Source: Microvirga rosea (lineage in GTDB: Bacteria > Pseudomonadota > Alphaproteobacteria > Rhizobiales > Beijerinckiaceae). Taken from it: 64,000 bases of DNA. The DNA is taken from contig NZ_JAJDOP010000001.1 in NCBI RefSeq assembly GCF_020595095.1, positions 558,001 through 622,000 on the forward strand, read 5' to 3'. Each line of letters begins with the position of its first letter. Within the stretch, counting starts at the first letter, position 1. Shown here in pieces: positions 1 to 64,000 of the stretch. A model generated the notes under the pieces. The model saw only the letters and a program-made list of their open reading frames with translations, was not told the DNA's origin and searched no databases. The position numbers and the translations under genes are program-made.

Positions 1-551
1 TTGAGCAGTTTCGTGTGTGCCGTGGCGCGTATGACCCCGTACCCCAAGAGAGTCACGAAGGCGAGCATGTAGAAGGACCCGGCCCCGGGGCCGAAGATTC
101 CATCGTAGAAGCCGACCGCCACAGGCGCCGTCAGGCCGAAGGTGAACGCCGTCATCCGCGCATGGGCGTCCTCGTTCCGCACCTTGGGCGACAAGGCGAA
201 GAAAAGCGCGATCGCGATCAGGAGCACAGGGATCAGGCCGTCGAGGATCGGCTTGGGGAGGAACCGGACGCAAAGGGCACCCGCGACGCCGCTGAAAAAG
301 GCGACCAGCGCGAAACGCCAGGCCGACGACCAGGCGATGAGACCCTTGCGGCCAAACGTATAGGTCGCCGAAGCCGCCGCAAAGGAGCCCTGCACCTTGT
401 TGGTGGCGATCGCCTGCGCCGGATCGAGCCCGGCGATCAACAGGGCCGGCACCGTGATGAGGCCGCCGCCTCCCGCGATGGAGTCGACGAAACCCGCCAA
501 CAGCGAAATGGCGGCAAGAGCCGCCATTCCATCAAGTCCGATCGACGCCAC
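1..551 (-). CDS. TauE/SafE (TSUP) family permease, 3' end outside window
   Basis: Reading the minus strand from 551 gives about 183 residues of a hydrophobic protein. Early residues contain GFVDSIAGGGG followed by LITVPALL and ATNKVQG, the N-terminal signature of TauE/SafE (DUF81) permeases. These are inner-membrane transporters tied to export or uptake of sulfite, organosulfur compounds or organic acids. The substrate cannot be told from sequence. The C-terminus lies left of base 1. The reading frame is closed upstream by the stop codon of the echA-like gene, so the start must be GTG 551 or ATG 527. Neither has a convincing Shine-Dalgarno. With only 3 bases between the echA stop and GTG 551, co-transcription or translational coupling is likely. 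Confidence 0.85.
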   Translation of the reverse strand, partial: MASIGLDGMAALAAISLLAGFVDSIAGGGGLITVPALLIAGLDPAQAIATNKVQGSFAAASATYTFGRKGLIAWSSAWRFALVAFFSGVAGALCVRFLPKPILDGLIPVLLIAIALFFALSPKVRNEDAHARMTAFTFGLTAPVAVGFYDGIFGPGAGSFYMLAFVTLLGYGVIRATAHTKLL

Positions 552-554
552 CGA

Positions 555-1328
555 TCAGCGATCCGTGAACTGGGGAGGGCGCTTTTCCACGAAAGCGGCC
601 ATGCCCTCCTTCTGATCGGCGGTCGCGAACATGGCGTGAAAGACCCGCCGCTCGAAACGAATGCCCTCGGAGAGCGAAATCTCGTCGGCGCGATTGATGC
701 TTTCCTTGGTCATCATGACGATGGGCTGGGACATGGACGCGATGGTCTCGGCGGTCTTGATCGCCTCGCTCAGGAGGTCGGCGGCGGGCACGATGCGCGC
801 CACCAGGCCCGAGCGTTCCGCCTCTTCGGCCCCTATCATGCGGCCGGTGAGGCACATTTCCATGGCCTTGGCCCGGCCGATGAGCCGGGTCAGGCGCTGG
901 GTCCCGCCCATGCCCGGCATGACGCCGAGCTTGATTTCCGGCTGGCCGAACTTGGCATTATCCGCCGCGATGATGAAATCGCACATCATGGCGAATTCGC
1001 AGCCCCCTCCAAGGGCGAACCCGGCCACCGCCGCGATCATGGGCTTGCGCCGGTTGGCGACCCGATCCCATCCGCCGAACTGGTTGTCGGAATAGATCTG
1101 CGGATAGGACAGGCTGGCCATTTCCTTGATGTCGGCGCCGGCCGCAAAGGCCTTTTCCGACCCGGTCACGACGATGCAGCCGACTCCCGGATCAGCCTCG
1201 AAGGCGTCGAGCGCCTGGTTGACCTCGCCGAGCAGGATCGAATTGAGCGCGTTCAGCGCCTGCGGGCGGTTGAGGGTGATGAGCCCCACCTTGCCGCGGG
1301 TCTCGACGATGATCGTTTCGTAAGCCAT
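555..1328 (-). CDS. enoyl-CoA hydratase (crotonase family)
   Basis: A 257-residue crotonase, the normal length for a short-chain enoyl-CoA hydratase that adds water to trans-2-enoyl-CoA in fatty-acid beta-oxidation. NRPQALNAL near residue 20, the AGADIKEM oxyanion region near 64 and GGGCE near 107 are typical. Both catalytic glutamates of active hydratases are present: Glu111 in GGGCE and Glu131 in [11 protein letters not shown] 1328 is chosen because AGGAGG stands just upstream, although the frame stays open further. The gene sits between mutM and the TauE permease on the same strand. A hydratase next to fpg/mutM is a common arrangement in Hyphomicrobiales. Its exact chain-length preference is not predictable. 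Confidence 0.9.
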
Positions 1329-1467
1329 GCCTGCGCCTCCTGGATGGAGGCTCACCGGTAGGCGAGGTGCAGGGGTCAGGCAAGAGAGATTTGGCGGCTC
1401 GGGCGACAATCGACAGAGGACTTGAGCGGATGCGGGCGGACTTGCCCGGCCGCCATCGGCTTCGTGG

Positions 1468-2352
1468 TCATTTCGCCTGGCAGGTGGGGCAATAGAAGGT
1501 GGAGCGCCCCCCTTGCACGAGGCGGGAGACCGTCCCTTTGCAGCCCGGCGTCACGCAAGGCTCTCCTTCACGGTCATAGACCCGGAACGCGTGCTGGAAA
1601 TAGCCCAGAGACCCGTCGACCTGGGCGTGGTCGCGCAACGTGGATCCCCCGGCCTCGACGGCCTCGTTCAGGACATCGCGAATGACCTCGGCCAGCCTGT
1701 GAGCCTTCGCGGTCGGCTTTCCCTTGGAGGTCGTCAGGGAGCCTGCGGGCGCCTCGGGATGCAGCCCGGTGCGGAACAGGGCCTCGCAGACATAGATATT
1801 CCCCAGTCCGGCAATCAGGCGCTGGTCCAGCAAGGCGGCCTTGAGGGGAGTGCGCTTGCCCCCGAAGAGTTTGGCGATGGTCTCGCCGGAGAGCTCATTG
1901 CCGAGGGGCTCGATGCCCATGTCGCGGAAATGACGGCAGCTCTCGATGGTCGACCGGGGAACGAGATCCATGAAGCCGAAGCGGCGGGCGTCATTGTAGG
2001 TCACCGTCGCCCCGTTCGAGAGCGAGAATATCACATGGTCGTGGGTGCCGACGGCCCCATGTTCGTGATGGAACTCCCCCGGTCGAACGCTGCGGCCTTC
2101 CTGCGTCACGAGAAACCGCCCCGACATCCCCAGGTGCATGACCAGAACTTCGCCCGACGACAGATCGGCCAAAAGGTATTTCGCCCGGCGTCCCAGGGCG
2201 GTCACCTCCTGCCCGATGAGCCGCTCGGCGAATTGCTCGGGAAAGGGAAAGCGCAGGTCGGGACGGCGCTGGACGACCTTTGTAAACCGGGCTCCCGTCA
2301 TGGCGGGCTCCAGGCCCCTGCGGACCGTTTCGACTTCGGGCAGTTCAGGCAT
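1468..2352 (-). CDS. mutM: formamidopyrimidine-DNA glycosylase
   Basis: A 294-residue Fpg/MutM base-excision repair enzyme that removes 8-oxoguanine and formamidopyrimidines and nicks the abasic site. The mature N-terminus PELPEVE gives the catalytic Pro2 and Glu3. A conserved lysine follows in GRRAKYLL (Lys58). The C-terminus ends in a four-cysteine zinc finger (CVTPGC then CPTC) that grips the DNA. The frame is open far upstream, but only ATG 2352 places the invariant MPELPE at the amino end, so that start is firm. It is divergent from ubiE with 93 bases between the start codons, which must hold both promoters. Confidence 0.96.
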
Positions 2353-2445
2353 CAACCATCTCGCGGGTTCGGACCGCTCCTTACATAGCCATCCGGGCCC
2401 GCTTCCGCTATGGATCGCCACAAAAGGCGACGAGAGGTGTGAGAG

Positions 2446-3195
2446 ATGACCGACGACAACACCCATTTCGGGTTCCAGTCCGTGCCCCTCGATGAGAAGC
2501 AGGGCCGCGTCAACGAGGTCTTCCATTCGGTCGCGGGCCGCTATGACCTCATGAACGATCTCATGTCCGCGGGCCTCCACCGGCTTTGGAAGAACAATCT
2601 CGTGGCCATGCTCCGTCCGCCCCGGAACCGGCCTTTCCGGCACCTGGACGTAGCGGGCGGGACGGGCGATGTGGCCTTCCGCATTCTCGATGCCGGAGGC
2701 CCGCAGACCCAGGTGACCGTGCTCGACATCAACGGCGACATGCTGAGGGTCGGCCAGGAGCGGGCCGGGCACCGCTATGACGGGCGGATCGACTTCGTCG
2801 AGGCGAACGCCGAAACGCTGCCCCTGGAATCCAACACCTATGACGCCTACACCATCGCATTCGGCATCCGGAACGTGCCCCGCATCGATGCGGCGCTGCG
2901 GGAGGCGCATCGGGTGCTCAAGCCCGGCGGACGCTTCCTGTGCCTCGAATTCTCGAAGGTCGATGTGCCGGGCCTCGACCGGATCTACGACGCCTATTCG
3001 TTCAACGTGATTCCGCGTCTTGGCCAAATGGTCACCGGCGATTCCGAGTCCTATCAGTATCTCGTCGAATCGATCCGTCGGTTCCCGACCCCGGCAGCCT
3101 TCGCCCATATGATCGAGCAGGCGGGCTTCAGGCGCGTGACGCACCGGCCGTTGACGGCCGGGGTCGTGGCCATTCACTCCGGATGGAAGATCTGA
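2446..3195 (+). CDS. ubiE: ubiquinone/menaquinone biosynthesis C-methyltransferase
   Basis: A 249-residue SAM-dependent methyltransferase of the UbiE/COQ5 family, which methylates the benzoquinol ring carbon in ubiquinone synthesis. The N-terminal [21 protein letters not shown] block and the glycine-rich SAM site [12 protein letters not shown] near residue 66 are diagnostic. [12 protein letters not shown] and FLCLEFSKV follow as later family motifs. A purine-rich GAGGTGTGAGAG precedes the ATG. It opens a tight rightward run: ubiB starts 1 base after its stop, so the two are translated from one message. Both act on the same cofactor pathway. Confidence 0.96.
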
Positions 3196-3196
3196 C

Positions 3197-4768
3197 GTGA
3201 TCGGTAGCATCGTCCATCTGTCCCGCAATCTTCGCGCCGGCTTCATTCTGGCGAGGGAAGGGGCGCTGGCGTTGATCGACCCCAACGCTCTGCCGCCGGC
3301 GGCCCGAATCGGCTTGCGGTTTGCCCGTCTGATCGAACGGCGTCAGGCGGGGGATGGCGCCGCCCGTCTTTCGGCCGCCCTCACGCGCCTGGGCCCGTCC
3401 TATGTGAAGTTCGGCCAGTTTCTGGCGACGCGCCCGGATATCGTCGGCGCTCCGGCGGCCCGCGACCTCGAGCGGCTTCAGGACCGCATGCCGCCCTTTC
3501 CCCGCGAGGACGCGGTCCGCATGGTGGAGCTGGCCCTGGGACGTCCGCTTGGCGAATTGTTCATCGAGTTCAGCGAACCCATCGCCGCCGCCTCCATCGC
3601 GCAGGTCCATAAGGCGGCGATCAGGACACCCGAAGGGCCGCTGACGGTTGCGGTGAAAGTCGTGCGCCCGGGCGTGCGGGAGGGTTTTGCCCGTGATCTC
3701 CAGGCGATGCGCGCGGCAGCGCGGCTCTTCGAGCGCCTGGTGCCGGATGCAAAGCGCCTGAAGCCCGTGGAGGTCGTCGAGGCCCTCGCCCGCTCCGTCG
3801 CGGTCGAGATGGATCTGCGCCTTGAAGCCGCCGCCGTGTCGGAGCTCGGAGAAAACACCAAGGACGATCTCGATTTTCGCGTGCCCAAACCGGAATGGGA
3901 CCTGACCGCCCGGGACGTGCTGACCATCACGTGGATCGACGGGATCCGCCTCAACGATATCGCGCGGATCGAGGCCGCAGGCTTCGACCGGGTGGCGCTG
4001 GCGCGAACGGTGATCCAGTCGTTCCTGCGCCATGCCATCCGCGATGGTTTCTTCCACGCGGACATGCATCCGGGCAACCTGTTCGTGGATCCTCAAGGTC
4101 GTCTGGTCGCCGTCGATTTCGGCATCATGGGACGCCTCGGCATGAAGGAACGGCGCTTTCTCGCCGAAATCCTCCTCGGCTTCATTCGCCGGGACTACCT
4201 GCGGGTCGCGCGGGTGCATTTCGAAGCGGGTTATGTGCCGCCGCACCATTCCGTGGAAGATTTCGCGCAGGCGATCCGGGCCATCGGAGAACCCATCCAC
4301 GATCGCCGCGCCGACGAAATTTCCATGGCGAAGCTGCTGACGCTGCTCTTCGAGATCACATCCCTTTTTGACATGGCGACCCGGATCGAACTCGTCATGC
4401 TGCAAAAGACCATGGTGGTGGTCGAGGGCGTTGCCCGCAATCTCGATCCGCGCCTCGACATGTGGACCACGTCCGAGCCGGTGGTGCGGGAATGGATCGA
4501 GCGTCATCTCGGCCCCCTCGGCCGTGTCGAGGAGGCGGGCTCCGGCATTGCAACTCTCGCAGGCCTCGCCGCCGATTTGCCGAACATCGCCCTGCAGGCC
4601 AAACGGGTGTTGAATCAGTTGGATGACATGACGGCTCAGGGTGTGGCTGTTCATCATGAGAGCGTGTCGGCCATCGGCCGTGCGGAGGCACGCAGTACCC
4701 GGTGGAGCATGGCGGCGTTGTGGATCATCGCGCTGACGCTGATGATCATGCTGATAAAGGACTTCTGA
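3197..4768 (+). CDS. ubiB: ABC1/UbiB atypical kinase for ubiquinone biosynthesis
   Basis: A 523-residue membrane-associated ABC1-family protein needed for ubiquinone formation, thought to act as an ATPase/atypical kinase on the COQ assembly. The family KxGQ element appears in [14 protein letters not shown] near residue 70. The alanine-rich loop that replaces the usual P-loop is [11 protein letters not shown] near 132, and the metal-binding [10 protein letters not shown] lies near 308. The C-terminus ends in one or two hydrophobic segments ([18 protein letters not shown]). Translation begins at GTG 3197, one base past the ubiE stop, and its end is 4 bases from coaBC, so it is the middle gene of the operon. 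Confidence 0.95.
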
Positions 4769-4772
4769 GCCC

Positions 4773-5984
4773 ATGGCACTGTCAGGTAAACGGATTCTTC
4801 TCGTCATCGGCGGCGGAATCGCGGCCTACAAATCCCTTGACCTGATCCGTCGCCTGCGCGAGCGCGGAGCGTCCGTGCGCTGCATCCTGACCGCAGGCGC
4901 GCAACACTTCATCACGCCGCTCGCCGCTTCCGCCATTTCAGGGCAGCGTACGCACACGGATCTGTTCGACCGGGAGGATGAGGCCGATATCGGCCATATC
5001 CGTCTTGCCCGCGATGCCGACCTCGTCGTGGTGGCGCCGGCCACCGCCAACCTCATGGCAAAGATGGCAGGCGGCCATGCGGACGATCTCGCATCGACCG
5101 TATTGCTTGCCACCACCCTGCCGATCCTGCTCGCTCCGGCCATGAACGTCCGCATGTGGCTGCACCCGGCGACGCAGCGCAATCTCGCGACGCTGCAGGC
5201 GGACGGCATCCGCACCGTCGGTCCCAACGAGGGCGCGATGGCGGAGGCGGAGACCGGGCCCGGCCGCATGGCGGAACCTCTGGAGATCGTCGCCGCGATC
5301 GAATCCCGCTTTGCCCCTTCGGGGCCTCTGGTCGGCAAGCACGTGGTGGTAACCTCGGGGCCGACCCATGAACCCATCGATCCGGTGCGCTATATCGCCA
5401 ACCGCTCCTCCGGCAAGCAGGGTCATGCCATCGCCCGGGCCGCCGCTGCGGCGGGGGCGCGGGTCACGTTGGTGTCCGGACCGGTCGATCTTGCCGATCC
5501 TGCCGGGGTCACGACGATCCATGTGGAAAGCGCCCGCGAGATGCTCGATGCGGTCGAGACGGCCCTTCCGGCGGATATCGGTATCTTCGCGGCCGCCGTG
5601 GCGGACTGGCGGGTTGCCAATGCCGGGGAGCAGAAGATCAAGAAGAACAACGGCGCGCTGCCGAATCTTGCGCTGACGGAGAACCCGGACATTCTGGCGA
5701 CGATCGCCCGGCGCAACGAGGGGCGGCCGCAGCTCATGATCGGTTTTGCGGCGGAAACGGAAAATGTCATCGAGCATGCCCGGCAGAAGCTCGCCAAGAA
5801 GGGCTGTGATCTGATCGTCGCAAACGATGTGTCCACCGGAACCGGCGTGATGGGCGGCGACAGCAACACGGTTCATCTCGTCAGTCCGGCCGGTGTCGAG
5901 ACATGGCCCACCTTGTCAAAGACCGACGTCGCCCGCAAACTGATCGAGCGTCTCGGGCAGATGATGAAAGGCGCAGGACAATGA
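4773..5984 (+). CDS. coaBC: bifunctional phosphopantothenoylcysteine decarboxylase/synthetase
   Basis: A 403-residue CoaBC fusion that turns 4'-phosphopantothenate plus cysteine into 4'-phosphopantetheine for coenzyme A. The N-terminal flavoprotein half (about 1-185) starts [16 protein letters not shown] and contains the decarboxylase signature PAMNVRMW near residue 122. The CTP-dependent synthetase half contains [20 protein letters not shown] and KIKKNNG near 290. Length matches the usual fusion. It follows ubiB by 4 bases and overlaps dut by ATGA, so expression is coupled to both neighbours. Confidence 0.96.
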
Positions 5985-6448
5985 CCCGCATCCTGCGCAT
6001 CCAAAGGCTCGATCATGCGGCCGGTCTGCCGCTCCCGCGCTATGAAACGGAAGGGGCGGCCGGCATGGATCTCATCGCCGCCTGTCCGGACGATGAGCCG
6101 ATCGTTCTGGCGCCGCTCGCCCGCGCATTGGTGCCGACGGGCCTCGTGATCGCGCTCGAGCCCGGTCACGAGGCGCAGATACGTCCGCGGTCGGGCCTTG
6201 CCTTGAAACACGGGGTGACCGTTCTCAATGCACCCGGCACGATCGACGCGGATTATCGCGGCGAGGTGCAGGTGCTTCTCGTCAATTTGGGGCAGGAGCC
6301 TTTCGCGATCCCTCGCGGGATGCGGATCGCCCAGATGATCATCGCCCCCGTGATACGGGCCGAGCCGGTTGCGGTGGAGGCGGTGGACGAGACCGCGCGC
6401 TCGGCCGGCGGGTTCGGATCGACGGGGTTACAAGGGATGGGACGATGA
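5981..6448 (+). CDS. dut: dUTP diphosphatase
   Basis: A 155-residue trimeric dUTPase that hydrolyses dUTP to dUMP, limiting uracil in DNA and feeding dTMP synthesis. The five family motifs can be followed: GAAGMDLIA (motif 1), [10 protein letters not shown], the catalytic-Asp segment [13 protein letters not shown] (motif 3), IAQMIIAP and the C-terminal arm [10 protein letters not shown] (motif 5). ATG 5981 overlaps the coaBC stop as ATGA and places motif 1 at the usual distance. The frame is open further upstream inside coaBC, but that part has no family similarity. The coaBC-dut pairing is widespread in alphaproteobacteria. Confidence 0.96.
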
Positions 6449-6894
6449 ACTTTCTTTCACGCCGCTCGCTTCTGGCCATTGCCGCCGTGACGGATATCGC
6501 CCTCCATGCAAGGCCCCTGCCGGTTTCCGCGAAAGCTCTCGCGGCCCGTCATAATCTGCCGCCACGGCATCTGGAGCCGGTGCTTCAAGCGCTTGTCCGC
6601 AACGGAATCCTGAAAGGGGTTCGAGGCCCACGCGGCGGCTATGAGCTTGCCCGGGAACGGCGGCGGATTTCCGCAGGCGATATCGTCCGCATCGCCATGA
6701 CGGCTCAGGAAGATGAAGGTGCGACGGCCATTCCCGAATCGCGGCTTGCGGAGCTCGTGGTGACGCCCGTGGTGAAGCAGGGCATTCAGGCGTTTCTGTC
6801 CGAGCTGGATAAGGTCACCGTCGATGATCTGTGCAAGCAGGCCCAGGCCCAGGAAGCCGTCGAGCAGATACCGGCCGTTGATTTCACGATTTAG
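6445..6894 (+). CDS. Rrf2-family transcriptional regulator without an Fe-S cysteine triad
   Basis: A 149-residue Rrf2 protein with an N-terminal winged helix (residues 1-70). It shows the family wing [13 protein letters not shown] near residue 58. IscR and NsrR carry three cysteines for a [2Fe-2S] cluster, but here I see only one cysteine, near the C-terminus (DDLCKQ), so it is probably not an iron-sulfur sensor. It lies 73 bases before cysK on the same strand. By analogy with CymR, which responds to the cysteine-synthesis state through CysK, it is a plausible cysteine-metabolism regulator; that is inference from position. Its ATG overlaps the dut stop. Confidence 0.88.
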
Positions 6895-6914
6895 TATGTG
6901 AATTTAGGAATTTA

Positions 6915-6943
6915 TCGACACACGCCGTCAAAAAAGCTAGACA
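6915..6943 (+). promoter_or_regulatory. candidate cysK promoter
   Basis: TCGACA at 6915-6920 (five of six matches to TTGACA) is followed by 17 bases and TAGACA at 6938-6943, inside the short gap between the Rrf2 gene and cysK. The A/T-rich stretch just upstream (6899-6914) is a reasonable place for the Rrf2 protein to bind. This rests on visual matching only. Confidence 0.35.
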
Positions 6944-6967
6944 TTCTTCGAAATCAAGGAGAGTTCC

Positions 6968-7930
6968 ATGGCTGACAACGTTCAGAAGCCTGGCCGAGGC
7001 CGCATTTACGGCTCCATCACGGAAACGATCGGCAATACCCCTCTCGTGCGCCTGAACCGCCTGCCGAAAGAGCGGGGGATCGATGCGGAGATTCTGGTCA
7101 AACTGGAATTCTTCAACCCCATCTCCAGCGTGAAGGACCGTATCGGCGTCAGCATGATCGACGCGATGGAAGCCGCCGGGGCCATCAAGCCCGGTGCAAC
7201 GCTGGTTGAGCCGACCTCCGGCAACACCGGCATCGCGCTGGCCTTCGTGGCCGCCGCGCGGGGCTACCGGCTGATCCTGGTCATGCCTGAAACCATGTCG
7301 ATCGAGCGCCGCAAGATGCTGGCCTATCTCGGAGCGGAACTCGCCCTGACGCCCGGCCCACAGGGCATGAAAGGGGCCATCGCCAAGGCGGAGGAACTCC
7401 TGCGGGAGATTCCCAACTCGGTCATGCCGCAGCAGTTCAAGAACCCGGCCAATCCCGAGATCCACCGCCGCACTACGGCCGAAGAGATCTGGAACGACAC
7501 CAACGGCCAGCTCGACGCCTTCGTGGCGGGTGTGGGCACCGGCGGCACCATCACGGGCGTCGGCCAGATCCTGAAGCCCCGCTTGCCCGGCATGAAGGTC
7601 ATCGCCGTGGAGCCCGAGGATTCCCCGGTTCTGTCCGGCGGCCAGCCCGGTCCCCACAAGATCCAGGGCATCGGCGCGGGTTTTGTCCCGGATGTTCTTG
7701 ACCGTTCGGTGATCGACGATGTGGTGACGGTCGGCAATCAGACCGCCTTCGACACCGCGCGCCAGCTCTCCAAGCTCGAGGGCATTCCCGGGGGCATCTC
7801 CACGGGAGCCAATGTGGCGGCCGCTCTGGAAGTTGCGGCCCGGCCGGAATTCAAAGGCAAACGCATCGTCACGGTCGCGCCTTCCTTCGCCGAACGCTAT
7901 ATTTCGAGTCCGCTGTTCGAAGGACTCTGA
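6968..7930 (+). CDS. cysK: cysteine synthase A (O-acetylserine sulfhydrylase)
   Basis: A 320-residue PLP enzyme of fold type II that makes cysteine from O-acetylserine and sulfide. The PLP lysine is Lys56 in [11 protein letters not shown]. The substrate loop TSGNTG is near residue 80 and the phosphate-binding loop GTGGTITG near 185. [10 protein letters not shown] is a typical CysK C-terminal motif. The Shine-Dalgarno AAGGAGAG stands before ATG 6968. It is the last gene of the rightward run and is closed by a strong terminator. The adjacent Rrf2 regulator suggests cysteine-responsive control. Confidence 0.96.
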
Positions 7931-7952
7931 GTCAACGCATCGGATCGTCAGT

Positions 7953-7980
7953 AGGGCGGCTTCGGCCGCCCTTTTCTTTT
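7953..7980 (+). terminator. Rho-independent terminator after cysK
   Basis: A perfect 7-bp stem, GGGCGGC (7954-7960) with GCCGCCC (7965-7971), is closed by a TTCG tetraloop and followed by CTTTTCTTTT. It lies 23 bases after the cysK stop. Confidence 0.9.
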
Positions 7981-8002
7981 CAAAAAGCCGCGAAGCGTAG
8001 CC

Positions 8003-8027
8003 AGAACCTAACCTCATCCGCCGGGTT
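8003..8027 (+). promoter_or_regulatory. weak EcfG-like (general stress sigma) promoter candidate
   Basis: AGAAC at 8003-8007 is separated by 16 bases from GGTT at 8024-8027. The alphaproteobacterial general-stress consensus is GGAAC-N16/17-CGTT, so each element has one mismatch. It is located 31 bases before the first of three small-protein genes. The match is suggestive only. Confidence 0.25.
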
Positions 8028-8057
8028 GCCCTTGAAACACGGTTCAAGGAGTTTGCA

Positions 8058-8453
8058 ATGGCGGACAGACATGCACCCCATTCCCTGAAAGATCAGTCGG
8101 CGGATCAGATCCGCAACGAGCAACGCGGCGGCACCAACAGCCCCGTCGATCCCAACCGAGACGGCGGCCCGGAAGCCAACGCGACCATGCGGCGTGTCTG
8201 GGACGATCCCGGCGGCGAGGCGAACAGCTATCGCAACGCCATGGTGGGCGCGGGCGGCAAGTCGGACGACCACAGCGATCTGACGGCCGCGGAAACGCCG
8301 GAGACCACCAAGCATCTGAGCGACGCCACCCTTTCGCCGACCGACAAGGACGCCACCGCCGAAGCGATCGAGCGTGCCACCACCGTGAACGGCGCCGACG
8401 AACAGGACGCCGGCAGCGCACCGAGCGGCTCCGTCAAGCGCAGCGGTTCCTGA
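8058..8453 (+). CDS. small hydrophilic, probably disordered protein (cassette gene 1)
   Basis: A 131-residue protein dominated by Ala, Asp, Glu, Gly, Asn, Thr and Ser, with no cysteine and no hydrophobic core or membrane segment. It starts MADRHAPHSLKDQSADQIR, and AAGGA stands just before the ATG. Composition points to an intrinsically disordered cytoplasmic protein. I do not recognise a family. It is followed 18 bases later by a second and then a third small gene of the same style. Stress protection of the hydrophilin/LEA type is one possibility, supported weakly by the EcfG-like promoter upstream. Coding status is inferred from the good ribosome site and the regular spacing of the three ORFs. 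Confidence 0.65.
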   Translation: MADRHAPHSLKDQSADQIRNEQRGGTNSPVDPNRDGGPEANATMRRVWDDPGGEANSYRNAMVGAGGKSDDHSDLTAAETPETTKHLSDATLSPTDKDATAEAIERATTVNGADEQDAGSAPSGSVKRSGS

Positions 8454-8471
8454 CCGTCGAGGAGAAAACCC

Positions 8472-8711
8472 ATGGGCAACGCAGGTTATGGCAATCATAC
8501 GCCGGACCCGACGAATCCTGAACGTCCCGATCCGGAGGCCGGACAGCGAACCGCATCGGGCAAGAACCCGCCCGGGAACCCGAGCAAGGCGCAGACCCCG
8601 CCTGCTGGGCCTCATGCCGATCCATCCCTGACGAATGAAGACGCAACCCCCGGTGCCGGTACCCTGACCCCGTCCGGCGACCATGACGACACGGATTCCA
8701 CAAGCTCATGA
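8472..8711 (+). CDS. small Pro/Gly/Thr-rich disordered protein (cassette gene 2)
   Basis: A 79-residue protein rich in Pro, Gly, Thr, Asp and Asn. Its only aromatic residue is one Tyr near the start (MGNAGYGNHTPDP), and the tail is acidic and Ser-rich. GAGGAG precedes ATG 8472 by 9 bases, which supports translation. It has no recognisable domain, signal peptide or membrane segment. It lies between two other small hydrophilic genes in the same orientation with short gaps (18 and 36 bases), so the three probably form one transcript. Function unknown. Confidence 0.6.
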   Translation: MGNAGYGNHTPDPTNPERPDPEAGQRTASGKNPPGNPSKAQTPPAGPHADPSLTNEDATPGAGTLTPSGDHDDTDSTSS

Positions 8712-8747
8712 GGCGATCCGTCGGGATTGCGCCACGAGGAGACGACG

Positions 8748-8909
8748 ATGGACAAGGATCGCAAGAACAACCAGGCCACCGAGGCCGATATCAGCGCTCC
8801 CCGGCTGACGCCCCAGGGTCGGGCGGAGCCGGAAGGCAAGGGCGAGGATTCCACCAATCCGATGGGTGAGGGCGCCAAGAAAGGTCAGGGCGACAAGGCG
8901 GAAGGCTAG
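8748..8909 (+). CDS. very small charged disordered protein (cassette gene 3)
   Basis: A 53-residue protein, MDKDRKNNQATEAD at its start and GAKKGQGDKAEG at its end, almost entirely charged and small residues. ATG 8748 is preferred over the in-frame TTG 8727 because ACGAGGAGACG stands before it. No family is recognised. It completes the cassette of three low-complexity proteins. After it, 8910-9009 contains only a weak imperfect hairpin (about 8920-8950) and then the MFS gene. Confidence 0.55.
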   Translation: MDKDRKNNQATEADISAPRLTPQGRAEPEGKGEDSTNPMGEGAKKGQGDKAEG

Positions 8910-9009
8910 CACGGGCCCGACATCTCCTGCACGGCAGGATTCGGGTGGGCGAGACCGTATGGCGGCGCTAGGCACAGATGGACCTCTGTACCAGCCTTAA
9001 GGTTTCCTG

Positions 9010-10242
9010 ATGCCGTCCGCTCTACCCCGTTCCTTTTATGCCCTCGCCTGGTCGAATGTGGCGGCGCAATCCGCCGAGCAGATCGCTCTTGCGGCCGCGC
9101 CCCTGATCGCCGTCCTGGCTCTCGGCGCCGGGCCCGGCGAAACAGGGCTTCTGGCGGCCGTGCAGACATTGCCGTTCCTGCTCCTGTCCTTTCCGGCCGG
9201 AATCATGGCCGACCGAATGCCGCGGCGGGTCTTGATGATCGCCGCCGAGGCGTTTCGGGCGCTCGCGCTCCTGGCTCTTCCGGTTCTGGCAATGGCGGGA
9301 CTTTTGACCGTTCCGCTTCTGGCCGCGCTCGGCTTCGCGGCTGCGACCGGAACGGTAGTGTTCAGCGTCGCAGCACCCGCCCTCGTTCCCTCTTTGGTGG
9401 GCCGCGACCGGCTCGCGCAGGCCAACGGTCGGCTGGAACTCGCCCGGAGTGTCGCTTATGCGGCCGGACCGGCCCTTGCGGGGAGCCTCGTGGGCTGGTT
9501 CGGGGCCTCCCAGACCTTCGGCCTTGCGGCGGCGCTGTCCGTACTGGCGGTTTTGTGCCTTGCCCGGGTTCCCGAGCCGCCCTTGAACCGCCCGACGCAG
9601 CCTCACATCTGGCGCGACCTGAAGGAGGGCGCGGCCTTCGCCTGGATGCATCCGCATCTGCGGCCGATCCTGCTCACGGCGGTGGCGTGGAATCTGGCGT
9701 GGTTCGTCCTCCAGGCGGCTTATGTGCCTTACGCGGTCCACGTGCTCGGCCTGACGGCCTCCGGCATCGGCACGTCCATGGCGACCTACGGCGCCGGCAT
9801 GATCGTCGGGGCCGTGCTGGCCCCCCGGTTCGTGAGACGTCTTACCTTCGGGGCCGCCATCGTGGTCGGTCCCGTGGTGTCGGTGGCGGCTGCCTTCACC
9901 ATGGCGGCGACCTTGTGGGTTCCGTCGGGAATGCTGGCGGCTCTGTCATTCTTTCTGTTCGGGGCAGGGCCAATTCTCTGGACGATCAGCCAGACCACCC
10001 TGCGCCAGACGGTGACGCCGGTCGCCATGCTGGGCCGCGTTTCGGCTCTCGTGATAACCGCGACGGCTGGCGCCCGGCCAGTGGGCGCGGCCTTCGGGGC
10101 GATGATCGGGGCGGCCTACGGGCCTCGCACCTGCGTCGCGGTGGCAGCGATCGGCTTCGTGGTCCAGCTCCTGGTCATCCTGTCCTCGCCCGTGTCCCGG
10201 CTGGCGAGCCTGCCGGAAGCGGTCGCGGAACCGGCGGCCTGA
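9010..10242 (+). CDS. MFS exporter (EntS/MFS_3-like)
   Basis: A 410-residue major facilitator with about 12 hydrophobic segments. The cytoplasmic loop motif GIMADRMPRRVLM after the second segment (near residue 64) is the MFS signature A. Overall style (short termini, QTTLRQTVTPVAMLGRVSA in the C-terminal half) resembles the EntS/MFS_3 group of efflux proteins, which export siderophores or drugs. The substrate is unknown. It is a single gene convergent with the GST, whose stop codon begins at the next base, so the two transcripts run into each other. Confidence 0.85.
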   Translation: MPSALPRSFYALAWSNVAAQSAEQIALAAAPLIAVLALGAGPGETGLLAAVQTLPFLLLSFPAGIMADRMPRRVLMIAAEAFRALALLALPVLAMAGLLTVPLLAALGFAAATGTVVFSVAAPALVPSLVGRDRLAQANGRLELARSVAYAAGPALAGSLVGWFGASQTFGLAAALSVLAVLCLARVPEPPLNRPTQPHIWRDLKEGAAFAWMHPHLRPILLTAVAWNLAWFVLQAAYVPYAVHVLGLTASGIGTSMATYGAGMIVGAVLAPRFVRRLTFGAAIVVGPVVSVAAAFTMAATLWVPSGMLAALSFFLFGAGPILWTISQTTLRQTVTPVAMLGRVSALVITATAGARPVGAAFGAMIGAAYGPRTCVAVAAIGFVVQLLVILSSPVSRLASLPEAVAEPAA

Positions 10243-10866
10243 TCAGGGACCGCCGTCGCGCCCAAAAAGACGAAAGCCTTCCCGCTCGCACAGAAGGTCG
10301 TAATAGCGCTCGACGGACGGAAGGGAGGGGCGGTCCAGCGGAATGCTCTTCCAGCGATGGGCCGACAGGCCGATCACGATGTCGGCACAGGTGAAGTGCG
10401 GCCCGGCGATGTACGCTTTCGTTCGGGCGAGTTCCCGGTCGAGAACCTCGACCATGCCGCAGAACTGCTTCCACGACGCGGCGATCTGCGCCTCGTCCTG
10501 GAACTGAGGATTCTTGCGAATGGTCGCCTGGAAGACGGTGCGCCAGGAATTGTTGAAGTCCGAGACCTGCCAGTCCATCCATTTCTCGATCTGCGCCCGT
10601 TCCGCCGGCCCGGTGGGAAGCAGATCGTCACGGCCCTCGCGGGCCGCCAGATAGCGAACGATGCTGTTCGATTCCCAGAAGGTCTGCCCTCCATCCTCCA
10701 GCACCGGGATCATGCCGACGGGGTTGAGCGTCCGGAATTCCGGATCGGTCACGGGGCGCGTGCCGCCGCCCCAATCGATCCGCTCGAACGGGAGACCGAG
10801 CTCCGCGCAGGTCCAGAGCACCTTCCGGACATTGATCGAACCCTTGTAGCCATGAATCGTCAGCAT
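10243..10866 (-). CDS. glutathione S-transferase family protein
   Basis: A 207-residue GST with an N-terminal thioredoxin fold (1-80) and an all-helical C-terminal domain. GYKGSINVRKVLW carries the likely glutathione-activating Ser/Asn region. NPVGMIPVL holds the cis-proline and ESNSIVRYLA the gamma-glutamyl binding motif near residue 65. The length is normal. Its partner substrate cannot be assigned. It is separated from typA by a terminator, so it has its own leftward promoter in the region 10867-10911 or is read through from typA. Confidence 0.9.
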   Translation of the reverse strand: MLTIHGYKGSINVRKVLWTCAELGLPFERIDWGGGTRPVTDPEFRTLNPVGMIPVLEDGGQTFWESNSIVRYLAAREGRDDLLPTGPAERAQIEKWMDWQVSDFNNSWRTVFQATIRKNPQFQDEAQIAASWKQFCGMVEVLDRELARTKAYIAGPHFTCADIVIGLSAHRWKSIPLDRPSLPSVERYYDLLCEREGFRLFGRDGGP

Positions 10867-10911
10867 CGCGCCCCCGCTTTCCGTTTGGCCTTGTGAGGAT
10901 GGCCTGTCATG

Positions 10912-10941
10912 AAAAAGGCCGCTGCGGAGAGCGGCCTTTTT
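10912..10941 (-). terminator. terminator after typA (bidirectional shape)
   Basis: AAAAAGGCCGCT (from 10912) pairs with AGCGGCCTTTTT (to 10941) around a short loop. The 12-bp stem has A/T runs at both ends, so it can act in either direction. It lies just downstream of the typA stop on the minus strand. Confidence 0.9.
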
Positions 10942-10960
10942 CGTTTCATGCGACTGTCGC

Positions 10961-12787
10961 TCAGGCGCTCAGCGCTTCCTTCGAGCGCTCGGCCCGCTTG
11001 CGGTCGTTCGGATCGAGGATCGCCTTGCGGATGCGAATCGACTTCGGCGTCACTTCCACGAGCTCGTCGTCCTGGATCCAGGCCAGGGACTTTTCGAGGG
11101 TCATGCGGATCGGCGGCGTCAGGCGCACCGCCTCGTCCTTGGAGGTGGTGCGGATGTTGGTGAGCTTCTTGCCCTTCAGCACGTTGACCTCGAGGTCGTT
11201 CTCGCGGTTGTGCTCGCCCACGATCATGCCCTGATACACCTTCCAACCGGGCTCGATCATCATCGGGCCGCGATCTTCCAGGTTCCACAGGGCGTAGGCC
11301 ACGGCCTCGCCGGAATCGTTGGAGATCAGCACGCCGTTGCGGCGGCCTGCGATCTCGCCGCGATACGGCTCATAGGCGTGGAACAGGCGGTTCATGATCG
11401 CGGTGCCGCGGGTGTCGGTCATCAGCTCGCCCTGGTAGCCGATCAGGCCACGGGTGGGAGCGTAGAACACCAGGCGCTGGCGGTTGCCGCCGGAGGGACG
11501 CATCTCGACCATTTCGGCCTTGCGCTCCGACATCTTCTGCACGACGACGCCGGAATGCTCCTCGTCCACGTCGATGACCACTTCCTCGATAGGCTCGAGG
11601 AGGTTGCCGGCCTCGTCCTTCTCGAACACCACGCGGGGGCGCGACACGGCGATCTCGAAGCCTTCGCGGCGCATGGTCTCGATCAGGATGGCGAGCTGCA
11701 ATTCGCCGCGGCCCGACACGTAGAAGGAATCCTTGTCGGCGGCTTCCTCGATCTTCAGCGTCACGTTGCCTTCCGCTTCCTTGAACAGGCGGTCGCGGAT
11801 CATGCGGCTCGTGACCTTGTCGCCTTCGGTGCCCGCGAGGGGCGAATCGTTGACGATGAACGACATGGTGACGGTCGGCGGATCGATGGGCTGGGCCTGG
11901 ATCGGAATGTCGTTCTCGGGCGCGCAGAAGGTGTCGGCCACCGAGCCCTTCACGAGACCCGCGATGGACACGATGTCGCCGGCCTCGCCCATCTCGATGG
12001 GCTGGCGCTCCAGGCCGCGGAAGGCCAGGATCTTGGAGACGCGTCCGGTCTCGACCACCTTACCTTCGCGGTCCAGCACCTTGATCGACTGGTTCGGCTT
12101 CACGGTGCCGGAGCTGATGCGGCCCGTGACGATGCGGCCCAGGAAGGGGTTGGCCTCGAGCAGGGTTCCGAGCATGCGGAACGGACCTTCCTCGGTCTTG
12201 GCCGGGGGCACGTGCTCGAGCACGAGGTCGAACAGGGGCGCAAGGCCCTGGTCGCTCGGGCCGTCCGGGGCATTCGCCATCCAGCCGTTGCGGCCCGACC
12301 CGTAGAGGATCGGGAAGTCGAGCTGCTCGTCGGTGGCGTCGAGCGCCGCGAAAAGGTCGAACACCTCGTTGACCACTTCGACGTGGCGGGCGTCGGGACG
12401 GTCGATCTTGTTGATCGCCACGATGGGCTTGAGGCCGATCTTGAGCGCCTTGGACACCACGAACTTGGTCTGCGGCATCGGGCCTTCGGCTGCGTCGACC
12501 AGCACGATCGCGCCATCCACCATGCTCAGGATGCGCTCCACCTCGCCGCCGAAATCGGCGTGGCCAGGGGTGTCGACGATGTTGATCCGGGTATCCTTCC
12601 AGACCACCGAGGTAGCCTTGGCCAGAATGGTGATGCCGCGCTCCTTCTCGAGATCGTTCGAATCCATCGCGCGTTCTTCCACACGCTGGTTCTCACGGAA
12701 GCTACCCGACTGCTGGAGAAGCTTGTCGACGAGAGTGGTTTTGCCATGGTCGACGTGGGCGATAATGGCGATGTTGCGCAGTTTCAT
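10961..12787 (-). CDS. typA: ribosome-associated GTPase TypA/BipA
   Basis: A 608-residue translational GTPase, EF-G-like, that binds the 70S ribosome and aids growth under cold and other stress by assisting 50S assembly. G1 is AHVDHGKTT (residues 10-18), G3 is [12 protein letters not shown] and G4 is NKIDRP. The BipA-specific region [20 protein letters not shown] follows near residue 370, and the C-terminal domain ends near [13 protein letters not shown]. Length is normal. Transcription is leftward. The promoter should lie in 12788-12950, before the tandem palindromic repeats. Confidence 0.96.
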
Positions 12788-12956
12788 AAGGGTAGTCTTT
12801 CAAAGCAAAGCAGCCCGGCTCGCGGCAAACTTGGCCGCGCCCCTGGCTCGAACCGGGCGAAAAGTGATGAGGATGCAATATAGTGATGAGAGAGCGGCCG
12901 CAATAGGGCAGACCGGAATATTGGTGGCGTGGCTATGGTTTGCGGGCCGCTCAGGC

Positions 12957-13093
12957 GTCATTCCGGGGCGCTGGAGGCGAGCCCGGAACCCATAAACGCT
13001 GACGTTGGAAGTAAGTACGCGGCTGCCGGTGCGCCTTATCCTGAACGGTCGTGGTTATGGGTTCCGGGCTCCGCTTCGCGGCCCCGGAATGAC
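12957..13093. repeat. palindromic dispersed repeat, copy 1 (tandem array)
   Basis: It starts GTCATTCCGGGGCG and ends GCCCCGGAATGAC. Each end is itself a hairpin (TTCCGGG with CCCGGAA), and the inner edges carry GGAACCCATA and TATGGGTTCC. The whole 137-bp unit is therefore symmetric, like two inverted REP units around a linker of about 60 bp. It is the first of three head-to-tail copies. Confidence 0.9.
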
Positions 13094-13105
13094 AAAGCGC
13101 CACCC

Positions 13106-13250
13106 GTCATTCCGGGACGGCCCAGAGGGCCGGGCCCGGAACCCATAACCGCTGAGGTTGACGAAGGGGTGTGCGGCGGCCGTTGTGTCTTTTCCTAAGC
13201 GGTTAGCGTGTATGGGTTCCGGGCTCTCGCGATGCTCGCCCCGGAATGAC
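13106..13250. repeat. palindromic dispersed repeat, copy 2 (tandem array)
   Basis: 145 bp with the same outer ends (GTCATTCCGGG and CCCCGGAATGAC) as copy 1, starting 12 bases after it. The central linker carries GTTGTGTCTTTTCC, nearly matching GTTGCGTCTTTTCC in copy 4 at 39.8 kb, so the linker is conserved as well as the arms. Confidence 0.9.
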
Positions 13251-13261
13251 GGAGCGTTACC

Positions 13262-13391
13262 GTCATTCCGGATTGCCGCCAGGCAGGTCCGGAACCCATA
13301 ACCGCTGACAATGGCGGACGAACCGCAACGGCCACGATTGCTCGTCCCGAATGGTTGCGGCTATGGGTCCCGGGTCCAAGCTTGGCGGCTC
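13262..13391. repeat. palindromic dispersed repeat, copy 3, right arm degenerate
   Basis: It begins GTCATTCCGG 11 bases after copy 2, and the inner GGAACCCATAACCGCTGA is intact. The right side keeps GGCTATGGGTCCCGGG but lacks the terminal GGAATGAC. The decayed end abuts the 3' end of the arr gene. Confidence 0.8.
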
Positions 13392-13406
13392 CGTTCCTCA
13401 CGGCGA

Positions 13407-13820
13407 TCAGTCGATGGCCTCGATGCCTTGTTCCTTCAGGCGTTCGAGATTGTCCTTCATCTGCTTCAGCCGCTCGGGCGAATGGCCTTCCCAGTCCGTG
13501 ACCTCGCCGATGATCCGGAGCGGCTCGCGGGAGCGGTAGGATTGTGTCGGATTGCCCGGGAATTTCTGGTCGGTCAGATTGGGGTCGTCGACGATCGGCC
13601 CGGTCGGCTCGACGATGTAGATCCTCTCCGGCTCGTCCCCGGCCGCCAGTTCGGCGCCCCAGATCGCTGCGTCCAGCGTGCCGGTGAGATAAACCCAGGA
13701 CGCCTTTTTCCGTGCCCCGTAATTGGACCTGTAGCCTGCCGCGATCAGGTCTCCCGGCTTCAGGTCGGCCCGCGTGCCATGGTAAAACCGCCGCGGGATC
13801 GTTCTCTCGTTGGATGGCAT
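13407..13820 (-). CDS. arr: rifampin ADP-ribosyltransferase (Arr family)
   Basis: A 137-residue protein matching Arr enzymes, which use NAD+ to ADP-ribosylate the C23 hydroxyl of rifamycins. Family landmarks run in order: FYHGTRADL (conserved His, residue 14), WVYLTGTLDAAIWGAELAAG (conserved Tyr), IYIVEPTGPIVDDPNLTDQKFPGNPTQSYRS (conserved Asp and the diagnostic PGNPTQSYR) and DWEGHSPE. Length matches known Arr proteins. It is a lone leftward gene beside the tandem repeat array, which suits lateral acquisition. Whether it confers resistance in this host depends on expression, which is unknown. Confidence 0.93.
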   Translation of the reverse strand: MPSNERTIPRRFYHGTRADLKPGDLIAAGYRSNYGARKKASWVYLTGTLDAAIWGAELAAGDEPERIYIVEPTGPIVDDPNLTDQKFPGNPTQSYRSREPLRIIGEVTDWEGHSPERLKQMKDNLERLKEQGIEAID

Positions 13821-14162
13821 GAGTTTGCTGCTCCCTCTCGTGCTGCGAATCGAGGGCAGCGTTCATAGGACAGGACCCCGGGCTTGCCGCAATCCCCGGG
13901 ATCCGGTAGACAATCATGGTGGCCGACGCTGATGCCCTTCGCGCAACTCTCGAAGCGGACGGAACGGAACACCGGCCTCAGCGACGCATCCAACTCCTGA
14001 CATATCATTCCTGCGGGCAGGAATCCGCGAAAGTCAGCGGCTGAAAGCCACTGCCCTCTTCCCGAACATCGTTGTGGTGATGGGTCCCGCCTGGGCAGAT
14101 GACGGTGGGGAGCGGGCGCTCGACCCATTGACCCCAGGCTAGCTTTGCGTGTTACCTCGTCA
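13821..14162. other. intergenic region without a supported gene
   Basis: No convincing coding sequence was found on either strand. One perfect palindrome stands out: ATTCCTGC (14007-14014) and GCAGGAAT (14017-14024), separated by two bases. The arr promoter must lie at the left edge. A minus-strand open frame crossing the region has no good ribosome site or family features. Confidence 0.6.
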
Positions 14163-14347
14163 CCGAATCCGGGCGCACCCGGTTTCGGGGTGTGAGAACC
14201 TCACCAAGGCGGTCGGCATCGACCGCAACGATGCCTCCCTTGCCTTATGGCCGGGAGGTGTTGGCGCATGTCCAAGGCGCAAGCCTAAAGGCCAGCGCAG
14301 CCGTCCTTGGCGGTTTCTCAACTCCCGGCCACCAGCGGCGCTGGTGG
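14163..14347 (+). ncRNA. candidate structured RNA or leader of unknown family
   Basis: An unusually dense set of stems. (a) CCGAATCCGGG (14163-14173) with CCCGGTTTCGG (14178-14188), one mismatch. (b) GTGAG (14192-14196) with CTCAC (14200-14204). (c) GGTCG (14211-14215) with CGACC (14220-14224). (d) A long closing stem TGGCCGGGAG (14248-14257) with CTCCCGGCCA (14322-14331). It encloses CCAAGG (14272-14277) with CCTTGG (14305-14310), then GCGC with GCGC (14277-14280, 14295-14298), sharing base 14277 as an alternative, and GCC-TAAA-GGC (14283-14292). (e) CCACCAGC (14329-14336) with GCTGGTGG (14340-14347), which shares bases with stem d, so d and e compete. A small ORF with its own Shine-Dalgarno begins at 14373. 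Strand is inferred from that ORF. I cannot name the family. Confidence 0.4.
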
Positions 14348-14372
14348 TCGCTTCACCTTGGGGGAGTTGCCG

Positions 14373-14648
14373 ATGGAGCCGCCGTACAGCGTCTGGGCCG
14401 ATCTCTTGAACAAGTTTCACACCGCTCCGACGGCGATCCAGGCGCTCTGGCTTGTGGTCGGGTGGCTCACGGTGCGGCATGTGGCGTCCGTGATCGGCCA
14501 TGTGCTTCTGGAGGTCGTGCGGGTGATCGATCGGCGCGGCGAACGGCGTCGGGCGATATCGGCGCCCTCAGGACCGGAACAGGCGCTTATAAAGCGCGGC
14601 GACGTCCGCGCCCTGGCTCAGGCGGATCCGGCCCGCCTGCCGCCTTGA
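14373..14648 (+). CDS. small single-span membrane protein, function unknown
   Basis: A 91-residue protein. The N-terminal SVWADLLNKFHTAP is followed by one hydrophobic segment at about residues 20-48 (IQALWLVVGWLTVRHVASVIGHVLL), then a basic, disordered tail. ATG 14373 is preferred because TTGGGGGAG stands 8 bases upstream. The frame is open from 14307, but that upstream part overlaps the hairpin region. Similar short proteins with an N-terminal KFH-tail-anchor look occur in Hyphomicrobiales as hypothetical proteins. It is directly downstream of the candidate structured leader and convergent with a histidine kinase. Confidence 0.55.
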   Translation: MEPPYSVWADLLNKFHTAPTAIQALWLVVGWLTVRHVASVIGHVLLEVVRVIDRRGERRRAISAPSGPEQALIKRGDVRALAQADPARLPP

Positions 14649-14684
14649 TCGGGGTGGGCATCCGCCGCACACCTCAGGCCGGCC

Positions 14685-16754
14685 TCAGGCGACCTGCCGC
14701 TCGGCCACTCCCAGCGGAATCGTCATCGTGCAGCGCACGCCCTCGCGGGCGAACCGGAGGTCGAGCTGCCCGGCAAGCTCGCCCGTGATGGTCTGGCGCA
14801 GGAGCCGTGAGCCGAAGCCCGGGGTCGGCTGCCTTTCGATGGGCGGCCCGCCCACTTCGCTCCAGGCGATGGTGAGAACTCCGCCGTCGTCCGACCAGCG
14901 AACCTCCACCTCTCCCGATGCGGTCGAGAGAGCCCCGTATTTGGCGGCATTCGTGGCAAGCTCGTGGAACGCCATGCCCAGGACGACGGCGGTTTTCGAA
15001 TCGAGCTGGATGTCCGGGCCGCCCATGCGCACCCGCGGCGCGGCCGTCATGTAGGGCGCCAGTTCCGTTCCCAGAATCGTCGCTAGGGAGGCTCCCTCCC
15101 AGTGGGTTTCGTTGAGCAGGTTATGGGTGCGCGACAGGGCCAGAAGGCGCTCCTGGAACCGTTCCTGCGCCACTTCCGGCGGCATGCCCGAGCGGCTCGA
15201 CCGCCAGGCCAGGGACTGCACCGTCGCGAGGGTATTCTTCACCCGGTGGTTCAGCTCGTCGATGAGGAGCCTCTGGCGTCGGTCGGCCTTCCGGCGCTCC
15301 GTGATGTCCTCGACCACGCGCACCGCATAAAGGAAGCGTCCCGACGGATCCAGGAGGGCCGTGCTGGTGACGCGGGCCCAGCCGCTGCCGCCGTCCTTGC
15401 GCCTGAATTTGCTTTCCGTGGTGTAGGTATCCAGTTCCCCCGCGACCTGCCGGGCGAAGAGGCTGAGATCGTCGTCCCGGCTGGCCGCGTCGGTGACATG
15501 GGCGAAATGCCGTCCGATCAGCTCCTCCCGGGAATGGCCGGTGAGCTGGCATCGCGCCCCGTTGACGGAAATGAACCGGCCGTCCCGGTCCACCTCGGCG
15601 ATGCCCACCGCCGCGTTCTCGTGGGTGGCGCGAAGGCGCGCTTCGCTTGCCCGCAGATCCGCTTCCCGCTCCTGCAGCTCCCTCGACGCCGCCGCGAGCG
15701 CCGCGCCGACCCGGTCGACCTCCGCCAATCCGCTCGCCGTCACGGTGAGCGGCTCGCCGCGCCCGAGGTCCTGCGCCAGCGTGACGAGCCTTTCCACCGG
15801 CTTGGCGATGCCGCGCCCGACCTGCCACGCCATGGCGGCGCCGCCGGCCAGCAACAAGCCTCCGGCCGCCGCGAGATACAGGGCGGACCGCCATGCGGCT
15901 CCGGCGATCTCCGAGCGCGGCACGGCTACGATGGTCGACCACCCGGCGCCCGACGAACGCGACAGGGCGAGCAGGGTTGGAATTCCCTCGAGCGAGATGC
16001 TCTCGGCGACCTGCTGTTTGACCTCGGATTTCGCCCGCTGCACGTTTTCCGGGGTCGCGGGTTTGCCGACGAAACGGGCCGCGTCGCGGTTGCGCGCCAC
16101 CACGGTCCCGTCGCGGTCCATGATCGTTCCGATCCAGGTGGGAGGAAACGCCTGGTCCGCAAGAATGCGGCTCACCGTTTCGGCCAGCATGATGATCGAT
16201 ACGTAAAGGTTCGAGCCGTCGTGGGCCGTGACGATGGTGTCGATGCCGACAGCCGGTTTCTGCGCCGCGACGCCCGTGAACAGGTTGCTGACCCTGATCG
16301 CCCCCACGGACAGCCCCTGCCGGTGGGCCTTGTCTTCCACAACCGGCAGAGGGGAGCCGGGCGGGAGCAGGGTGTTGACGACCTGCCTGTCTTCCTCGGC
16401 CACGACGATCCAGGTGCCGGGCAGGCGGATGGCGGCCCGCGCCCGGGTGTCGAACGTCGCATAATCCTTGTCGATGAGCTGAGGCGACGTGGACAGGGCC
16501 CAGAGCAGCGCCTCGGCCTGTCCGAACTGGCGGTCGACCACGAGGGACAGCGCGCGGGCCGTTTCCTGAAGATGCTTCTCGACTTCCTTTCGGTCGTGAC
16601 GATAGCCCGCGTAGACGGACAGTCCTGCCGCCGCGAGAGCGGGGATCAGAAGAACGAGGGTGAGAAGCACCAGACGCGAGCGCAGGGAGGGAAGATACCG
16701 GCCGACGGCCTTCCATGGTTCGCTCCATCGTGACGCCGATACACTCTCACTCAC
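14685..16754 (-). CDS. HWE-family sensor histidine kinase with extracytoplasmic sensor and PAS domain
   Basis: A 689-residue inner-membrane sensor kinase. A first membrane segment at about 28-50 leads to a roughly 230-residue periplasmic region of Cache type. A second segment follows at about 289-308, then a HAMP linker (GRGIAKPVERL onward), a PAS domain (about 375-490) and the kinase. The phosphoacceptor is His503 in ELNHRVKNTLATVQSLAW, and the WSE in IAWSEVGGPP with an NAAKYG N-box marks the HWE class. There is no receiver domain. GTG 16754 is chosen because AGGGGAG precedes it; an in-frame TTG at 16811 would add 19 residues. It follows the hybrid kinase on the same strand by 145 bases. Confidence 0.9.
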   Translation of the reverse strand: MSESVSASRWSEPWKAVGRYLPSLRSRLVLLTLVLLIPALAAAGLSVYAGYRHDRKEVEKHLQETARALSLVVDRQFGQAEALLWALSTSPQLIDKDYATFDTRARAAIRLPGTWIVVAEEDRQVVNTLLPPGSPLPVVEDKAHRQGLSVGAIRVSNLFTGVAAQKPAVGIDTIVTAHDGSNLYVSIIMLAETVSRILADQAFPPTWIGTIMDRDGTVVARNRDAARFVGKPATPENVQRAKSEVKQQVAESISLEGIPTLLALSRSSGAGWSTIVAVPRSEIAGAAWRSALYLAAAGGLLLAGGAAMAWQVGRGIAKPVERLVTLAQDLGRGEPLTVTASGLAEVDRVGAALAAASRELQEREADLRASEARLRATHENAAVGIAEVDRDGRFISVNGARCQLTGHSREELIGRHFAHVTDAASRDDDLSLFARQVAGELDTYTTESKFRRKDGGSGWARVTSTALLDPSGRFLYAVRVVEDITERRKADRRQRLLIDELNHRVKNTLATVQSLAWRSSRSGMPPEVAQERFQERLLALSRTHNLLNETHWEGASLATILGTELAPYMTAAPRVRMGGPDIQLDSKTAVVLGMAFHELATNAAKYGALSTASGEVEVRWSDDGGVLTIAWSEVGGPPIERQPTPGFGSRLLRQTITGELAGQLDLRFAREGVRCTMTIPLGVAERQVA

Positions 16755-16899
16755 GGATGATTGCTCCCCTGCCGAACGTCGTCGCCTGACGTAGATGGCG
16801 CAGCCGGCCAATCTTCACAACGGTGCACGGCAAGACTTGGGCGAAGGTTGCATTCCGGACGCTCCCCGGGGGCCGGTCGCGGCTCTTTCCGATAAGCCG

Positions 16900-19800
16900 T
16901 CACGTCACATGCCTTCGCATCACCCGGCGCATTACCCGGGAGACTTCGTCGATCGTATAGGGCTTGTGGAGCAGCTCGAAGCCGTGGCGGCCTTCTTCCG
17001 CCAGAACATGGCTGTAGCCCGAGGTGAGAATCACCGGGATATGCGGGTAGCGTTGCCGGATCTTCTGGCCGAGCTCGACGCCGCTCGTCCCGGGCATGAC
17101 CACATCGGAGAACACCACATCGAACCGCCCCGCATCCTCCTCGAGCAGGTTGAGCGCCTCGGCGGCGTTCGTGGCCCACGTGGTGGCATAACCGAGATCC
17201 TGCAGCAGCTGGGTGGAAAACCGACCGACGTCGAGATTGTCCTCGACCACCAGGACACGGCATCCGCGCCCTTCCTCGGTCGGTTCCGTGCCGGGCCCAT
17301 GGGGGCTAATCTCCGGCGCGACGTCGCGCTCCGTCCGCGGCAGGTAAAGGGTGAAGGTCGTGCCAGCCCCGATAACACTCTCGACCGCCACATCACCGCC
17401 GGATTGCTTGGCAAAGCCGTAGACCTGGCTTAGCCCTAGACCCGTCCCCTTGCCCACGTCCTTCGTGGTGAAGAAGGGCTCGAAGATCTGGTTGAGCTTC
17501 TCCACCGGAATGCCCGATCCCGTGTCGCTGATCGAAATCGCCACGAACTTGCCGGGGCTGCCCGCATGTCCGCGAACCGGCGGCATCCGGGACAAGGCGT
17601 CCACATGAATCCGGAGCGTTCCCTCGCCGTTCATGGCGTCGCGGGCATTGACGGCCATGTTCACGAGGGCCGTCTCGAACTGGGTGACGTCGGTCTCCAC
17701 GAAGCAGCGCTCGCAGGCGATGTCCGCCACAATCCGAATGCGCGAACCCACGATGGTACGCAGCATATCGGTGACGGCCCGGATGCGTTCGGGCACGTCG
17801 AACACCACGGGCTTGAGCGCCTGCCGCCTGGCGAAGGCGAGAAGCTGGCCCGTGAGCTTGGAGGCGCGATCGACCGTGTCCGAAATGGCGTCGATATACC
17901 GGTTGCGCCGCTCCTCGGGCAGGTTGGGACGGCGCAGGAAATCGATCGATGAACGGATGATGGTCAGCAGGTTGTTGAAGTCGTGCGCCACGCCGCCCGT
18001 CAGCTGCCCCACCGCCTCCATCTTCTGCGCTTGGCGCAGGGCTTCCTCCGCGTGGCGATACTCGGTCACGTCGCGGCCAATTCCATAGAATACGCCGTCG
18101 CCCGGAACGCCAGTCCAGGAGATGATCCGGTAGCTGCCGTCCGCATGCCGGAGCCGGTCTTCAAAGTCCACGAGACGCTCGCCCTTGGCCAGCTTCTCGA
18201 TGGCCTGCACCAGCCTCGGCCGATCCGCCGGATGAGTAATGTCCATCATGTGAGCGCTCAGCAGTGCGTCCTCGTCATAGCCGAGCACCCGCGACCATGC
18301 CGGGTTCACGGACCGCCGGATTCCGTCAAAACCGAAGACTCCCATGAGTTCGTTCGAGTTCTGCCAGATCCGGTCCCGTTCCTCTGTCCGCTCGGCGATC
18401 TCCCGTTCGAGTTCCTCGCGGGAGCGCGCCAGCACCTCTCGGGCTTCGACGATTTCCTGAATGTCCGTGCAGGTGCCGAACCAGCGGGTGATGCGGCCCT
18501 GGTCGTCGCGCACCGGCTGAGCCCGGCCCAGAACCCAGCGGTATTGTCCCGACCGGTGCCTCAGCCGATACTCGATCCTGTAGGGCTCTCCCGTCGCGAG
18601 GCAGTGCCGCCAGGTGGCCCAGGTGCGCTCCCTGTCATCGGGATGGAACATTTCGGCCCAGGCAGCGCCGTCCGTCGCGCCCTCGGGTACGCCGGTGAAA
18701 TCATACCAGCGCTGATTATAGAAATCGTGATAGCCGTCCGGCCGCGTCGACCAGACCATCTGATCGATGGAGTTGGCGATTGCCTGAAAGCGCTCTTCGC
18801 TCTCCCGCAGTGCCGTTTCCACCTCCCGCCGCGCCGTGAGGTCGATCGTGACCACCAGGAGATTGCTGCTTTGATCCGCAAGGCGGCTGAGGCGGGTCAC
18901 GCTGCTGTTCGCCCAGACCGCTGTGCCATCGGGCCGCAGGTAGCGCTTGTCGAGCGTGGCGGGCTCTCCGGTTTCCAGGGTTTGCGCCACCGCGCTGAGG
19001 CTCGGGATGGCATCGTCCACGTGGGTGACATCGGAAATTCGGCAGCCCAGAAGCTCCTCGCGGGAGCGCCCCAGGATGCGGCAGAGCTCGTCGTTCACTT
19101 CCACGAAGCGACCGTTCGAATCCACCTCCGACAGGCCGACGGTGGCCTGAGCGAAAATCGCGCTGAGGCGCGCTTCACTGAGCCGCAATCTTTCCTCGGC
19201 TTCCTTGCGGTCCGTGATGTCGAGGACGAATTCGACAGTCTCGCGGCCAATCCTGCGGGCGGCAAACAGCCCCCACCAGCGGGATCCATCCTTGCGGAAA
19301 TACTGTTTTTCGTAAGGGGTGGATTCGCCGTGGAGGGCCACCTCCTGGAGGGCCTGCAGAGAAGGAGCATAGAATTCTTCGGGCGTGAGCTCGCGCCATG
19401 TCTTGCCGAGCGCTTCTTCACGTTTGAATCCGGTCATGCGCAGGAAGGCGTCGTTCGCCTCGGACAGGATGAAATCCTCATCCCTGAACATCACTCCGAC
19501 GGTCCTGATCGCGAAAGCGCCCTGGAGGCGCTCCTCGCTGCGGCGGAGGGCCTCCTCCGCGCGCTTGCGCTCCGTCAGATCGAGCATGGAGCCGATCATC
19601 CGGACGGCCCGTCCCTGTCCGTCGCGGATGACGAATCCCCGGTCATACACAAAGGCTTCCGATCCGTCGGCACGCAGGAAGCGATACTCGGCGCTCCAGT
19701 GTTCCCCGTCGGCCGCAACGACCGATTCGAGGGTCGCGGTCACGCGCATCCGGTCGTCGGGATGGATATGCTCCCGCCACCAGGCTCCCTCCGTCTCGGT

Positions 19801-20502
19801 CTCGGGATAACCGAAGAGAGTCGCAAGGGCCTCGCTCCACCGAATGCGGTCGGTTGCGAGGTCCCAATCCCAGATCGTGTCGTTGGTGGCCCTCGCCGCC
19901 AGCCTGTAACGCTCTTCCGTGTCCCGCAGCGCCGTTTCGCCCCGGCTTCTTTCCAAGGCGACGCCCAGGAGGTTCGCAAAGCCCTGCATGAACGCGATAT
20001 CGGCCTCGCTGAACCGGCTTTCGCCCGGGCTATCCACCTCGATCACACCGAAGCGCCCACCCCTGGAAGCAATCGGAACGTTGATCGAGCGCTTGATGCC
20101 GTGTTGAACAAGCGCCTGCGGTGTCCGGAAGTGGTCTTCCTGCGTCAGGTGAGTGGCGATGACCGGCTCATGACGGCGGAATGCATATCCGGCCGGGCTT
20201 TCCGGATCGGCTCCAGTTCGGGACCCGATGACGTCGGGCTTCCAGCCGACTCCGGCCCTGATGATGAACCGGTCCTCATCGGGCAAATACTCCATGACCT
20301 TGCTGAAGCGGGTCCGCATTCCTTCGGCGCAAAGGCGGGTCGCCTCCTGCAGGAGAATGCCGAAATCCCGCGTCTCAAGCGCGAGGCTCCCGAACCGGGC
20401 CAGCACCTCCTGCTGATGGAGGCGATAGGCGAGTTCGTCGGCCGATGCCTGCGCCCGGTTGGCGGCATTCGACGTGGAGGCTCGCGGTTGTTCATACGTC
20501 AT
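16900..20502 (-). CDS. soluble hybrid histidine kinase: GAF, five PAS, HisKA/HATPase, receiver
   Basis: A 1200-residue multi-sensor kinase with no membrane segment. The N-terminal GAF domain (about 35-200) contains [15 protein letters not shown] and [18 protein letters not shown]. Five PAS/PAC repeats follow (about 200-320, 325-440, 445-570, 575-690, 715-820), several ending in typical DITERK-type linkers. The kinase has its phosphoacceptor at His840 in [17 protein letters not shown], with catalytic motifs DTGSGIP and GTGLGLS. The C-terminal receiver (about 1085-1200) has VVEDN, phosphoacceptor Asp1133 in FSDVVMP and the lysine in LHKPY. No DNA-binding partner is adjacent, so its output is unknown. 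It may share a transcript with the HWE kinase downstream. Confidence 0.93.
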
Positions 20503-20854
20503 GCTGATCGCTCGCTTTTCTGCGAGTTCATGTAACGCATGAGACGGCGCTGGGTCCCGGAGACAGGCGCCCGAGGTCAGGAATCTGGTTCCTGCGGGTG
20601 GGTGCGGGGGCGAATCCCGCCTCGAAGCCGTGCTCTCCGAAACCGGTACGCGGAAGCATCCGCCAGCGGAGCGGTTCCTCAGGCAGGAGCGGAAGGTTTC
20701 GGCGCAAGGGGACAGAGTTGCGCCTTCCGCTCGAGAGCAATCACATTGTCAACACATTGAATGGCCAAGTCCTTGGAGCTTTTGCGCAGTTGAAATCAGT
20801 CGATTCGCTTTTGCGGAATGTAGGCCTAAGAAGTTTTTCCAAGGGAATACGATA
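20503..20854. other. divergent intergenic region between hybrid kinase and CAP/RTX gene
   Basis: About 350 bases that must contain promoters for both flanking genes. Visible structure is limited to a stem GGCGCAA/TTGCGCC at about 20699-20722. An A/T-richer stretch at 20737-20855 ends in AAGGGA before the TTG start of the CAP/RTX gene. An open frame running through it from 20630 has no homology-like character before residue 76, so it was not called coding. Confidence 0.5.
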
Positions 20855-21982
20855 TTGACGACTCCCACTAATCTCGAAACTCTTTTTTTACAGCTGATCA
20901 ACGTGGCACGTGCCAATACGGGCGCGCGGGCTCTGACGTTTGACGGCGAACTTCTTGATTCGTCCGATGCGCACAGTGCCTGGATGGACGCGACCGACAC
21001 CTTCTCCCATACGGGCGTGAACGGCTCGAGCCCCGGCGACCGCATGGCGTCCGCGGGCTACGGCGCGCAGGGCTGGGGCGAAAACATCGCCTATGTGAGC
21101 GGCGACCTGACCGAGGCCACCGTTCGTCAGCTGCACACCAATCTCATGAACTCGCCGGGCCATTACGCGAACATCGTCAACGGCTCGTTCGAGGAGATCG
21201 GCATCGGCCTCAAGGAAGGCACCATCAACGGCTACAAGGTCGTGTTCGTCACGCAGAACTTCGGCACCCCGAACGCCACCGAGCGCGCCGAGCCCGACGA
21301 TGTCGGCACCGTGACGCCCCCGCCGACGGGTGGGACCATTATGGGCACCAGTGGGAACGACGTGCTCGCCGGGACGTCCGGGAACGATGCCATGTACGGG
21401 AGCACGGGCAACGATACGTATTACATCAACCAGACCGGTGACAAAGCCTACGAGCTCGCCGGGCAGGGAACCGATACGGTGATCAGCACCATCAGCTATT
21501 CCCTCGCCGGGCAGGTGGTGGAGAACCTGACGCTGACCGGCAGCGTGAACCTGAACGGCACCGGCAACAGCCTGGGCAACACGCTCATCGGCAATGCCGG
21601 CGCGAACACCCTGAGCGGCGATGCCGGGCGCGACGTTCTCAACGGCAAGGGCGGGCAGGACATCCTGATCGGCGGCGCCGGCAACGACACCTTCGTGTTC
21701 GATACCGCACCGGATGCCAATGGCGATACGATCAACGATTTCGTCCACGGCGCCGACCGGATCAGCCTCAAGGCCATCGATGCGAGTACCCGCGCGGCGG
21801 GCGATCAGGCCTTCACGTTCATCGGCGCGCAGGCCTTTCACAAGGTTGCGGGGGAGCTGCAGGCCTATCAGGCGGGCGGTAACACCTATGTGGCCGGCGA
21901 CGTGAACGGCGACGGCGCGGCCGACTTCGCCATCAAGATCCTCGGCGTTCACAGCTTCGCCAAGGCGGACTTCGTTCTCTGA
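20855..21982 (+). CDS. CAP/SCP-domain protein with RTX calcium-binding repeats, probably type I secreted
   Basis: A 375-residue protein. Residues about 5-138 form a CAP (SCP/PR-1-like) domain with its conserved residues in AHSAWMD, WGENIAYV and SPGHYANI. Residues about 160-275 carry RTX nonapeptide repeats such as GTSGNDVLAG, GSTGNDTYY and GGAGNDTFVF, which fold on calcium. The C-terminal region, with AGDVNGDGAADFAI and a hydrophobic end FVL, resembles serralysin-type secretion signals. There is no N-terminal signal peptide, as expected for a type I secretion substrate. No ABC/MFP exporter is nearby. Start: TTG 20855, supported by CCAAGGGA upstream. Targets outside the cell are unknown. Confidence 0.85.
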   Translation: MTTPTNLETLFLQLINVARANTGARALTFDGELLDSSDAHSAWMDATDTFSHTGVNGSSPGDRMASAGYGAQGWGENIAYVSGDLTEATVRQLHTNLMNSPGHYANIVNGSFEEIGIGLKEGTINGYKVVFVTQNFGTPNATERAEPDDVGTVTPPPTGGTIMGTSGNDVLAGTSGNDAMYGSTGNDTYYINQTGDKAYELAGQGTDTVISTISYSLAGQVVENLTLTGSVNLNGTGNSLGNTLIGNAGANTLSGDAGRDVLNGKGGQDILIGGAGNDTFVFDTAPDANGDTINDFVHGADRISLKAIDASTRAAGDQAFTFIGAQAFHKVAGELQAYQAGGNTYVAGDVNGDGAADFAIKILGVHSFAKADFVL

Positions 21983-21987
21983 CCACA

Positions 21988-22013
21988 AAGCCCCCGGCTC
22001 AAACCGGGGGCTT
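21988..22013 (+). terminator. shared terminator between convergent genes
   Basis: GCCCCCGG (21990-21997) pairs with CCGGGGGC (22004-22011) around CTCAAA, flanked by AAA and TT. The stem is strong and the T-tract short in both directions. It lies between the CAP/RTX gene and the converging MEDS kinase gene. Confidence 0.6.
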
Positions 22014-22058
22014 CGCATCATCCGCGAGGGCGTGCCGGAGGAGGCCCGGTGACGGGAT

Positions 22059-23330
22059 CTATCGCAGAGGAAACCGTAGGACGAAGCGTGTTCCCTCGGC
22101 CGTCTCTTCGGTGATGGTCGCTCCGAGCTGAAGCGCGAGGCTCGACACCAGCCTCAGGCCGGAACGGGAATGCGGATCGGCGTTCGGAGAGGTGATGCCG
22201 ATGCCGTCATCGGACACGGCGAGCGTGCAATCGCCATCCTGGTTCCCGTACTGCACCGTGATCCGTCCGGTCCGTCCCTGGGGGAACGCATGCTTGAGGG
22301 CGTTCGTCACGAGTTCGGTCGTGATCAAGCCCACGGTGACCGCCTGATCGAGGCCGATCTCCCCGTCCTGAGCATCAACCTCGATCGTGACGCGGTTGCG
22401 CTCCGGGCGAAGCTGCAGCAGGTTCTCGCACAAGGTTCCGAGATACCGGCGGATCGGCATACGGGACAGCTCATCGGACGCATAAAGGGCATCGTGCACG
22501 AGCGCGATCGCATCGATCCGCCCGAGAATGTCCGCATAGGTCTGCCGGATATCCTCGGAGCCGCATTGCCGCAACTTCAACCGGACGAGGCTCGAGATCA
22601 CCTGGAGATTGTTGCGGACCCGGTGGTGAACCTCCCGGAACAGCTCGTTCTTCTCCTCCAGCGCACGCTCGAGCTCGGCCGTGCGCTCGCGGACGCGCCG
22701 CTCCAGCTCGGCATTGAGGTTCTCCAGTTCCGATCGAGCGATCTTCAGGGACGCGTCCTCGATCACCTCCCATGCGCCCTGCCGCCGGGAAATCGCGAAT
22801 TGGTGGTTCCGGACGACCTCGATCACGTCGCTGGGCCGGCATCGTCCGAGGCAGTAGCTGCACAGGGCCAGGATCGGCTGGGACGAGAAGCGGGTGTTGA
22901 CCTTGGCCTCATAGTCGGCGAACTCGTCGAAGCCGTCGCATTCGAGCCAGAAGGTGTTTCCGGTCAGCCGCAGGCCCGAATAGCCTTCGCTCACTGCGGT
23001 GCGCGCCCGGCCAAGCCATTGCTCCACGGTCTCGTCAGGGTCGAGATTGCCCGCGCGCAGATACCAGTTCCGGTAGTCAATGATCTCGATCTGGCCGCTC
23101 TTCTCGCGCCGGTCGAGATCAGGCACGGCCGCCCGCAGGGAATCGCGGGCATCCTCCCGGTTGAACGGTTCGGACGTGACCCATAGGCACTTCTCGGAGT
23201 TTTCCAGGCCTGCCTTGAAGAAGGGCACGAGTGCCTCGGCCAGGTCATGGCGATCCTCATAGAACTGGCAGAAGTGAGTTCCCCAGGCCAGATCGCCGAC
23301 GGCCGCAATGCCGCTCGGAGCGCGCGTCAT
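22059..23330 (-). CDS. MEDS-domain sensor histidine kinase (HisKA_2 type)
   Basis: A 423-residue cytoplasmic kinase. Residues about 15-165 form a MEDS (DcmR-like sensory) domain, recognisable from GTHFCQFYEDRHDLAEALVPFF and CLWVTSEP near the start. A coiled coil (about 185-225) leads to a HisKA_2 phosphoacceptor box with His236 in REVHHRVRNNLQVISSL. The HATPase has NALKHAFP and the closing SGLRLVSSLALQLGA. MEDS domains were first noted near methylotroph dichloromethane regulators; the ligand here is unknown. ATG 23330 is chosen for the AAGGAG directly upstream; a longer frame exists but looks non-coding. No response regulator is adjacent. Confidence 0.88.
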   Translation of the reverse strand: MTRAPSGIAAVGDLAWGTHFCQFYEDRHDLAEALVPFFKAGLENSEKCLWVTSEPFNREDARDSLRAAVPDLDRREKSGQIEIIDYRNWYLRAGNLDPDETVEQWLGRARTAVSEGYSGLRLTGNTFWLECDGFDEFADYEAKVNTRFSSQPILALCSYCLGRCRPSDVIEVVRNHQFAISRRQGAWEVIEDASLKIARSELENLNAELERRVRERTAELERALEEKNELFREVHHRVRNNLQVISSLVRLKLRQCGSEDIRQTYADILGRIDAIALVHDALYASDELSRMPIRRYLGTLCENLLQLRPERNRVTIEVDAQDGEIGLDQAVTVGLITTELVTNALKHAFPQGRTGRITVQYGNQDGDCTLAVSDDGIGITSPNADPHSRSGLRLVSSLALQLGATITEETAEGTRFVLRFPLR

Positions 23331-23481
23331 GGAGATCTCCTTGAATGCTTGTCTTGAAAGGCCTGCACCGAGGGCAATCCTTGCCGTCGGGAGGCGCCGA
23401 TGATCGACCACAATAGCCCCAAGCTTCCGCTGCGTCACCTGTTCCGGTGTTGCCGGGAGGGTGCCTGGGGAACGAATCTCC

Positions 23482-23517
23482 CAAAAAAGAAAGGCCCGGG
23501 GACGGCCCGGGCCTTTC
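23482..23517 (-). terminator. Rho-independent terminator after argG
   Basis: On the minus strand a stem of AAAGGCCCGG/CCGGGCCTTT type (23490-23516) is followed by a run of T (the + strand shows AAAAAAG at 23483-23489). It lies 33 bases past the argG stop. Confidence 0.9.
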
Positions 23518-23549
23518 GATGTCGTGAAACGGGAGGCGCCTGAGGCGTC

Positions 23550-24782
23550 CTACAGCCCCAGCTTCTTCTTGCGCTGAGCGAGGGTGCGCAGGCGCAGGGC
23601 ATTGAGCTTGATGAAGCCGGCGGCGTCGCGGTGGTCGTAGGCGACGGCGCCTTCCTCGAAGGTCACCAGCTCCTGGTCATAGAGAGAGTAGGGGCTCTCC
23701 CGGCCGATCAGATGCACGCCACCCTTGTAGAGCTTGAGCTTCACTTCGCCGGTGACGAATTCCTGCGACTTGTCGATCATGACTTGCAGCATCTCGCGCT
23801 CGGGCGAGAACCAGAAGCCGTTGTAGATCAGCTCGGCGTATTTCGGCATCAGCTCATCCTTCAGGTGAGCCGCGCCGCGATCGAGGGTGATCGATTCGAT
23901 GCCGCGATGGGCGAGATAGAGAATCGTGCCGCCGGGCGTCTCGTACATGCCGCGGCTCTTCATGCCGACAAACCGGTTCTCCACGAGATCGAGACGGCCG
24001 ATCCCGTTGATGCGCCCGAGCTCGTTGAGCTTCGCCAGCAGGGCCGCGGGTCCCATCTTCTGCCCGTCGATGGCGACGGGGTCGCCTTTTTCGAACGTGA
24101 TGGAGATCACGGTCGGCTTGTCGGGAGCCGATTCCGGATCGTTGGTGCGCGAATAAACATAGTCCGGCACTTCCGCCGCCGGGTCCTCCAGCACCTTGCC
24201 CTCGGAGGAAGCATGCAGGAGGTTGGCGTCGACCGAGAACGGAGCCTCGCCGCGCTTGTCCTTGGCGATCGGGATCTGGTTCTGCTCGGCGAACGCAATC
24301 AGCGCCTCGCGGGAGCGCAGGTCCCATTCGCGCCAGGGGGCGATGACCGTCACGTCGGGCTTGAGGGCATAATAGCCGAGCTCGAACCGCACCTGGTCGT
24401 TGCCCTTGCCGGTGGCCCCATGGGCGACGGCGTCCGCGCCGACCTTTTCGGCGATCTCGATCTGCTTCTTGGCGATCAGCGGACGGGCGATGGAGGTGCC
24501 GAGGAGGTAGAGCCCTTCGTACTGGGCATTCGCCCGGAACATCGGGAACACGTAATCGCGCACGAATTCATCGCGCAGATCCTCGATGAAGATGTTCTCC
24601 GGCTTGATGCCGAGAAGCTCCGCCTTCTTGCGGGCCGGCTCCAGCTCCTCGCCCTGGCCGAGATCGGCAGTGAAGGTCACGACCTCGCAGCCATAGGTGG
24701 TCTGCAGCCACTTGAGGATGATGGAGGTGTCGAGGCCGCCGGAATAGGCGAGCACGACCTTGTTCACGCGCTTGTCAGCCAT
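23550..24782 (-). CDS. argG: argininosuccinate synthase
   Basis: A 410-residue enzyme that joins citrulline and aspartate with ATP in arginine synthesis. The ATP-pyrophosphatase P-loop [10 protein letters not shown] is at about residues 14-23. [13 protein letters not shown] near 117 and YSRTNDPE are family motifs, and the length is normal. ATG 24782 ([16 protein letters not shown]) is chosen; a 20-residue upstream extension lacks family character. The ribosome site is weak (TTGGAA). The gene stands alone with its own terminator; the divergent isomerase gene begins 221 bases away. Confidence 0.96.
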
Positions 24783-25003
24783 GGGAGAATTCCAAGAAAT
24801 AAAGGACCCGGGCGACTTAGAACGGAAGCTTGGGCGGCGCAACCGCGCATTTTCCGATATGCGCCCAGAGCATTCCGGGTCGGAGGTGGCGCCGCTGTCC
24901 CCGGAAGGCCCGATGGACTAGGGAAAACCGTCATGCGGCGGGATCGGCAAGGGGGAAGCCGATTGCAGCCCCGTCCGGTCCATTGCGAGAGCCCCTGTCA
25001 GCC

Positions 25004-25630
25004 ATGCCAAGGCCTAGTGTCGAATTCTGGTACGAGTTTTCCTCCACCTATTCCTACCTGTCCGCCATGCGCATCGAGGAGGCCGCCGAAGCGGCCGGAG
25101 TGACGGTGCTCTGGCGTCCGTTCCTCCTCGGGCCGATCTTCGGCGCTCAAGGGTGGAGCACGTCTCCCTTCAATCTCTACCCGCTCAAGGGCCGCTACAT
25201 GTGGCGCGACATGGAGCGGGAGGCCGCGCGACTGCGCCTTCCCCTCTGCCGCCCCAACCCTTTCCCGCAGAACAGCCTCCTGGCCGCGCGGATCGCCCTT
25301 GTGGGCCTCGACAGGGGCTGGACGCCGGACTTCACCCGCGCCGTCTTCACGGCCGAGTTCGGCAAGGGGCGCAATATCAGCGATCCGGTCATCCTGTCGG
25401 AGATCCTGACGGCGATCGATGGCGATCCGGAAGCCGTCCTGGCCGCGGCGGAGTCGGAAGCGACGAAGGCGCGCCTGCGCCGGGTGGGGGAAGAGGCCCA
25501 ATCCCGCGGCATCTTCGGAGCGCCCACCTTCCTGGCGGAGGACGGCGAAATGTTCTGGGGTAACGACCGGCTCGATCAGGCTCTCACCTGGGCCGTCGAG
25601 CGCGTGCGGCGCTCCGAGTGGCCCATGTGA
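25004..25630 (+). CDS. 2-hydroxychromene-2-carboxylate isomerase-like protein (DsbA/kappa-GST fold)
   Basis: A 208-residue thioredoxin-fold protein with a helical insertion. The N-terminal VEFWYEFSSTYSYLSAMRIEEAA has the Ser-containing active site of NahD/kappa-GST enzymes rather than a CxxC. FPQNSLLAARIALVG and SRGIFGAPTFL (cis-Pro loop, near residue 171) are typical. Characterised members isomerise hydroxychromene carboxylates with glutathione; here the substrate is unknown. ATG 25004 is used; the frame is open from 24830, but that part has no domain character. It is probably monocistronic, 131 bases before the MFS gene. Confidence 0.85.
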   Translation: MPRPSVEFWYEFSSTYSYLSAMRIEEAAEAAGVTVLWRPFLLGPIFGAQGWSTSPFNLYPLKGRYMWRDMEREAARLRLPLCRPNPFPQNSLLAARIALVGLDRGWTPDFTRAVFTAEFGKGRNISDPVILSEILTAIDGDPEAVLAAAESEATKARLRRVGEEAQSRGIFGAPTFLAEDGEMFWGNDRLDQALTWAVERVRRSEWPM

Positions 25631-25717
25631 CGTCGAAAATTCCCTGATTTCCTCTGCCGATGGGACCTCGCCGCGCATGAGGCGTTGACGGTCAGATCCG
25701 CCCGAACCGCACCATCG

Positions 25718-25747
25718 ACCGATCTTTTACGCAACCGATCTTTCACG
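25718..25747 (+). repeat. 14-bp direct repeat upstream of the MHS-family transporter
   Basis: ACCGATCTTTTACG (25718-25731) is repeated as ACCGATCTTTCACG (25734-25747), 13 of 14 identical with a 16-base period. It ends 14 bases before ATG 25762, so it lies in the 5' leader or promoter. Confidence 0.7.
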
Positions 25748-25761
25748 ACTGGAATGCCGCC

Positions 25762-27057
25762 ATGCTGATGAAGCACGATCCCGCCGACCGCAAGCATCGC
25801 CTGCGCTCCATCCTGGGCGGATCGGCGGGCAACATGGTCGAATGGTACGACTGGTACGTTTATTCGGCCTTCACCCTTTATTTCGCTCCCGTCTTCTTTC
25901 CCAAAGGTGACCAGACCGCTCAGCTCCTCGATGCCGCCGCCATCTTCGCGGTCGGGTTCCTGATGCGGCCGATCGGGGCCTGGATCATGGGCATCTACGC
26001 GGACCGGAAGGGCCGCAAGGCAGGCCTGACGCTCTCCGTCACCCTCATGTGCCTGGGATCGCTCACCATCGCGGTGACGCCCGGTTACGCCACCATCGGA
26101 GCGGCGGCGCCCATCATCCTGGTGCTGGCCCGTCTGGTCCAGGGCATCAGCGTCGGCGGCGAGTATGGGGCAAGCGCCACATACTTGAGCGAAATGGCCG
26201 GCAAGGACCGGCGCGGCTTCTACTCGAGCTTCCAATACGTGACGCTGATTTCCGGGCAGCTTCTCGCGCTCGCCGTGCTTCTGGTGCTTCAGGCGACCCT
26301 CGCGCCCCATGATCTCGAGACCTGGGGATGGCGCATTCCCTTTGCCATCGGCGGCGTTTTGGCGGTCTTCGTGTTCTACCTGCGGCGGGGACTGGCGGAA
26401 ACGCAGTCCTACAAGAACGCTCAGGAGACCAAGGAGGGTCGCTCCGGCGGGTTCGAACTCTTCCGGCGCTATCCGCGTGAGGCGTTCACGGTGCTGGCAC
26501 TGACGGCGGGCGGGACGCTCGCCTTCTACGCCTACACCACCTACCTGCAGAAATTCCTGGTCAATACCTCGGGCTTCAGCCGCGAGACGGCAAGCCAGAT
26601 CACAGCCGCGGCCCTGTTCGTGTTCATGCTGCTCCAGCCCGCGGCCGGCGCCCTGTCGGACAAGATCGGCCGCAAGCCCCTGATGGTCGGCTTCGGCATC
26701 CTGGGCGTGCTGTGCACCTATCCGATCTTCTCGACCTTGAGCCGGACGACGGATCCGTACATGGCCTTCGCCCTCGGACTTGCAGCCCTGGTGATCGTCA
26801 CCGGCTACACCTCCATCAACGCGGTCGTGAAAGCGGAACTGTTTCCGGCTCATATTCGGGCCCTCGGCGTGGCGCTTCCCTATGCGCTCGCCAACACGAT
26901 CTTCGGCGGCACCGCCGAATGGGTCGCTCTCAAGTTCAAGGACGTGGGCATGGAGAGCGGCTTCTTCTGGTATGTCACGGTGCTGATCGGGCTCTCGCTC
27001 ATCGTGTATCTGCGCATGAAGGATACCCGCACGCACAGCCTCATTCACGAGGATTGA
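25762..27057 (+). CDS. MFS metabolite:H+ symporter (KgtP/ShiA-like)
   Basis: A 431-residue 12-segment transporter of the metabolite:H+ symporter family. The N-terminal GNMVEWYDWYVYSAF is diagnostic, as is the loop GIYADRKGRKAGL after segment 2 and LVQGISVGGEYGASATYLSE in segment 4. It is close in style to alpha-ketoglutarate permease KgtP, but shikimate, citrate or proline-type substrates cannot be excluded. The first ATG gives a normal KgtP-like N-terminus. Its last 13 bases overlap the end of the converging LysR gene. Confidence 0.9.
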   Translation: MLMKHDPADRKHRLRSILGGSAGNMVEWYDWYVYSAFTLYFAPVFFPKGDQTAQLLDAAAIFAVGFLMRPIGAWIMGIYADRKGRKAGLTLSVTLMCLGSLTIAVTPGYATIGAAAPIILVLARLVQGISVGGEYGASATYLSEMAGKDRRGFYSSFQYVTLISGQLLALAVLLVLQATLAPHDLETWGWRIPFAIGGVLAVFVFYLRRGLAETQSYKNAQETKEGRSGGFELFRRYPREAFTVLALTAGGTLAFYAYTTYLQKFLVNTSGFSRETASQITAAALFVFMLLQPAAGALSDKIGRKPLMVGFGILGVLCTYPIFSTLSRTTDPYMAFALGLAALVIVTGYTSINAVVKAELFPAHIRALGVALPYALANTIFGGTAEWVALKFKDVGMESGFFWYVTVLIGLSLIVYLRMKDTRTHSLIHED

Positions 27058-27956
27058 GCCGGGCTTTTCGGGCTCTTGATGAAATCGACGAAGGCCCGCA
27101 ACGGCGCGGGCATGTGTCGGCGGCTCGGATAATAGAGAAAGGGCCCCGAGAACGTCTCGGACCAGTCCTCCAGCACCGGTTCCAGGGCCCCGCTGGCAAT
27201 GGCCGGCGCCAAAAAGCCGTCGAAACTGTGAATCAGCCCTAGCCCTTGAAGGGCGGCGCTGAGCTCGAGATCGAAGGCCGTGGCGACGAGGGGGCCGGAC
27301 GGGCTGATGCGAATGGTTTCTCCGTTGCGCTCGTATTCCCAGGGCAGGGTGCGCCCGCTGGCGAAACGGTGGCGGATGCAGCTGTGCCCGAGCAGATCCC
27401 TGGGATGTGACGGCCGCCCCCGGGCCGCCAGATAGGCCGGGGAGGCCGCGGTGACGAAGCGCTGAGTGCGGGGGCCGACCGGAATGGCGATCATGTCCTG
27501 CTCCAGCCTCTCGTCGTAGCGGATCCCCGCGTCGAAGCCTGCGGCCAGCACGTCGATGAAGCTGTCCTCCGCCGCGACTTCGAGGACGATTCCCGGATGG
27601 CTGGCGAGGAAGGGCCCGATGATGGGCGGCAGGATCAGGCGCGCCACCACGGTCGGAACGTTGAGCCGCAGAGTGCCTGTCGGGCTGTCGCGGAAGCTGT
27701 TCACCGCATCGAGGGCCGCCGCGACCTCGCCGAGAGCCGGGCTGAGGCGTTCGAGCAGCCGCTCTCCGGCCTCTGTCGGCGTGACGCTGCGGGTCGTGCG
27801 GTTCAGGAGCCGCACGCCCAGCCGGGCTTCCAGGCGACGGAGCGCTTCGCTCAAGGTGGACGCCGAAACGCCGCGCAGCCGCGCCGCGTCCCGGAAACTG
27901 CGGGCGCGGGCGACCGCTGCGAATGCGTCGAGGTCGGCGAGGGCGATATCTTTCAT
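27045..27956 (-). CDS. LysR-family transcriptional regulator
   Basis: A 303-residue LysR regulator. The winged helix-turn-helix (1-65) reads [37 protein letters not shown], and a periplasmic-binding-like effector domain spans about 90-295. The CrgA/AaeR-like style ([17 protein letters not shown]) is typical of regulators of aldo-keto reductases and quinone-responsive genes. ATG 27956 is chosen since the extension to 27986 precedes the conserved start. It is divergent from the aldo-keto reductase with 116 bases between, so that gene is its most likely target. It overlaps the transporter gene end to end. Confidence 0.92.
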
Positions 27957-27968
27957 TGTGCGAATTTC

Positions 27969-28024
27969 CGTACGGCCTGTACGCATTGTGCCGGATTATC
28001 GCACGCTCTGGAAAGGCCCATAAT
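27969..28024 (+). promoter_or_regulatory. putative LysR operator and promoter of the aldo-keto reductase
   Basis: CGTAC (27969-27973), five bases, GTACG (27979-27983) makes a dyad suited to a LysR dimer. Downstream, TTATCG (27996-28001) and CATAAT (28019-28024) are spaced by 17 bases and could be -35/-10 elements reading toward the reductase. Visual assignment only. Confidence 0.35.
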
Positions 28025-28072
28025 CCATCCGTTCCATTCGGGCGGCATGAGCCGCGATCAGGGAGAATCCAA

Positions 28073-29068
28073 ATGCAATATCGTCAACTGGGCGCGGCCG
28101 GCCCGCGCGTTTCGGCCTTCGGGCTCGGGTGCATGGGCATGTCCGGCATGTACGGCCCCGCTGACCGTGCGGAAAGCATCGCGACGATTCACGCGGCGCT
28201 CGAGGCGGGCATCACGCTTCTCGACACCGGTGATTTCTACGGCATGGGCCATAACGAGATGCTGATCGGCGAGGCCCTCAAGGGCCGCAACCGGGACCAA
28301 GCCCTGATCAGCGTGAAGTTCGGAGCCTTGCGCGATCCGGTGGGTGGCTGGGTCGGCTATGACGCCCGTCCGGAAGCGGTGAAGAACTTCCTGTCGTATT
28401 CCCTGCAGCGTCTGGGTGTCGATCACATCGATATCTACCGCCCGGCGCGGCTCGATCCCCGGGTGCCGATCGAAGACACGATCGGGGCCATCGCCGATAT
28501 GGTGAAGGCGGGCTATGTCCGGTCCATCGGATTGTCCGAAGTCGGCGCCGAGACGATCCGCCGGGCCGCCGCCGTGCATCCGATCTGCGATCTGCAGATC
28601 GAATATTCCTTGATCTCCCGTAGCGTGGAAGACGCCATCCTGCCGGTCTGCCGGGAGCTGGGAATCGGCATTACGGCCTATGGGGTTCTGTCCCGCGGGC
28701 TGATCAGCGGGCACTGGCAGAAGAGCCAGCTGGCGGCCGGGGACTTCCGAGCCTTCAGCCCCCGTTTCCAGGATGGAAATGTCGACCGGAACCTCGCCCT
28801 GGTCGATGCGCTGCGGTCGGTGGCCGAGGCCAAGGGCGTGAGCGTCGCGCAGATCGCCATCGCATGGGTGGCCGCGCGAGGAGACGATATCGTGCCCCTC
28901 ATCGGCGCCCGCCGCCGCGACCGTTTGGAGGAGGCCCTGGGCGCCCTTCAGGTGCGGCTGACGCCGGAGGACTTGGCCCGCATCGAGCAGGTCGTGCCCA
29001 AGGGCGCGGCGGCCGGGGACCGTTATCCGGCACCCCAGATGGCCCACTTGGACAGCGAGCGGACCTGA
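28073..29068 (+). CDS. aldo/keto reductase-like oxidoreductase with His of the catalytic tetrad replaced
   Basis: A 331-residue AKR-fold protein (NADPH-dependent carbonyl reductase family). It has LLDTGDFYG with Asp51 and Tyr56 and the catalytic-type Lys82 in LISVKFG. The usual His of YYQHRVDP-type segments is replaced by Ala125 in IYRPARLDP. The NADPH-binding end is present: [16 protein letters not shown] and [19 protein letters not shown]. The His helps proton donation, so activity may be altered, or this may be a natural subfamily. AGGGAGA precedes ATG 28073. It is probably regulated by the divergent LysR protein. Confidence 0.88.
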
Positions 29069-29369
29069 TCCGCCTTAATGGGCCGGAAACTCTTGTGAAC
29101 AAGCCGGAAAGGCAGTACATAAGGGTTCATCCGACAGGACAGAAGCGGTTGACTGAACGTGAGGGTGCGTGATGCGCGCCCTTGCGGTGTTTCCGTAAAA
29201 GCTTGGCGGATTAAGCGTTTCCATCCGTCGAGAATACGCCGGCCCGCTCTTGAAGCGGTATGCCTTGGATTTGGCCCTGAGGGGGCGTCCCTGGCAGCGG
29301 CGGCTGGAAGCGGTCCGTAACACGAGCCGCCGGCGTTGCCCCTTAATCGAGGGCCATTCAGGAGAACAT
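29069..29369 (+). other. rpsA leader region
   Basis: About 300 bases without a supported gene, between the reductase and rpsA. It contains the promoter candidate described separately, then a roughly 240-base leader. That leader is long enough for autogenous control of ribosomal protein S1, but no specific site was identified. A second possible -35 (TTGACT, 29149-29154) is present without a clear -10. Confidence 0.5.
29093..29121 (+). promoter_or_regulatory. candidate rpsA promoter
   Basis: TTGTGA at 29093-29098 and TACATA at 29116-29121 are separated by exactly 17 bases. Both resemble vegetative sigma elements of alphaproteobacteria. They sit 25 bases past the reductase stop and point toward rpsA. 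Confidence 0.45.
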
Positions 29370-31070
29370 ATGTCTGCAGCTTTGCAACAGCCGAGCCGTG
29401 AAGATTTCGCGGCCCTGCTCGAAGAATCCTTCCGCACGTCCGAGATCAACGAAGGCTCGGTCGTGAAGGGCAAGGTGGTCGCGATCGAAAAGGATGTCGC
29501 GGTCATCGATATCGGGGCGAAGACCGAAGGTCGCGTCGCTCTCAAGGAATTCGCCGGCCCGAACCGCGACCAGACCGTTGTCGTCGGTGACGAGGTCGAG
29601 GTCTATGTCGAGCGCATCGAGAATGCGCTGGGCGAGGCCGTCATCTCCCGTGACAAGGCCCGCCGCGAAGAGTCGTGGGTGAAGCTCGAGAAGGCCTTCG
29701 AGGCCCAGGAGCGCGTCAACGGCGTGATCTTCAACCAAGTGAAGGGCGGCTACACCGTCGATCTCGACGGCGCCGTGGCGTTCCTGCCGCGTAGCCAGGT
29801 CGACATCCGTCCGGTCCGCGACGTCACCCCGCTCATGGGCGTGGCCCAGCCGTTCCAGATTCTCAAGATGGACCGCCGCCGCGGCAACATCGTCGTGTCG
29901 CGCCGCACGGTCCTCGAGGAAAGCCGCGCCGAGCAGCGTTCCGAGCTCGTGGCGAACCTCGAAGAGGGTCAGGTCATCGACGGCGTGGTCAAGAACATCA
30001 CCGAGTACGGTGCGTTCGTTGATCTCGGCGGCATCGACGGCCTGCTGCACGTCACCGACATGGCATGGCGCCGCGTCAACCATCCGTCCGAGGTCGTAAC
30101 CATCGGCCAGACGGTGAAGGTGAAGATCATCAAGATCAACCACGAGACGCACCGCATCTCGCTGGGCATCAAGCAGCTCCTGGCCGATCCGTGGGAGGGC
30201 ATCGCCGCCCGTTACCCGGTTGGCGCCAAGCTGAAGGGCCGCGTCACGAACATCACCGATTACGGTGCGTTCGTGGAGCTGGAGCCGGGCATCGAAGGCC
30301 TGATCCACGTGTCCGAAATGTCCTGGACCAAGAAGAACGTCCACCCCGGCAAGATCATCTCCACCTCGCAAGAGGTTGAGGTCGTGATCCTCGAGGTCGA
30401 TCAGGTGAAGCGCCGCATCTCGCTGGGCCTGAAGCAGACCCTGCAGAACCCGTGGGAAGCCTTCGCCGAGAAGCACCCTGTCGGCTCCATCGTCGAAGGC
30501 GAGGTGAAGAACAAGACCGAGTTCGGTCTCTTCATCGGTCTCGAGAACGACGTCGACGGCATGGTCCACCTCTCGGATCTCGACTGGAACCGTCCGGGCG
30601 AGCAGGTCATCGACGAGTTCAAGAAGGGCGACATGGTGCGTGCCCAGGTTCTCGACGTGGACGTCGAGAAGGAGCGCATCTCGCTGGGCATCAAGCAGCT
30701 CGGCGGTGACCCCTTCGCGGAAGCCGGCGAGATCAAGAAGGGCCAGGTCGTCACCTGCGAGGTTCTCGAGGTGAAGGACGGCGGCATCGAGGTGAAGATC
30801 GTCGATACGGATCTCACCACCTTCATCAAGCGCAACGAGCTTGCACGCGACCGTGGCGATCAGCGCCCCGAGCGCTTCGCAGCCGGCGAGAAGGTCGATG
30901 CCCGCGTGACCCAGTTCGACCGCAAGGCCCGCCGCGTCACCCTCTCCATCAAGGCCCTCGAGGTCGCGGAGGAGAAGGAAGCCATGGCCCAGTTCGGTTC
31001 GGCCGATTCGGGTGCCTCGCTCGGCGACATCCTCGGCGCGGCCCTCAAGGCCCGCACCGACAAGAAGTGA
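29370..31070 (+). CDS. rpsA: 30S ribosomal protein S1
   Basis: A 566-residue S1 protein that binds mRNA at the ribosome platform and helps start-site unfolding. Six S1 OB-fold repeats run through it, with repeated signatures such as ITEYGAFVDLGGIDGLLHV, ITDYGAFVELEPGIEGLIHV and KTEFGLFIGLENDVDGMVHL. AGGAGAAC stands before ATG 29370, and the frame upstream is leader. In related genomes rpsA usually follows cmk; here the reductase precedes it. Strong bias toward preferred codons fits high expression. A TTCG-loop terminator closes the gene. Confidence 0.97.
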   Translation: MSAALQQPSREDFAALLEESFRTSEINEGSVVKGKVVAIEKDVAVIDIGAKTEGRVALKEFAGPNRDQTVVVGDEVEVYVERIENALGEAVISRDKARREESWVKLEKAFEAQERVNGVIFNQVKGGYTVDLDGAVAFLPRSQVDIRPVRDVTPLMGVAQPFQILKMDRRRGNIVVSRRTVLEESRAEQRSELVANLEEGQVIDGVVKNITEYGAFVDLGGIDGLLHVTDMAWRRVNHPSEVVTIGQTVKVKIIKINHETHRISLGIKQLLADPWEGIAARYPVGAKLKGRVTNITDYGAFVELEPGIEGLIHVSEMSWTKKNVHPGKIISTSQEVEVVILEVDQVKRRISLGLKQTLQNPWEAFAEKHPVGSIVEGEVKNKTEFGLFIGLENDVDGMVHLSDLDWNRPGEQVIDEFKKGDMVRAQVLDVDVEKERISLGIKQLGGDPFAEAGEIKKGQVVTCEVLEVKDGGIEVKIVDTDLTTFIKRNELARDRGDQRPERFAAGEKVDARVTQFDRKARRVTLSIKALEVAEEKEAMAQFGSADSGASLGDILGAALKARTDKK

Positions 31071-31121
31071 TCGGGCGGCTCGCCGCTTGATCATCCTCGG
31101 ATCTCCGGGGATTTCCGATCG

Positions 31122-31153
31122 AAGCCCGCACGATTCGTCGTGCGGGCTTTTTG
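31122..31153 (+). terminator. Rho-independent terminator after rpsA
   Basis: A 12-bp perfect stem, AAGCCCGCACGA (31122-31133) with TCGTGCGGGCTT (31138-31149), is capped by TTCG and followed by TTTTG. Confidence 0.93.
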
Positions 31154-31198
31154 CTGCCTCGAAATGACTTGCCTGAAACGACTTGCCGGAGCGGCTGC

Positions 31199-31603
31199 AT
31201 GACGCCGAAACGCGATGGGGCCGATTGGCTCGCCAGGGCCCGCCGCTGGGCGCGGGCCATCAAGACGGATGTGGTGGCGCTTTATCTTGCGGCGCGGGAT
31301 CCCCGCGTGCCGCTCGCGGCCAAGCTCGTCGCCGGATTGGTGGCGGCCTACGCGCTGAGCCCCATCGATCTCATTCCCGACATGATCCCCGTCCTCGGAT
31401 ACCTCGACGACCTTCTCATCGTTCCGCTCGGCATCCTGCTCGCCGTCCGGTTGATTCCCTCGGACGTGATGGCGGATCTCCGGGTCAAGGCGCGCGAGCG
31501 GGCGGAGCGGCCGGTCAGTCGCCTCGCCGCCGCCGCGATCGTGATCCTCTGGATCCTCGGTTTTGCTCTCGTGGTTCGGATGATGGTGCCGAATGGCACA
31601 TGA
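31199..31603 (+). CDS. DUF1232 membrane protein
   Basis: A 134-residue protein. Its middle YALSPIDLIPDMIPVLGYLDDLLIVPLGI is the DUF1232 (YkvA-type) signature, and a hydrophobic segment (AAAIVILWILGFALVVRMMV) forms the C-terminus. The family has no established function; members are small membrane-associated proteins. ATG 31199 with GGAG upstream is chosen over the longer frame from 31151, which starts inside the rpsA terminator zone. The gap to sppA (196 bases) holds no other gene. Confidence 0.85.
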   Translation: MTPKRDGADWLARARRWARAIKTDVVALYLAARDPRVPLAAKLVAGLVAAYALSPIDLIPDMIPVLGYLDDLLIVPLGILLAVRLIPSDVMADLRVKARERAERPVSRLAAAAIVILWILGFALVVRMMVPNGT

Positions 31604-31799
31604 TGCAAAAACGCAGGGCTGATTCATTGGCTTGCGCTCTTGCCGCCCTATCTGCTTCACCCTAAAGCATTTTCTCCAGCGGCCCGGCCTCGGGAACCGG
31701 TCGGCCTTCATGAAGCTCAAGCTTCTTTTCGGCTCGGTGGATCCGGAAAATGGGCCTAAGGTGCCGCCTGAACCTTTGACGAGTTAAGAGACGAGACCG

Positions 31800-32762
31800 A
31801 TGCCGATCGACGCCGAAGCTATCGCCGACCGCCGCCGCTTGCGCCGCAAACTCACCTTCTGGCGCGTCACCGGAGTTCTGGCCCTCATCGCCGCCGTGAT
31901 CGCCCTTGGTTATTCCGCATCCCGACGCTTCGGCCTGAACGCGACCGATCACGTGGCGCGCATTTCCGTCAACGGCCTGATCACCGGAAATCAGCGCATG
32001 GCGGATCTCATGGAGCGCGTCGGAAACGCCAAGTCCGTTTCCGCGGTCGTGATTTCCGTCAACAGCCCCGGCGGCACGACGACCGGTTCGGAAGAGCTTT
32101 TCCGCAACATCCGCCGCCTGGCCGAGAAGAAGCCGGTCGTGACCTTCGTGGACGGGACCGCAGCATCCGGCGGTTACATCACCGCCATGGCGACCGACTA
32201 CATCGTGGCCCGCGAGACCTCCATCGTCGGCTCCATCGGGGTGCTGTTCCAATATCCGGATGTTTCGGGCCTTCTGGGTCAGGTCGGGATCAAGGTCGAG
32301 GAAATCAAATCCGCCCCCCTGAAGGCGGAGCCGAGCCCCTTCAAGCCGACCAGTCCCGAGGCCCGCGCCGCTCTCGCCCAAGTGGTGAGCGACACCTATG
32401 ATTGGTTCAAGCGTCTCGTGCGCGAGCGGCGGCACATGACCGATGCGGAACTTGCCGCCGTGTCCACCGGCCAGGTGTTCAGTGGCCATCAGGGGATCCC
32501 CTTGAAGCTGGTGGATGCCGTCGGCAGCGAGCGGGATGCCGTTGCCTGGCTCGAGCGGGAAAAGAAAGTTCGGCCGAATCTTCCGATTCGCGACTGGAAG
32601 CCGCGGAGCGACCGGGACCTCTCGTTCTTCGCTTGGGCCGGGGCCAGCGCCGACCTCATGGGCTTCGATGGTCTGGCGGGAGCGCTGCGCCGGACGGCCG
32701 CGGGAGTCGAGGCGGCTCAGCTTGACGGTCTTCTGGCCGTCTGGCACCCTTCCGAAAAGTAA
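31800..32762 (+). CDS. sppA: signal peptide peptidase SppA-like serine protease (S49)
   Basis: A 320-residue membrane-anchored S49 protease that degrades released signal peptides. The N-terminal anchor is at about residues 21-38. The catalytic pair is Ser123 in DGTAASGGY and Lys175 in KSAPLKAEPSPF, as in the half-length SppA enzymes that act as oligomers. SVNSPGG near residue 86 is the substrate-binding strand. Length is standard for the short form. It precedes ihfB by 25 bases, an order common in Hyphomicrobiales, so co-transcription is likely. Confidence 0.93.
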   Translation: MPIDAEAIADRRRLRRKLTFWRVTGVLALIAAVIALGYSASRRFGLNATDHVARISVNGLITGNQRMADLMERVGNAKSVSAVVISVNSPGGTTTGSEELFRNIRRLAEKKPVVTFVDGTAASGGYITAMATDYIVARETSIVGSIGVLFQYPDVSGLLGQVGIKVEEIKSAPLKAEPSPFKPTSPEARAALAQVVSDTYDWFKRLVRERRHMTDAELAAVSTGQVFSGHQGIPLKLVDAVGSERDAVAWLEREKKVRPNLPIRDWKPRSDRDLSFFAWAGASADLMGFDGLAGALRRTAAGVEAAQLDGLLAVWHPSEK

Positions 32763-32787
32763 AGACGCATCAAAGATATAACGCCCA

Positions 32788-33099
32788 ATGATAAAATCCG
32801 AACTCGTGCTCAAGATTGCGGAGCAGAACCCGCATTTGTATCAACGTGACGTCGAGAACATCGTGAATGCGATTTTGGACACGATCGCGGATGCTCTGGC
32901 GCGGGGAGATCGGGTGGAGCTGCGCGGCTTCGGAGCCTTCTCCGTGAAGAAGCGGGATGCCCGCACGGGGCGCAACCCGCGCACGGGTGAATCCGTTCAG
33001 ATTTCGCAAAAGGTCGTGCCGGTGTTCAAGACCGGCAAGGAGATGCGCCAGCGCCTCAACACGGCCCCGAAGCCTCTCAAGGCAGCGGCTGCGCAGTAA
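32788..33099 (+). CDS. ihfB: integration host factor beta subunit
   Basis: A 103-residue DNA-bending protein of the HU/IHF family. It begins [17 protein letters not shown], has the [29 protein letters not shown] beta-arm with the minor-groove proline, and ends with a short Ala/Lys tail. That tail and the absence of HU-specific features fit IhfB, which pairs with IhfA encoded elsewhere. The Shine-Dalgarno is poor. Between sppA and lapA it follows the usual alphaproteobacterial order. Confidence 0.95.
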
Positions 33100-33136
33100 G
33101 TCTGATCAATAAGTCTGACCAGGAGAGGATAGCTCG

Positions 33137-33487
33137 GTGATTCGGTTTCTCAAGGCGCTCGTTCTTCTGCCGGTCGCGATCCTGATCGTGCTGCTCGCCG
33201 TGGCCAATCGGGAAGCCGTGACCCTGTCGCTCGACCCGTTCTCTCGGGACGTGCCCGAATTCGCCACGCAGCTTCCCCTCTTCGCCATCATCTTCGCGTC
33301 CGTCATGGTCGGCGTGGTGATCGGTGGCACGGCGACATGGCTCGCCCAGGGCAAGCACCGGCGGGCGCGCCGTCAGTTCCGACGGGAGGTGACCCACCTG
33401 CGCAACGAAACCGACCGCCTGCGCAGCCAAGGCCAAAGCGGCTCGTCCGTACCGGCCCTTCCGACATCCCGGACCCCAACCTTCTAA
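33137..33487 (+). CDS. lapA: LapA-family (DUF1049) inner-membrane protein
   Basis: A 116-residue protein with two hydrophobic segments (about 5-25 and 46-68) and a basic cytoplasmic tail with a short coiled coil (RRARRQFRREVTHLRNETDRLR). VANREAVTLSLDPF is the DUF1049 signature. In E. coli LapA works with LapB in regulating lipopolysaccharide synthesis; no lapB is adjacent here. GTG 33137 is supported by AGGAGAGG. It continues the sppA-ihfB run. Confidence 0.85.
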   Translation: MIRFLKALVLLPVAILIVLLAVANREAVTLSLDPFSRDVPEFATQLPLFAIIFASVMVGVVIGGTATWLAQGKHRRARRQFRREVTHLRNETDRLRSQGQSGSSVPALPTSRTPTF

Positions 33488-33493
33488 AAACCC

Positions 33494-34441
33494 ATGCGCG
33501 TCGTTTCTTCCGCTGAAATCGATCAGGTTCTCAGCTTCCCGGACCTGATCGAAGCCCTCGCTGATGCCTTCCGGGGCGACATGGTCACGCCGGTCCGCCA
33601 CCATCACGAGATCGACCGTGCCGGGTTCCCGGGAACGCTCCTTCTCATGCCCGCCTGGACCGGCGCCGCATCCTCCGAGAGCTTCGTCGGCGTCAAGGTC
33701 GTCACGGTGTTTCCGGATAACGGCGCCAGGAACCTGCCGAGCGTGCAGGGCACCTATCTGCTGATGGACGGCGTGACGGGCGAGCCGCGCGCGGCCCTCG
33801 ACGGCACCCGGCTCACCGTGTGGCGCACCGCCGCCGCTTCGGCGCTCGCGGCCCGGTATCTCGCCCGGCCGGACACGGAGCGCATGGTGATGGTCGGCGC
33901 AGGCGCGCTGGCCCCGTTCCTGATCCGCGCCCACATGAGCCAACGTCCGATTCGCGAGGTTCTGCTCTGGAATCACCGGCCGGAAAGGGCCGAGAGTCTC
34001 GCCGCCGACCTGAGGGCCGAAGGCCTGCCCGTCACGGCGACGGCCGATCTCGAACAGGCCGTGCGCGGGGCGGATCTCGTGTCCTGCGCAACCCTGTCCT
34101 CCGCGCCGATCGTGAAGGGTTCCTGGCTGAAAGAAGGGACCCATCTCGACCTTGTCGGGGCGTTCAATCTCGCCATGCGGGAAGCCGATGACGAGGCCTT
34201 GCTGCGGGGGCAGGTCTATGTGGACACGCCGGCCGCCCGGCACGAGGGCGGCGATGTCGCGGTGGCTCTCAAGAGCGGCGCGATCGCCGAGGCGCATGTG
34301 CAGGGGGATCTGGCGGGTCTCTCCCGCAATCCGCTGCAGCGGGCGAGCGTGGCGATTACCGTCTTCAAGTCGGTCGGCGCGGCCCTGGAAGATCTGGCTG
34401 CGGCGATGCTGGTCTGGCGCAAGATCACCCGACAGGCGTAG
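33494..34441 (+). CDS. ornithine cyclodeaminase/mu-crystallin family protein
   Basis: A 315-residue NAD(P)-binding protein of the OCD/mu-crystallin family. MVMVGAGALAPFLIRAHM near residue 133 is the dinucleotide fold. KVVTVFPDN near 74 and THLDLVGAFNLAMREADDE near 216 are family motifs. Members include ornithine cyclodeaminase, alanine dehydrogenase and imine reductases, and the reaction here cannot be fixed. It starts 6 bases after lapA and ends 9 bases before trpF, so it is embedded in the run leading to tryptophan genes. Confidence 0.88.
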   Translation: MRVVSSAEIDQVLSFPDLIEALADAFRGDMVTPVRHHHEIDRAGFPGTLLLMPAWTGAASSESFVGVKVVTVFPDNGARNLPSVQGTYLLMDGVTGEPRAALDGTRLTVWRTAAASALAARYLARPDTERMVMVGAGALAPFLIRAHMSQRPIREVLLWNHRPERAESLAADLRAEGLPVTATADLEQAVRGADLVSCATLSSAPIVKGSWLKEGTHLDLVGAFNLAMREADDEALLRGQVYVDTPAARHEGGDVAVALKSGAIAEAHVQGDLAGLSRNPLQRASVAITVFKSVGAALEDLAAAMLVWRKITRQA

Positions 34442-34450
34442 GATCGATCC

Positions 34451-35113
34451 ATGAACAGCCTGATCAAGATCTGCGGGATCTCCACGCCCGAAACCCTGGA
34501 CGCTGCCGTTACGTCCGGCGCGGATTTCGTGGGCTTCGTGCGTTTTCCCAAAAGTCCCCGCTATGTGAGCCTGGACCAGGCCCGTAACCTGTCCCGGCAG
34601 GCTGCGGGCCGGACCCAACGGGTCGTGCTCCTGGTCGATGCGGACGATGCCGCCATCGCGGAAGCGATCGCGGCGATCGATCCCGAATTTCTCCAGCTGC
34701 ACGGGCATGAAACGGAAGATCGCGTGCGGGAGATCCGCAGCCGGTTCGGCCGGCCGGTCATCAAGGTTCTGGGCATTGCCGAGGAAGCGGATCTTGCGGG
34801 CCTTATGGCCTATGCGCCCCTGTCCGACCGCCTGCTTCTGGACGCCAAGCCGCCCCGCGCGCCCGGGGCTTTGCCCGGCGGCAACGGTCTTCCGTTCGAC
34901 TGGCGGCTGCTGACCAAGCTTGACCCCGGCGTCGCGTTCATGCTGTCAGGGGGGCTCACTTCCGATAACGTGGCCGAGGCCATTCGCCTGACGGGCGCGA
35001 GGGCGGTCGACGTCTCGTCGGGGGTGGAAAGCGCTCCCGGGATCAAGGATCCGTCCCGAATCGAGGCTTTCATCAAGGCGGCCCGTGCGGCATATGCCGC
35101 GAAGGACCAATAA
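34451..35113 (+). CDS. trpF: phosphoribosylanthranilate isomerase
   Basis: A 220-residue TIM-barrel enzyme for the third step of tryptophan synthesis. The N-terminal KICGIS holds the catalytic cysteine (Cys8 region), and [17 protein letters not shown] follows. The catalytic aspartate is expected in the barrel near QLHGHE, and the C-terminal [12 protein letters not shown] and DVSSGVE phosphate loops are intact. It lies 9 bases after the OCD-like gene and 73 bases before trpB. Confidence 0.96.
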
Positions 35114-35186
35114 AAACGCGCATTCCCGTCGGAAATCCGCTATCCCGCGTTTCGATGAATGCTCAACAGTGCAAGGCAGGACAGGC

Positions 35187-36437
35187 GTGACAGCTCAAGC
35201 GCAACCCAATTCCTTCCGCACCGGCCCGGACGAGGGCGGCCATTTCGGTATGTTCGGCGGCCGCTTCGTGGCCGAAACCCTGATGCCGCTCATCCTCGAT
35301 CTGGAAAAGGCCTATAACGAGGCCAAGGCCGATCCGGCCTTCCACGCCGAGATGGCGTCGATGATGACCCATTACATCGGCCGTCCGAGCCCGCTTTATT
35401 TCGCCGAGCGCATGACCGAGCATCTTCGCGAGGTTTCGACGGCCTCCGGCCTATCGGGCGGCGCGAAGGTCTACTTCAAGCGCGAAGAGCTGAATCATAC
35501 CGGCGCCCACAAGGTGAACAACGTCCTGGGCCAGATCCTTCTGGCCCGGCGCATGGGCAAGAAGCGCATCATCGCCGAAACCGGCGCCGGCCAGCACGGG
35601 GTCGCGACCGCGACCCTCTGCGCCCGCTACGGGCTCGAATGCATCGTCTACATGGGCGCGGTCGACGTGGAGCGGCAAAAGCCCAACGTGTTCCGCATGA
35701 ACATGCTGGGCGCCAAGGTCGTGCCCGTGCAGTCCGGCACCAGGACCCTCAAGGATGCCATGAACGAGGCCCTGCGCGACTGGGTCACCAACGTGGCCGA
35801 CACCTTCTATTGCATCGGCACGGTGGCGGGCCCGCATCCCTATCCGGCCATGGTGCGCGATTTCCAGTGCGTGATCGGCAATGAAACCCGCGAGCAGATG
35901 ATGCAGGCGGAGGGCCGTCTGCCGGATTCGCTGGTCGCCTGCGTTGGCGGCGGCTCGAATGCCATCGGCCTGTTTCATCCGTTCCTCGACGATCGGGGCG
36001 TGGAAATCTACGGGGTCGAGGCGGCGGGCCATGGGCTCGACAAGCTGCATGCGGCCTCTCTCACCGGGGGGCGCCCGGGCGTCCTTCATGGCAACCGCAC
36101 CTATCTGCTGGTGAACGAGGACGGGCAGATCCAGGACGCCCACTCGATCTCGGCCGGTCTCGACTATCCCGGCATCGGGCCGGAGCACGCCTGGCTGCAC
36201 GATGTGGGCCGGGTCAACTACATCTCCGCCACCGATCAGGAAGCCCTCGACGCCTTCCAGCTCTGCTCGCGGCTCGAAGGCATCCTGCCGGCCCTGGAAT
36301 CCAGCCACGCCATCGCCAAGGTGATCGAACTCGCGCCGAAGAAGCCGAAGGACCACCTGATGGTGGTCAACATCAGCGGCCGCGGCGACAAGGACGTTCC
36401 GCAGATCGCGGAGATTCTGGGGACGGATATCCGTTAA
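35187..36437 (+). CDS. trpB: tryptophan synthase beta chain
   Basis: A 416-residue PLP enzyme joining indole and serine. The PLP lysine is Lys109 in [27 protein letters not shown] and [13 protein letters not shown] (phosphate loop) are conserved. The start is GTG 35187, preceded by AAGGCAGGACAG. The longer frame from 35085 overlaps trpF and lacks conserved residues. An 11-codon ORF (35155-35190) ends exactly over the GTG as GTGA; it has no Trp codons and is probably incidental. Confidence 0.96.
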
Positions 36438-36606
36438 GGAAGCCGAGCCCGCCGTAATGAGCGCCCGCATCCTTGTCCGGACGTGATCCGGCCGAGATGA
36501 TCCGGAACGCGAAGAGGTCGATCAAAGGCCGAAGCATCAGGACCCCGAAATGACTGTCGGCGCGGCCGGGAATTGGCCCGTCCAAAGAATGTGATAAGAC
36601 ACGCCC

Positions 36607-37446
36607 ATGACCAAACGCATCGAAGCCCGTTTCGAGAAGTGCCGCAGCGAGGGCCGCGCCGCCCTCGTCACCTACGTCATGGCGGGTGATCCGGATCCCG
36701 AGACCTCGCTCCAGATCCTCAAGAGCCTGCCGAAAGCCGGCGCCGATATCGTCGAGTTCGGCCTTCCCTTCACCGATCCCATGGCCGACGGCCCGGCGAT
36801 CCAGGCGGCGGGCCTGCGCGCCCTGAAGGTCGGCCAGAACACCGTGAAGACCCTGGAGCTGATCCGCCGTTTTCGCGCTGACGATGCGGAAACGCCCGTG
36901 ATCCTCATGGGCTACTTCAACCCGATCTACACCTATGGGGTCGACCGGTTCCTGGCGGATGCCAAGGACGCGGGCATCGACGGGCTGATCGTGGTCGATC
37001 TGCCTCCCGAGGAGGACGACGAGCTTTGCCTCCCGGCTCTCAAGGCCGGACTGGCCTTCATCCGCCTCGCAACCCCCACGACCGATGACCGCCGCTTGCC
37101 GGCGGTGCTCGCCAACACGGCGGGGTTCGTTTATTACGTATCGATCACCGGCATCACCGGCGCGGCGACCCCCGATTTCGGCAAGGTCGCCACGGCGGTG
37201 GAGCGCATCAAGCGCCACACGCCCCTGCCCGTGGTCGTCGGGTTCGGGGTGAAGAGCGGCGCCCACGCGGCGGCGGTCGCGCAGGGAGCTGACGGGGTGG
37301 TCGTCGGCTCGGCGCTGATCGACGCCCTGAAGGGCACCCTCGATGCGGAAGAACGCGCCACCTCGCGTACGGTCGAGGCCGTCACCACATTGGTGAAGGA
37401 ATTGAGCGAGGGCGTGCGTTCGGTGGCAAAGCGCGCGGCGGCATAA
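36607..37446 (+). CDS. trpA: tryptophan synthase alpha chain
   Basis: A 279-residue TIM barrel that cleaves indole-3-glycerol phosphate and passes indole to TrpB. The catalytic pair is Glu50 in DIVEFGLPF and Asp61 in PMADGPAIQ. The phosphate loops are VGFGVKSG and [10 protein letters not shown]. The usual trpFBA order holds, but 169 bases of non-coding sequence separate trpB and trpA, with no obvious terminator. Confidence 0.96.
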
Positions 37447-37492
37447 CATTCGGACGTCGGGTCGGGCTTAACGCGCGGCCATTCACGTCCTG

Positions 37493-37531
37493 CCACGCCG
37501 GAAGGCGTGGACGCCCGGAGCTGATCCGGGC
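37493..37531 (+). promoter_or_regulatory. paired hairpins in the accD leader
   Basis: CCACGCC (37493-37499) pairs with GGCGTGG (37504-37510) around GGAA. Two bases later GCCCGGA (37513-37519) pairs with TCCGGGC (37525-37531) around GCTGA. Both stems are perfect 7-mers, and the second ends 21 bases before the accD ATG, so they sit in the 5' untranslated region. Neither is followed by a T-tract. Confidence 0.5.
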
Positions 37532-37552
37532 ACGGCGAAAGGGTTTGAAGTC

Positions 37553-38413
37553 ATGAACTGGATTTCCGAAGTCGTCCGTCCGAAGATCAAGACGCTCTTC
37601 AAGCGCGAGACGCCGGACAACCTCTGGATCAAGTGCCCGGATACGGGGCAGGTGGTGTTCCACAAGGACGTGGAGGCGAACCAGTGGGTCATCCCCGGCT
37701 CCAACCACCACATGCGGATTTCCGCCACCCAGCGCCTGGGCCTCATGTTCGACGGTGGAACCTGGCTCGATGTGGCGCTGCCCGAAGTGGCCGTCGATCC
37801 GCTGAAATTCCGCGACGAGAAGCGCTATGTGGACCGCCTGAAGGACGCCCGGGCCAAGACCGGGCAGCAGGATGCGTTCAAGGTGGGCTTCGGCCGGGTC
37901 GAGGATGTGCCGATGACCATCGCGGTGCAGGATTTCGGCTTCATGGGCGGCTCCCTCGGCATGGCGGCCGGCGAGGCCTTCGTGAAGGGTGCCGAGACGG
38001 CACTTGAAAAGAAGACGCCTTACGTTCTTTTCGCGGGTTCGGGCGGGGCCCGTATGCAGGAGGGTATCCTGTCCCTCATGCAGATGCCCCGCACCACCGT
38101 GGCGGTCCGGCGTCTGCGCGATGCGCGGCTGCCCTATGTGGTCGTGCTCACGAACCCGACCACGGGCGGCGTGACGGCGTCTTATGCGATGCTCGGCGAC
38201 GTCCATCTGGCGGAGCCTGGCGCGCTCATTGGCTTTGCCGGCCCCCGGGTCATCGAGCAGACCATTCGCGAAAAGCTTCCCGACGGCTTCCAGCGCGCGG
38301 AATATCTCAAGGACCACGGCATGGTGGACATGGTCGTGCACCGGCATGAGCTGAAGCCCACCATTGCGCGGCTGTCACGCATTCTGACCAAGACGCCGGC
38401 CCAGGCGGCCTGA
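37553..38413 (+). CDS. accD: acetyl-CoA carboxylase carboxyltransferase beta subunit
   Basis: A 286-residue subunit that, with AccA, moves the carboxyl group from biotin to acetyl-CoA for fatty-acid synthesis. The crotonase-type core has [26 protein letters not shown] and [13 protein letters not shown]. The N-terminal zinc ribbon of E. coli AccD needs four cysteines; here the region reads [13 protein letters not shown] and [13 protein letters not shown], so only one remains. As I recall, rhizobial AccD proteins share this loss, so the enzyme is probably functional without zinc. AAAGGG precedes the ATG. folC follows by 16 bases. Confidence 0.95.
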
Positions 38414-38429
38414 TCGGGAAAACGCAGGG

Positions 38430-39755
38430 ATGGATTCCTCCGATGCGCTGATCGCGCGCTTTCTCGCCCTGCACCCGAAGACCATCGATTTGTCGCTCGG
38501 GCGCATCCAGAAGCTGCTGGCCCAGCTCGGCCACCCCGAGCGGCGCCTGCCCCCCGTGATCCACGTGGCAGGCACCAACGGCAAGGGCTCGACCATCGCG
38601 TTCATGCGGGCGATCCTGGAAAGCGCCGGGCTCGCGGTTCATGTTTATACCTCGCCTCATCTGGTGCGCTTCCACGAGCGTATCCGCCTCGGCCGGCTCG
38701 GTGGCGGGCGCTATGTGGAGGAAGACCGCTTGGTCGAGGCCCTGCGTCGCTGCGAGAAGGTCAACGCGGGTGCGCCGATCACCGTCTTCGAGATCACGAC
38801 AGCGGCGGCACTTCTGCTGTTTTCCGAAGAGCCGGCGGATGTGCTGCTCCTGGAAGTCGGCCTTGGCGGTCGCTTTGATGCCACCAACGTCATCGACGCG
38901 CCTGCGGCCGCCGTGGTCACCTCCATTGGTCATGACCATGCGGAATATCTCGGCACGACCCTCGAAGGCATCGCTCGGGAAAAGGCCGGCATCTTCAAGC
39001 GCGGCTGTCCCGCCGTGATCGCCGCGCAGGATTATGTTGCTGCTGACGACACGTTGCGCGACGAGGCCGAGCGGGTCGGCGCTTCACCGGTCCTTGTCGG
39101 CTCGCAGGATTTCTCCGTTCATGAGGAGGGAGGGCGGCTCGTCTATCAGGACGAGAAGGGCCTTCTCGATCTGCCGCGTCCCAAACTCGTCGGGCGCCAT
39201 CAGTACATCAATGCCGGAACGGCCATCGCGGCCCTGCGCGCGGCGGGCTTCGACCGGTTCGAGACCTCGGCTTTCGAGGCCGGGCTCGCCCGGGCGGAAT
39301 GGCCCGGGCGGCTCCAGCGCCTTTCCAAGGGCCGCCTGCCGGAGATCGCCCCGGAGGGCTGTGAGCTTTGGCTCGATGGAGGCCATAATGCCGACGGTGG
39401 CCGGGTCCTCGCCGCCGCCATGGCGGACCGAAGCGAAAGCTCCGATGTGCCGCTGGTCCTCATCACCGGCATGCTCGGAACGAAGGATTCGGGAGCCTTC
39501 TTCCGGAATTTCGTGGGCCTTGCCCGTGAGGTAATCGCCGTGCCGATCCCGGGCCAGATCGCCGCCCGCCCGGCGGAAGAAGTCGCAAGCATCGCCGAAA
39601 GCGTCGGCCTGACGGTTTCCACGAAAGCCAGCGTCGAGGCGGCCCTGGCCTCCTTGCACGATTATGTCTGGGACCGCCCGCCCCGGATCTTGATCTGCGG
39701 CTCGCTCTACCTCGCCGGCGAAGTCCTGGCGGCCAACGGAACACTGCCGGAATAA
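38430..39755 (+). CDS. folC: bifunctional folylpolyglutamate synthase/dihydrofolate synthase
   Basis: A 441-residue Mur-ligase-like enzyme that adds glutamate to dihydropteroate and tetrahydrofolates. The P-loop is HVAGTNGKGST at about residues 47-57. Family motifs TSPHLVRFHERI, EVGLGGRFDATNVI and SIGHDHAEYLG follow. Length is normal. The accD-folC pair is conserved in many proteobacteria. Transcription runs into a palindromic repeat and then a leftward terminator belonging to trxA. Confidence 0.95.
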   Translation: MDSSDALIARFLALHPKTIDLSLGRIQKLLAQLGHPERRLPPVIHVAGTNGKGSTIAFMRAILESAGLAVHVYTSPHLVRFHERIRLGRLGGGRYVEEDRLVEALRRCEKVNAGAPITVFEITTAAALLLFSEEPADVLLLEVGLGGRFDATNVIDAPAAAVVTSIGHDHAEYLGTTLEGIAREKAGIFKRGCPAVIAAQDYVAADDTLRDEAERVGASPVLVGSQDFSVHEEGGRLVYQDEKGLLDLPRPKLVGRHQYINAGTAIAALRAAGFDRFETSAFEAGLARAEWPGRLQRLSKGRLPEIAPEGCELWLDGGHNADGGRVLAAAMADRSESSDVPLVLITGMLGTKDSGAFFRNFVGLAREVIAVPIPGQIAARPAEEVASIAESVGLTVSTKASVEAALASLHDYVWDRPPRILICGSLYLAGEVLAANGTLPE

Positions 39756-39768
39756 CAGCGCCCCTCTC

Positions 39769-39911
39769 GTCATTCCGGGGCGAGCAGAGCGAGAGCCCGG
39801 AACCCATATCCGCTCACGGTTCGAGATAAGGCACTACGGCAACCGTTGCGTCTTTTCCGGGATCCTCAGCGGCTCTGGGTTCCGGGCGCCGCTGCGCGGC
39901 CCTGGAATGAC
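39769..39911. repeat. palindromic dispersed repeat, copy 4
   Basis: 143 bp starting GTCATTCCGGGGCG 13 bases after the folC stop and ending CCTGGAATGAC. Inner arms are GGAACCCATA and CTGGGTTCC. The linker shares GTTGCGTCTTTTCC with copy 2. It lies between the ends of convergent transcription units. Confidence 0.9.
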
Positions 39912-39920
39912 GAGAGCTGC

Positions 39921-39949
39921 GAAAAAGGGGCCCTTCAAGGCCCCTTTTC
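39921..39949 (-). terminator. terminator after trxA
   Basis: AAAAGGGGCC (39923-39932) pairs with GGCCCCTTTT (39939-39948) around CTTCAA. On the minus strand the stem is followed by TTTTTC. It is 23 bases past the trxA stop. Confidence 0.9.
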
Positions 39950-39971
39950 ACATTCCGGTGAGACGGGATGA

Positions 39972-40292
39972 TCAGGCCGAGGCCTGGATCCACTTGGCGA
40001 GGTCGCCCTTCGGGGCGGCGCCGATCTTCTGGGCCACGACCTTGCCGTCCTTGAACATCATCAGGGCCGGGATCGACCGGATGCCGAGCTGAGATGAAAT
40101 CTGCGGATTCTCGTCGACGTTCAGCTTCGCGATCTTCACCTTGCCGGCCATCTCGTTGGAGATTTCCTCAAGAGCCGGGCCGATCATGCGGCAGGGGCCG
40201 CACCATTCCGCCCAGAAGTCGACCACGACGGGCTCGGAGGAATTCAGGACGTCCTGCGAGAAGCTCGCGTCGGTTACCTTCACGGTCGCCAT
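39972..40292 (-). CDS. trxA: thioredoxin 1
   Basis: A 106-residue thioredoxin, the general protein disulfide reductant fed by thioredoxin reductase. The active site is WCGPC with Cys31 and Cys34, preceded by [18 protein letters not shown] carries the cis-proline. Length and motifs are standard. It is the last gene of the leftward divL-to-trxA block, 111 bases after addA, so it may also have its own promoter. The addA-trxA order is conserved in Hyphomicrobiales. Confidence 0.97.
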
Positions 40293-40403
40293 ACCATCAC
40301 CTTTGTCATTTCAGCGCGACTCAGCTGCGAGCCGCTCGACGATTCCATCAAGGTAGGAACGGCCCAGGACGGAATCAAGCAACGGCATCGCGCCGGTCAC
40401 AGG

Positions 40404-43400
40404 TCATGCGGCCACTATGGTTAGTACTTGGTTCATGTCGGCCTCCAACATCTCGTGGATGACCGGCCCCGCGGTCCAGACCAGAAAGGCTCGGACGGTC
40501 TTGTCGGGATAGATCTCCTGCAGCAGCCGCCGGTAGAGGGCGAGCTGGGCCACATAGGATTGCGGCGGCGCCTGGCCCGGCCGTGGCGGGCGCGCCGTGG
40601 TTTTGAAATCGGCCACCAGGACCTGTGTGTCGAGCACGGCCAGGCGGTCGATCTGGCCCGACACCATCACGGGCCCGTCCGGCCCCTCGATCCGCCCCGC
40701 GATCGGCGCCTCCGCCCGGGAGCCGGGGCCGAACAGGGGGCTGATCGCCTCGTGGTCCAGCACGCCCAGGGCATGGGCAACGATGGCCTCGCGCAGCTCT
40801 TCCGGAAGGCGCGGCGCACGCGCCTTCACATAGGCGCGGGCCATCGCCTCCCTGTGGTCTCGCGGCAGGGCCGGAAGGCGCTCCAGAAGCGTATGGATCA
40901 GAGTGCCGCGCAGCCGCGCGTCCGGCGCATAGGGACCATCCCCGGGCCGGGTCATCCGATCCGCCGCCCCAAGGGCGCTGGACGGCCTGATCGGCGGCAG
41001 GGGCTCGGGCTCCGGGGGCGCTTCCTGGCCCAGCCATGGGGGAACGTCTTCGGGAGCAAGCCGGTCAGCATCGTCGAGATCGGCCGCCAAGCCCGCCGCG
41101 CTGTCCTGCCAGAGAACCAGGGGCTCGAATGGGGAGGCGGGGAGTTCCTTGCCGTGATTGGCCGCAAGCCATCCCCGGCGCACCATCTCGCACCAGGCTT
41201 CCTGCGGCGAGTTCTTATGGCCGGTCAGGAAGGGAGCGATCACCAGGCGGTCCTTGGCCCGGGTCATGGCCACGTAGAGAAGACGATTGTGCTCCTCCAG
41301 ACCCTTGGCATGAAGAGCTTCCCGCGCTGCCTCCGTCGCCGCGCAATCGGAATTTTTCGCAGGCGCCCAGACAGGCACGGACTTGCCGCCTACGGGGAGC
41401 TGCAGCAGGGGTGGATCGCGGCCGAGCACGTCGCAGCCGTCGATCAGGATCACCAGCGGCGCTTCCAGGCCCTTGGCGCCGTGCACCGTCATCACCCGCA
41501 CTTCGTTGTTGGTCGAATCGAGATCGCGCTTGATCGTGTGGGAGGCGGATTCGAACCGGTTCAGGAACACGGTGAGGGAAGGGGTCTCGCTCTGTTCCGA
41601 CTGGTGGGCGAAGCACAGGAAGGCATCGATGGCGTCTCCCGCCTCGCTGCCGAGACGAGAGACCAGCTTGGCGCGCCCCCCCATGGGGCCGAGAAGCGTG
41701 GCAAAGAAACCGAACGGCCCATGAACCCGGGCGAGGCCTCGCCATGCCCCGAGCGCATCGAGGCCGCGCAGGGCCGCCTTGTCGCCCTCCTGCGCGTGAC
41801 GGCCCAGTGCCGTTACGAGAGACTCGTCATCCGCCCGTCTCGCCGCAATGCGGATCAGGTCGTCGTCCGTGAGCCCGACGAGAGGTGACTTGAGGGCCGT
41901 CGCCAAGGTCAGATCGTCCTCGGGCAGCAGGGCCGCGCGCCCGGCGGCCACAAGATCGAGGACGGCGATATGCTCACCGATATTGAGCCGGTCGGCGCCC
42001 GCAACCGGTACGCCCGCCTCCTTGAGGGCGCGGATCACGGCCTCGAACGCCGCTCCGCGCTTGCGCACGAGCACCAGGATGTCGCCGGCCTTCCAGCGGC
42101 GGCCGCGTTCGTCGCCCTTCATGGTCCAGGTCTGCACGGCCTTTGCGATCCGGCGGGCGACCATGACGGGGGGAGCCTGCTGTTCCTGCGCATCGAGCGG
42201 CAGGACCCAGGCTTCCGGTTCTTCTTCGTCCGCCGGGGTTTCCGTCGGCCAGAGCTCCACCTGGCCCGGCGCATGGGGACGGGCGGTTTCATGCACGGTG
42301 CCGATCGCCTTGTCTTCGAAGGACAACCCCTTGAAGTTTTCCGCGACCGAGAAGGTAGCATCGACCGCCGAGAGGACCGCGCGGGTCGAGCGGAACGAGA
42401 CGGTGAGGCGGACATCCTCGAACGCCAGTTCGGCGGCCGCGACCTTGCGGGCCCAGGCCTGCCGGCTTTCCTCGAATTCCTGCGGGGCGGCCCCCTGGAA
42501 GCCATAAATCGACTGCTTCGGATCGCCGACCGCAAAGAGGGTGCGAATGTGCTTCCCGCGCGCGCCTTGGCCCGCCGTGAAATCCTCGGTGATCTTGCGC
42601 AGAATCTCCCACTGCTCCGGGTTGGTGTCCTGCGCCTCGTCGACCAGCACGTGGTCGATGCCGCGATCGAGCTTGTAGAGGATCCAGCCGGCGTCGTGAC
42701 GGGACAAGAGCGTCAGGGTCTTGTCGATCAGATCCTGGAAATCGAGAGCGCCATAGCGGGCTTTCGCCCGCTCCACGCGCGCACCGATTTCAGCCGCGAG
42801 GGTAAAGAGCGCCGTCGTGCGCTCCAGGGCGCGGGCCGCCTTGCGCTTGTCCATGAGACGCCAGATCCGCGCCTGCTCGTCAAGCAGCCGCTCCTTCAGG
42901 GCGGGGTCGACGGATTTCGTGACGAGACGCGATTCCGCGCGCGGGGTGTTGTCGGATTCCTTGAGGAAAACCGCCAGATAATGACGGAGACGATCTGCGG
43001 AATCCTGCGCTTCCGATGCGGCGATGAAGGAGGCGGCGCGCTCCTGATCGGTCGCCTTTCCGCGCAGAAGCTCTTGAATGATGCCAGGCCATCCCGCCGG
43101 CGACAGCCCATCCTCCAGCATGTGATGCTCGATGACGGCAGCGGTTTCATCGGGCTTGAGACCAAGCGCCGTGCGAACCCGGGCAAGGCCTCCCGCGAGG
43201 CCGCCGGGATCCTGCCAGAAGGCCTTGCAGCGCAGGGCTGAATTGAGCGCATCCGACAACGCTTCGCCCGCCGCTTCCGTGCTGATGACCGCAAGGGCTT
43301 CGTTCAATTCCGGATAATCACCGCTCGCAGCATCGGCCAGCACATTGGCGGTTTCCTGCGCCAGCATCTCATCCGTCTGGCTTTCGTCGAGCACCGCAAA

Positions 43401-43841
43401 GCGCGCCGGCACGTTGGCCTCGAAGGGCGCGAGATGAAGAATCCGTTCGCAGAAGGCGTGGATGGTGTCGATCTTGAGGCCGCCCGGCGTTTCGACGGCG
43501 CGTGCGAACAGGGTGCGGGCGAGGCGCAACTGCTCCCGGTTCGGGCGATGTCCTTCGAGCTCCGTCAGCTCCGCGATCAAACTCTCGTCATCAAGCGTCA
43601 CCCACTTGCCGAGGCGCTCGAACACCCGGATCGCCATGTTGGCGGCGGCGGCTTTCGTGAAGGTCAGGCAGAGGATCCGTCCCGGCGGCGAGCCCGCGAG
43701 CAGAAGGCGCACGACACGATCGGTCAGAACCTTCGTCTTTCCCGCGCCGGCATTGGCCGACACCCAGGCAGAGGCGCGCGGATCGGCGGCGCGGCGTTGT
43801 GCGTCCTTCGTGTATTCGGGAATGACGAGGTCGAGGCTCAT
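40404..43841 (-). CDS. addA: double-strand break repair helicase AddA
   Basis: A 1145-residue UvrD-like helicase-nuclease subunit of AddAB, which processes DNA ends for RecA recombination (the alphaproteobacterial counterpart of RecBCD). Walker A is ANAGAGKT at residues 29-36. Motif II is DHVLVDEAQDTNPEQW, and VRVMTVHGAKGLEAPLVIL is a late helicase motif. A RecB-type nuclease lies at the C-terminus with LVADFKTTARPP. ATG 43841 overlaps the addB stop (ATGA), which fixes the start and implies translational coupling. The longer frame from 43880 is not needed. Confidence 0.96.
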   Translation of the reverse strand: MSLDLVIPEYTKDAQRRAADPRASAWVSANAGAGKTKVLTDRVVRLLLAGSPPGRILCLTFTKAAAANMAIRVFERLGKWVTLDDESLIAELTELEGHRPNREQLRLARTLFARAVETPGGLKIDTIHAFCERILHLAPFEANVPARFAVLDESQTDEMLAQETANVLADAASGDYPELNEALAVISTEAAGEALSDALNSALRCKAFWQDPGGLAGGLARVRTALGLKPDETAAVIEHHMLEDGLSPAGWPGIIQELLRGKATDQERAASFIAASEAQDSADRLRHYLAVFLKESDNTPRAESRLVTKSVDPALKERLLDEQARIWRLMDKRKAARALERTTALFTLAAEIGARVERAKARYGALDFQDLIDKTLTLLSRHDAGWILYKLDRGIDHVLVDEAQDTNPEQWEILRKITEDFTAGQGARGKHIRTLFAVGDPKQSIYGFQGAAPQEFEESRQAWARKVAAAELAFEDVRLTVSFRSTRAVLSAVDATFSVAENFKGLSFEDKAIGTVHETARPHAPGQVELWPTETPADEEEPEAWVLPLDAQEQQAPPVMVARRIAKAVQTWTMKGDERGRRWKAGDILVLVRKRGAAFEAVIRALKEAGVPVAGADRLNIGEHIAVLDLVAAGRAALLPEDDLTLATALKSPLVGLTDDDLIRIAARRADDESLVTALGRHAQEGDKAALRGLDALGAWRGLARVHGPFGFFATLLGPMGGRAKLVSRLGSEAGDAIDAFLCFAHQSEQSETPSLTVFLNRFESASHTIKRDLDSTNNEVRVMTVHGAKGLEAPLVILIDGCDVLGRDPPLLQLPVGGKSVPVWAPAKNSDCAATEAAREALHAKGLEEHNRLLYVAMTRAKDRLVIAPFLTGHKNSPQEAWCEMVRRGWLAANHGKELPASPFEPLVLWQDSAAGLAADLDDADRLAPEDVPPWLGQEAPPEPEPLPPIRPSSALGAADRMTRPGDGPYAPDARLRGTLIHTLLERLPALPRDHREAMARAYVKARAPRLPEELREAIVAHALGVLDHEAISPLFGPGSRAEAPIAGRIEGPDGPVMVSGQIDRLAVLDTQVLVADFKTTARPPRPGQAPPQSYVAQLALYRRLLQEIYPDKTVRAFLVWTAGPVIHEMLEADMNQVLTIVAA

Positions 43842-46800
43842 TCGAAGCCCTCCCCGCCGCCATTGCTGGCAAGGGACCATTCCTTCACACGGGCGAGATG
43901 ATCGTATTCCGAAAACCGCCGCGCATATTTCGGGAACGGGCGCGAAACGTAAGGCGTCTCGCCTTTGGCATAGCGGGCAATCATGCCTTCGAAGCGACGG
44001 CGGTGTTCCTCGACGATCTCGGCATTGGTGCGCGTTTCATCCCGTCCCGGCTTGATCTCCCGCTCCTTGAGCGGCTCCCGCCCACCCGTGGTGTGGATGT
44101 AAACGAGATCGGGCGTGTCTTTCGCGATCGGCAGGCCCTTGAAGGCACCGCGCATCAGCATCATCGCCTCGAGAGTCAGCTGAGGCGAGAAGCCCGCATA
44201 AACCTCGCGCACGCCCGGCGGCTGGCCGGTTTTGAAATCGATGATGGTGAACCCGCCGTCGCGGCGGTGCTCGATCCGGTCGGCGCGGGCGCGCAGGGTG
44301 AAGATTGCCCCGTCGGGAAGCGGTATCGCCAGCGCACCCGAGCGTTCGGGATAGATTTCCATAAGGCCCGGGCGCCGGGTTCTTTCCCAATCCACGAACG
44401 CGGTGGCGAGCCGCGTGAAGCGCGGCCACCATTCGGCATAGAGTTCCGGAAACGCCTCTTCGATGCCCGCGAAGGCATCCGCGCCCCGGCCGAGCAGATC
44501 CTCCAAGGCCAGTTCAGGAAGCGCGCGCGGATAATCCTTGGCGAATGTGCCGAGAACCTCGTGGATGATCGTTCCCCGATCGGCCGCGGTGGGCGCCACG
44601 GCAACGGCGTCGAGAGCATCCAGCTTGAGGATGTGGCGGGCGAAGATCGAATAAGGATCGCGCAGGAGGATCTCGACCTCCGTAACGCTCAATGTACGCG
44701 GGAAAAGAGCCGGATCCGGCATCGGGCGCGGACGCGCGAGAGGCACTGCGGGTGCGGGCGTATCGAGGCTGTGAGCGAGACGCCGGTAGCGCTCGCCGGT
44801 CCGCACCATCCGCTCCCAGGCTTCCCTCCCGGTGAATGCCTTCAGCCGCTGCAGAAACCGGGAGGGCACCATGGGAGAGCCGTCGCGCTTTTGCGCACGG
44901 GTGATGATGGCGTCGCGCGTTCCGAGCGCCTGCACGAAGTCATGGGCCGTCTGACCGATGCGCCGCTCAGGCGGCGCAAGACCGATCCGGGCGCGCATCG
45001 GTCGGTTGAGAAACGAGTCGGTGACCGTGCGGGGCGGCCACGTGCCTTCGTCGAGACCGCCGAGAACCACACGGTCGACCGACAGAAGCCGTGCCTCGAG
45101 AAGACCGAAGATCTTGAGGCGCCGATGGGTGGCCCGGGGCGACGGACTGAGGGTCTGCTGTTTGGCGAGAGCCGTGAAGAAGGCCGGATAATCGGCGAAG
45201 CGCCCTTGCAGGGGCTGATCCTCTTCCTTGCGGATCTCGGAATATTGCAGATCGTCGAAAAGCGCCTCCAGGGCCTCCATGGATGGCTCGCGGTCGTCCC
45301 GCTCCGCTTCTTCCGGCGGGCGGTCCGCCAGCGCCGCGATAGTCCGGCGATGGTCCTCCGTCAGGCCGATCAGGTCGAGGATATCCTCACCGCGCCGGGC
45401 CGGTATGAAATCTCCGAAGGCGATCTCCAGGCGCTGGAGAAGTTCGTCCGCCAGATCCCATTCTTCCGCCGTCAGCCGCTTGCGCGGTCTTGGCGTGCGG
45501 TGGCCTGCATCCGCCCGGTTCTGCGCCAGAGCCGCGCGCATTCCCTGGAATCCTGGTGCCGGGGCGGGGCCGCGCAGCACGCCGATTTCAAGAACGCTCG
45601 CAGCACGATCGACGGTGTCACGGGTCCATCCGAGGCGCACCAGCGGATGCGCAAGCAGTGCCAGAAGGGGCAGCGGCTTGACGTCGTCCGCCGCAGCATC
45701 CGCCGCGAGGCGGGCCAAGCGGCCTGCCGGTGTATCGGAAAGTGCAAGTCCCGCCGAATCTTCAATGGCGATCCCCCATCGCGCCAGTTCCGCCGCAACG
45801 CGGGTTGCGAGCGCGCGGTCCGGTGTCACGAGGGCGGCCGTGCGTCCGGGCTCGACCAGCGTTTCGCGTAGGGCGACAGCGATGGCGAAGGCTTCTTCCC
45901 GCTCGTCTGCGGCCTCGATCACCGTGAGATCCGCGCATCCTGCCTCCGCAAGCGCAAGTCGCTCGCCTGTCGGAATGTGCGACCATCGATCCGTGGTGGC
46001 GGCGGGCCGCAGTGCTTCGGACAGAAGACGGTTGCGCGCCTGTGCGGGCTCGGGAGCGCGTCCGAGAATGGTGATATGCGAGCGCGGCGTGCGCAGGTAC
46101 GTATCGACCAGGCGGCGCAGGGCCGCCTGCGGATGGCTGTGAACCGGATCCGTCTCGCTGTCGGCAATGTCTCCGATGGATGCCCAGCTCTCCTCGTCGA
46201 GGTCCGTATCCAGCCCCGGCAGAACGACGGCGCCCCTCGGCAGACTTGCAATGGCGGCGATCAAGGTGGCGGTCGCGGGAATCGATCCCGTGGAACCGGC
46301 AACGATCATGGGAACGTTGGGGCGATCCCGCAGGAGGCGTCTGGCTTCTGCTGCGATCAGGGCGCCGCGCCGCGCCGCCGGATCGCTGGCCTGACGCTCG
46401 CCCAGGATGCGCGGCCAGTTCTCGCTGACGATCTGGACGAAGTTGCGCGTGATCCGGAAATACTCGGAATAATCCGCATCGACCGCGCCTTCGAGAGCGT
46501 GCCAATCGATGCTTTCGGTCGTGAAGGCGTCCATCAGGCTCTCAAGATCGCCCGCGAGACTGATTGCATCGGCCGGAGAGCCCGGAACGAGGAAGGGCAC
46601 GTCGGGCCCGAGCTGCAGAAGGGTGCGATCCACCTGCGCCGACCAGCGCTGGATCAGGCGGGTCAGAATGAGGCGTCGCTCCAGCGGAGGAATGGGCGGC
46701 TTTAAGGATGCGACTTCCGCAAGCGGTGTGCCCTCGAGGCCGGTCATCTCGAATTCCGCTTCGTCCGCCTCGCCGAGGGGCACGATGCGCGGCAGCAGCT

Positions 46801-47083
46801 GCGCGCGTCCGCCACCACGTTCGGCGAGAAGAGCGACGAGAGCCCGGGTGGCACGTCGTGTCGGGACATAGATCGTGACATCCGAAAGGGCCGAAGGGTC
46901 GTCGGAAAGCGGCCCCACGAGCCGGCCGTCGATCAGCGCGTCGACCAGGGTCGGAAGAAACGGGCACCCGGTCGGGATCGAGAAAACGTGTCGGGATGGA
47001 TCGGGCGCTCGGGCGCTTTGGTCCGAAAAAAGATCATCGCCCTGTGGTGGTGCGGATCCTCGGTTTCGGATCGTACGCGACAT
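43838..47083 (-). CDS. addB: double-strand break repair protein AddB (alphaproteobacterial type)
   Basis: A 1081-residue partner of AddA with a degenerate helicase-like N-terminal half and a C-terminal nuclease (GTIIHEVLG, then the metal site IIDFKTGQPPG near residue 950). Bacillus AddB binds a [4Fe-4S] cluster through four cysteines around its nuclease. Here I find only two cysteines, both in the N-terminal half, so the cluster is absent. TIVPTRRATRAL-like and VVLGGLDEGTWPP segments are typical of the alpha AddB family. It starts 9 bases after the murU stop and overlaps addA. Confidence 0.95.
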   Translation of the reverse strand: MSRTIRNRGSAPPQGDDLFSDQSARAPDPSRHVFSIPTGCPFLPTLVDALIDGRLVGPLSDDPSALSDVTIYVPTRRATRALVALLAERGGGRAQLLPRIVPLGEADEAEFEMTGLEGTPLAEVASLKPPIPPLERRLILTRLIQRWSAQVDRTLLQLGPDVPFLVPGSPADAISLAGDLESLMDAFTTESIDWHALEGAVDADYSEYFRITRNFVQIVSENWPRILGERQASDPAARRGALIAAEARRLLRDRPNVPMIVAGSTGSIPATATLIAAIASLPRGAVVLPGLDTDLDEESWASIGDIADSETDPVHSHPQAALRRLVDTYLRTPRSHITILGRAPEPAQARNRLLSEALRPAATTDRWSHIPTGERLALAEAGCADLTVIEAADEREEAFAIAVALRETLVEPGRTAALVTPDRALATRVAAELARWGIAIEDSAGLALSDTPAGRLARLAADAAADDVKPLPLLALLAHPLVRLGWTRDTVDRAASVLEIGVLRGPAPAPGFQGMRAALAQNRADAGHRTPRPRKRLTAEEWDLADELLQRLEIAFGDFIPARRGEDILDLIGLTEDHRRTIAALADRPPEEAERDDREPSMEALEALFDDLQYSEIRKEEDQPLQGRFADYPAFFTALAKQQTLSPSPRATHRRLKIFGLLEARLLSVDRVVLGGLDEGTWPPRTVTDSFLNRPMRARIGLAPPERRIGQTAHDFVQALGTRDAIITRAQKRDGSPMVPSRFLQRLKAFTGREAWERMVRTGERYRRLAHSLDTPAPAVPLARPRPMPDPALFPRTLSVTEVEILLRDPYSIFARHILKLDALDAVAVAPTAADRGTIIHEVLGTFAKDYPRALPELALEDLLGRGADAFAGIEEAFPELYAEWWPRFTRLATAFVDWERTRRPGLMEIYPERSGALAIPLPDGAIFTLRARADRIEHRRDGGFTIIDFKTGQPPGVREVYAGFSPQLTLEAMMLMRGAFKGLPIAKDTPDLVYIHTTGGREPLKEREIKPGRDETRTNAEIVEEHRRRFEGMIARYAKGETPYVSRPFPKYARRFSEYDHLARVKEWSLASNGGGEGFE

Positions 47084-47092
47084 GATGAGACC

Positions 47093-47827
47093 TCACCGCT
47101 TGCTGGCGGCAAGGCACTCTTCCGCCTCAGCAATGGCCTGAGGCTCACCAACATGCAGCCATTGCCCATCGAGGCGCAAGCCGTAGAGACGGTCCCGCGC
47201 AATGGCGCGGTCATAGAAAAAGTTCGCCGAAAAGGGCCCATCCGGTGTGTCGACGACGAGCTCCGGCCTCATGATCGCAACGCCCGCGTAGACGAAAGGC
47301 ACGGTTTCGCTGCCTTTGCGCCGCTCCAGCCGACCCGCGGAATCCATGCTGAAATCGCCAAGACCCTCATACCCAATGCTTGTGGATAACGGCGCGACGA
47401 GCATCAGCACGTCCATCTTTTCCGGGTTCCAGGCCTCCATGAGGCGCAACAGATTCGGCCGTGATCCTTCGATCCAGATGGAATCGGAGTTGAATGTGAT
47501 GAAAGGCCCGGAGCCGAGAAGCGGGAGCGCCTTCCTCACGCCACCGCCGGTTTCCAGCACCGCGTCCCGTTCGTCTGAAATGACGATGTGCGGCACTTTG
47601 CGTGTGCGTAAGTGCGCTTCGAGCATGTCGGCGAAGTGATGAACATTCACCACGACGGTGGCGATTCCCGCTTCGTGCAGCCGGTCGAGGGCAAAATCGA
47701 TCAACGTCCGTCCACCGACTTTGACGAGGGGCTTGGGCATCGTCGCCGTGATCGGGAGCATGCGCTTTCCCAGTCCGGCGGCGAGAACGATGGCGGTGGT
47801 GGGAGCGGTGCGGGAAGCGTCGGACAA
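47093..47827 (-). CDS. murU: sugar-1-phosphate nucleotidyltransferase (MurU-like)
   Basis: A 244-residue nucleotidyltransferase. The signature IVLAAGLGKRMLPITATMPKPLVKVGGR at residues 13-40 binds the nucleotide and metal, and FNSDSIW near 114 is a second metal site. MurU makes UDP-MurNAc from MurNAc-1-phosphate in a cell-wall recycling route that bypasses fosfomycin-sensitive MurA. Assignment to MurU rests on the AmgK-type kinase domain encoded just upstream, its known partner in Pseudomonas and Caulobacter. A different sugar nucleotide is possible. Spacing to both neighbours is 8-9 bases. Confidence 0.85.
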   Translation of the reverse strand: MSDASRTAPTTAIVLAAGLGKRMLPITATMPKPLVKVGGRTLIDFALDRLHEAGIATVVVNVHHFADMLEAHLRTRKVPHIVISDERDAVLETGGGVRKALPLLGSGPFITFNSDSIWIEGSRPNLLRLMEAWNPEKMDVLMLVAPLSTSIGYEGLGDFSMDSAGRLERRKGSETVPFVYAGVAIMRPELVVDTPDGPFSANFFYDRAIARDRLYGLRLDGQWLHVGEPQAIAEAEECLAASKR

Positions 47828-47835
47828 GGAGGGAC

Positions 47836-49431
47836 TCAGGAACCGGAGGAAATGTCGTCCGCGGGAGGATGCGGAATGAGACGGGGCAGGTATGCCTCGT
47901 ACCAGGCACGCAGCCGCGTCAGGGCGGGATGGGCAAGATTGCGGGCGAGATAGGTCTCGATCCGTGGCAAGTGCCTGAGGTAATGGGGTTTGCCGTCGCG
48001 CCGGTCGAGACGGGCGAAGATCCCGAGGATTTTCGTGGCCCGCTGCGCGCCCATGATCGCATAGGCGCGGGCGAAGGCCGCCACGTCGAAGTGCGGATCG
48101 CTGGCCTTGCGTTCACGGGCGTAAAGCCCGATCAGCTTCAGTTCGAGATCCGGCGTCACCGTGGTCCGCGCATCCTGAAGAAGAGACGCGACGTCATAGG
48201 CGGGCGAGCCCAAGACCGCGTCCTGGAAATCGATGATGCCGACCCGTTGCAGACCTTCGCGCTCCGGCATCCAGATCAGGTTGGGCGAATGATAGTCGCG
48301 AAGCGTCCAGGTCGTCGGACCCGACAGAATTTCCGCCAGGGTGTCGGTCCACAGATTCACGAACTCGGCACGGGCGGAACCGGACAACAGGCTGCCGATG
48401 ATGTGCGGCACATACCAGTCGGGCAGAAGTTCCACCTCGATGAGCATGGCTTCGAGATCATAGGATGGAAGAGCATATTCCTGCTCCCCCGCCACCGGCA
48501 GGACTTCTGGAAGGGCGAGGCTGTGCAGGCGGGCCAGCACGCGCACGGCTTCCGCATAGCGTTCCGGAATGGGGCCGTCGGCGGTGACGACGGGTTCGCT
48601 GCCGAGATCCTCGAGAATCAGAAGACCGGTATCCAGATCCTCCCCGTAGATTTCGGGCGCACTCAGTCCGAGATTGCGCAAGCCCTTGTCCATCGCCACG
48701 AAGGCATGAACGGTTTCCGCCAGTTTCGCGATGGTCGTATAGGGTTTGCCGCGCCGAACCGGAGGGCCCACCGGCCGGGGCGGTGAGATCATCAGAAGGG
48801 CGGTTTCGCCGTTGGGCCTGACCAGCCGCTCATAGGAGCGGATGACGGACGCGTCGCCGGGCATCGGAACCCGGATCGCATCGGTCCAGCCACTTCGCTC
48901 CACAAGGGCATAGAACGCCCTCAACCGCCGGAGGCGGGCACTGAAGCCGCCCGTTCCGGTGATGATGGCGATCCGGCCCGCGCCCGCGCCGCCCGGTGCG
49001 AAATCAAGGTGAAGATCGAGGCGCTCCGCCTTGAGCGCGTCATCGGCGCGCTCCGGCCATTCCACGAGGGAAATGGCATTCTCCGTCAGCTCGCCCCACC
49101 CGAGCTCATCGAGTTCGTGACCTCCCGACAGACGGTAGAAGTCCGCGTGAACGACCGGATGGTGCGCTCCCTCGTAGGATTGAACGAGGGTGAAGGTGGG
49201 GCTTGGAACCTCGAGCTCCGGATCCCCAGCCAGCCCACGCACCAGCGCGCGCGCAAGGGTGGTCTTGCCGGCGCCGAGGCCGCCCGAAAGCGTGACGAGG
49301 TCGCCAGGGCGCAATTCATCGATCAGCACACGGGCGAGGCGCTCCGTCGCTTCCTGGTCGGGCAGGGCCAGGATCCAGGATGGATCGTGCCATTCGTCTT
49401 GCGCGGTCATGAAAGCCAATCCCTTCGCCAT
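47836..49431 (-). CDS. fusion of TsaE (tRNA t6A ATPase) and AmgK-like sugar kinase
   Basis: A 531-residue two-domain protein. Residues about 10-165 are TsaE, the ATPase of the threonylcarbamoyladenosine tRNA-modification complex, with Walker A SGGLGAGKTT, SPTFTLVQSY and HADFYRL. Residues about 175-520 are an aminoglycoside-phosphotransferase-like kinase with catalytic LRDYHSPNLIW and metal-binding IIDFQDAVLGSPAYDVASLL. It fits AmgK, which phosphorylates MurNAc and GlcNAc at C1. With murU next door it would form the recycling pair. The fusion is, to my knowledge, recurrent in alphaproteobacteria. ATG 49431 has GGAG 5 bases upstream; ATG 49410 is an alternative. Confidence 0.9.
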   Translation of the reverse strand: MAKGLAFMTAQDEWHDPSWILALPDQEATERLARVLIDELRPGDLVTLSGGLGAGKTTLARALVRGLAGDPELEVPSPTFTLVQSYEGAHHPVVHADFYRLSGGHELDELGWGELTENAISLVEWPERADDALKAERLDLHLDFAPGGAGAGRIAIITGTGGFSARLRRLRAFYALVERSGWTDAIRVPMPGDASVIRSYERLVRPNGETALLMISPPRPVGPPVRRGKPYTTIAKLAETVHAFVAMDKGLRNLGLSAPEIYGEDLDTGLLILEDLGSEPVVTADGPIPERYAEAVRVLARLHSLALPEVLPVAGEQEYALPSYDLEAMLIEVELLPDWYVPHIIGSLLSGSARAEFVNLWTDTLAEILSGPTTWTLRDYHSPNLIWMPEREGLQRVGIIDFQDAVLGSPAYDVASLLQDARTTVTPDLELKLIGLYARERKASDPHFDVAAFARAYAIMGAQRATKILGIFARLDRRDGKPHYLRHLPRIETYLARNLAHPALTRLRAWYEAYLPRLIPHPPADDISSGS

Positions 49432-49440
49432 CGCCGCTCC

Positions 49441-52014
49441 TTATTCTGCCGCCAATGGCGGAACCGCGTGGGACGCGGAGCGACCGTCGGAGGGGGATTC
49501 GTATCGTCCGTTGGGGAAGATGCAAGTCACGATGGTGCCCACGCCGGGGGTGGAGGCCAGCTCGATGCGTCCGCCGTGGAGCTCCACGAAGGAGCGGACG
49601 ATCGACAATCCCAGTCCCACCCCCCGGTGGCGCGTTCCAAGCGTATGGCTTTCGAAACGGTCGAAGATTCGCGCCTTGATCTCGGGCGGAATGCCGCGAC
49701 CCTCGTCCCTGACCTCGAAAATCACCTCGCTGCCGCTCTTGCGCGCCGAGACCGTGATGCTCTGGCCGGGCGACGAGAAGCCGACCGCGTTGGACAGGAG
49801 ATTGAACAGAATCTGCCTGACGCGTTTCCCATCGGCCACGAAGGAGCCGATATCGCTCGGCGCATTGATGATGACCTGAAGCGAGGATTCCGCCAGCCGG
49901 TCCTCAAGGCCTCGCATGGCCGCCTCGATGGTCGAGCGGATATCGACGACTTCCGGCGTCAGCTCGAGAGAGCCCGTGTCGATGGACGCAAGATCGAGAA
50001 TATCGTTGAGAATTGCCAGCAAGGAGGCCGACGAGCGCATGATGTGATCGGTGTAATCGCGCTGGCGCGGATTGAGCGGGCCGATCGTCTCCTCGCCCAG
50101 AAGCTGTGCAAAGCCGATGACGTTCGTGAGCGGCGAGCGGAGCTCGTAAGACACGTGGTGCACGAACTCGTCGCGCAGGCGCGAGGCTTTCTCCAGCGCC
50201 TCGTTGCGCTCCGTCAGCGCCCGTTCCACGTTCACGCTTGCCGTAACGTCAATGAAGGTGAGGAGCGTCGCGCCGTCGGGCAGCGGTTGCGCGGCGCAAT
50301 CGAGGGCGGTGCCGTCCCGCCGCTCCATCCGGCAGCCGAAACCCATGCGCATGTCGGGCAGGCCTGCAACCGCGCCGCGAATGTCGATCCACGGTTCGTC
50401 CTGAGGGGCCAGCACACGGCATGTCTTGATGACGGCATCGATATGTGGATGATCCGCGATCAGCTCCGCAGGCAGGTTCCACAGGTCCATGAAGGCCCGG
50501 TTGGACAGTTTGAGGCGCCCGTCCGAACCGAACACCGCAACACCTTCCTTCAACGTGTCGAGGGTTTCGCTTTGGACGCGCGTCAGCGCCGTGACCTGCG
50601 ATTCCAGCTGAATATGCTCGCTGACGTCGTCGAACAGATAGGTCACGCCGCCTTGGGGGTTGGGGTTCATCACGACGCGCAAGGTCCGGCGGTCAGGCAG
50701 ATGCCACCAGGTTTCCTGGGAATCAACGGCGCGGTAACTGGCAAGGATTTCGGTCTTCCAGGCGCGGAAGTCGGCCTGCTCCGGCAATTTGCGGGCCGCA
50801 TAGAGACGGTCGAGCACTTCGCTGTCGGTCGGGCGCGAGCTGAGAAACGCGGCGTCGAGACCCCAGAGCTGCTGATAGGCCGCATTGCTGAAGATCAGCT
50901 GTTGCGACCCGTCAAAGATCGCGACTGCCGTCGGAAGCTGATCGAGGGTCCGAACATGCGCATCCATCTGCCGCTGCAGATCCGTGCGTACCGCTTCAAG
51001 TTCCGAGACGTCGATGGCGATGCCGGCGCTCCCGCCGGGAGTCGGATGTTCCACGACGTCGAGGATCGAGCGTTGCCCCGCCATCACGGCCGTGACCCGC
51101 GCCGTGAAGGTCGCTCCCGTCCTGCGCTGTCGCCGGGAATCCTCCCGGGTCCGCTCGCCGAGAAGGTCGAGGGAGCGGGCCGCCGCATCACCGACATCGA
51201 AGGCCTCGATGGAGCGCAGATAGGCTTGGTTCGCCCAGATGAGTTTGTCGTCCTCGTCCCGGATCCAGAGGGGATAGGTGATCGCGTCGAGCAGAGTCGT
51301 CATGGCGCGCAGATCATCCTGCGCCACCGCCAGATCGGACCGCACCGTCAGGAGCTCGGCCCGGTCGATCGTCACATCGCGCAGGCGCAGGATCGCCCGC
51401 CCGCCTACCGTGCGCCCTTCCACATCGAGGAACCGATTGGCCAGGGTCCTGGCCGTCAGGCGGAAGGACTCGCCCCGCTGCCGCAATTGCTCGAGCGCGC
51501 CGTCGATGGTGGCGGCGTCGGTCGGGGCCAGCCAGGCCCCGAAAGCCAGGGCGCGCTTGGCGGGCGCTCCGTTTCCGATAATGGACGGATCGCCCTCGAA
51601 ACGCGGCTCCGCATCGCGGCCGTACCAGCTCACCAGAAGCTGGCGCTCGGAACCCATCAGAAGGCTTGCGAGATCGTCCGCTCCGCGAAGGGACATCACT
51701 TCGGCCCGAAGGGCCCGCTCGACCCGCGCATGACGGCGCTGTTCGCGCAGGAGCATCAGAGCCGTCGTGGTCGAGAAGGCCACAAGGCCGAAGAACAGCC
51801 CGAAATAGGCTGCGTTCTCGAGCTTCCAGCCGCGAAGAAAGCCGATGAGGCCGGCCGTCCGCTCGGCCAGGGCATAGGGCAGCTCCGCGGCGAGCGCGGG
51901 CCAGGAAATTCCGGACAGAAGGGTTGCGACCAGGGGAGCCCGTAGGGACGTGGAGGCAGCCAGGCGCGATTCGCCTGATCCTTCACCGTCGCGTTGCTCC
52001 CTGTCGCGGGCCAT
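49441..52014 (-). CDS. divL: DivL-type multi-PAS pseudo-histidine kinase (Tyr in place of the phospho-His)
   Basis: An 857-residue membrane-associated kinase-like protein. A membrane segment at about 66-88 (NAAYFGLFFGLVAFSTTTALMLL) is followed by a coiled coil and several PAS-type domains (roughly 110-230, 240-360, 365-480, 485-600). The dimerisation box reads EFVHHVSYELRSPLTNVIGF: the position normally His is Tyr623, exactly as in Caulobacter DivL (HxSYELRTPL). The HATPase domain is intact (NLLSNAVGFS, DEGRGIPPE, GVGLGLSIV). DivL binds DivK and tunes CckA and so CtrA activity. ATG 52014 (MARDREQRD) is chosen; TTG 52056 is an alternative. It heads a tight leftward operon. Confidence 0.93.
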   Translation of the reverse strand: MARDREQRDGEGSGESRLAASTSLRAPLVATLLSGISWPALAAELPYALAERTAGLIGFLRGWKLENAAYFGLFFGLVAFSTTTALMLLREQRRHARVERALRAEVMSLRGADDLASLLMGSERQLLVSWYGRDAEPRFEGDPSIIGNGAPAKRALAFGAWLAPTDAATIDGALEQLRQRGESFRLTARTLANRFLDVEGRTVGGRAILRLRDVTIDRAELLTVRSDLAVAQDDLRAMTTLLDAITYPLWIRDEDDKLIWANQAYLRSIEAFDVGDAAARSLDLLGERTREDSRRQRRTGATFTARVTAVMAGQRSILDVVEHPTPGGSAGIAIDVSELEAVRTDLQRQMDAHVRTLDQLPTAVAIFDGSQQLIFSNAAYQQLWGLDAAFLSSRPTDSEVLDRLYAARKLPEQADFRAWKTEILASYRAVDSQETWWHLPDRRTLRVVMNPNPQGGVTYLFDDVSEHIQLESQVTALTRVQSETLDTLKEGVAVFGSDGRLKLSNRAFMDLWNLPAELIADHPHIDAVIKTCRVLAPQDEPWIDIRGAVAGLPDMRMGFGCRMERRDGTALDCAAQPLPDGATLLTFIDVTASVNVERALTERNEALEKASRLRDEFVHHVSYELRSPLTNVIGFAQLLGEETIGPLNPRQRDYTDHIMRSSASLLAILNDILDLASIDTGSLELTPEVVDIRSTIEAAMRGLEDRLAESSLQVIINAPSDIGSFVADGKRVRQILFNLLSNAVGFSSPGQSITVSARKSGSEVIFEVRDEGRGIPPEIKARIFDRFESHTLGTRHRGVGLGLSIVRSFVELHGGRIELASTPGVGTIVTCIFPNGRYESPSDGRSASHAVPPLAAE

Positions 52015-52327
52015 CCCCTGCTGTCCTTTCTCAAGTGGCGCCTTGCGCCAAGCCAAAGCAATCCTGATTCCGGTGCGTCGTTCGACGCCGCCGAAACGGG
52101 TCCTGTGTTGCCATGAACGGAACTGCGTCCCGGTTTCGTCAAACCTGACACCACCGGACGAATCGCGTTCACTCTAGACCACCCCTGACTCCGCCAGGAA
52201 GGGGGTTAAGGTCGCCTTAAGGTTCCTTTGGAAAACCTGTGCACAAGCCGCCGATGCGCATTGCAGCGGAGGCGGGTCTCAGGGTCAAGCCTGTCGAATC
52301 GGAGGGGCCAAGTCCGAGAAAGGCATG
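52015..52327 (-). other. divL upstream region
   Basis: About 310 bases between the ahcY terminator and divL with no supported gene. It contains a perfect CtrA-type site (described separately) and several GANTC sites suited to CcrM methylation, for example GACTC at 52187-52191. The divL promoter must lie here. Confidence 0.6.
52206..52220 (-). promoter_or_regulatory. CtrA-type binding site, TTAA-N7-TTAA
   Basis: TTAA (52206-52209), seven bases (GGTCGCC), TTAA (52217-52220): a perfect match to the CtrA consensus and fully palindromic. It lies about 190 bases upstream of the divL start. I found no other complete copy when scanning the TTAA words of the window by eye. Confidence 0.65.
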
Positions 52328-52354
52328 AAAAAACCCGGCCGAGCCGGGTTTTTC
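52328..52354 (-). terminator. Rho-independent terminator after ahcY
   Basis: AAAAACCCGGC (52329-52339), loop CGA, GCCGGGTTTTT (52343-52353). The 11-bp stem carries a T-run on the minus strand and starts 23 bases past the ahcY stop. Confidence 0.92.
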
Positions 52355-52375
52355 CGAGGCGATCAGACAGGTTGC

Positions 52376-53806
52376 TCAGTAGCGGTAGTGATCCGGCTTG
52401 AACGGCCCGCTTTCGGAAACGCCGATGTAAGAAGCCTGATCCGGACGCAGCTTGGTGAGCTTCACGCCGATCTTTTCGAGGTGCAGGGAGGCGACCTTCT
52501 CGTCCAGGTGCTTGGGCAAGGTGTAGACCTTGCGCTCGTACTTGCCCTGGTTGGTGAAGAGCTCGATCTGGGCCAGGGTCTGGTTCGTGAACGAAGCCGA
52601 CATCACGAAGGACGGATGACCCATGGCGTTGCCGAGGTTCACGAGGCGGCCCTCGGAGAGCAGGATGATGCGGTGACCGTCCGGGAACGCGATCTCGTCG
52701 ACCTGCGGCTTGATGTTGTTCCACTTGAGGTTCTTGAGGCCTGCAACCTGGATCTCGTTATCGAAATGGCCGATGTTGCAGACGATGGCACGGTCCTTCA
52801 TCGCCCGCATATGGTCGATGGTGATCACGTCCTTGTTGCCCGTCGCCGTCACGAAAATATCGGCGCGGGGAGCCGCGTCCTCCATGGTCGTGACCTCGTA
52901 GCCTTCCATGGCGGCCTGAAGGGCGCAGATCGGATCGACCTCCGACACCAGCACCCGGCAGCCCGCCTGGCGCAGGGAAGCGGCCGAGCCCTTGCCCACA
53001 TCGCCGAAGCCGGCCACCATGGCGACCTTGCCGGCCATCATCACGTCCGTGCCGCGGCGGATGCCGTCGACCAGGGATTCGCGGCAGCCGTAGAGGTTGT
53101 CGAACTTCGACTTGGTGACCGAGTCGTTGACGTTGATCGCCGGGAAAAGGAGCTTGCCTTCCTTCTCCATGATGTAGAGACGGTGGACGCCCGTGGTGGT
53201 CTCTTCCGACACACCCTTGATGGACTTCGCGAGCTCGGCGAACCAGCCCTTGGGCTTCTCGTTGAGCAGGCGCTTGATGAGAGCGAAGAAGACTTCTTCC
53301 TCTTCGGAGCCGGGCTTGTCGAGGAACGCTACGTCGCCCTGCTCGGCGCGCAGGCCCAGATGCACGAGCATCGTGGCGTCGCCGCCGTCGTCGAGGATCA
53401 TGTTCGGCATGCCGCCGCCGTGCCAGTCGAACAGCTTGGCGGTATAGTCCCAGTATTCCTTCAGGCTCTCGCCCTTATAGGCGAAAACCGGAATGCCGGC
53501 GGCCGCGATGGCGGCGGCGGCGTGGTCCTGGGTGGAATAGATGTTGCAGGAAACCCAGCGGATATCGGCGCCGAGAGCCTTCAAGGTCTCGATCAGCACC
53601 GCGGTCTGGATGGTCATGTGCAGCGAGCCGGCGATGCGGGCTCCTTTCAGGGGCTGCTTCAGGCCGTATTCCTCGCGGACGGCCATGAGGCCCGGCATCT
53701 CGGTCTCGGCGATCGAGATCTCCTTGCGGCCGAAATCGGCGAGGCTGATGTCTTTGACGATGTAGTCGCGCGCATCGTTCGCGCTTTTCGCGGCAGCTTG
53801 GCTCAT
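52376..53806 (-). CDS. ahcY: S-adenosylhomocysteine hydrolase
   Basis: A 476-residue NAD-dependent enzyme that splits S-adenosylhomocysteine to adenosine and homocysteine, removing the methyltransferase inhibitor in the activated methyl cycle. [14 protein letters not shown] and [15 protein letters not shown] are substrate-site motifs. [15 protein letters not shown] near residue 258 is the NAD fold and the C-terminal KPDHYRY is invariant. The length with the roughly 40-residue insertion is typical of proteobacterial forms. A palindromic operator lies 74 bases upstream, between it and the HPr gene. Confidence 0.97.
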
Positions 53807-53880
53807 GGGGCTCTCTTAGGCTCGGTTGGACCGGTAGGTTCGGCGCCGTCTTACCAGAGAGCCGGAAGGGAAGCAATCAA

Positions 53881-53902
53881 CATATAAAGATGTCTTTATA
53901 TG
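53881..53902 (-). promoter_or_regulatory. 22-bp palindromic operator before ahcY (SahR-like candidate)
   Basis: CATATAAAGA (53881-53890), TG, TCTTTATATG (53893-53902): perfect 10-bp inverted repeats spaced by two bases in an otherwise GC-rich sequence. Position and A/T-rich symmetry resemble, from memory, operators of SahR, the ArsR-family regulator that senses S-adenosylhomocysteine and controls ahcY/met genes in proteobacteria. The regulator gene is not in the window. Confidence 0.6.
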
Positions 53903-53911
53903 TTTTGCCGA

Positions 53912-54241
53912 TCACTCGTCCTCGCCGAACTTGTTCGAGACGAGGTCGTCGATGGCCTGGAGGCAGAAGGTGGCATCCTGGCCTTTTGCGGTGACGGTGA
54001 TGGTTGTGCCTTGGGCAGCCGCCAGGGTCAGGAGCCCCATGATCGAGCGTCCGCCCACGGTTTCTCCGCAACGGGTGACGGTCACGTCGGAATCGAAGCG
54101 TTCGACCGTCTGCACGAACTTGGCCGAGGCCCGGGCATGGAGGCCCCGGCGATTGGTGATCCGCAGCTCCCGGACCTGGGCGCCGTCAGGAACAGGAGCA
54201 GGCGGGCAATCGCAATCCTCGTCCGCAGAGCGGTCCATCAT
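53912..54241 (-). CDS. PTS phosphocarrier protein HPr
   Basis: A 109-residue HPr with an N-terminal extension of about 25 residues containing a CDC pair. The phosphoacceptor is His35 in RRGLHARASAKF. The regulatory serine for HprK is Ser66 in GGRSIMGLLTLAA. No sugar-specific permease is nearby, so this belongs to the regulatory (nitrogen-type) PTS of alphaproteobacteria, which links carbon/nitrogen state to HprK and ChvG/ChvI. The start is at ATG 54241 or 54238 (adjacent codons), one base after the EIIA stop. Confidence 0.95.
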   Translation of the reverse strand: MMDRSADEDCDCPPAPVPDGAQVRELRITNRRGLHARASAKFVQTVERFDSDVTVTRCGETVGGRSIMGLLTLAAAQGTTITVTAKGQDATFCLQAIDDLVSNKFGEDE

Positions 54242-54242
54242 T

Positions 54243-54644
54243 CTATTTCCCGGTCAGAACGCGTGAGGCAATGTTGATATACTTGCGTCCCGCTTCCTGA
54301 GCGTGCGAGACGGCATCCGTCAGCGTTTCCTCATCGCGGACGCTGGCCAGCTTGATGAGCATGGGCAGATTGATCCCAGCGACCACCTCGACGGAATTTC
54401 CGTTCATGCACGACAAGGCCAGGTTCGAGGGGGTACCTCCGAACATGTCGGTCAGAACCACGACCCCCTGACCCGAGTTGACCCGGCAGACGGCGGCCAT
54501 GATGTCCTTGCGCCGCGTCTCCATATCGTCGTCAGGTCCGATCGTTATCGTTTCGAGTTGCTCTTGGGGCCCCACTACGTGCTCGAGCGCGGCCTTGAAC
54601 TCCGTCGCGAGTTGCCCGTGGGTGACGAGCACCATGCCAATCAT
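54243..54644 (-). CDS. PTS EIIA component, mannose/fructose family
   Basis: A 133-residue EIIA of the mannose family, phosphorylated by HPr. It begins MIGMVLVTHGQLATEF with the phosphoacceptor His9; VVVLTDMFGGTPSNLAL near residue 63 is the family core motif. There is no fused IIB domain and no IIC/IID genes, so it probably acts as a signalling protein rather than in sugar transport. It is 90 bases downstream of hprK and 1 base upstream of the HPr gene. Confidence 0.95.
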   Translation of the reverse strand: MIGMVLVTHGQLATEFKAALEHVVGPQEQLETITIGPDDDMETRRKDIMAAVCRVNSGQGVVVLTDMFGGTPSNLALSCMNGNSVEVVAGINLPMLIKLASVRDEETLTDAVSHAQEAGRKYINIASRVLTGK

Positions 54645-54734
54645 AATGTTACTGGTCCGATCGCTCCGTTGAGCGGAGCCGCTATTTTGTGCACCGCGAA
54701 GCTAAGCGCAAGAGCATCGAAGATAAAAACTTCA

Positions 54735-55205
54735 TCACAGTGTCACGACCGCATCGTAGACACCGCTCAGACTGCCTAGAGCGATATCAAGCAAGGGTGC
54801 CCTAGTTCGGGCCCGAATGCGACGGAGCAAGACGCCGCAGAGACGGACCCCCGAATCCGTGGCCTCGGGATGGCGCTCCGGCTCCTCCTCGGACAGGTCG
54901 ATGATCAGCCGAACCACCGCCGCCGCCTCGAACGGTGCCTGGACGATGCCGATCCCGCGGATTTCCCTGTACCCCGCAATAGACGTGACCGGTCTCGCGA
55001 TCAGGCGGCCATGGAGAGCCTCAAGGCGGGTGCGGTCATCGCTGACGACCCCGGCGAAAAGCCTCTCGGCCCGGGCCTGGCGCACCAGTTCCCGGGCGAG
55101 GGTCGACTTTCCCGACCCGGAGGGCCCCCGGATCAGAATACCGGCCTCGCCGATCATGACGCAGCCGGCATGAACGGTTTCCCGAGCCTCCGGCGATCCC
55201 GTCAT
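54735..55205 (-). CDS. hprK: short-form HPr kinase/phosphorylase
   Basis: A 156-residue protein with only the C-terminal catalytic domain of HprK. Walker A is GPSGSGKS at residues 27-34, and YREIRGIGIVQAPF corresponds to the HprK signature. Firmicute enzymes of about 310 residues carry an extra N-terminal domain that is absent here, as in other alphaproteobacteria. It modifies HPr at Ser66. Its ATG overlaps the chvG stop, so synthesis is coupled to the ChvG/ChvI pair. Confidence 0.92.
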   Translation of the reverse strand: MTGSPEARETVHAGCVMIGEAGILIRGPSGSGKSTLARELVRQARAERLFAGVVSDDRTRLEALHGRLIARPVTSIAGYREIRGIGIVQAPFEAAAVVRLIIDLSEEEPERHPEATDSGVRLCGVLLRRIRARTRAPLLDIALGSLSGVYDAVVTL

Positions 55206-56980
55206 CCCTGGGGGCCCGCCGCCGGAAGACGGATGACGAAGCGGGCGCCGAGCCTTCGGGGTTCGCCCGTCTCATCGGGCGGGCCGAGCCGGTTCTCGGC
55301 CCGAATAATCCCCCGATGGGCTTCGATGATCTGCCGTGAGATGGAAAGGCCAAGCCCGGAATTCTGACCGAAACCCTGCTCCGGCCGGTCCGTGTAGAAG
55401 CGCTCGAAGATCCGGTCGAAGGCATGAGGCTCGATTCCCGGACCGTCGTCCTCCACGACGATCTCGACATCGGTTTTCCGCCGCCGCAGGAAGATCCGCA
55501 CCGTGCCGTCCGGCGGGGAAAACGACCGGGCATTGTCGATGAGATTGTTGAAGACCTGCCCGAGCCGGTTGTCGTGTCCCAGAATTAGGAAAGGATGCCG
55601 CCCCTGCGCCTCGGCCTTGAGGAGAACGAGCGGATCGCCTTCGCGACGGCGCTCGTTCGCCACCGAGACGACCGCGTTGAGGAGTTTGCCCATGTCGATG
55701 GGTTCGGCATCGGCGCGGGCGAGCTCGGCATCGAGCCGGGATGCATCCGAGATGTCGCTGATCAGCCGGTCGAGGCGCTTCACGTCATGCTGGATGATCG
55801 ACAGGAGCCGCTTCTGCGAATCCTCGCTTCGGGCCAAGGGAAGGGTTTCCACGGCGCTGCGCAGGGATGTGAGCGGATTTTTCAGCTCATGGGCGACATC
55901 CGCCGCGAAACTCTCAATGGCGTCGATGCGGTTGTAAAGGGCCCGCGTCATGTCGCGCAGGGCACCGGAGAGGTGCCCGATCTCGTCGGAGCGCTTCGTG
56001 AAATCGGGGATTTCCTGCCGGGATTTCGTTCCCCAGCGCACCCTTTCGGCCGCCTCCGCGAGCCGTCGCACGGGACCCGCGATGGCATTGGCCAGGAGCA
56101 GGGACAGGACGATCATCACGAGGACCGCCACCAGGAAGACCTGGAGGAGGGCGAAGCGCTCGGAGGCGATGATCCCGTCGATGTCCCCTCCTTGCGTCGA
56201 CAGGAGCAGGACCCCCTGGACGGCGCGGAAGCGCTGAATCGGAACCGCAACCGACACGATGGTGTCGCCGCGGGCGTTGATGCGCACCTCGGAGGATCTC
56301 TGGCCGCCGAAGGCCTGCTGCACCTCCGGAAGGGACTTGCCGTTGCTGGGACCGGGTTCTTCGAACGGGATGCGCTTTTTGCGGACAAAAAGGCCGCGAA
56401 CCATGTTCCAGCTGCGCTCGATGAAGCTGGTGTCCTCTTCCGCGACCGGCGGCAATTCCTGCCGGAGAATGTCGCCACGGGAATAGAAATTGCGCGAATC
56501 GAGCAGGAGCGCGCCTTCGCGATCGAAAATCCGGGCGCGGGTCCGGGTCGGCGTCACCAGGCGGCGCAGGAGAGGCGCCACCCGTTCCGGGTTGATCGAG
56601 AATTCGAGGGGAGAATAGCTTTCCTCATTGAAGCGTTCGGTCTGGCCCGCCTGCATTTGCAACAGCTTGTCCGGATCGATGGTGATCGTGTCCGTTTCCA
56701 CGGTTGCCGAACTGGCGATGGCGCCGGCGATGATCTCCCCTTGCGTCAGCAGGCTGAGAACCCGCGCCTCGATCAGCCCCTGCCGAAACTGATTGAGATA
56801 CAGGAAGCCGATCAGAAGGGCGAAGAGCCCGCCGAGGTTGAGAACGACGATCCGCCGGGTCAGGCTCGAGGAGGTGCGCTGCCGCAGCCTGTGGGCGACG
56901 CCGCGCAGCCGCGCGAGAACGCCGCGCGGAGCGGGGGGATCGTCTGTCATGGCTTCGGCGTCGGTCGGGTCAGCCTTCAT
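55202..56980 (-). CDS. chvG: sensor histidine kinase ChvG (ExoS)
   Basis: A 592-residue membrane kinase. Membrane segments lie at about 42-62 and 272-295 and flank a roughly 210-residue periplasmic sensor. Then come HAMP (GPVRRLAEAAERVRWG), HisKA with His364 in ADVAHELKNPLTSL, and HATPase with NLIDNARSFSP, DDGPGIEPH and SGLGLSIS. ChvG senses acid and envelope stress and phosphorylates ChvI; in rhizobia ExoR holds it inactive in the periplasm. exoR is not in the window. It lies 23 bases after chvI and overlaps hprK. Confidence 0.95.
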   Translation of the reverse strand: MKADPTDAEAMTDDPPAPRGVLARLRGVAHRLRQRTSSSLTRRIVVLNLGGLFALLIGFLYLNQFRQGLIEARVLSLLTQGEIIAGAIASSATVETDTITIDPDKLLQMQAGQTERFNEESYSPLEFSINPERVAPLLRRLVTPTRTRARIFDREGALLLDSRNFYSRGDILRQELPPVAEEDTSFIERSWNMVRGLFVRKKRIPFEEPGPSNGKSLPEVQQAFGGQRSSEVRINARGDTIVSVAVPIQRFRAVQGVLLLSTQGGDIDGIIASERFALLQVFLVAVLVMIVLSLLLANAIAGPVRRLAEAAERVRWGTKSRQEIPDFTKRSDEIGHLSGALRDMTRALYNRIDAIESFAADVAHELKNPLTSLRSAVETLPLARSEDSQKRLLSIIQHDVKRLDRLISDISDASRLDAELARADAEPIDMGKLLNAVVSVANERRREGDPLVLLKAEAQGRHPFLILGHDNRLGQVFNNLIDNARSFSPPDGTVRIFLRRRKTDVEIVVEDDGPGIEPHAFDRIFERFYTDRPEQGFGQNSGLGLSISRQIIEAHRGIIRAENRLGPPDETGEPRRLGARFVIRLPAAGPQG

Positions 56981-57003
56981 GCCTCTCTCAGGGCTATCGG
57001 GCG

Positions 57004-57702
57004 TCAGCCTTCCTTGAAGCGATAGCCGACGCCGTAGAGGGTCTCGATCATTTCGAAGTTGGGGTCAACCGACTTGAACTTCTTGCGCAGCCGCTTGATG
57101 TGGCTGTCGATCGTGCGGTCGTCCACATAGACCTGATCGTCGTAGGCCGCATCCATCAGGGCGTTGCGGCTTTTCACCACGCCGGGACGGGTGGCGAGCG
57201 CCTGGAGGATGAGGAATTCCGTCACCGTGAGGGTCACCGGCTCACCCTTCCAGGTGCAGGCGTGGCGCTCAGGATCCATCTTGAGCTGGCCACGCTCCAG
57301 CGCCTTGGCGTCCGCCTCGCGCGGAGCCGACTGGTCCCGGGGCGCGAAGCGGCGCAGGACCGCCTTCACGCGCTCGACCAGGAGCCTTTGCGAAAAGGGC
57401 TTCCGGATAAAGTCGTCGGCGCCCATCTTGAGGCCGAACAGCTCGTCGATCTCCTCGTCCTTCGAGGTCAGGAAGATCACGGGCAGGTCGGACTTCTGAC
57501 GCAGGCGGCGCAGGAGTTCCATGCCGTCCATGCGCGGCATCTTGATATCGAAGATCGCCAGGTCCGGCGGGGCATGCTTCAGGCCATCCAGGGCGGAAGC
57601 GCCGTCGGTATAGGTCTGGATCCGGTACCCCTCCGCCTCCAGGGCGATGGAAACCGAGGTGAGGATGTTGCGATCGTCGTCAACAAGAGCGATCGTTGGC
57701 AT
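57004..57702 (-). CDS. chvI: response regulator ChvI
   Basis: A 232-residue OmpR-family regulator. The receiver (1-120) has ALVDDD, phosphoacceptor Asp52 in [11 protein letters not shown], and the K in FIRKPFS. A winged-helix DNA-binding domain (about 140-230) ends [26 protein letters not shown] precedes ATG 57702. The longer open frame to 57855 is not required. In rhizobia ChvI controls exopolysaccharide, motility and acid response. It heads the leftward chvI-chvG-hprK-EIIA-HPr operon and is divergent from pckA. Confidence 0.95.
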
Positions 57703-58069
57703 GAACTCTTCCTTGCTAGAATCGACCGGCGTCAGTGCGTTGCGGGACAACGCCTGAGGCGACGAAACGTGCCGAACTGCGCCTTTCTGATGGCATAAGT
57801 AAGGTTTCCCCGGCAAAGTGCCAGTGGTCGGGCGCGGAATGAGGACTTTAAGCACCTCAGCTCAACCGGAGATGAACGGTCATAAGGAGAGCCGGGCGGC
57901 AAAAATGGAATGAAATGGAACGCCTCGGTTGACGAGGACGACGCATGGCCTAAACAATTCTCTCTGCCCAGGTTGGAGGAAACTTTATACCGCCTGGGAT
58001 CTTTAAGAGCCGCCATCAGTAATGGCATCCAGGCCGCATCAGGCGGCTGGCGATCAGGAGAAGTCTTTC
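57703..58069. other. divergent control region between chvI and pckA
   Basis: About 370 bases without a supported gene. It must contain promoters for chvI (left) and pckA (right). A pckA promoter candidate is listed separately. No clear ChvI operator could be recognised by eye. Repeated CGCCTGAGGCG-type short dyads near 57750 are the only local symmetry noted. Confidence 0.5.
57929..57958 (+). promoter_or_regulatory. candidate pckA promoter
   Basis: TTGACG (57929-57934) and AACAAT (57953-57958) are separated by 18 bases. The -35 is close to consensus and the -10 has four of six matches. It points to pckA and leaves a leader of about 105 bases. Confidence 0.35.
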
Positions 58070-59680
58070 GTGGACACTATCGGCGTCTTCAACAGCGCAC
58101 ATGGCACGGAAGCCATCGGCTTCCGCAATCTGAAGCGGGTTTACTGGAATCTCGAGGCCCCAGCCCTCTACGAACAATCCTTGACCCGCGGCGAGACGAA
58201 GCTCGTCCAGGGTGGAGCGCTTCTGGCTGAAACCGGCGTCCATACGGGCCGCTCCCCGAAGGACAAGTTCGTGGTGCGCGATGCCGCCACCGAGGACAGC
58301 GTGTGGTGGGACAACAACGGCGCCATCACGCCCGAGCAGTTCGATACGCTCCTCAAGGATTTTCTGGCCCATGCGGAAGGCAAGGAGCTGTTCGCGCAGG
58401 ACCTCTATGGCGGCGCCGATCCGAACTACCGGGTCCGGGCGCGGGTTTTCACGGAATTCGCCTGGCACTCCCTGTTCATCCGCAATCTCCTGATCCGTCC
58501 GGAGCGGGGCGAGCTCAAGAGCTACGCGCCGGATCTCACGATCATCGACTTGCCCTCCTTCAAGGCCGATCCCGCCCGCCACGGCTGCCGGACGGAAACG
58601 GTGATCGCCTGCGACTTCACCCGTAAGATCGTCCTGATCGGCGGCACGTCGTATGCGGGCGAGATGAAGAAGTCCGTGTTCACCTATCTCAACTACGCGC
58701 TGCCCGCTGAGAACGTGATGCCGATGCATTGCTCGGCGAATGTGGGGCATTCCAGCGATGTGGCCGTCTTCTTCGGGCTGTCCGGCACCGGCAAGACGAC
58801 CCTGTCCGCCGATCCCAACCGCATCCTGCTCGGCGATGACGAGCATGGGTGGGGGCCGAACGGCGTGTTCAACTTCGAGGGCGGCTGCTACGCCAAGACC
58901 ATCCGCCTGTCCCGTGAGGCGGAGCCGGAGATCTTCGCCACCACCGAGCGCTTCGGCACGGTGCTGGAAAACGTCATCATCGACCCGATCAGCCGTATTC
59001 CGGATTTCGACGACGCGTCGAAGACGGAGAACACCCGCTGCGCCTATCCGCTCGACTTCATTCCCAATGCGAGCGCGACGGGCCGGGCCGGGATCCCGAA
59101 GAACATCGTCATGCTCACCTGCGATGCCTTCGGTGTGCTGCCGCCCATCGCGAAGCTGACGCCGGCCGAGGCCATGTATCACTTCCTTTCCGGCTATACG
59201 GCGAAGGTGGCCGGCACCGAGAAAGGTGTGAAGGATCCGGAGGCCACCTTCTCCACGTGCTTTGGTGCGCCCTTCATGCCGCGCCATCCGTCGGTCTATG
59301 GCAACCTGCTGCGTGACCTCATCGCCAAGCACCATGTGGATTGCTGGCTCGTGAACACGGGCTGGACCGGCGGCAAGTACGGCACCGGTCGGCGCATGCC
59401 GATCCGGGTCACGCGCCGCCTGCTGACGGCGGCGCTCGACGGTTCCCTGTCCCGCGCCGATTTCCGCCGCGATCCGTATTTCGGCTTTGCGGTGCCGACC
59501 TCGGTGCCGGGCGTCGAGCCTCATATCCTTTATCCGGTCAAGACCTGGGCCGACAAAGCGGCCTTCGCCCAGACCGCCAAGCGCCTCGTCGACATGTTCA
59601 ACGAGAACTTCAAGCGCTTCGAGGACCATGTGGATGCCGATGTAAGGGCAGCGGCGCCGCAGATGTCGATCGCCGCTTAA
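58070..59680 (+). CDS. pckA: phosphoenolpyruvate carboxykinase (ATP)
   Basis: A 536-residue ATP-dependent PEP carboxykinase, turning oxaloacetate to PEP for gluconeogenesis. The P-loop is [14 protein letters not shown] near residue 238. [10 protein letters not shown] near 62, [13 protein letters not shown] and [15 protein letters not shown] are active-site motifs. GTG 58070 is chosen because CAGGAG lies 9 bases upstream and the length matches the rhizobial enzyme; ATG 58022 would add 16 atypical residues. Its place beside chvI is conserved in Hyphomicrobiales, consistent with control by carbon-state signalling. Confidence 0.96.
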
Positions 59681-59706
59681 GTCATGAGGCGGATCATTCT
59701 ATAAAC

Positions 59707-59736
59707 GGACGGCGGCTTCCAAGCCGCCGTTTTTTG
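59707..59736 (+). terminator. Rho-independent terminator after pckA
   Basis: ACGGCGGC (59709-59716) pairs with GCCGCCGT (59723-59730) around TTCCAA, followed by TTTTTTG. It lies 28 bases after the pckA stop. Confidence 0.93.
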
Positions 59737-59749
59737 TTGAGATGCACGG

Positions 59750-60844
59750 ATGGATGTTCTGGTTATCGGGGCTGGTGTCGTCGGTCTCGCGATTGCTCGC
59801 GCGCTTGCCCTGCGAGGTCACGGCGTGATCGTCGCCGAGGCGACGGGCGGGATCGGGAACGGCGTTTCCTCCCGGAACAGCGAAGTGATCCATGGCGGCA
59901 TGTATTATCCGGCGGGCTCCCTGCGCGCCCGCCACTGCGTCGCCGGACGCCGGATGCTCTATGCATTCTGCGAGAGCCATGGGGTTCCGTATGCGAAATG
60001 CGGCAAGCTCATCGTGGCGACGAACGATCTCGAGCAGGCGAAGATCGAGGGCATCTACGAGCAGGGCATCGCCAATGGGGTCGACGGTCTATCATTCCTG
60101 ACCGGAGCCGACGCGATGGCTCTCGAACCCAATTTATCCTGCACCGGCGCGGTGCTGTCCCGCGAGACCGGGATCATCGACAGCCATGCCTTCATGCTCG
60201 CGCTTCAGGGCGATCTGGAGGATGCCGGCGGCATGGTTGCCTTCCATGCGCCCGTGAAGCGCATCGCGCGGGCCTCCGGCGGATGGTCGGTGCAGACGGG
60301 CGGCGACGAGCCCGCCCTTCTTCCGGTCGATGCGGTGATCAATGCGGCCTCCCTTCACGCTCAGGCCATCGCCTACGCGACCGAGGGCTATTCGGAGAGC
60401 CGGGTGCCGCCGCTCGTTCTTGCGAAAGGCAATTACTTCGGCTGCCTCGGCAAGCCGGCTTTCCGGCATCTCATCTATCCCGCTCCGGTCGATGGGGGGC
60501 TCGGCACCCATGTGACGCTCGATCTTGCCGGACGCATGCGGTTCGGCCCCGATGTGGAGTGGATCGAGCGGGAGGATTATGAGGTCGATCCGCGCCGGGC
60601 CGAGAGCTTTTATGCCTCCATCCGTCGCTACTGGCCCGGCCTTGCCGATGGAGCGCTGGTGCCGGACTATGCGGGCGTGCGTCCCAAGCTGACCGGTCCG
60701 GGCCAAAAGCCGGCTGATTTCATCATCGATGGGCCGCAGGAGCACGGTCTGCCGGGTCTCGTGCATCTTTTCGGTATCGAAAGCCCCGGTCTGACATCGA
60801 GCCTGTCGATCGCCGACGACGTGGCGGCGCGGTTGAGCAATTGA
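59750..60844 (+). CDS. FAD-dependent oxidoreductase (L-2-hydroxyglutarate dehydrogenase-like)
   Basis: A 364-residue DAO-family flavoprotein. The dinucleotide site VLVIGAGVVGLAIARALALRG is at residues 3-23. SSRNSEVIHGGMYYPAGSLRARHC near 45-68 is characteristic of LhgO/L2HGDH-type enzymes, as is the C-terminal ESPGLTSSLSIADDVA. Such enzymes oxidise L-2-hydroxyglutarate to 2-oxoglutarate, passing electrons to the quinone pool. The exact substrate is inferred. It starts 13 bases after the pckA terminator T-run and is followed by repeat copy 5. Confidence 0.88.
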   Translation: MDVLVIGAGVVGLAIARALALRGHGVIVAEATGGIGNGVSSRNSEVIHGGMYYPAGSLRARHCVAGRRMLYAFCESHGVPYAKCGKLIVATNDLEQAKIEGIYEQGIANGVDGLSFLTGADAMALEPNLSCTGAVLSRETGIIDSHAFMLALQGDLEDAGGMVAFHAPVKRIARASGGWSVQTGGDEPALLPVDAVINAASLHAQAIAYATEGYSESRVPPLVLAKGNYFGCLGKPAFRHLIYPAPVDGGLGTHVTLDLAGRMRFGPDVEWIEREDYEVDPRRAESFYASIRRYWPGLADGALVPDYAGVRPKLTGPGQKPADFIIDGPQEHGLPGLVHLFGIESPGLTSSLSIADDVAARLSN

Positions 60845-60852
60845 CCTCCTCC

Positions 60853-60997
60853 GTCATTCCGGGGCGCCGCAGGCGAGCCCGGAACCCATACACGCTGAGG
60901 GTGACGAAAGAGAACGCGACGGATGCCATGGCTCCTGATCCGGGAGCGTGAGCGGCTCTGGGTTCCGGGCTCTCGCGTTCGCTCGCCCCGGAATGAC
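60853..60997. repeat. palindromic dispersed repeat, copy 5 (most complete)
   Basis: 145 bp with perfect 14-base outer inverted ends, GTCATTCCGGGGCG and CGCCCCGGAATGAC. Inner arms AGCCCGGAACCCA and TGGGTTCCGGGCT are also perfect. It starts 8 bases after the oxidoreductase stop and ends 16 bases before the nhaD-like stop, between convergent genes. Confidence 0.92.
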
Positions 60998-61013
60998 GGT
61001 GGCGCGGCTCTCC

Positions 61014-62420
61014 CTAATGCCGGAAGAACAGCAGCGTCACGATGATGAATGTCGGGATGAGGATCAGTCCCGACCAGACCAGATAACCGAAGAAGCTCGG
61101 CATCCCGACGCCCTTGTCGCGGGCAATGGCATAGACCATGAAGTTCGGCGCATTGCCGATATAGGAGTTGGCGCCCATGAACACGGCGCCTGCCGAAACG
61201 GCAGCGAGGGTCTGCGCGCCCGCGGTCATGAGATGCTGCGGGTCGCCTCCCGCGAGCTCGAAGAAGACCAGGTAGGTCGGAGCGTTGTCGAGGAAGGACG
61301 AGAGGCCCCCGGTCAGCCAGAAATACGCGGCATTGTTGGGACTCCCGTCCGGGTTCGACACCAGCGCCACCAGCGGTGCGAAGGGGCCGTCCGAGCCTGC
61401 CTTGAGCATGGCGAGCACGGGGATGATCGCCACGAAGATTCCGGCAAAGAGCTTGGCGACTTCCTTGATCGGGCCCCAAGAGAAACCGTTCTCCTCCCGG
61501 TTAGCCTTTGGCGTGAGGGCAAGAGAGACGAACGTGACCGCGATCATCACGAGGTCCCGCGCCGCATTGGCGGTTTCGATCTCCGTCCCCAGAATGCTGA
61601 AGCGACCGAGGTCGAAGGTGGCACTGAACAGAATGGCCGCGATGATCACGAGGATCAGGACGAAGTTGATTCCGCCCGTCACGCGAACGGGTTGATCCGG
61701 CGTGGGATCAGGGCGAATGCGGCCTTCCTTTCGGTAGAGATACGCGTCGAAGATAAAGAAGACGACGAGCAGCAGCAGGCTGGCGAACAGGGTCTCCGGA
61801 AAGAGATGGGTCGTCGTCCAGAAGAAATCGACGCCACGAAGGAAGCCGAGGAAGAGCGGCGGATCGCCGAGCGGCGTCAGGGAGCCGCCGATATTCGACA
61901 CGAGAAAGATGAAGAACACCACCACGTGGGCGTTGTGGACCCGGTCGTCGTTCGCTCGGAGAACCGGGCGGATCATCACCATGGAAGCGCCTGTCGTACC
62001 GATGAAGCTCGCCAGCACGGTTCCAATGGCGAGGAGCGCCGTGTTCGTCACCGGGGCCCCATGGATGTTGCCCCGGATGAGAATGCCGCCCGCCACGGTG
62101 AAAAGGGCGAGCAGGAGAAGGATGAAGGGGATGTATTCGAGAAGCGCCGTATGGGCCAGGGCCTGGAGCGCTGTGCCGGGACCGATCAGGAGCGCCATCG
62201 GCCCGAGCACGAGCAGGCTCCACAGAGCGGCGATCTTGCCCTGGTGGTGTTCCCAGGTGTGCGCAGCCAGCAAGGGAAACAGGGCGATCGATAAAAGAAT
62301 GCCCCCGAAGGGAAGCGCCCAGAGAAGGCTTAAGCTTCGTCCGTCGAGTTCCGCCGCGAAGGCGGCGTTCGGCGAAAGGATCAATCCGGTCAAGAGCGCC
62401 GGGCCCAAGGCACGAAGCAT
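61014..62420 (-). CDS. Na+/H+ antiporter, NhaD-like
   Basis: A 468-residue integral membrane protein with about 12-13 hydrophobic segments and a possible cleavable N-terminal signal (MLRALGPALLTGLILSPNAAFA). FIGTTGASMVMIRP, SNIGGSLTPLGDPPLFLG and GGLSSFLDNAPTYLVFF are motifs of the NhaD/ion-transporter superfamily. It probably exchanges Na+ or Li+ for protons, but other anion/cation transport in the superfamily is possible. ATG 62420 is chosen for AAGGGGG upstream; longer starts at 62459 and 62498 exist. A small dyad (62436-62452) lies in the leader. Confidence 0.88.
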   Translation of the reverse strand: MLRALGPALLTGLILSPNAAFAAELDGRSLSLLWALPFGGILLSIALFPLLAAHTWEHHQGKIAALWSLLVLGPMALLIGPGTALQALAHTALLEYIPFILLLLALFTVAGGILIRGNIHGAPVTNTALLAIGTVLASFIGTTGASMVMIRPVLRANDDRVHNAHVVVFFIFLVSNIGGSLTPLGDPPLFLGFLRGVDFFWTTTHLFPETLFASLLLLVVFFIFDAYLYRKEGRIRPDPTPDQPVRVTGGINFVLILVIIAAILFSATFDLGRFSILGTEIETANAARDLVMIAVTFVSLALTPKANREENGFSWGPIKEVAKLFAGIFVAIIPVLAMLKAGSDGPFAPLVALVSNPDGSPNNAAYFWLTGGLSSFLDNAPTYLVFFELAGGDPQHLMTAGAQTLAAVSAGAVFMGANSYIGNAPNFMVYAIARDKGVGMPSFFGYLVWSGLILIPTFIIVTLLFFRH

Positions 62421-62592
62421 GCAAATCCCCCTTGTCGCCAGTTTGGCTGGCGTTTTCATGATGGCGCAAGATTTAGGGGATTGCGGGTGACCGGGCAACG
62501 CCTCAGTGTTAACCGGCTATTCACCTTAAGTGAGAGACCATACAACAAGGTTTCACGAAGAGTGCCGCAGCACCTGGGGACTTGAGACGCTT

Positions 62593-63384
62593 ATGTGCCG
62601 CTTCCTTGCCTATCGGGGAGAGCCGATCTTCCTGACCGATCTCGTCTGCGCGCCGGCGCATTCCCTGGTTCATCAGTCGCTTCATGCGGTTGAAGCCAAG
62701 ACCGAGACCAATGGCGACGGGTTCGGGATCGGCTGGTATGGCGAGCGCCCCGAGCCTGGATTGTACCGGGAAGTCAGGCCTGCTTGGTCCGACGAGAATC
62801 TGAGAAGCCTTTGCGATCAGGTGCGTTCTGGATTGTTCTTCGCCCATGTGCGGGCCTCCACCGGAACTTCCACCACCCGCGCCAATTGCCATCCCTTCGC
62901 TCACGGGCGCTATCTCTTCATGCACAATGGTCAGATCGGCGGTTATGGGCGGATCAAGCGTCGCCTCGAGGCGCTGATCCCCGACGAGTTGTACGACAAG
63001 CGGCTCGGCACCACGGATTCGGAGGCCATCTTTTTGCTTGCCCTGGCCCATGGATTGACCGACGAGCCGGTCTCGGCCATGGCGCGAACCTTGAAGCGGG
63101 TGCGGGGCCTGATGGAGGAGGCGGGGATCACGGAGCCGTTGAAATTCACCGCGGCCGTGACCGACGGCGAAAGCCTCTGGGCCTATCGCTGGTCGTGCGA
63201 CGGCCAGCCGCCCACGCTCTATTTCCGCGAAAGCGCCGGCAATCTGCTGGTGGTGTCGGAACCCATCGACGACAAGGCCATGGGGTGGCGCGAAGTGCCC
63301 AAGGGCTGCAGCCTCGTGGCCCGGAGCGGCCGCGAGGTCGCAGTCCAATGTCTCAACGAGGCGATGGGCCGCCTGGCGGCCTGA
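62593..63384 (+). CDS. class II glutamine amidotransferase (YafJ/EgtC-like)
   Basis: A 263-residue Ntn-hydrolase. MCRFLAYRG places the catalytic cysteine at residue 2, exposed after Met removal. NGDGFGIGWYG, FFAHVRASTG and FMHNGQIGGY form the glutaminase pocket, and TTDSEAIF holds a conserved acidic residue. There is no synthetase domain, so it resembles stand-alone YafJ or EgtC hydrolases that cleave gamma-glutamyl amides. The substrate is unknown. ATG 62593 is required by the Cys2 rule although the frame is open from 62530. It is divergent from the antiporter. Confidence 0.9.
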   Translation: MCRFLAYRGEPIFLTDLVCAPAHSLVHQSLHAVEAKTETNGDGFGIGWYGERPEPGLYREVRPAWSDENLRSLCDQVRSGLFFAHVRASTGTSTTRANCHPFAHGRYLFMHNGQIGGYGRIKRRLEALIPDELYDKRLGTTDSEAIFLLALAHGLTDEPVSAMARTLKRVRGLMEEAGITEPLKFTAAVTDGESLWAYRWSCDGQPPTLYFRESAGNLLVVSEPIDDKAMGWREVPKGCSLVARSGREVAVQCLNEAMGRLAA

Positions 63385-63403
63385 TCTCTTCGCGTGGCAT
63401 TCC

Positions 63404-63688
63404 TCACGCGGCGTCGCGGGTCAGATCCGATGCGATGAGGGGCAGAAGAGCGCCGCGAAGGGCCTCCATCTGGAGTTCGGTCTCGGAGTGAGAGCTGATG
63501 GCTTCCGATCCGGCCGACATTTTCAGGCGCGCGATCTCGGCGGTCAGGCGGGCGTTCTCCGCCATCAGCTCCGCGAGCTTGTCCTCCATCTGGCGGGCCC
63601 GGGCCAACGCCGCGTCGCGCTCGGCTTCACGTAGGCTCACACGGTCACGCCAAAGGCGGGTCGCAATAGTCTCGGATTCGTCGCTCAT
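63404..63688 (-). CDS. small coiled-coil protein, function unknown
   Basis: A 94-residue hydrophilic protein: MSDESETIATRLWRDRV, then a heptad-rich stretch at about residues 18-60 (AERDAALARARQMEDKLAELMAENARL region), then a short tail. The stretch is a clear coiled coil with Leu/Ala spacing. No family is recognised. ATG 63688 is supported by GGAG 9 bases upstream; a longer frame to 63742 exists. It lies between the amidotransferase (convergent) and the partial GST. The 120-base gap to the GST holds nothing obvious. Confidence 0.65.
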   Translation of the reverse strand: MSDESETIATRLWRDRVSLREAERDAALARARQMEDKLAELMAENARLTAEIARLKMSAGSEAISSHSETELQMEALRGALLPLIASDLTRDAA

Positions 63689-63808
63689 CGGATACTCCAC
63701 GCACACATTGCAGACGGTCCAGGCCCGAAATCTCGTCCACAAACACGCTGCGGGGCGACATTGCGCATGGGATTCTTAAGGCATCGTTGCCGGCCGGGCC
63801 GCCCAGCC

Positions 63809-64000
63809 CTATCCGTCCAGTTCCGGATAGTGACGGAAGATCCCCTCCTGGTTGAAGGGAATGCGTCGCTCGCTGTTCAGATAGGCGCGAATTCGCGGCC
63901 GGACGGCGACGGCCTTATGCAAGGCTGCGACCCGTGGAAACCGACCGAGCGCGCGCTTCATTGCCTGAGGAAAGGCATAGGACAATCCCTCGACGACCTG
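63809..64000 (-). CDS. glutathione S-transferase family protein, C-terminal 63 residues only
   Basis: Minus-strand reading of the last 192 bases gives a continuous 63-residue end, including LGRFPRVAALHKAVAVRPRI, YLNSERRIPFN and FRHYPELDG followed by TAG. This matches the end of alphaproteobacterial glutathione S-transferases. The N-terminal thioredoxin domain and start are beyond the window's right edge. Confidence 0.8.
   Translation of the reverse strand, partial: QVVEGLSYAFPQAMKRALGRFPRVAALHKAVAVRPRIRAYLNSERRIPFNQEGIFRHYPELDG

Follow-up and report, generated by a model that had tools for sequence, protein, structure and literature searches.

A promoter-like block, a structured leader and a small gene

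In the window, by which we mean the whole 64,000-nucleotide stretch of Microvirga rosea DNA that was analysed, positions 14128-14369 hold a promoter-like block and a structured leader of about 190 nucleotides, followed on the same strand by a gene for a small protein (Table 1). The original prediction had seen here a cluster of hairpins arranged like a two-state leader, proposed as an unassigned structured RNA or switch, and after it a small ORF with its own Shine-Dalgarno (SD) sequence. The ORF and its SD sequence are indeed there, with the ATG at 14373, and the 10-bp closing stem is present with all ten of its pairs Watson-Crick. The 8-bp hairpin placed at 14329-14347 is a genuine hairpin, although its length had been given too short: it pairs 14327-14336 with 14340-14349 in ten pairs, one of them G-U, and it does overlap the closing stem, by five bases rather than three. 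A proposed UAAA-capped hairpin gave way to the conserved pairing GGC-GCAA-GCC at 14276-14285, which UAAA adjoins as a conserved loop. The promoter-like block, the long-range pairs A1:A' and B1:B' and the competing stem P_D had all been missed, and the anatomy of a C4-type antisense RNA had not been suspected.

Table 1. Features of the leader locus, in window positions
Feature	Position	Strand	Details
Promoter-like block	14128-14157	+	-35 TTGACC 14128-14133, 17-nt spacer, -10-like GTTACCT 14151-14157
5' hairpin of leader	14163-14188	+	91.8% of cells paired (60 copies); both-side change in 3/11 pairs
A1 strand (a1-like)	14193-14198	+	partner A' 14315-14320
B1 strand (b1-like), hypervariable	14204-14209	+	partner B' 14305-14310
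Hairpin P_C	14209-14226	+	competes with GGCAUC:GAUGCC pairing
Strand 1	14229-14244	+	forms P_D with strand 2; excludes P_E
Strand 2	14248-14263	+	arm of P_D, or 5' arm (14248-14257) of closing stem P_E; starts TGG
Hairpin P_F	14259-14297	+	arms 14259-14265:14291-14297; loop AUGUCCA..UAAAG; inner hairpin 14276-14285
Hairpin P_G	14301-14313	+	loop carries B' (14305-14310), b' equivalent
A' strand (a' equivalent)	14315-14320	+	between P_G and 3' arm of P_E
Strand 3, 3' arm of P_E	14322-14331	+	followed by ACCA in 58/60 genus copies
Terminal hairpin T (strand 3:4)	14327-14349	+	excludes P_E
SD region	14360-14369	+	SD GGGGGAG 14360-14366; GGGAGTTG 14362-14369 complementary to CAACTCCC 14319-14326
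Small protein, 91 aa	14373-14648	+	one hydrophobic segment; no Pfam, NCBIfam or PADLOC match

On the plus strand the segment 14150-14375 has a folding energy of -116.4 kcal/mol, whereas shuffled sequences average -92.7 ± 5.1 (z -4.6; 0 of 200 shuffles as good), and on the minus strand z is -2.9, with 1 of 200 shuffles as good. By DNA search, 22 of 48 Microvirga genomes carry the element with 1-8 matches each, four strong copies being found in the window's own genome; its distribution in the genus is multicopy and irregular. We located 70 genus copies and aligned the 61 that span the core; removal of one with a run of N (L074) left 60. A covariance model, R1, trained on 32 genus copies only, matched over its full length in 42 of the 297 order genomes and 30 of the 240 class genomes, both counts including the own genome. 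Searches of plasmid and phage sequences with the window RNA returned partial matches only, and following these up led to viral contigs with the core pattern of the window. Beyond the genus we worked with an alignment, A7, of 55 matches in 53 loci, from 58 loci; it leaves out L183 and L184, which are close to L182, and L233-L235. We regard the cluster of hairpins as a genuine regulatory RNA that is present in multiple copies.

Sequence similarity among genus copies starts at the promoter-like block, and 5' of it the flanks differ among copies within the 60 bases compared. TTGACC combined with GTTATCT or GTTACCT occurs in 41 of the 66 copies examined. A less strict pattern, which we defined after inspecting the alignment, is present in 58 of the 66, and 49 of these 58 have a spacer of 17. 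A generic sigma-70 scan did not flag the block in the window copy.

The partner family of the window protein was compared with several collections, giving weak matches at most in Pfam, weak matches only in PHROG and none in PADLOC; for NCBIfam the search covered three family members. A Kyte-Doolittle mean of 1.6 is passed by 22 of the 23 members, the window member standing at 1.52, and by its sequence the latter is probably a one-helix protein. Searching the genome contigs with the window ORF as a protein found no relatives. A profile built from the genus partners was compared with the 47 ORFs located after the RNA in loci beyond the genus. It matched six (L178-L181, L190 and L244) with E values from 5.6e-14 to 0.0025, where the best shuffled control stood at 0.93. 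One of the six is in Rhizobium skierniewicense, and the majority of the 47 ORFs encode other proteins. Within the genus, too, the RNA has other partners, namely an 82-aa protein and XRE regulators. At one locus (L084:1709-2080 onward) the leader is separated from a copy of the small membrane-protein gene by the gene of an XRE regulator, which looks as though it had been inserted into a two-gene unit.

Covarying and mutually exclusive helices

Homologous leaders were gathered and searched for compensatory changes, as the original prediction had proposed, and such changes were found within the genus and outside it. Across the 60 genus copies, 94.5% of the cells of the nested structure are paired, and 308 cells are changed on both sides, against 93 ± 10 in shuffled alignments. 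On the 55 matches outside the genus the R1 structure gave 749 such cells against 207 ± 14, a count that leans toward this structure since A7 was fitted to it.

Among the helices, the long-range ones stand out most. The hypervariable strands at 14193-14209 covary with their partners at 14305-14320 in the 60 copies: the A1:A' helix is 89.6% paired with both-side change in 4 of 8 pairs, and the B1:B' helix 89.8% paired with both-side change in 7 of 7, the B element taking 36 distinct sequences among the 60 copies. The A1:A' helix also covaries in the 55 matches outside the genus. Moreover, in 49 of 60 copies A1B1 and the A'B' of the same copy share exact matches that add up to at least 12 nt, compared with 1.9% of swapped combinations. 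Sharing of a B code inside genomes (1 of 92 pairs) was not significantly low (P 0.23). A second A1B1 sought in the 1.5-kb flanks reached 14 nt in 8 of 60 copies, which we read as GC-rich chance and set aside. As for the hairpins enclosed by the closing stem, P_F is 99.5% paired in the genus with both-side change in 4 of 7 pairs, and three pairs of P_G are kept in 60 of 60 copies without compensatory change.

The closing stem P_E is absent from model R1. Outside the genus, even so, 96.0% of its cells are paired and 36 are changed on both sides; shuffles gave 10.4 ± 3.0, and 0 of 500 reached the observed count. Within the genus any compensation is confined to 2 of its 10 pairs, and one pair fails to form in 15 of the 60, the base concerned covarying instead with the inner hairpin of P_D (pair 94:104 of alignment A1; 25 both-side changes). 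P_D itself is 99.4% paired in the genus with one compensatory cell, which is not above shuffles in the 60 copies, and compensatory changes in it are present in matches outside the genus. Likewise, T is 99.2% paired in the genus, with both-side change in 2 of 10 pairs there and in 11 of 11 outside. Thus P_D (strands 1:2), T (3:4) and P_E (2:3) all appear to be selected even though P_E excludes the other two, which is the layout of a two-state leader. The earlier view of the locus is therefore borne out by many genomes, by strong covariation and by the covariation outside the genus of each exclusive helix. None of the outcomes named beforehand as speaking against it (no covariation among homologues, no conservation outside the strain, proof of a mobile-repeat or coding remnant) was found as stated, although the element occurs in multiple copies and probably descends from a phage.

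In the free fold of the window leader, at -114.0 kcal/mol, P_D and T form without the A1B1:A'B' pairing. Forcing that pairing gives -109.5, a cost of about 4.5 kcal/mol, and forcing P_E gives -104.8, a cost of about 9, in a fold model that does not cover pseudoknots. T is not followed by a U-tract, and a terminator scan of the window was negative, so that control at the ribosome site appears likelier than termination. U-rich tails after T occur in a minority of relatives, and among 79 loci of the Rfam family RF02221, which is treated below, 10 have at least 7 U within the 14 nt of the tail. A strict split of the relatives into a terminator type and an a2b2 type failed (Fisher P 0.25), although loci with T have a stronger P_D (Mann-Whitney P 4e-5).

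Kinship with sRNA-Xcc1 and phage C4 RNAs

An Rfam search of the window reached the gathering score of no family. Below threshold, the sRNA-Xcc1 family (RF02221) was matched at the same place in 8 of 10 genus loci scanned, with 29.2 bits at the window locus and a maximum of 36.3; none of the ten reached its 53-bit cut-off. The 3' half of the leader aligns over model positions 1-87 and the three-stem layout is common to both, whereas the scores of the genus copies (29-36 bits) stay below the 53-bit cut-off. In addition, the Rfam consensus starts with GG and strand 2 of the window with TGG. In Rfam, and by RACE in Xanthomonas (PMC2996969), sRNA-Xcc1 is an RNA of about 88 nt (88 nt by RACE), without an A1B1 leader.

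Matches to RF02221 at E up to 0.001 were obtained in 37 of 289 genomes of the class and 58 of 398 of the phylum (5 and 39 over the cut-off), against 0 of 14 control genomes. Of 80 RF02221 loci, 79 or 78 have enough flank and 60 a good ORF call. RNAduplex over long segments was noisy on these loci (the own partner came out best in 2 of 79 loci in one test, and in another in 19 of 78 on the upstream side and in 5 of 78 on the downstream side) and was replaced by exact matches. With these, upstream strands of the A1B1 type match A'B' over at least 12 nt in total in 63 of 79 loci against 3.6% when swapped, so that Rfam represents a larger unit by its 3' half. A'B' also matches the start of the next gene (-28 to +6) over at least 7 nt in 26 of the 60 loci when paired with their own gene, compared with 96 of 3540 swapped combinations, and within 70 nt downstream in 35 of 79 against 77 of 943.

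We then asked what these RNAs precede. Among 59 following proteins (56 from RF02221 loci and 3 from the genus; E up to 0.001) there were 6 Bro-N, 6 Rha, 2 KilA-N, 1 P22_AR_N, 2 SymE, 2 DNA methylase and 5 HTH_3 matches, the Rha match at L088 lying below Pfam's own cut-off. The recurrent partners of RF02221-family loci are antirepressors (Bro-N, Rha, KilA-N, P22_AR_N) and SymE; named examples are ant of phage Aaphi23, Ant of Pmp3, a plasmid BRO gene and a plasmid Rha gene. At L118 and L138 the RNA precedes a SymE-like gene whose start region matches A'B', a match that would explain the pairing of sRNA-Xcc1 with symE in Xanthomonas, where the RNA is reported to precede symE in the integron cassette of widest distribution (PMC12444791). 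A 1.4-Mb alphaproteobacterial genome (G141; L091 and L148-L159) holds 13 RF02221 matches, several of them before similar small proteins of the HYDIK type.

The combination of an upstream a1b1, an RNA with complementary a'b' and a regulated gene is that of the phage C4 RNAs. C4 is described as a three-stem structure with RNase P acting at GGW and b' over the ribosome site (PMC5320573), and is covered in a review (PMC12197685); a table lists a c4 antisense RNA and a c4-a1b1 motif (Weinberg 2010, PMC2864571). The record of phage P1 has the order a1, b1, c4, a2, b2, icd, and the window has a like order of promoter, a1, b1, RNA and small gene. P1 c4 folds with a closing stem and two hairpins, b' in the second loop and a' before the 3' arm of the closing stem, as here. 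In the genus, then, an upstream a1b1 complementary to a'b' of the RNA is present, and so are the closing stem, the two hairpins, b' in loop 2 and a' before the 3' arm. We regard the C4-type anatomy of the genus leader, read from sequence and predicted pairing, as well supported. The P1 C4 RNA starts with GG; in the genus, GG stands at the 5' foot of the closing stem in 60 of 60 copies. RCC after the closing stem is found in 37 of 80 other loci and is hence not general outside the genus. The GG foot together with ACCA would be only compatible with release by RNase P.

Reading by eye showed a1b1, a'b' and a2b2 in phages ctOK67, Aaphi23 and Pmp3, and likewise in five viral contigs with the window's core pattern, three of which are identical over the stretch read. 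The genus copies differ from P1 and P7 c4 (RF01695) at this point: a start-region a2b2 was found in 1 of the 60 copies, compared with 111 of 3540 swapped combinations, and at a length of at least 10 nt in 7 of 60 against 16.4% swapped, so that a2b2 is not above chance. A scan of 10 genus loci that admitted E values up to 5 matched neither RF01695 (C4) nor RF02944 (c4-2), another C4-named Rfam family (clan CL00128), and RF02944 gave one weak match elsewhere, in L127. A further difference is that the genus element is chromosomal and multicopy and does not precede an antirepressor; no antirepressor operon follows the window RNA, its partner being the small protein.

The competing fold may be older than the genus leader. 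In the P1 c4 precursor a strand-1:2 pairing is possible too (-23.9 kcal/mol), and a strand-3:4 hairpin with a2 in its loop is seen by eye (L238:256-420), hence the alternative fold may be ancestral. One source names sRNA-Xcc1 and C4 as separate families and reports seven sRNA-Xcc1 homologues in one Xylella genome (PMC12189769), and in the literature searched, as far as its listings and passages show, we found no link between the two.

A candidate chromosomal switch and its alternatives

On this evidence we consider it likely that the leader is a domesticated chromosomal form of a phage C4-type antisense RNA, of the sRNA-Xcc1 branch, serving as leader of the small membrane-protein gene. This would give the little-understood sRNA-Xcc1 family a concrete model, that of a C4-type antisense regulator whose upstream half falls outside the Rfam model. 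It also suggests that phage immunity RNA serves in Proteobacteria as a control cassette that is both portable and widespread, one branch of which was turned into chromosomal leader switches.

How such a leader would act can be outlined more tentatively. It is probable, judging from the exclusive helices, that it forms an RNA switch ahead of the small membrane-protein gene. The nascent leader would adopt either P_E, giving a compact C4-like trefoil, or P_D together with T. The trefoil would perhaps be trimmed at the GG of its 5' foot and possibly released. P_D and T would be the off state with the SD covered, as P_D leaves strand 3 free to hold T and the SD. A'B', acting in cis or in trans from the released trefoil, would recognise the A1B1 address carried by the leader it belongs to, which would make each copy privately addressed; this pairing would bias the choice between P_E and P_D plus T and may turn the gene either on or off. 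That the copies form a family of privately addressed, mutually insulated chromosomal switches, in which a leader's own A1B1 is read by its own A'B' and decides between the two states, is a possibility that we put forward with reserve. The base-pair codes make the model testable by mutate-and-compensate reporters.

Several other readings share part of this evidence. The leader could work by itself as an attenuator or riboswitch, with the internal loop of P_F as the sensor of a ligand or a protein and the likeness to C4 reflecting ancestry only. Attenuators in which 1:2 and 3:4 pairings compete with a 2:3 pairing are a classical layout, and the four strands compete in the same way here, with the difference that an added address pair crosses the 2:3 stem. 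Such a sensor would fit the many invariant columns that fall within the P_F loop (AUGUCCA / UAAAG), as well as the diversity of the genes that follow the RNA outside the genus; however, a shared ligand sensor needs no hypervariable A1B1:A'B' helix, and no common pathway is seen among those genes, which leaves this reading doubtful in our judgement. A metabolite riboswitch in particular was dropped as the leading idea because we saw no pathway that links the genes after the RNA, and in agreement with the earlier failure to recognise a standard riboswitch core, nothing pointing to one was found.

We give a similarly low weight to a type I-like toxin-antitoxin unit in which the RNA restrains a small membrane toxin. 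The single hydrophobic segment of the protein, the multicopy nature of the element, the occurrence of the SymE toxin family after 2 of the 59 RNAs scanned and the control by P1 c4 of icd, annotated in the P1 record as an inhibitor of cell division, all speak for it, while the database results given above for the partner family (weak Pfam and PHROG matches only, none in PADLOC) and the 82-aa protein and XRE regulators among the genus partners speak against it.

Alternatively, the RNA could be a trans-acting small RNA with its true targets elsewhere and the small ORF a bystander. The 88-nt sRNA-Xcc1 of Xanthomonas would be a precedent (PMC2996969), and the genus copies do lack a2b2 at their own gene; yet A1B1 remains matched in cis, and of the 47 ORFs located after the RNA in loci beyond the genus 6 encode a related protein, though most encode others, and we think this an improbable account of the locus. 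That the hairpins are the remnant of a mobile repeat or a recombination site without regulatory function, as their multicopy, irregular distribution and three copies broken at one site might suggest, is highly improbable given the compensatory change across divergent copies and the conserved promoter-like block.

The domesticated C4-type leader is thus the reading that we prefer, and a few observations on the surroundings of its copies may be added. The three broken copies, all in Microvirga pudoricolor (L073 end, L077 end and L085 start), break at the equivalent of window position 14323 and continue past the shared breakpoint into a common sequence at the contig ends, as if one insertion sequence targeted the 3' arm of the closing stem. 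At L078:40-2888 a second partial copy, consisting of the 3' end and the ORF, lies about 2.5 kb downstream of an RNA copy, with other sequence in between. By eye, the flanks of several genus copies (e.g. L053 and L059) adjoin palindromic repeats of the GGCCGGNC type. In the window itself, the neighbouring gene at 13407-13820 on the minus strand matches rifampin ADP-ribosyltransferase (Arr-ms, Pfam PF12120).
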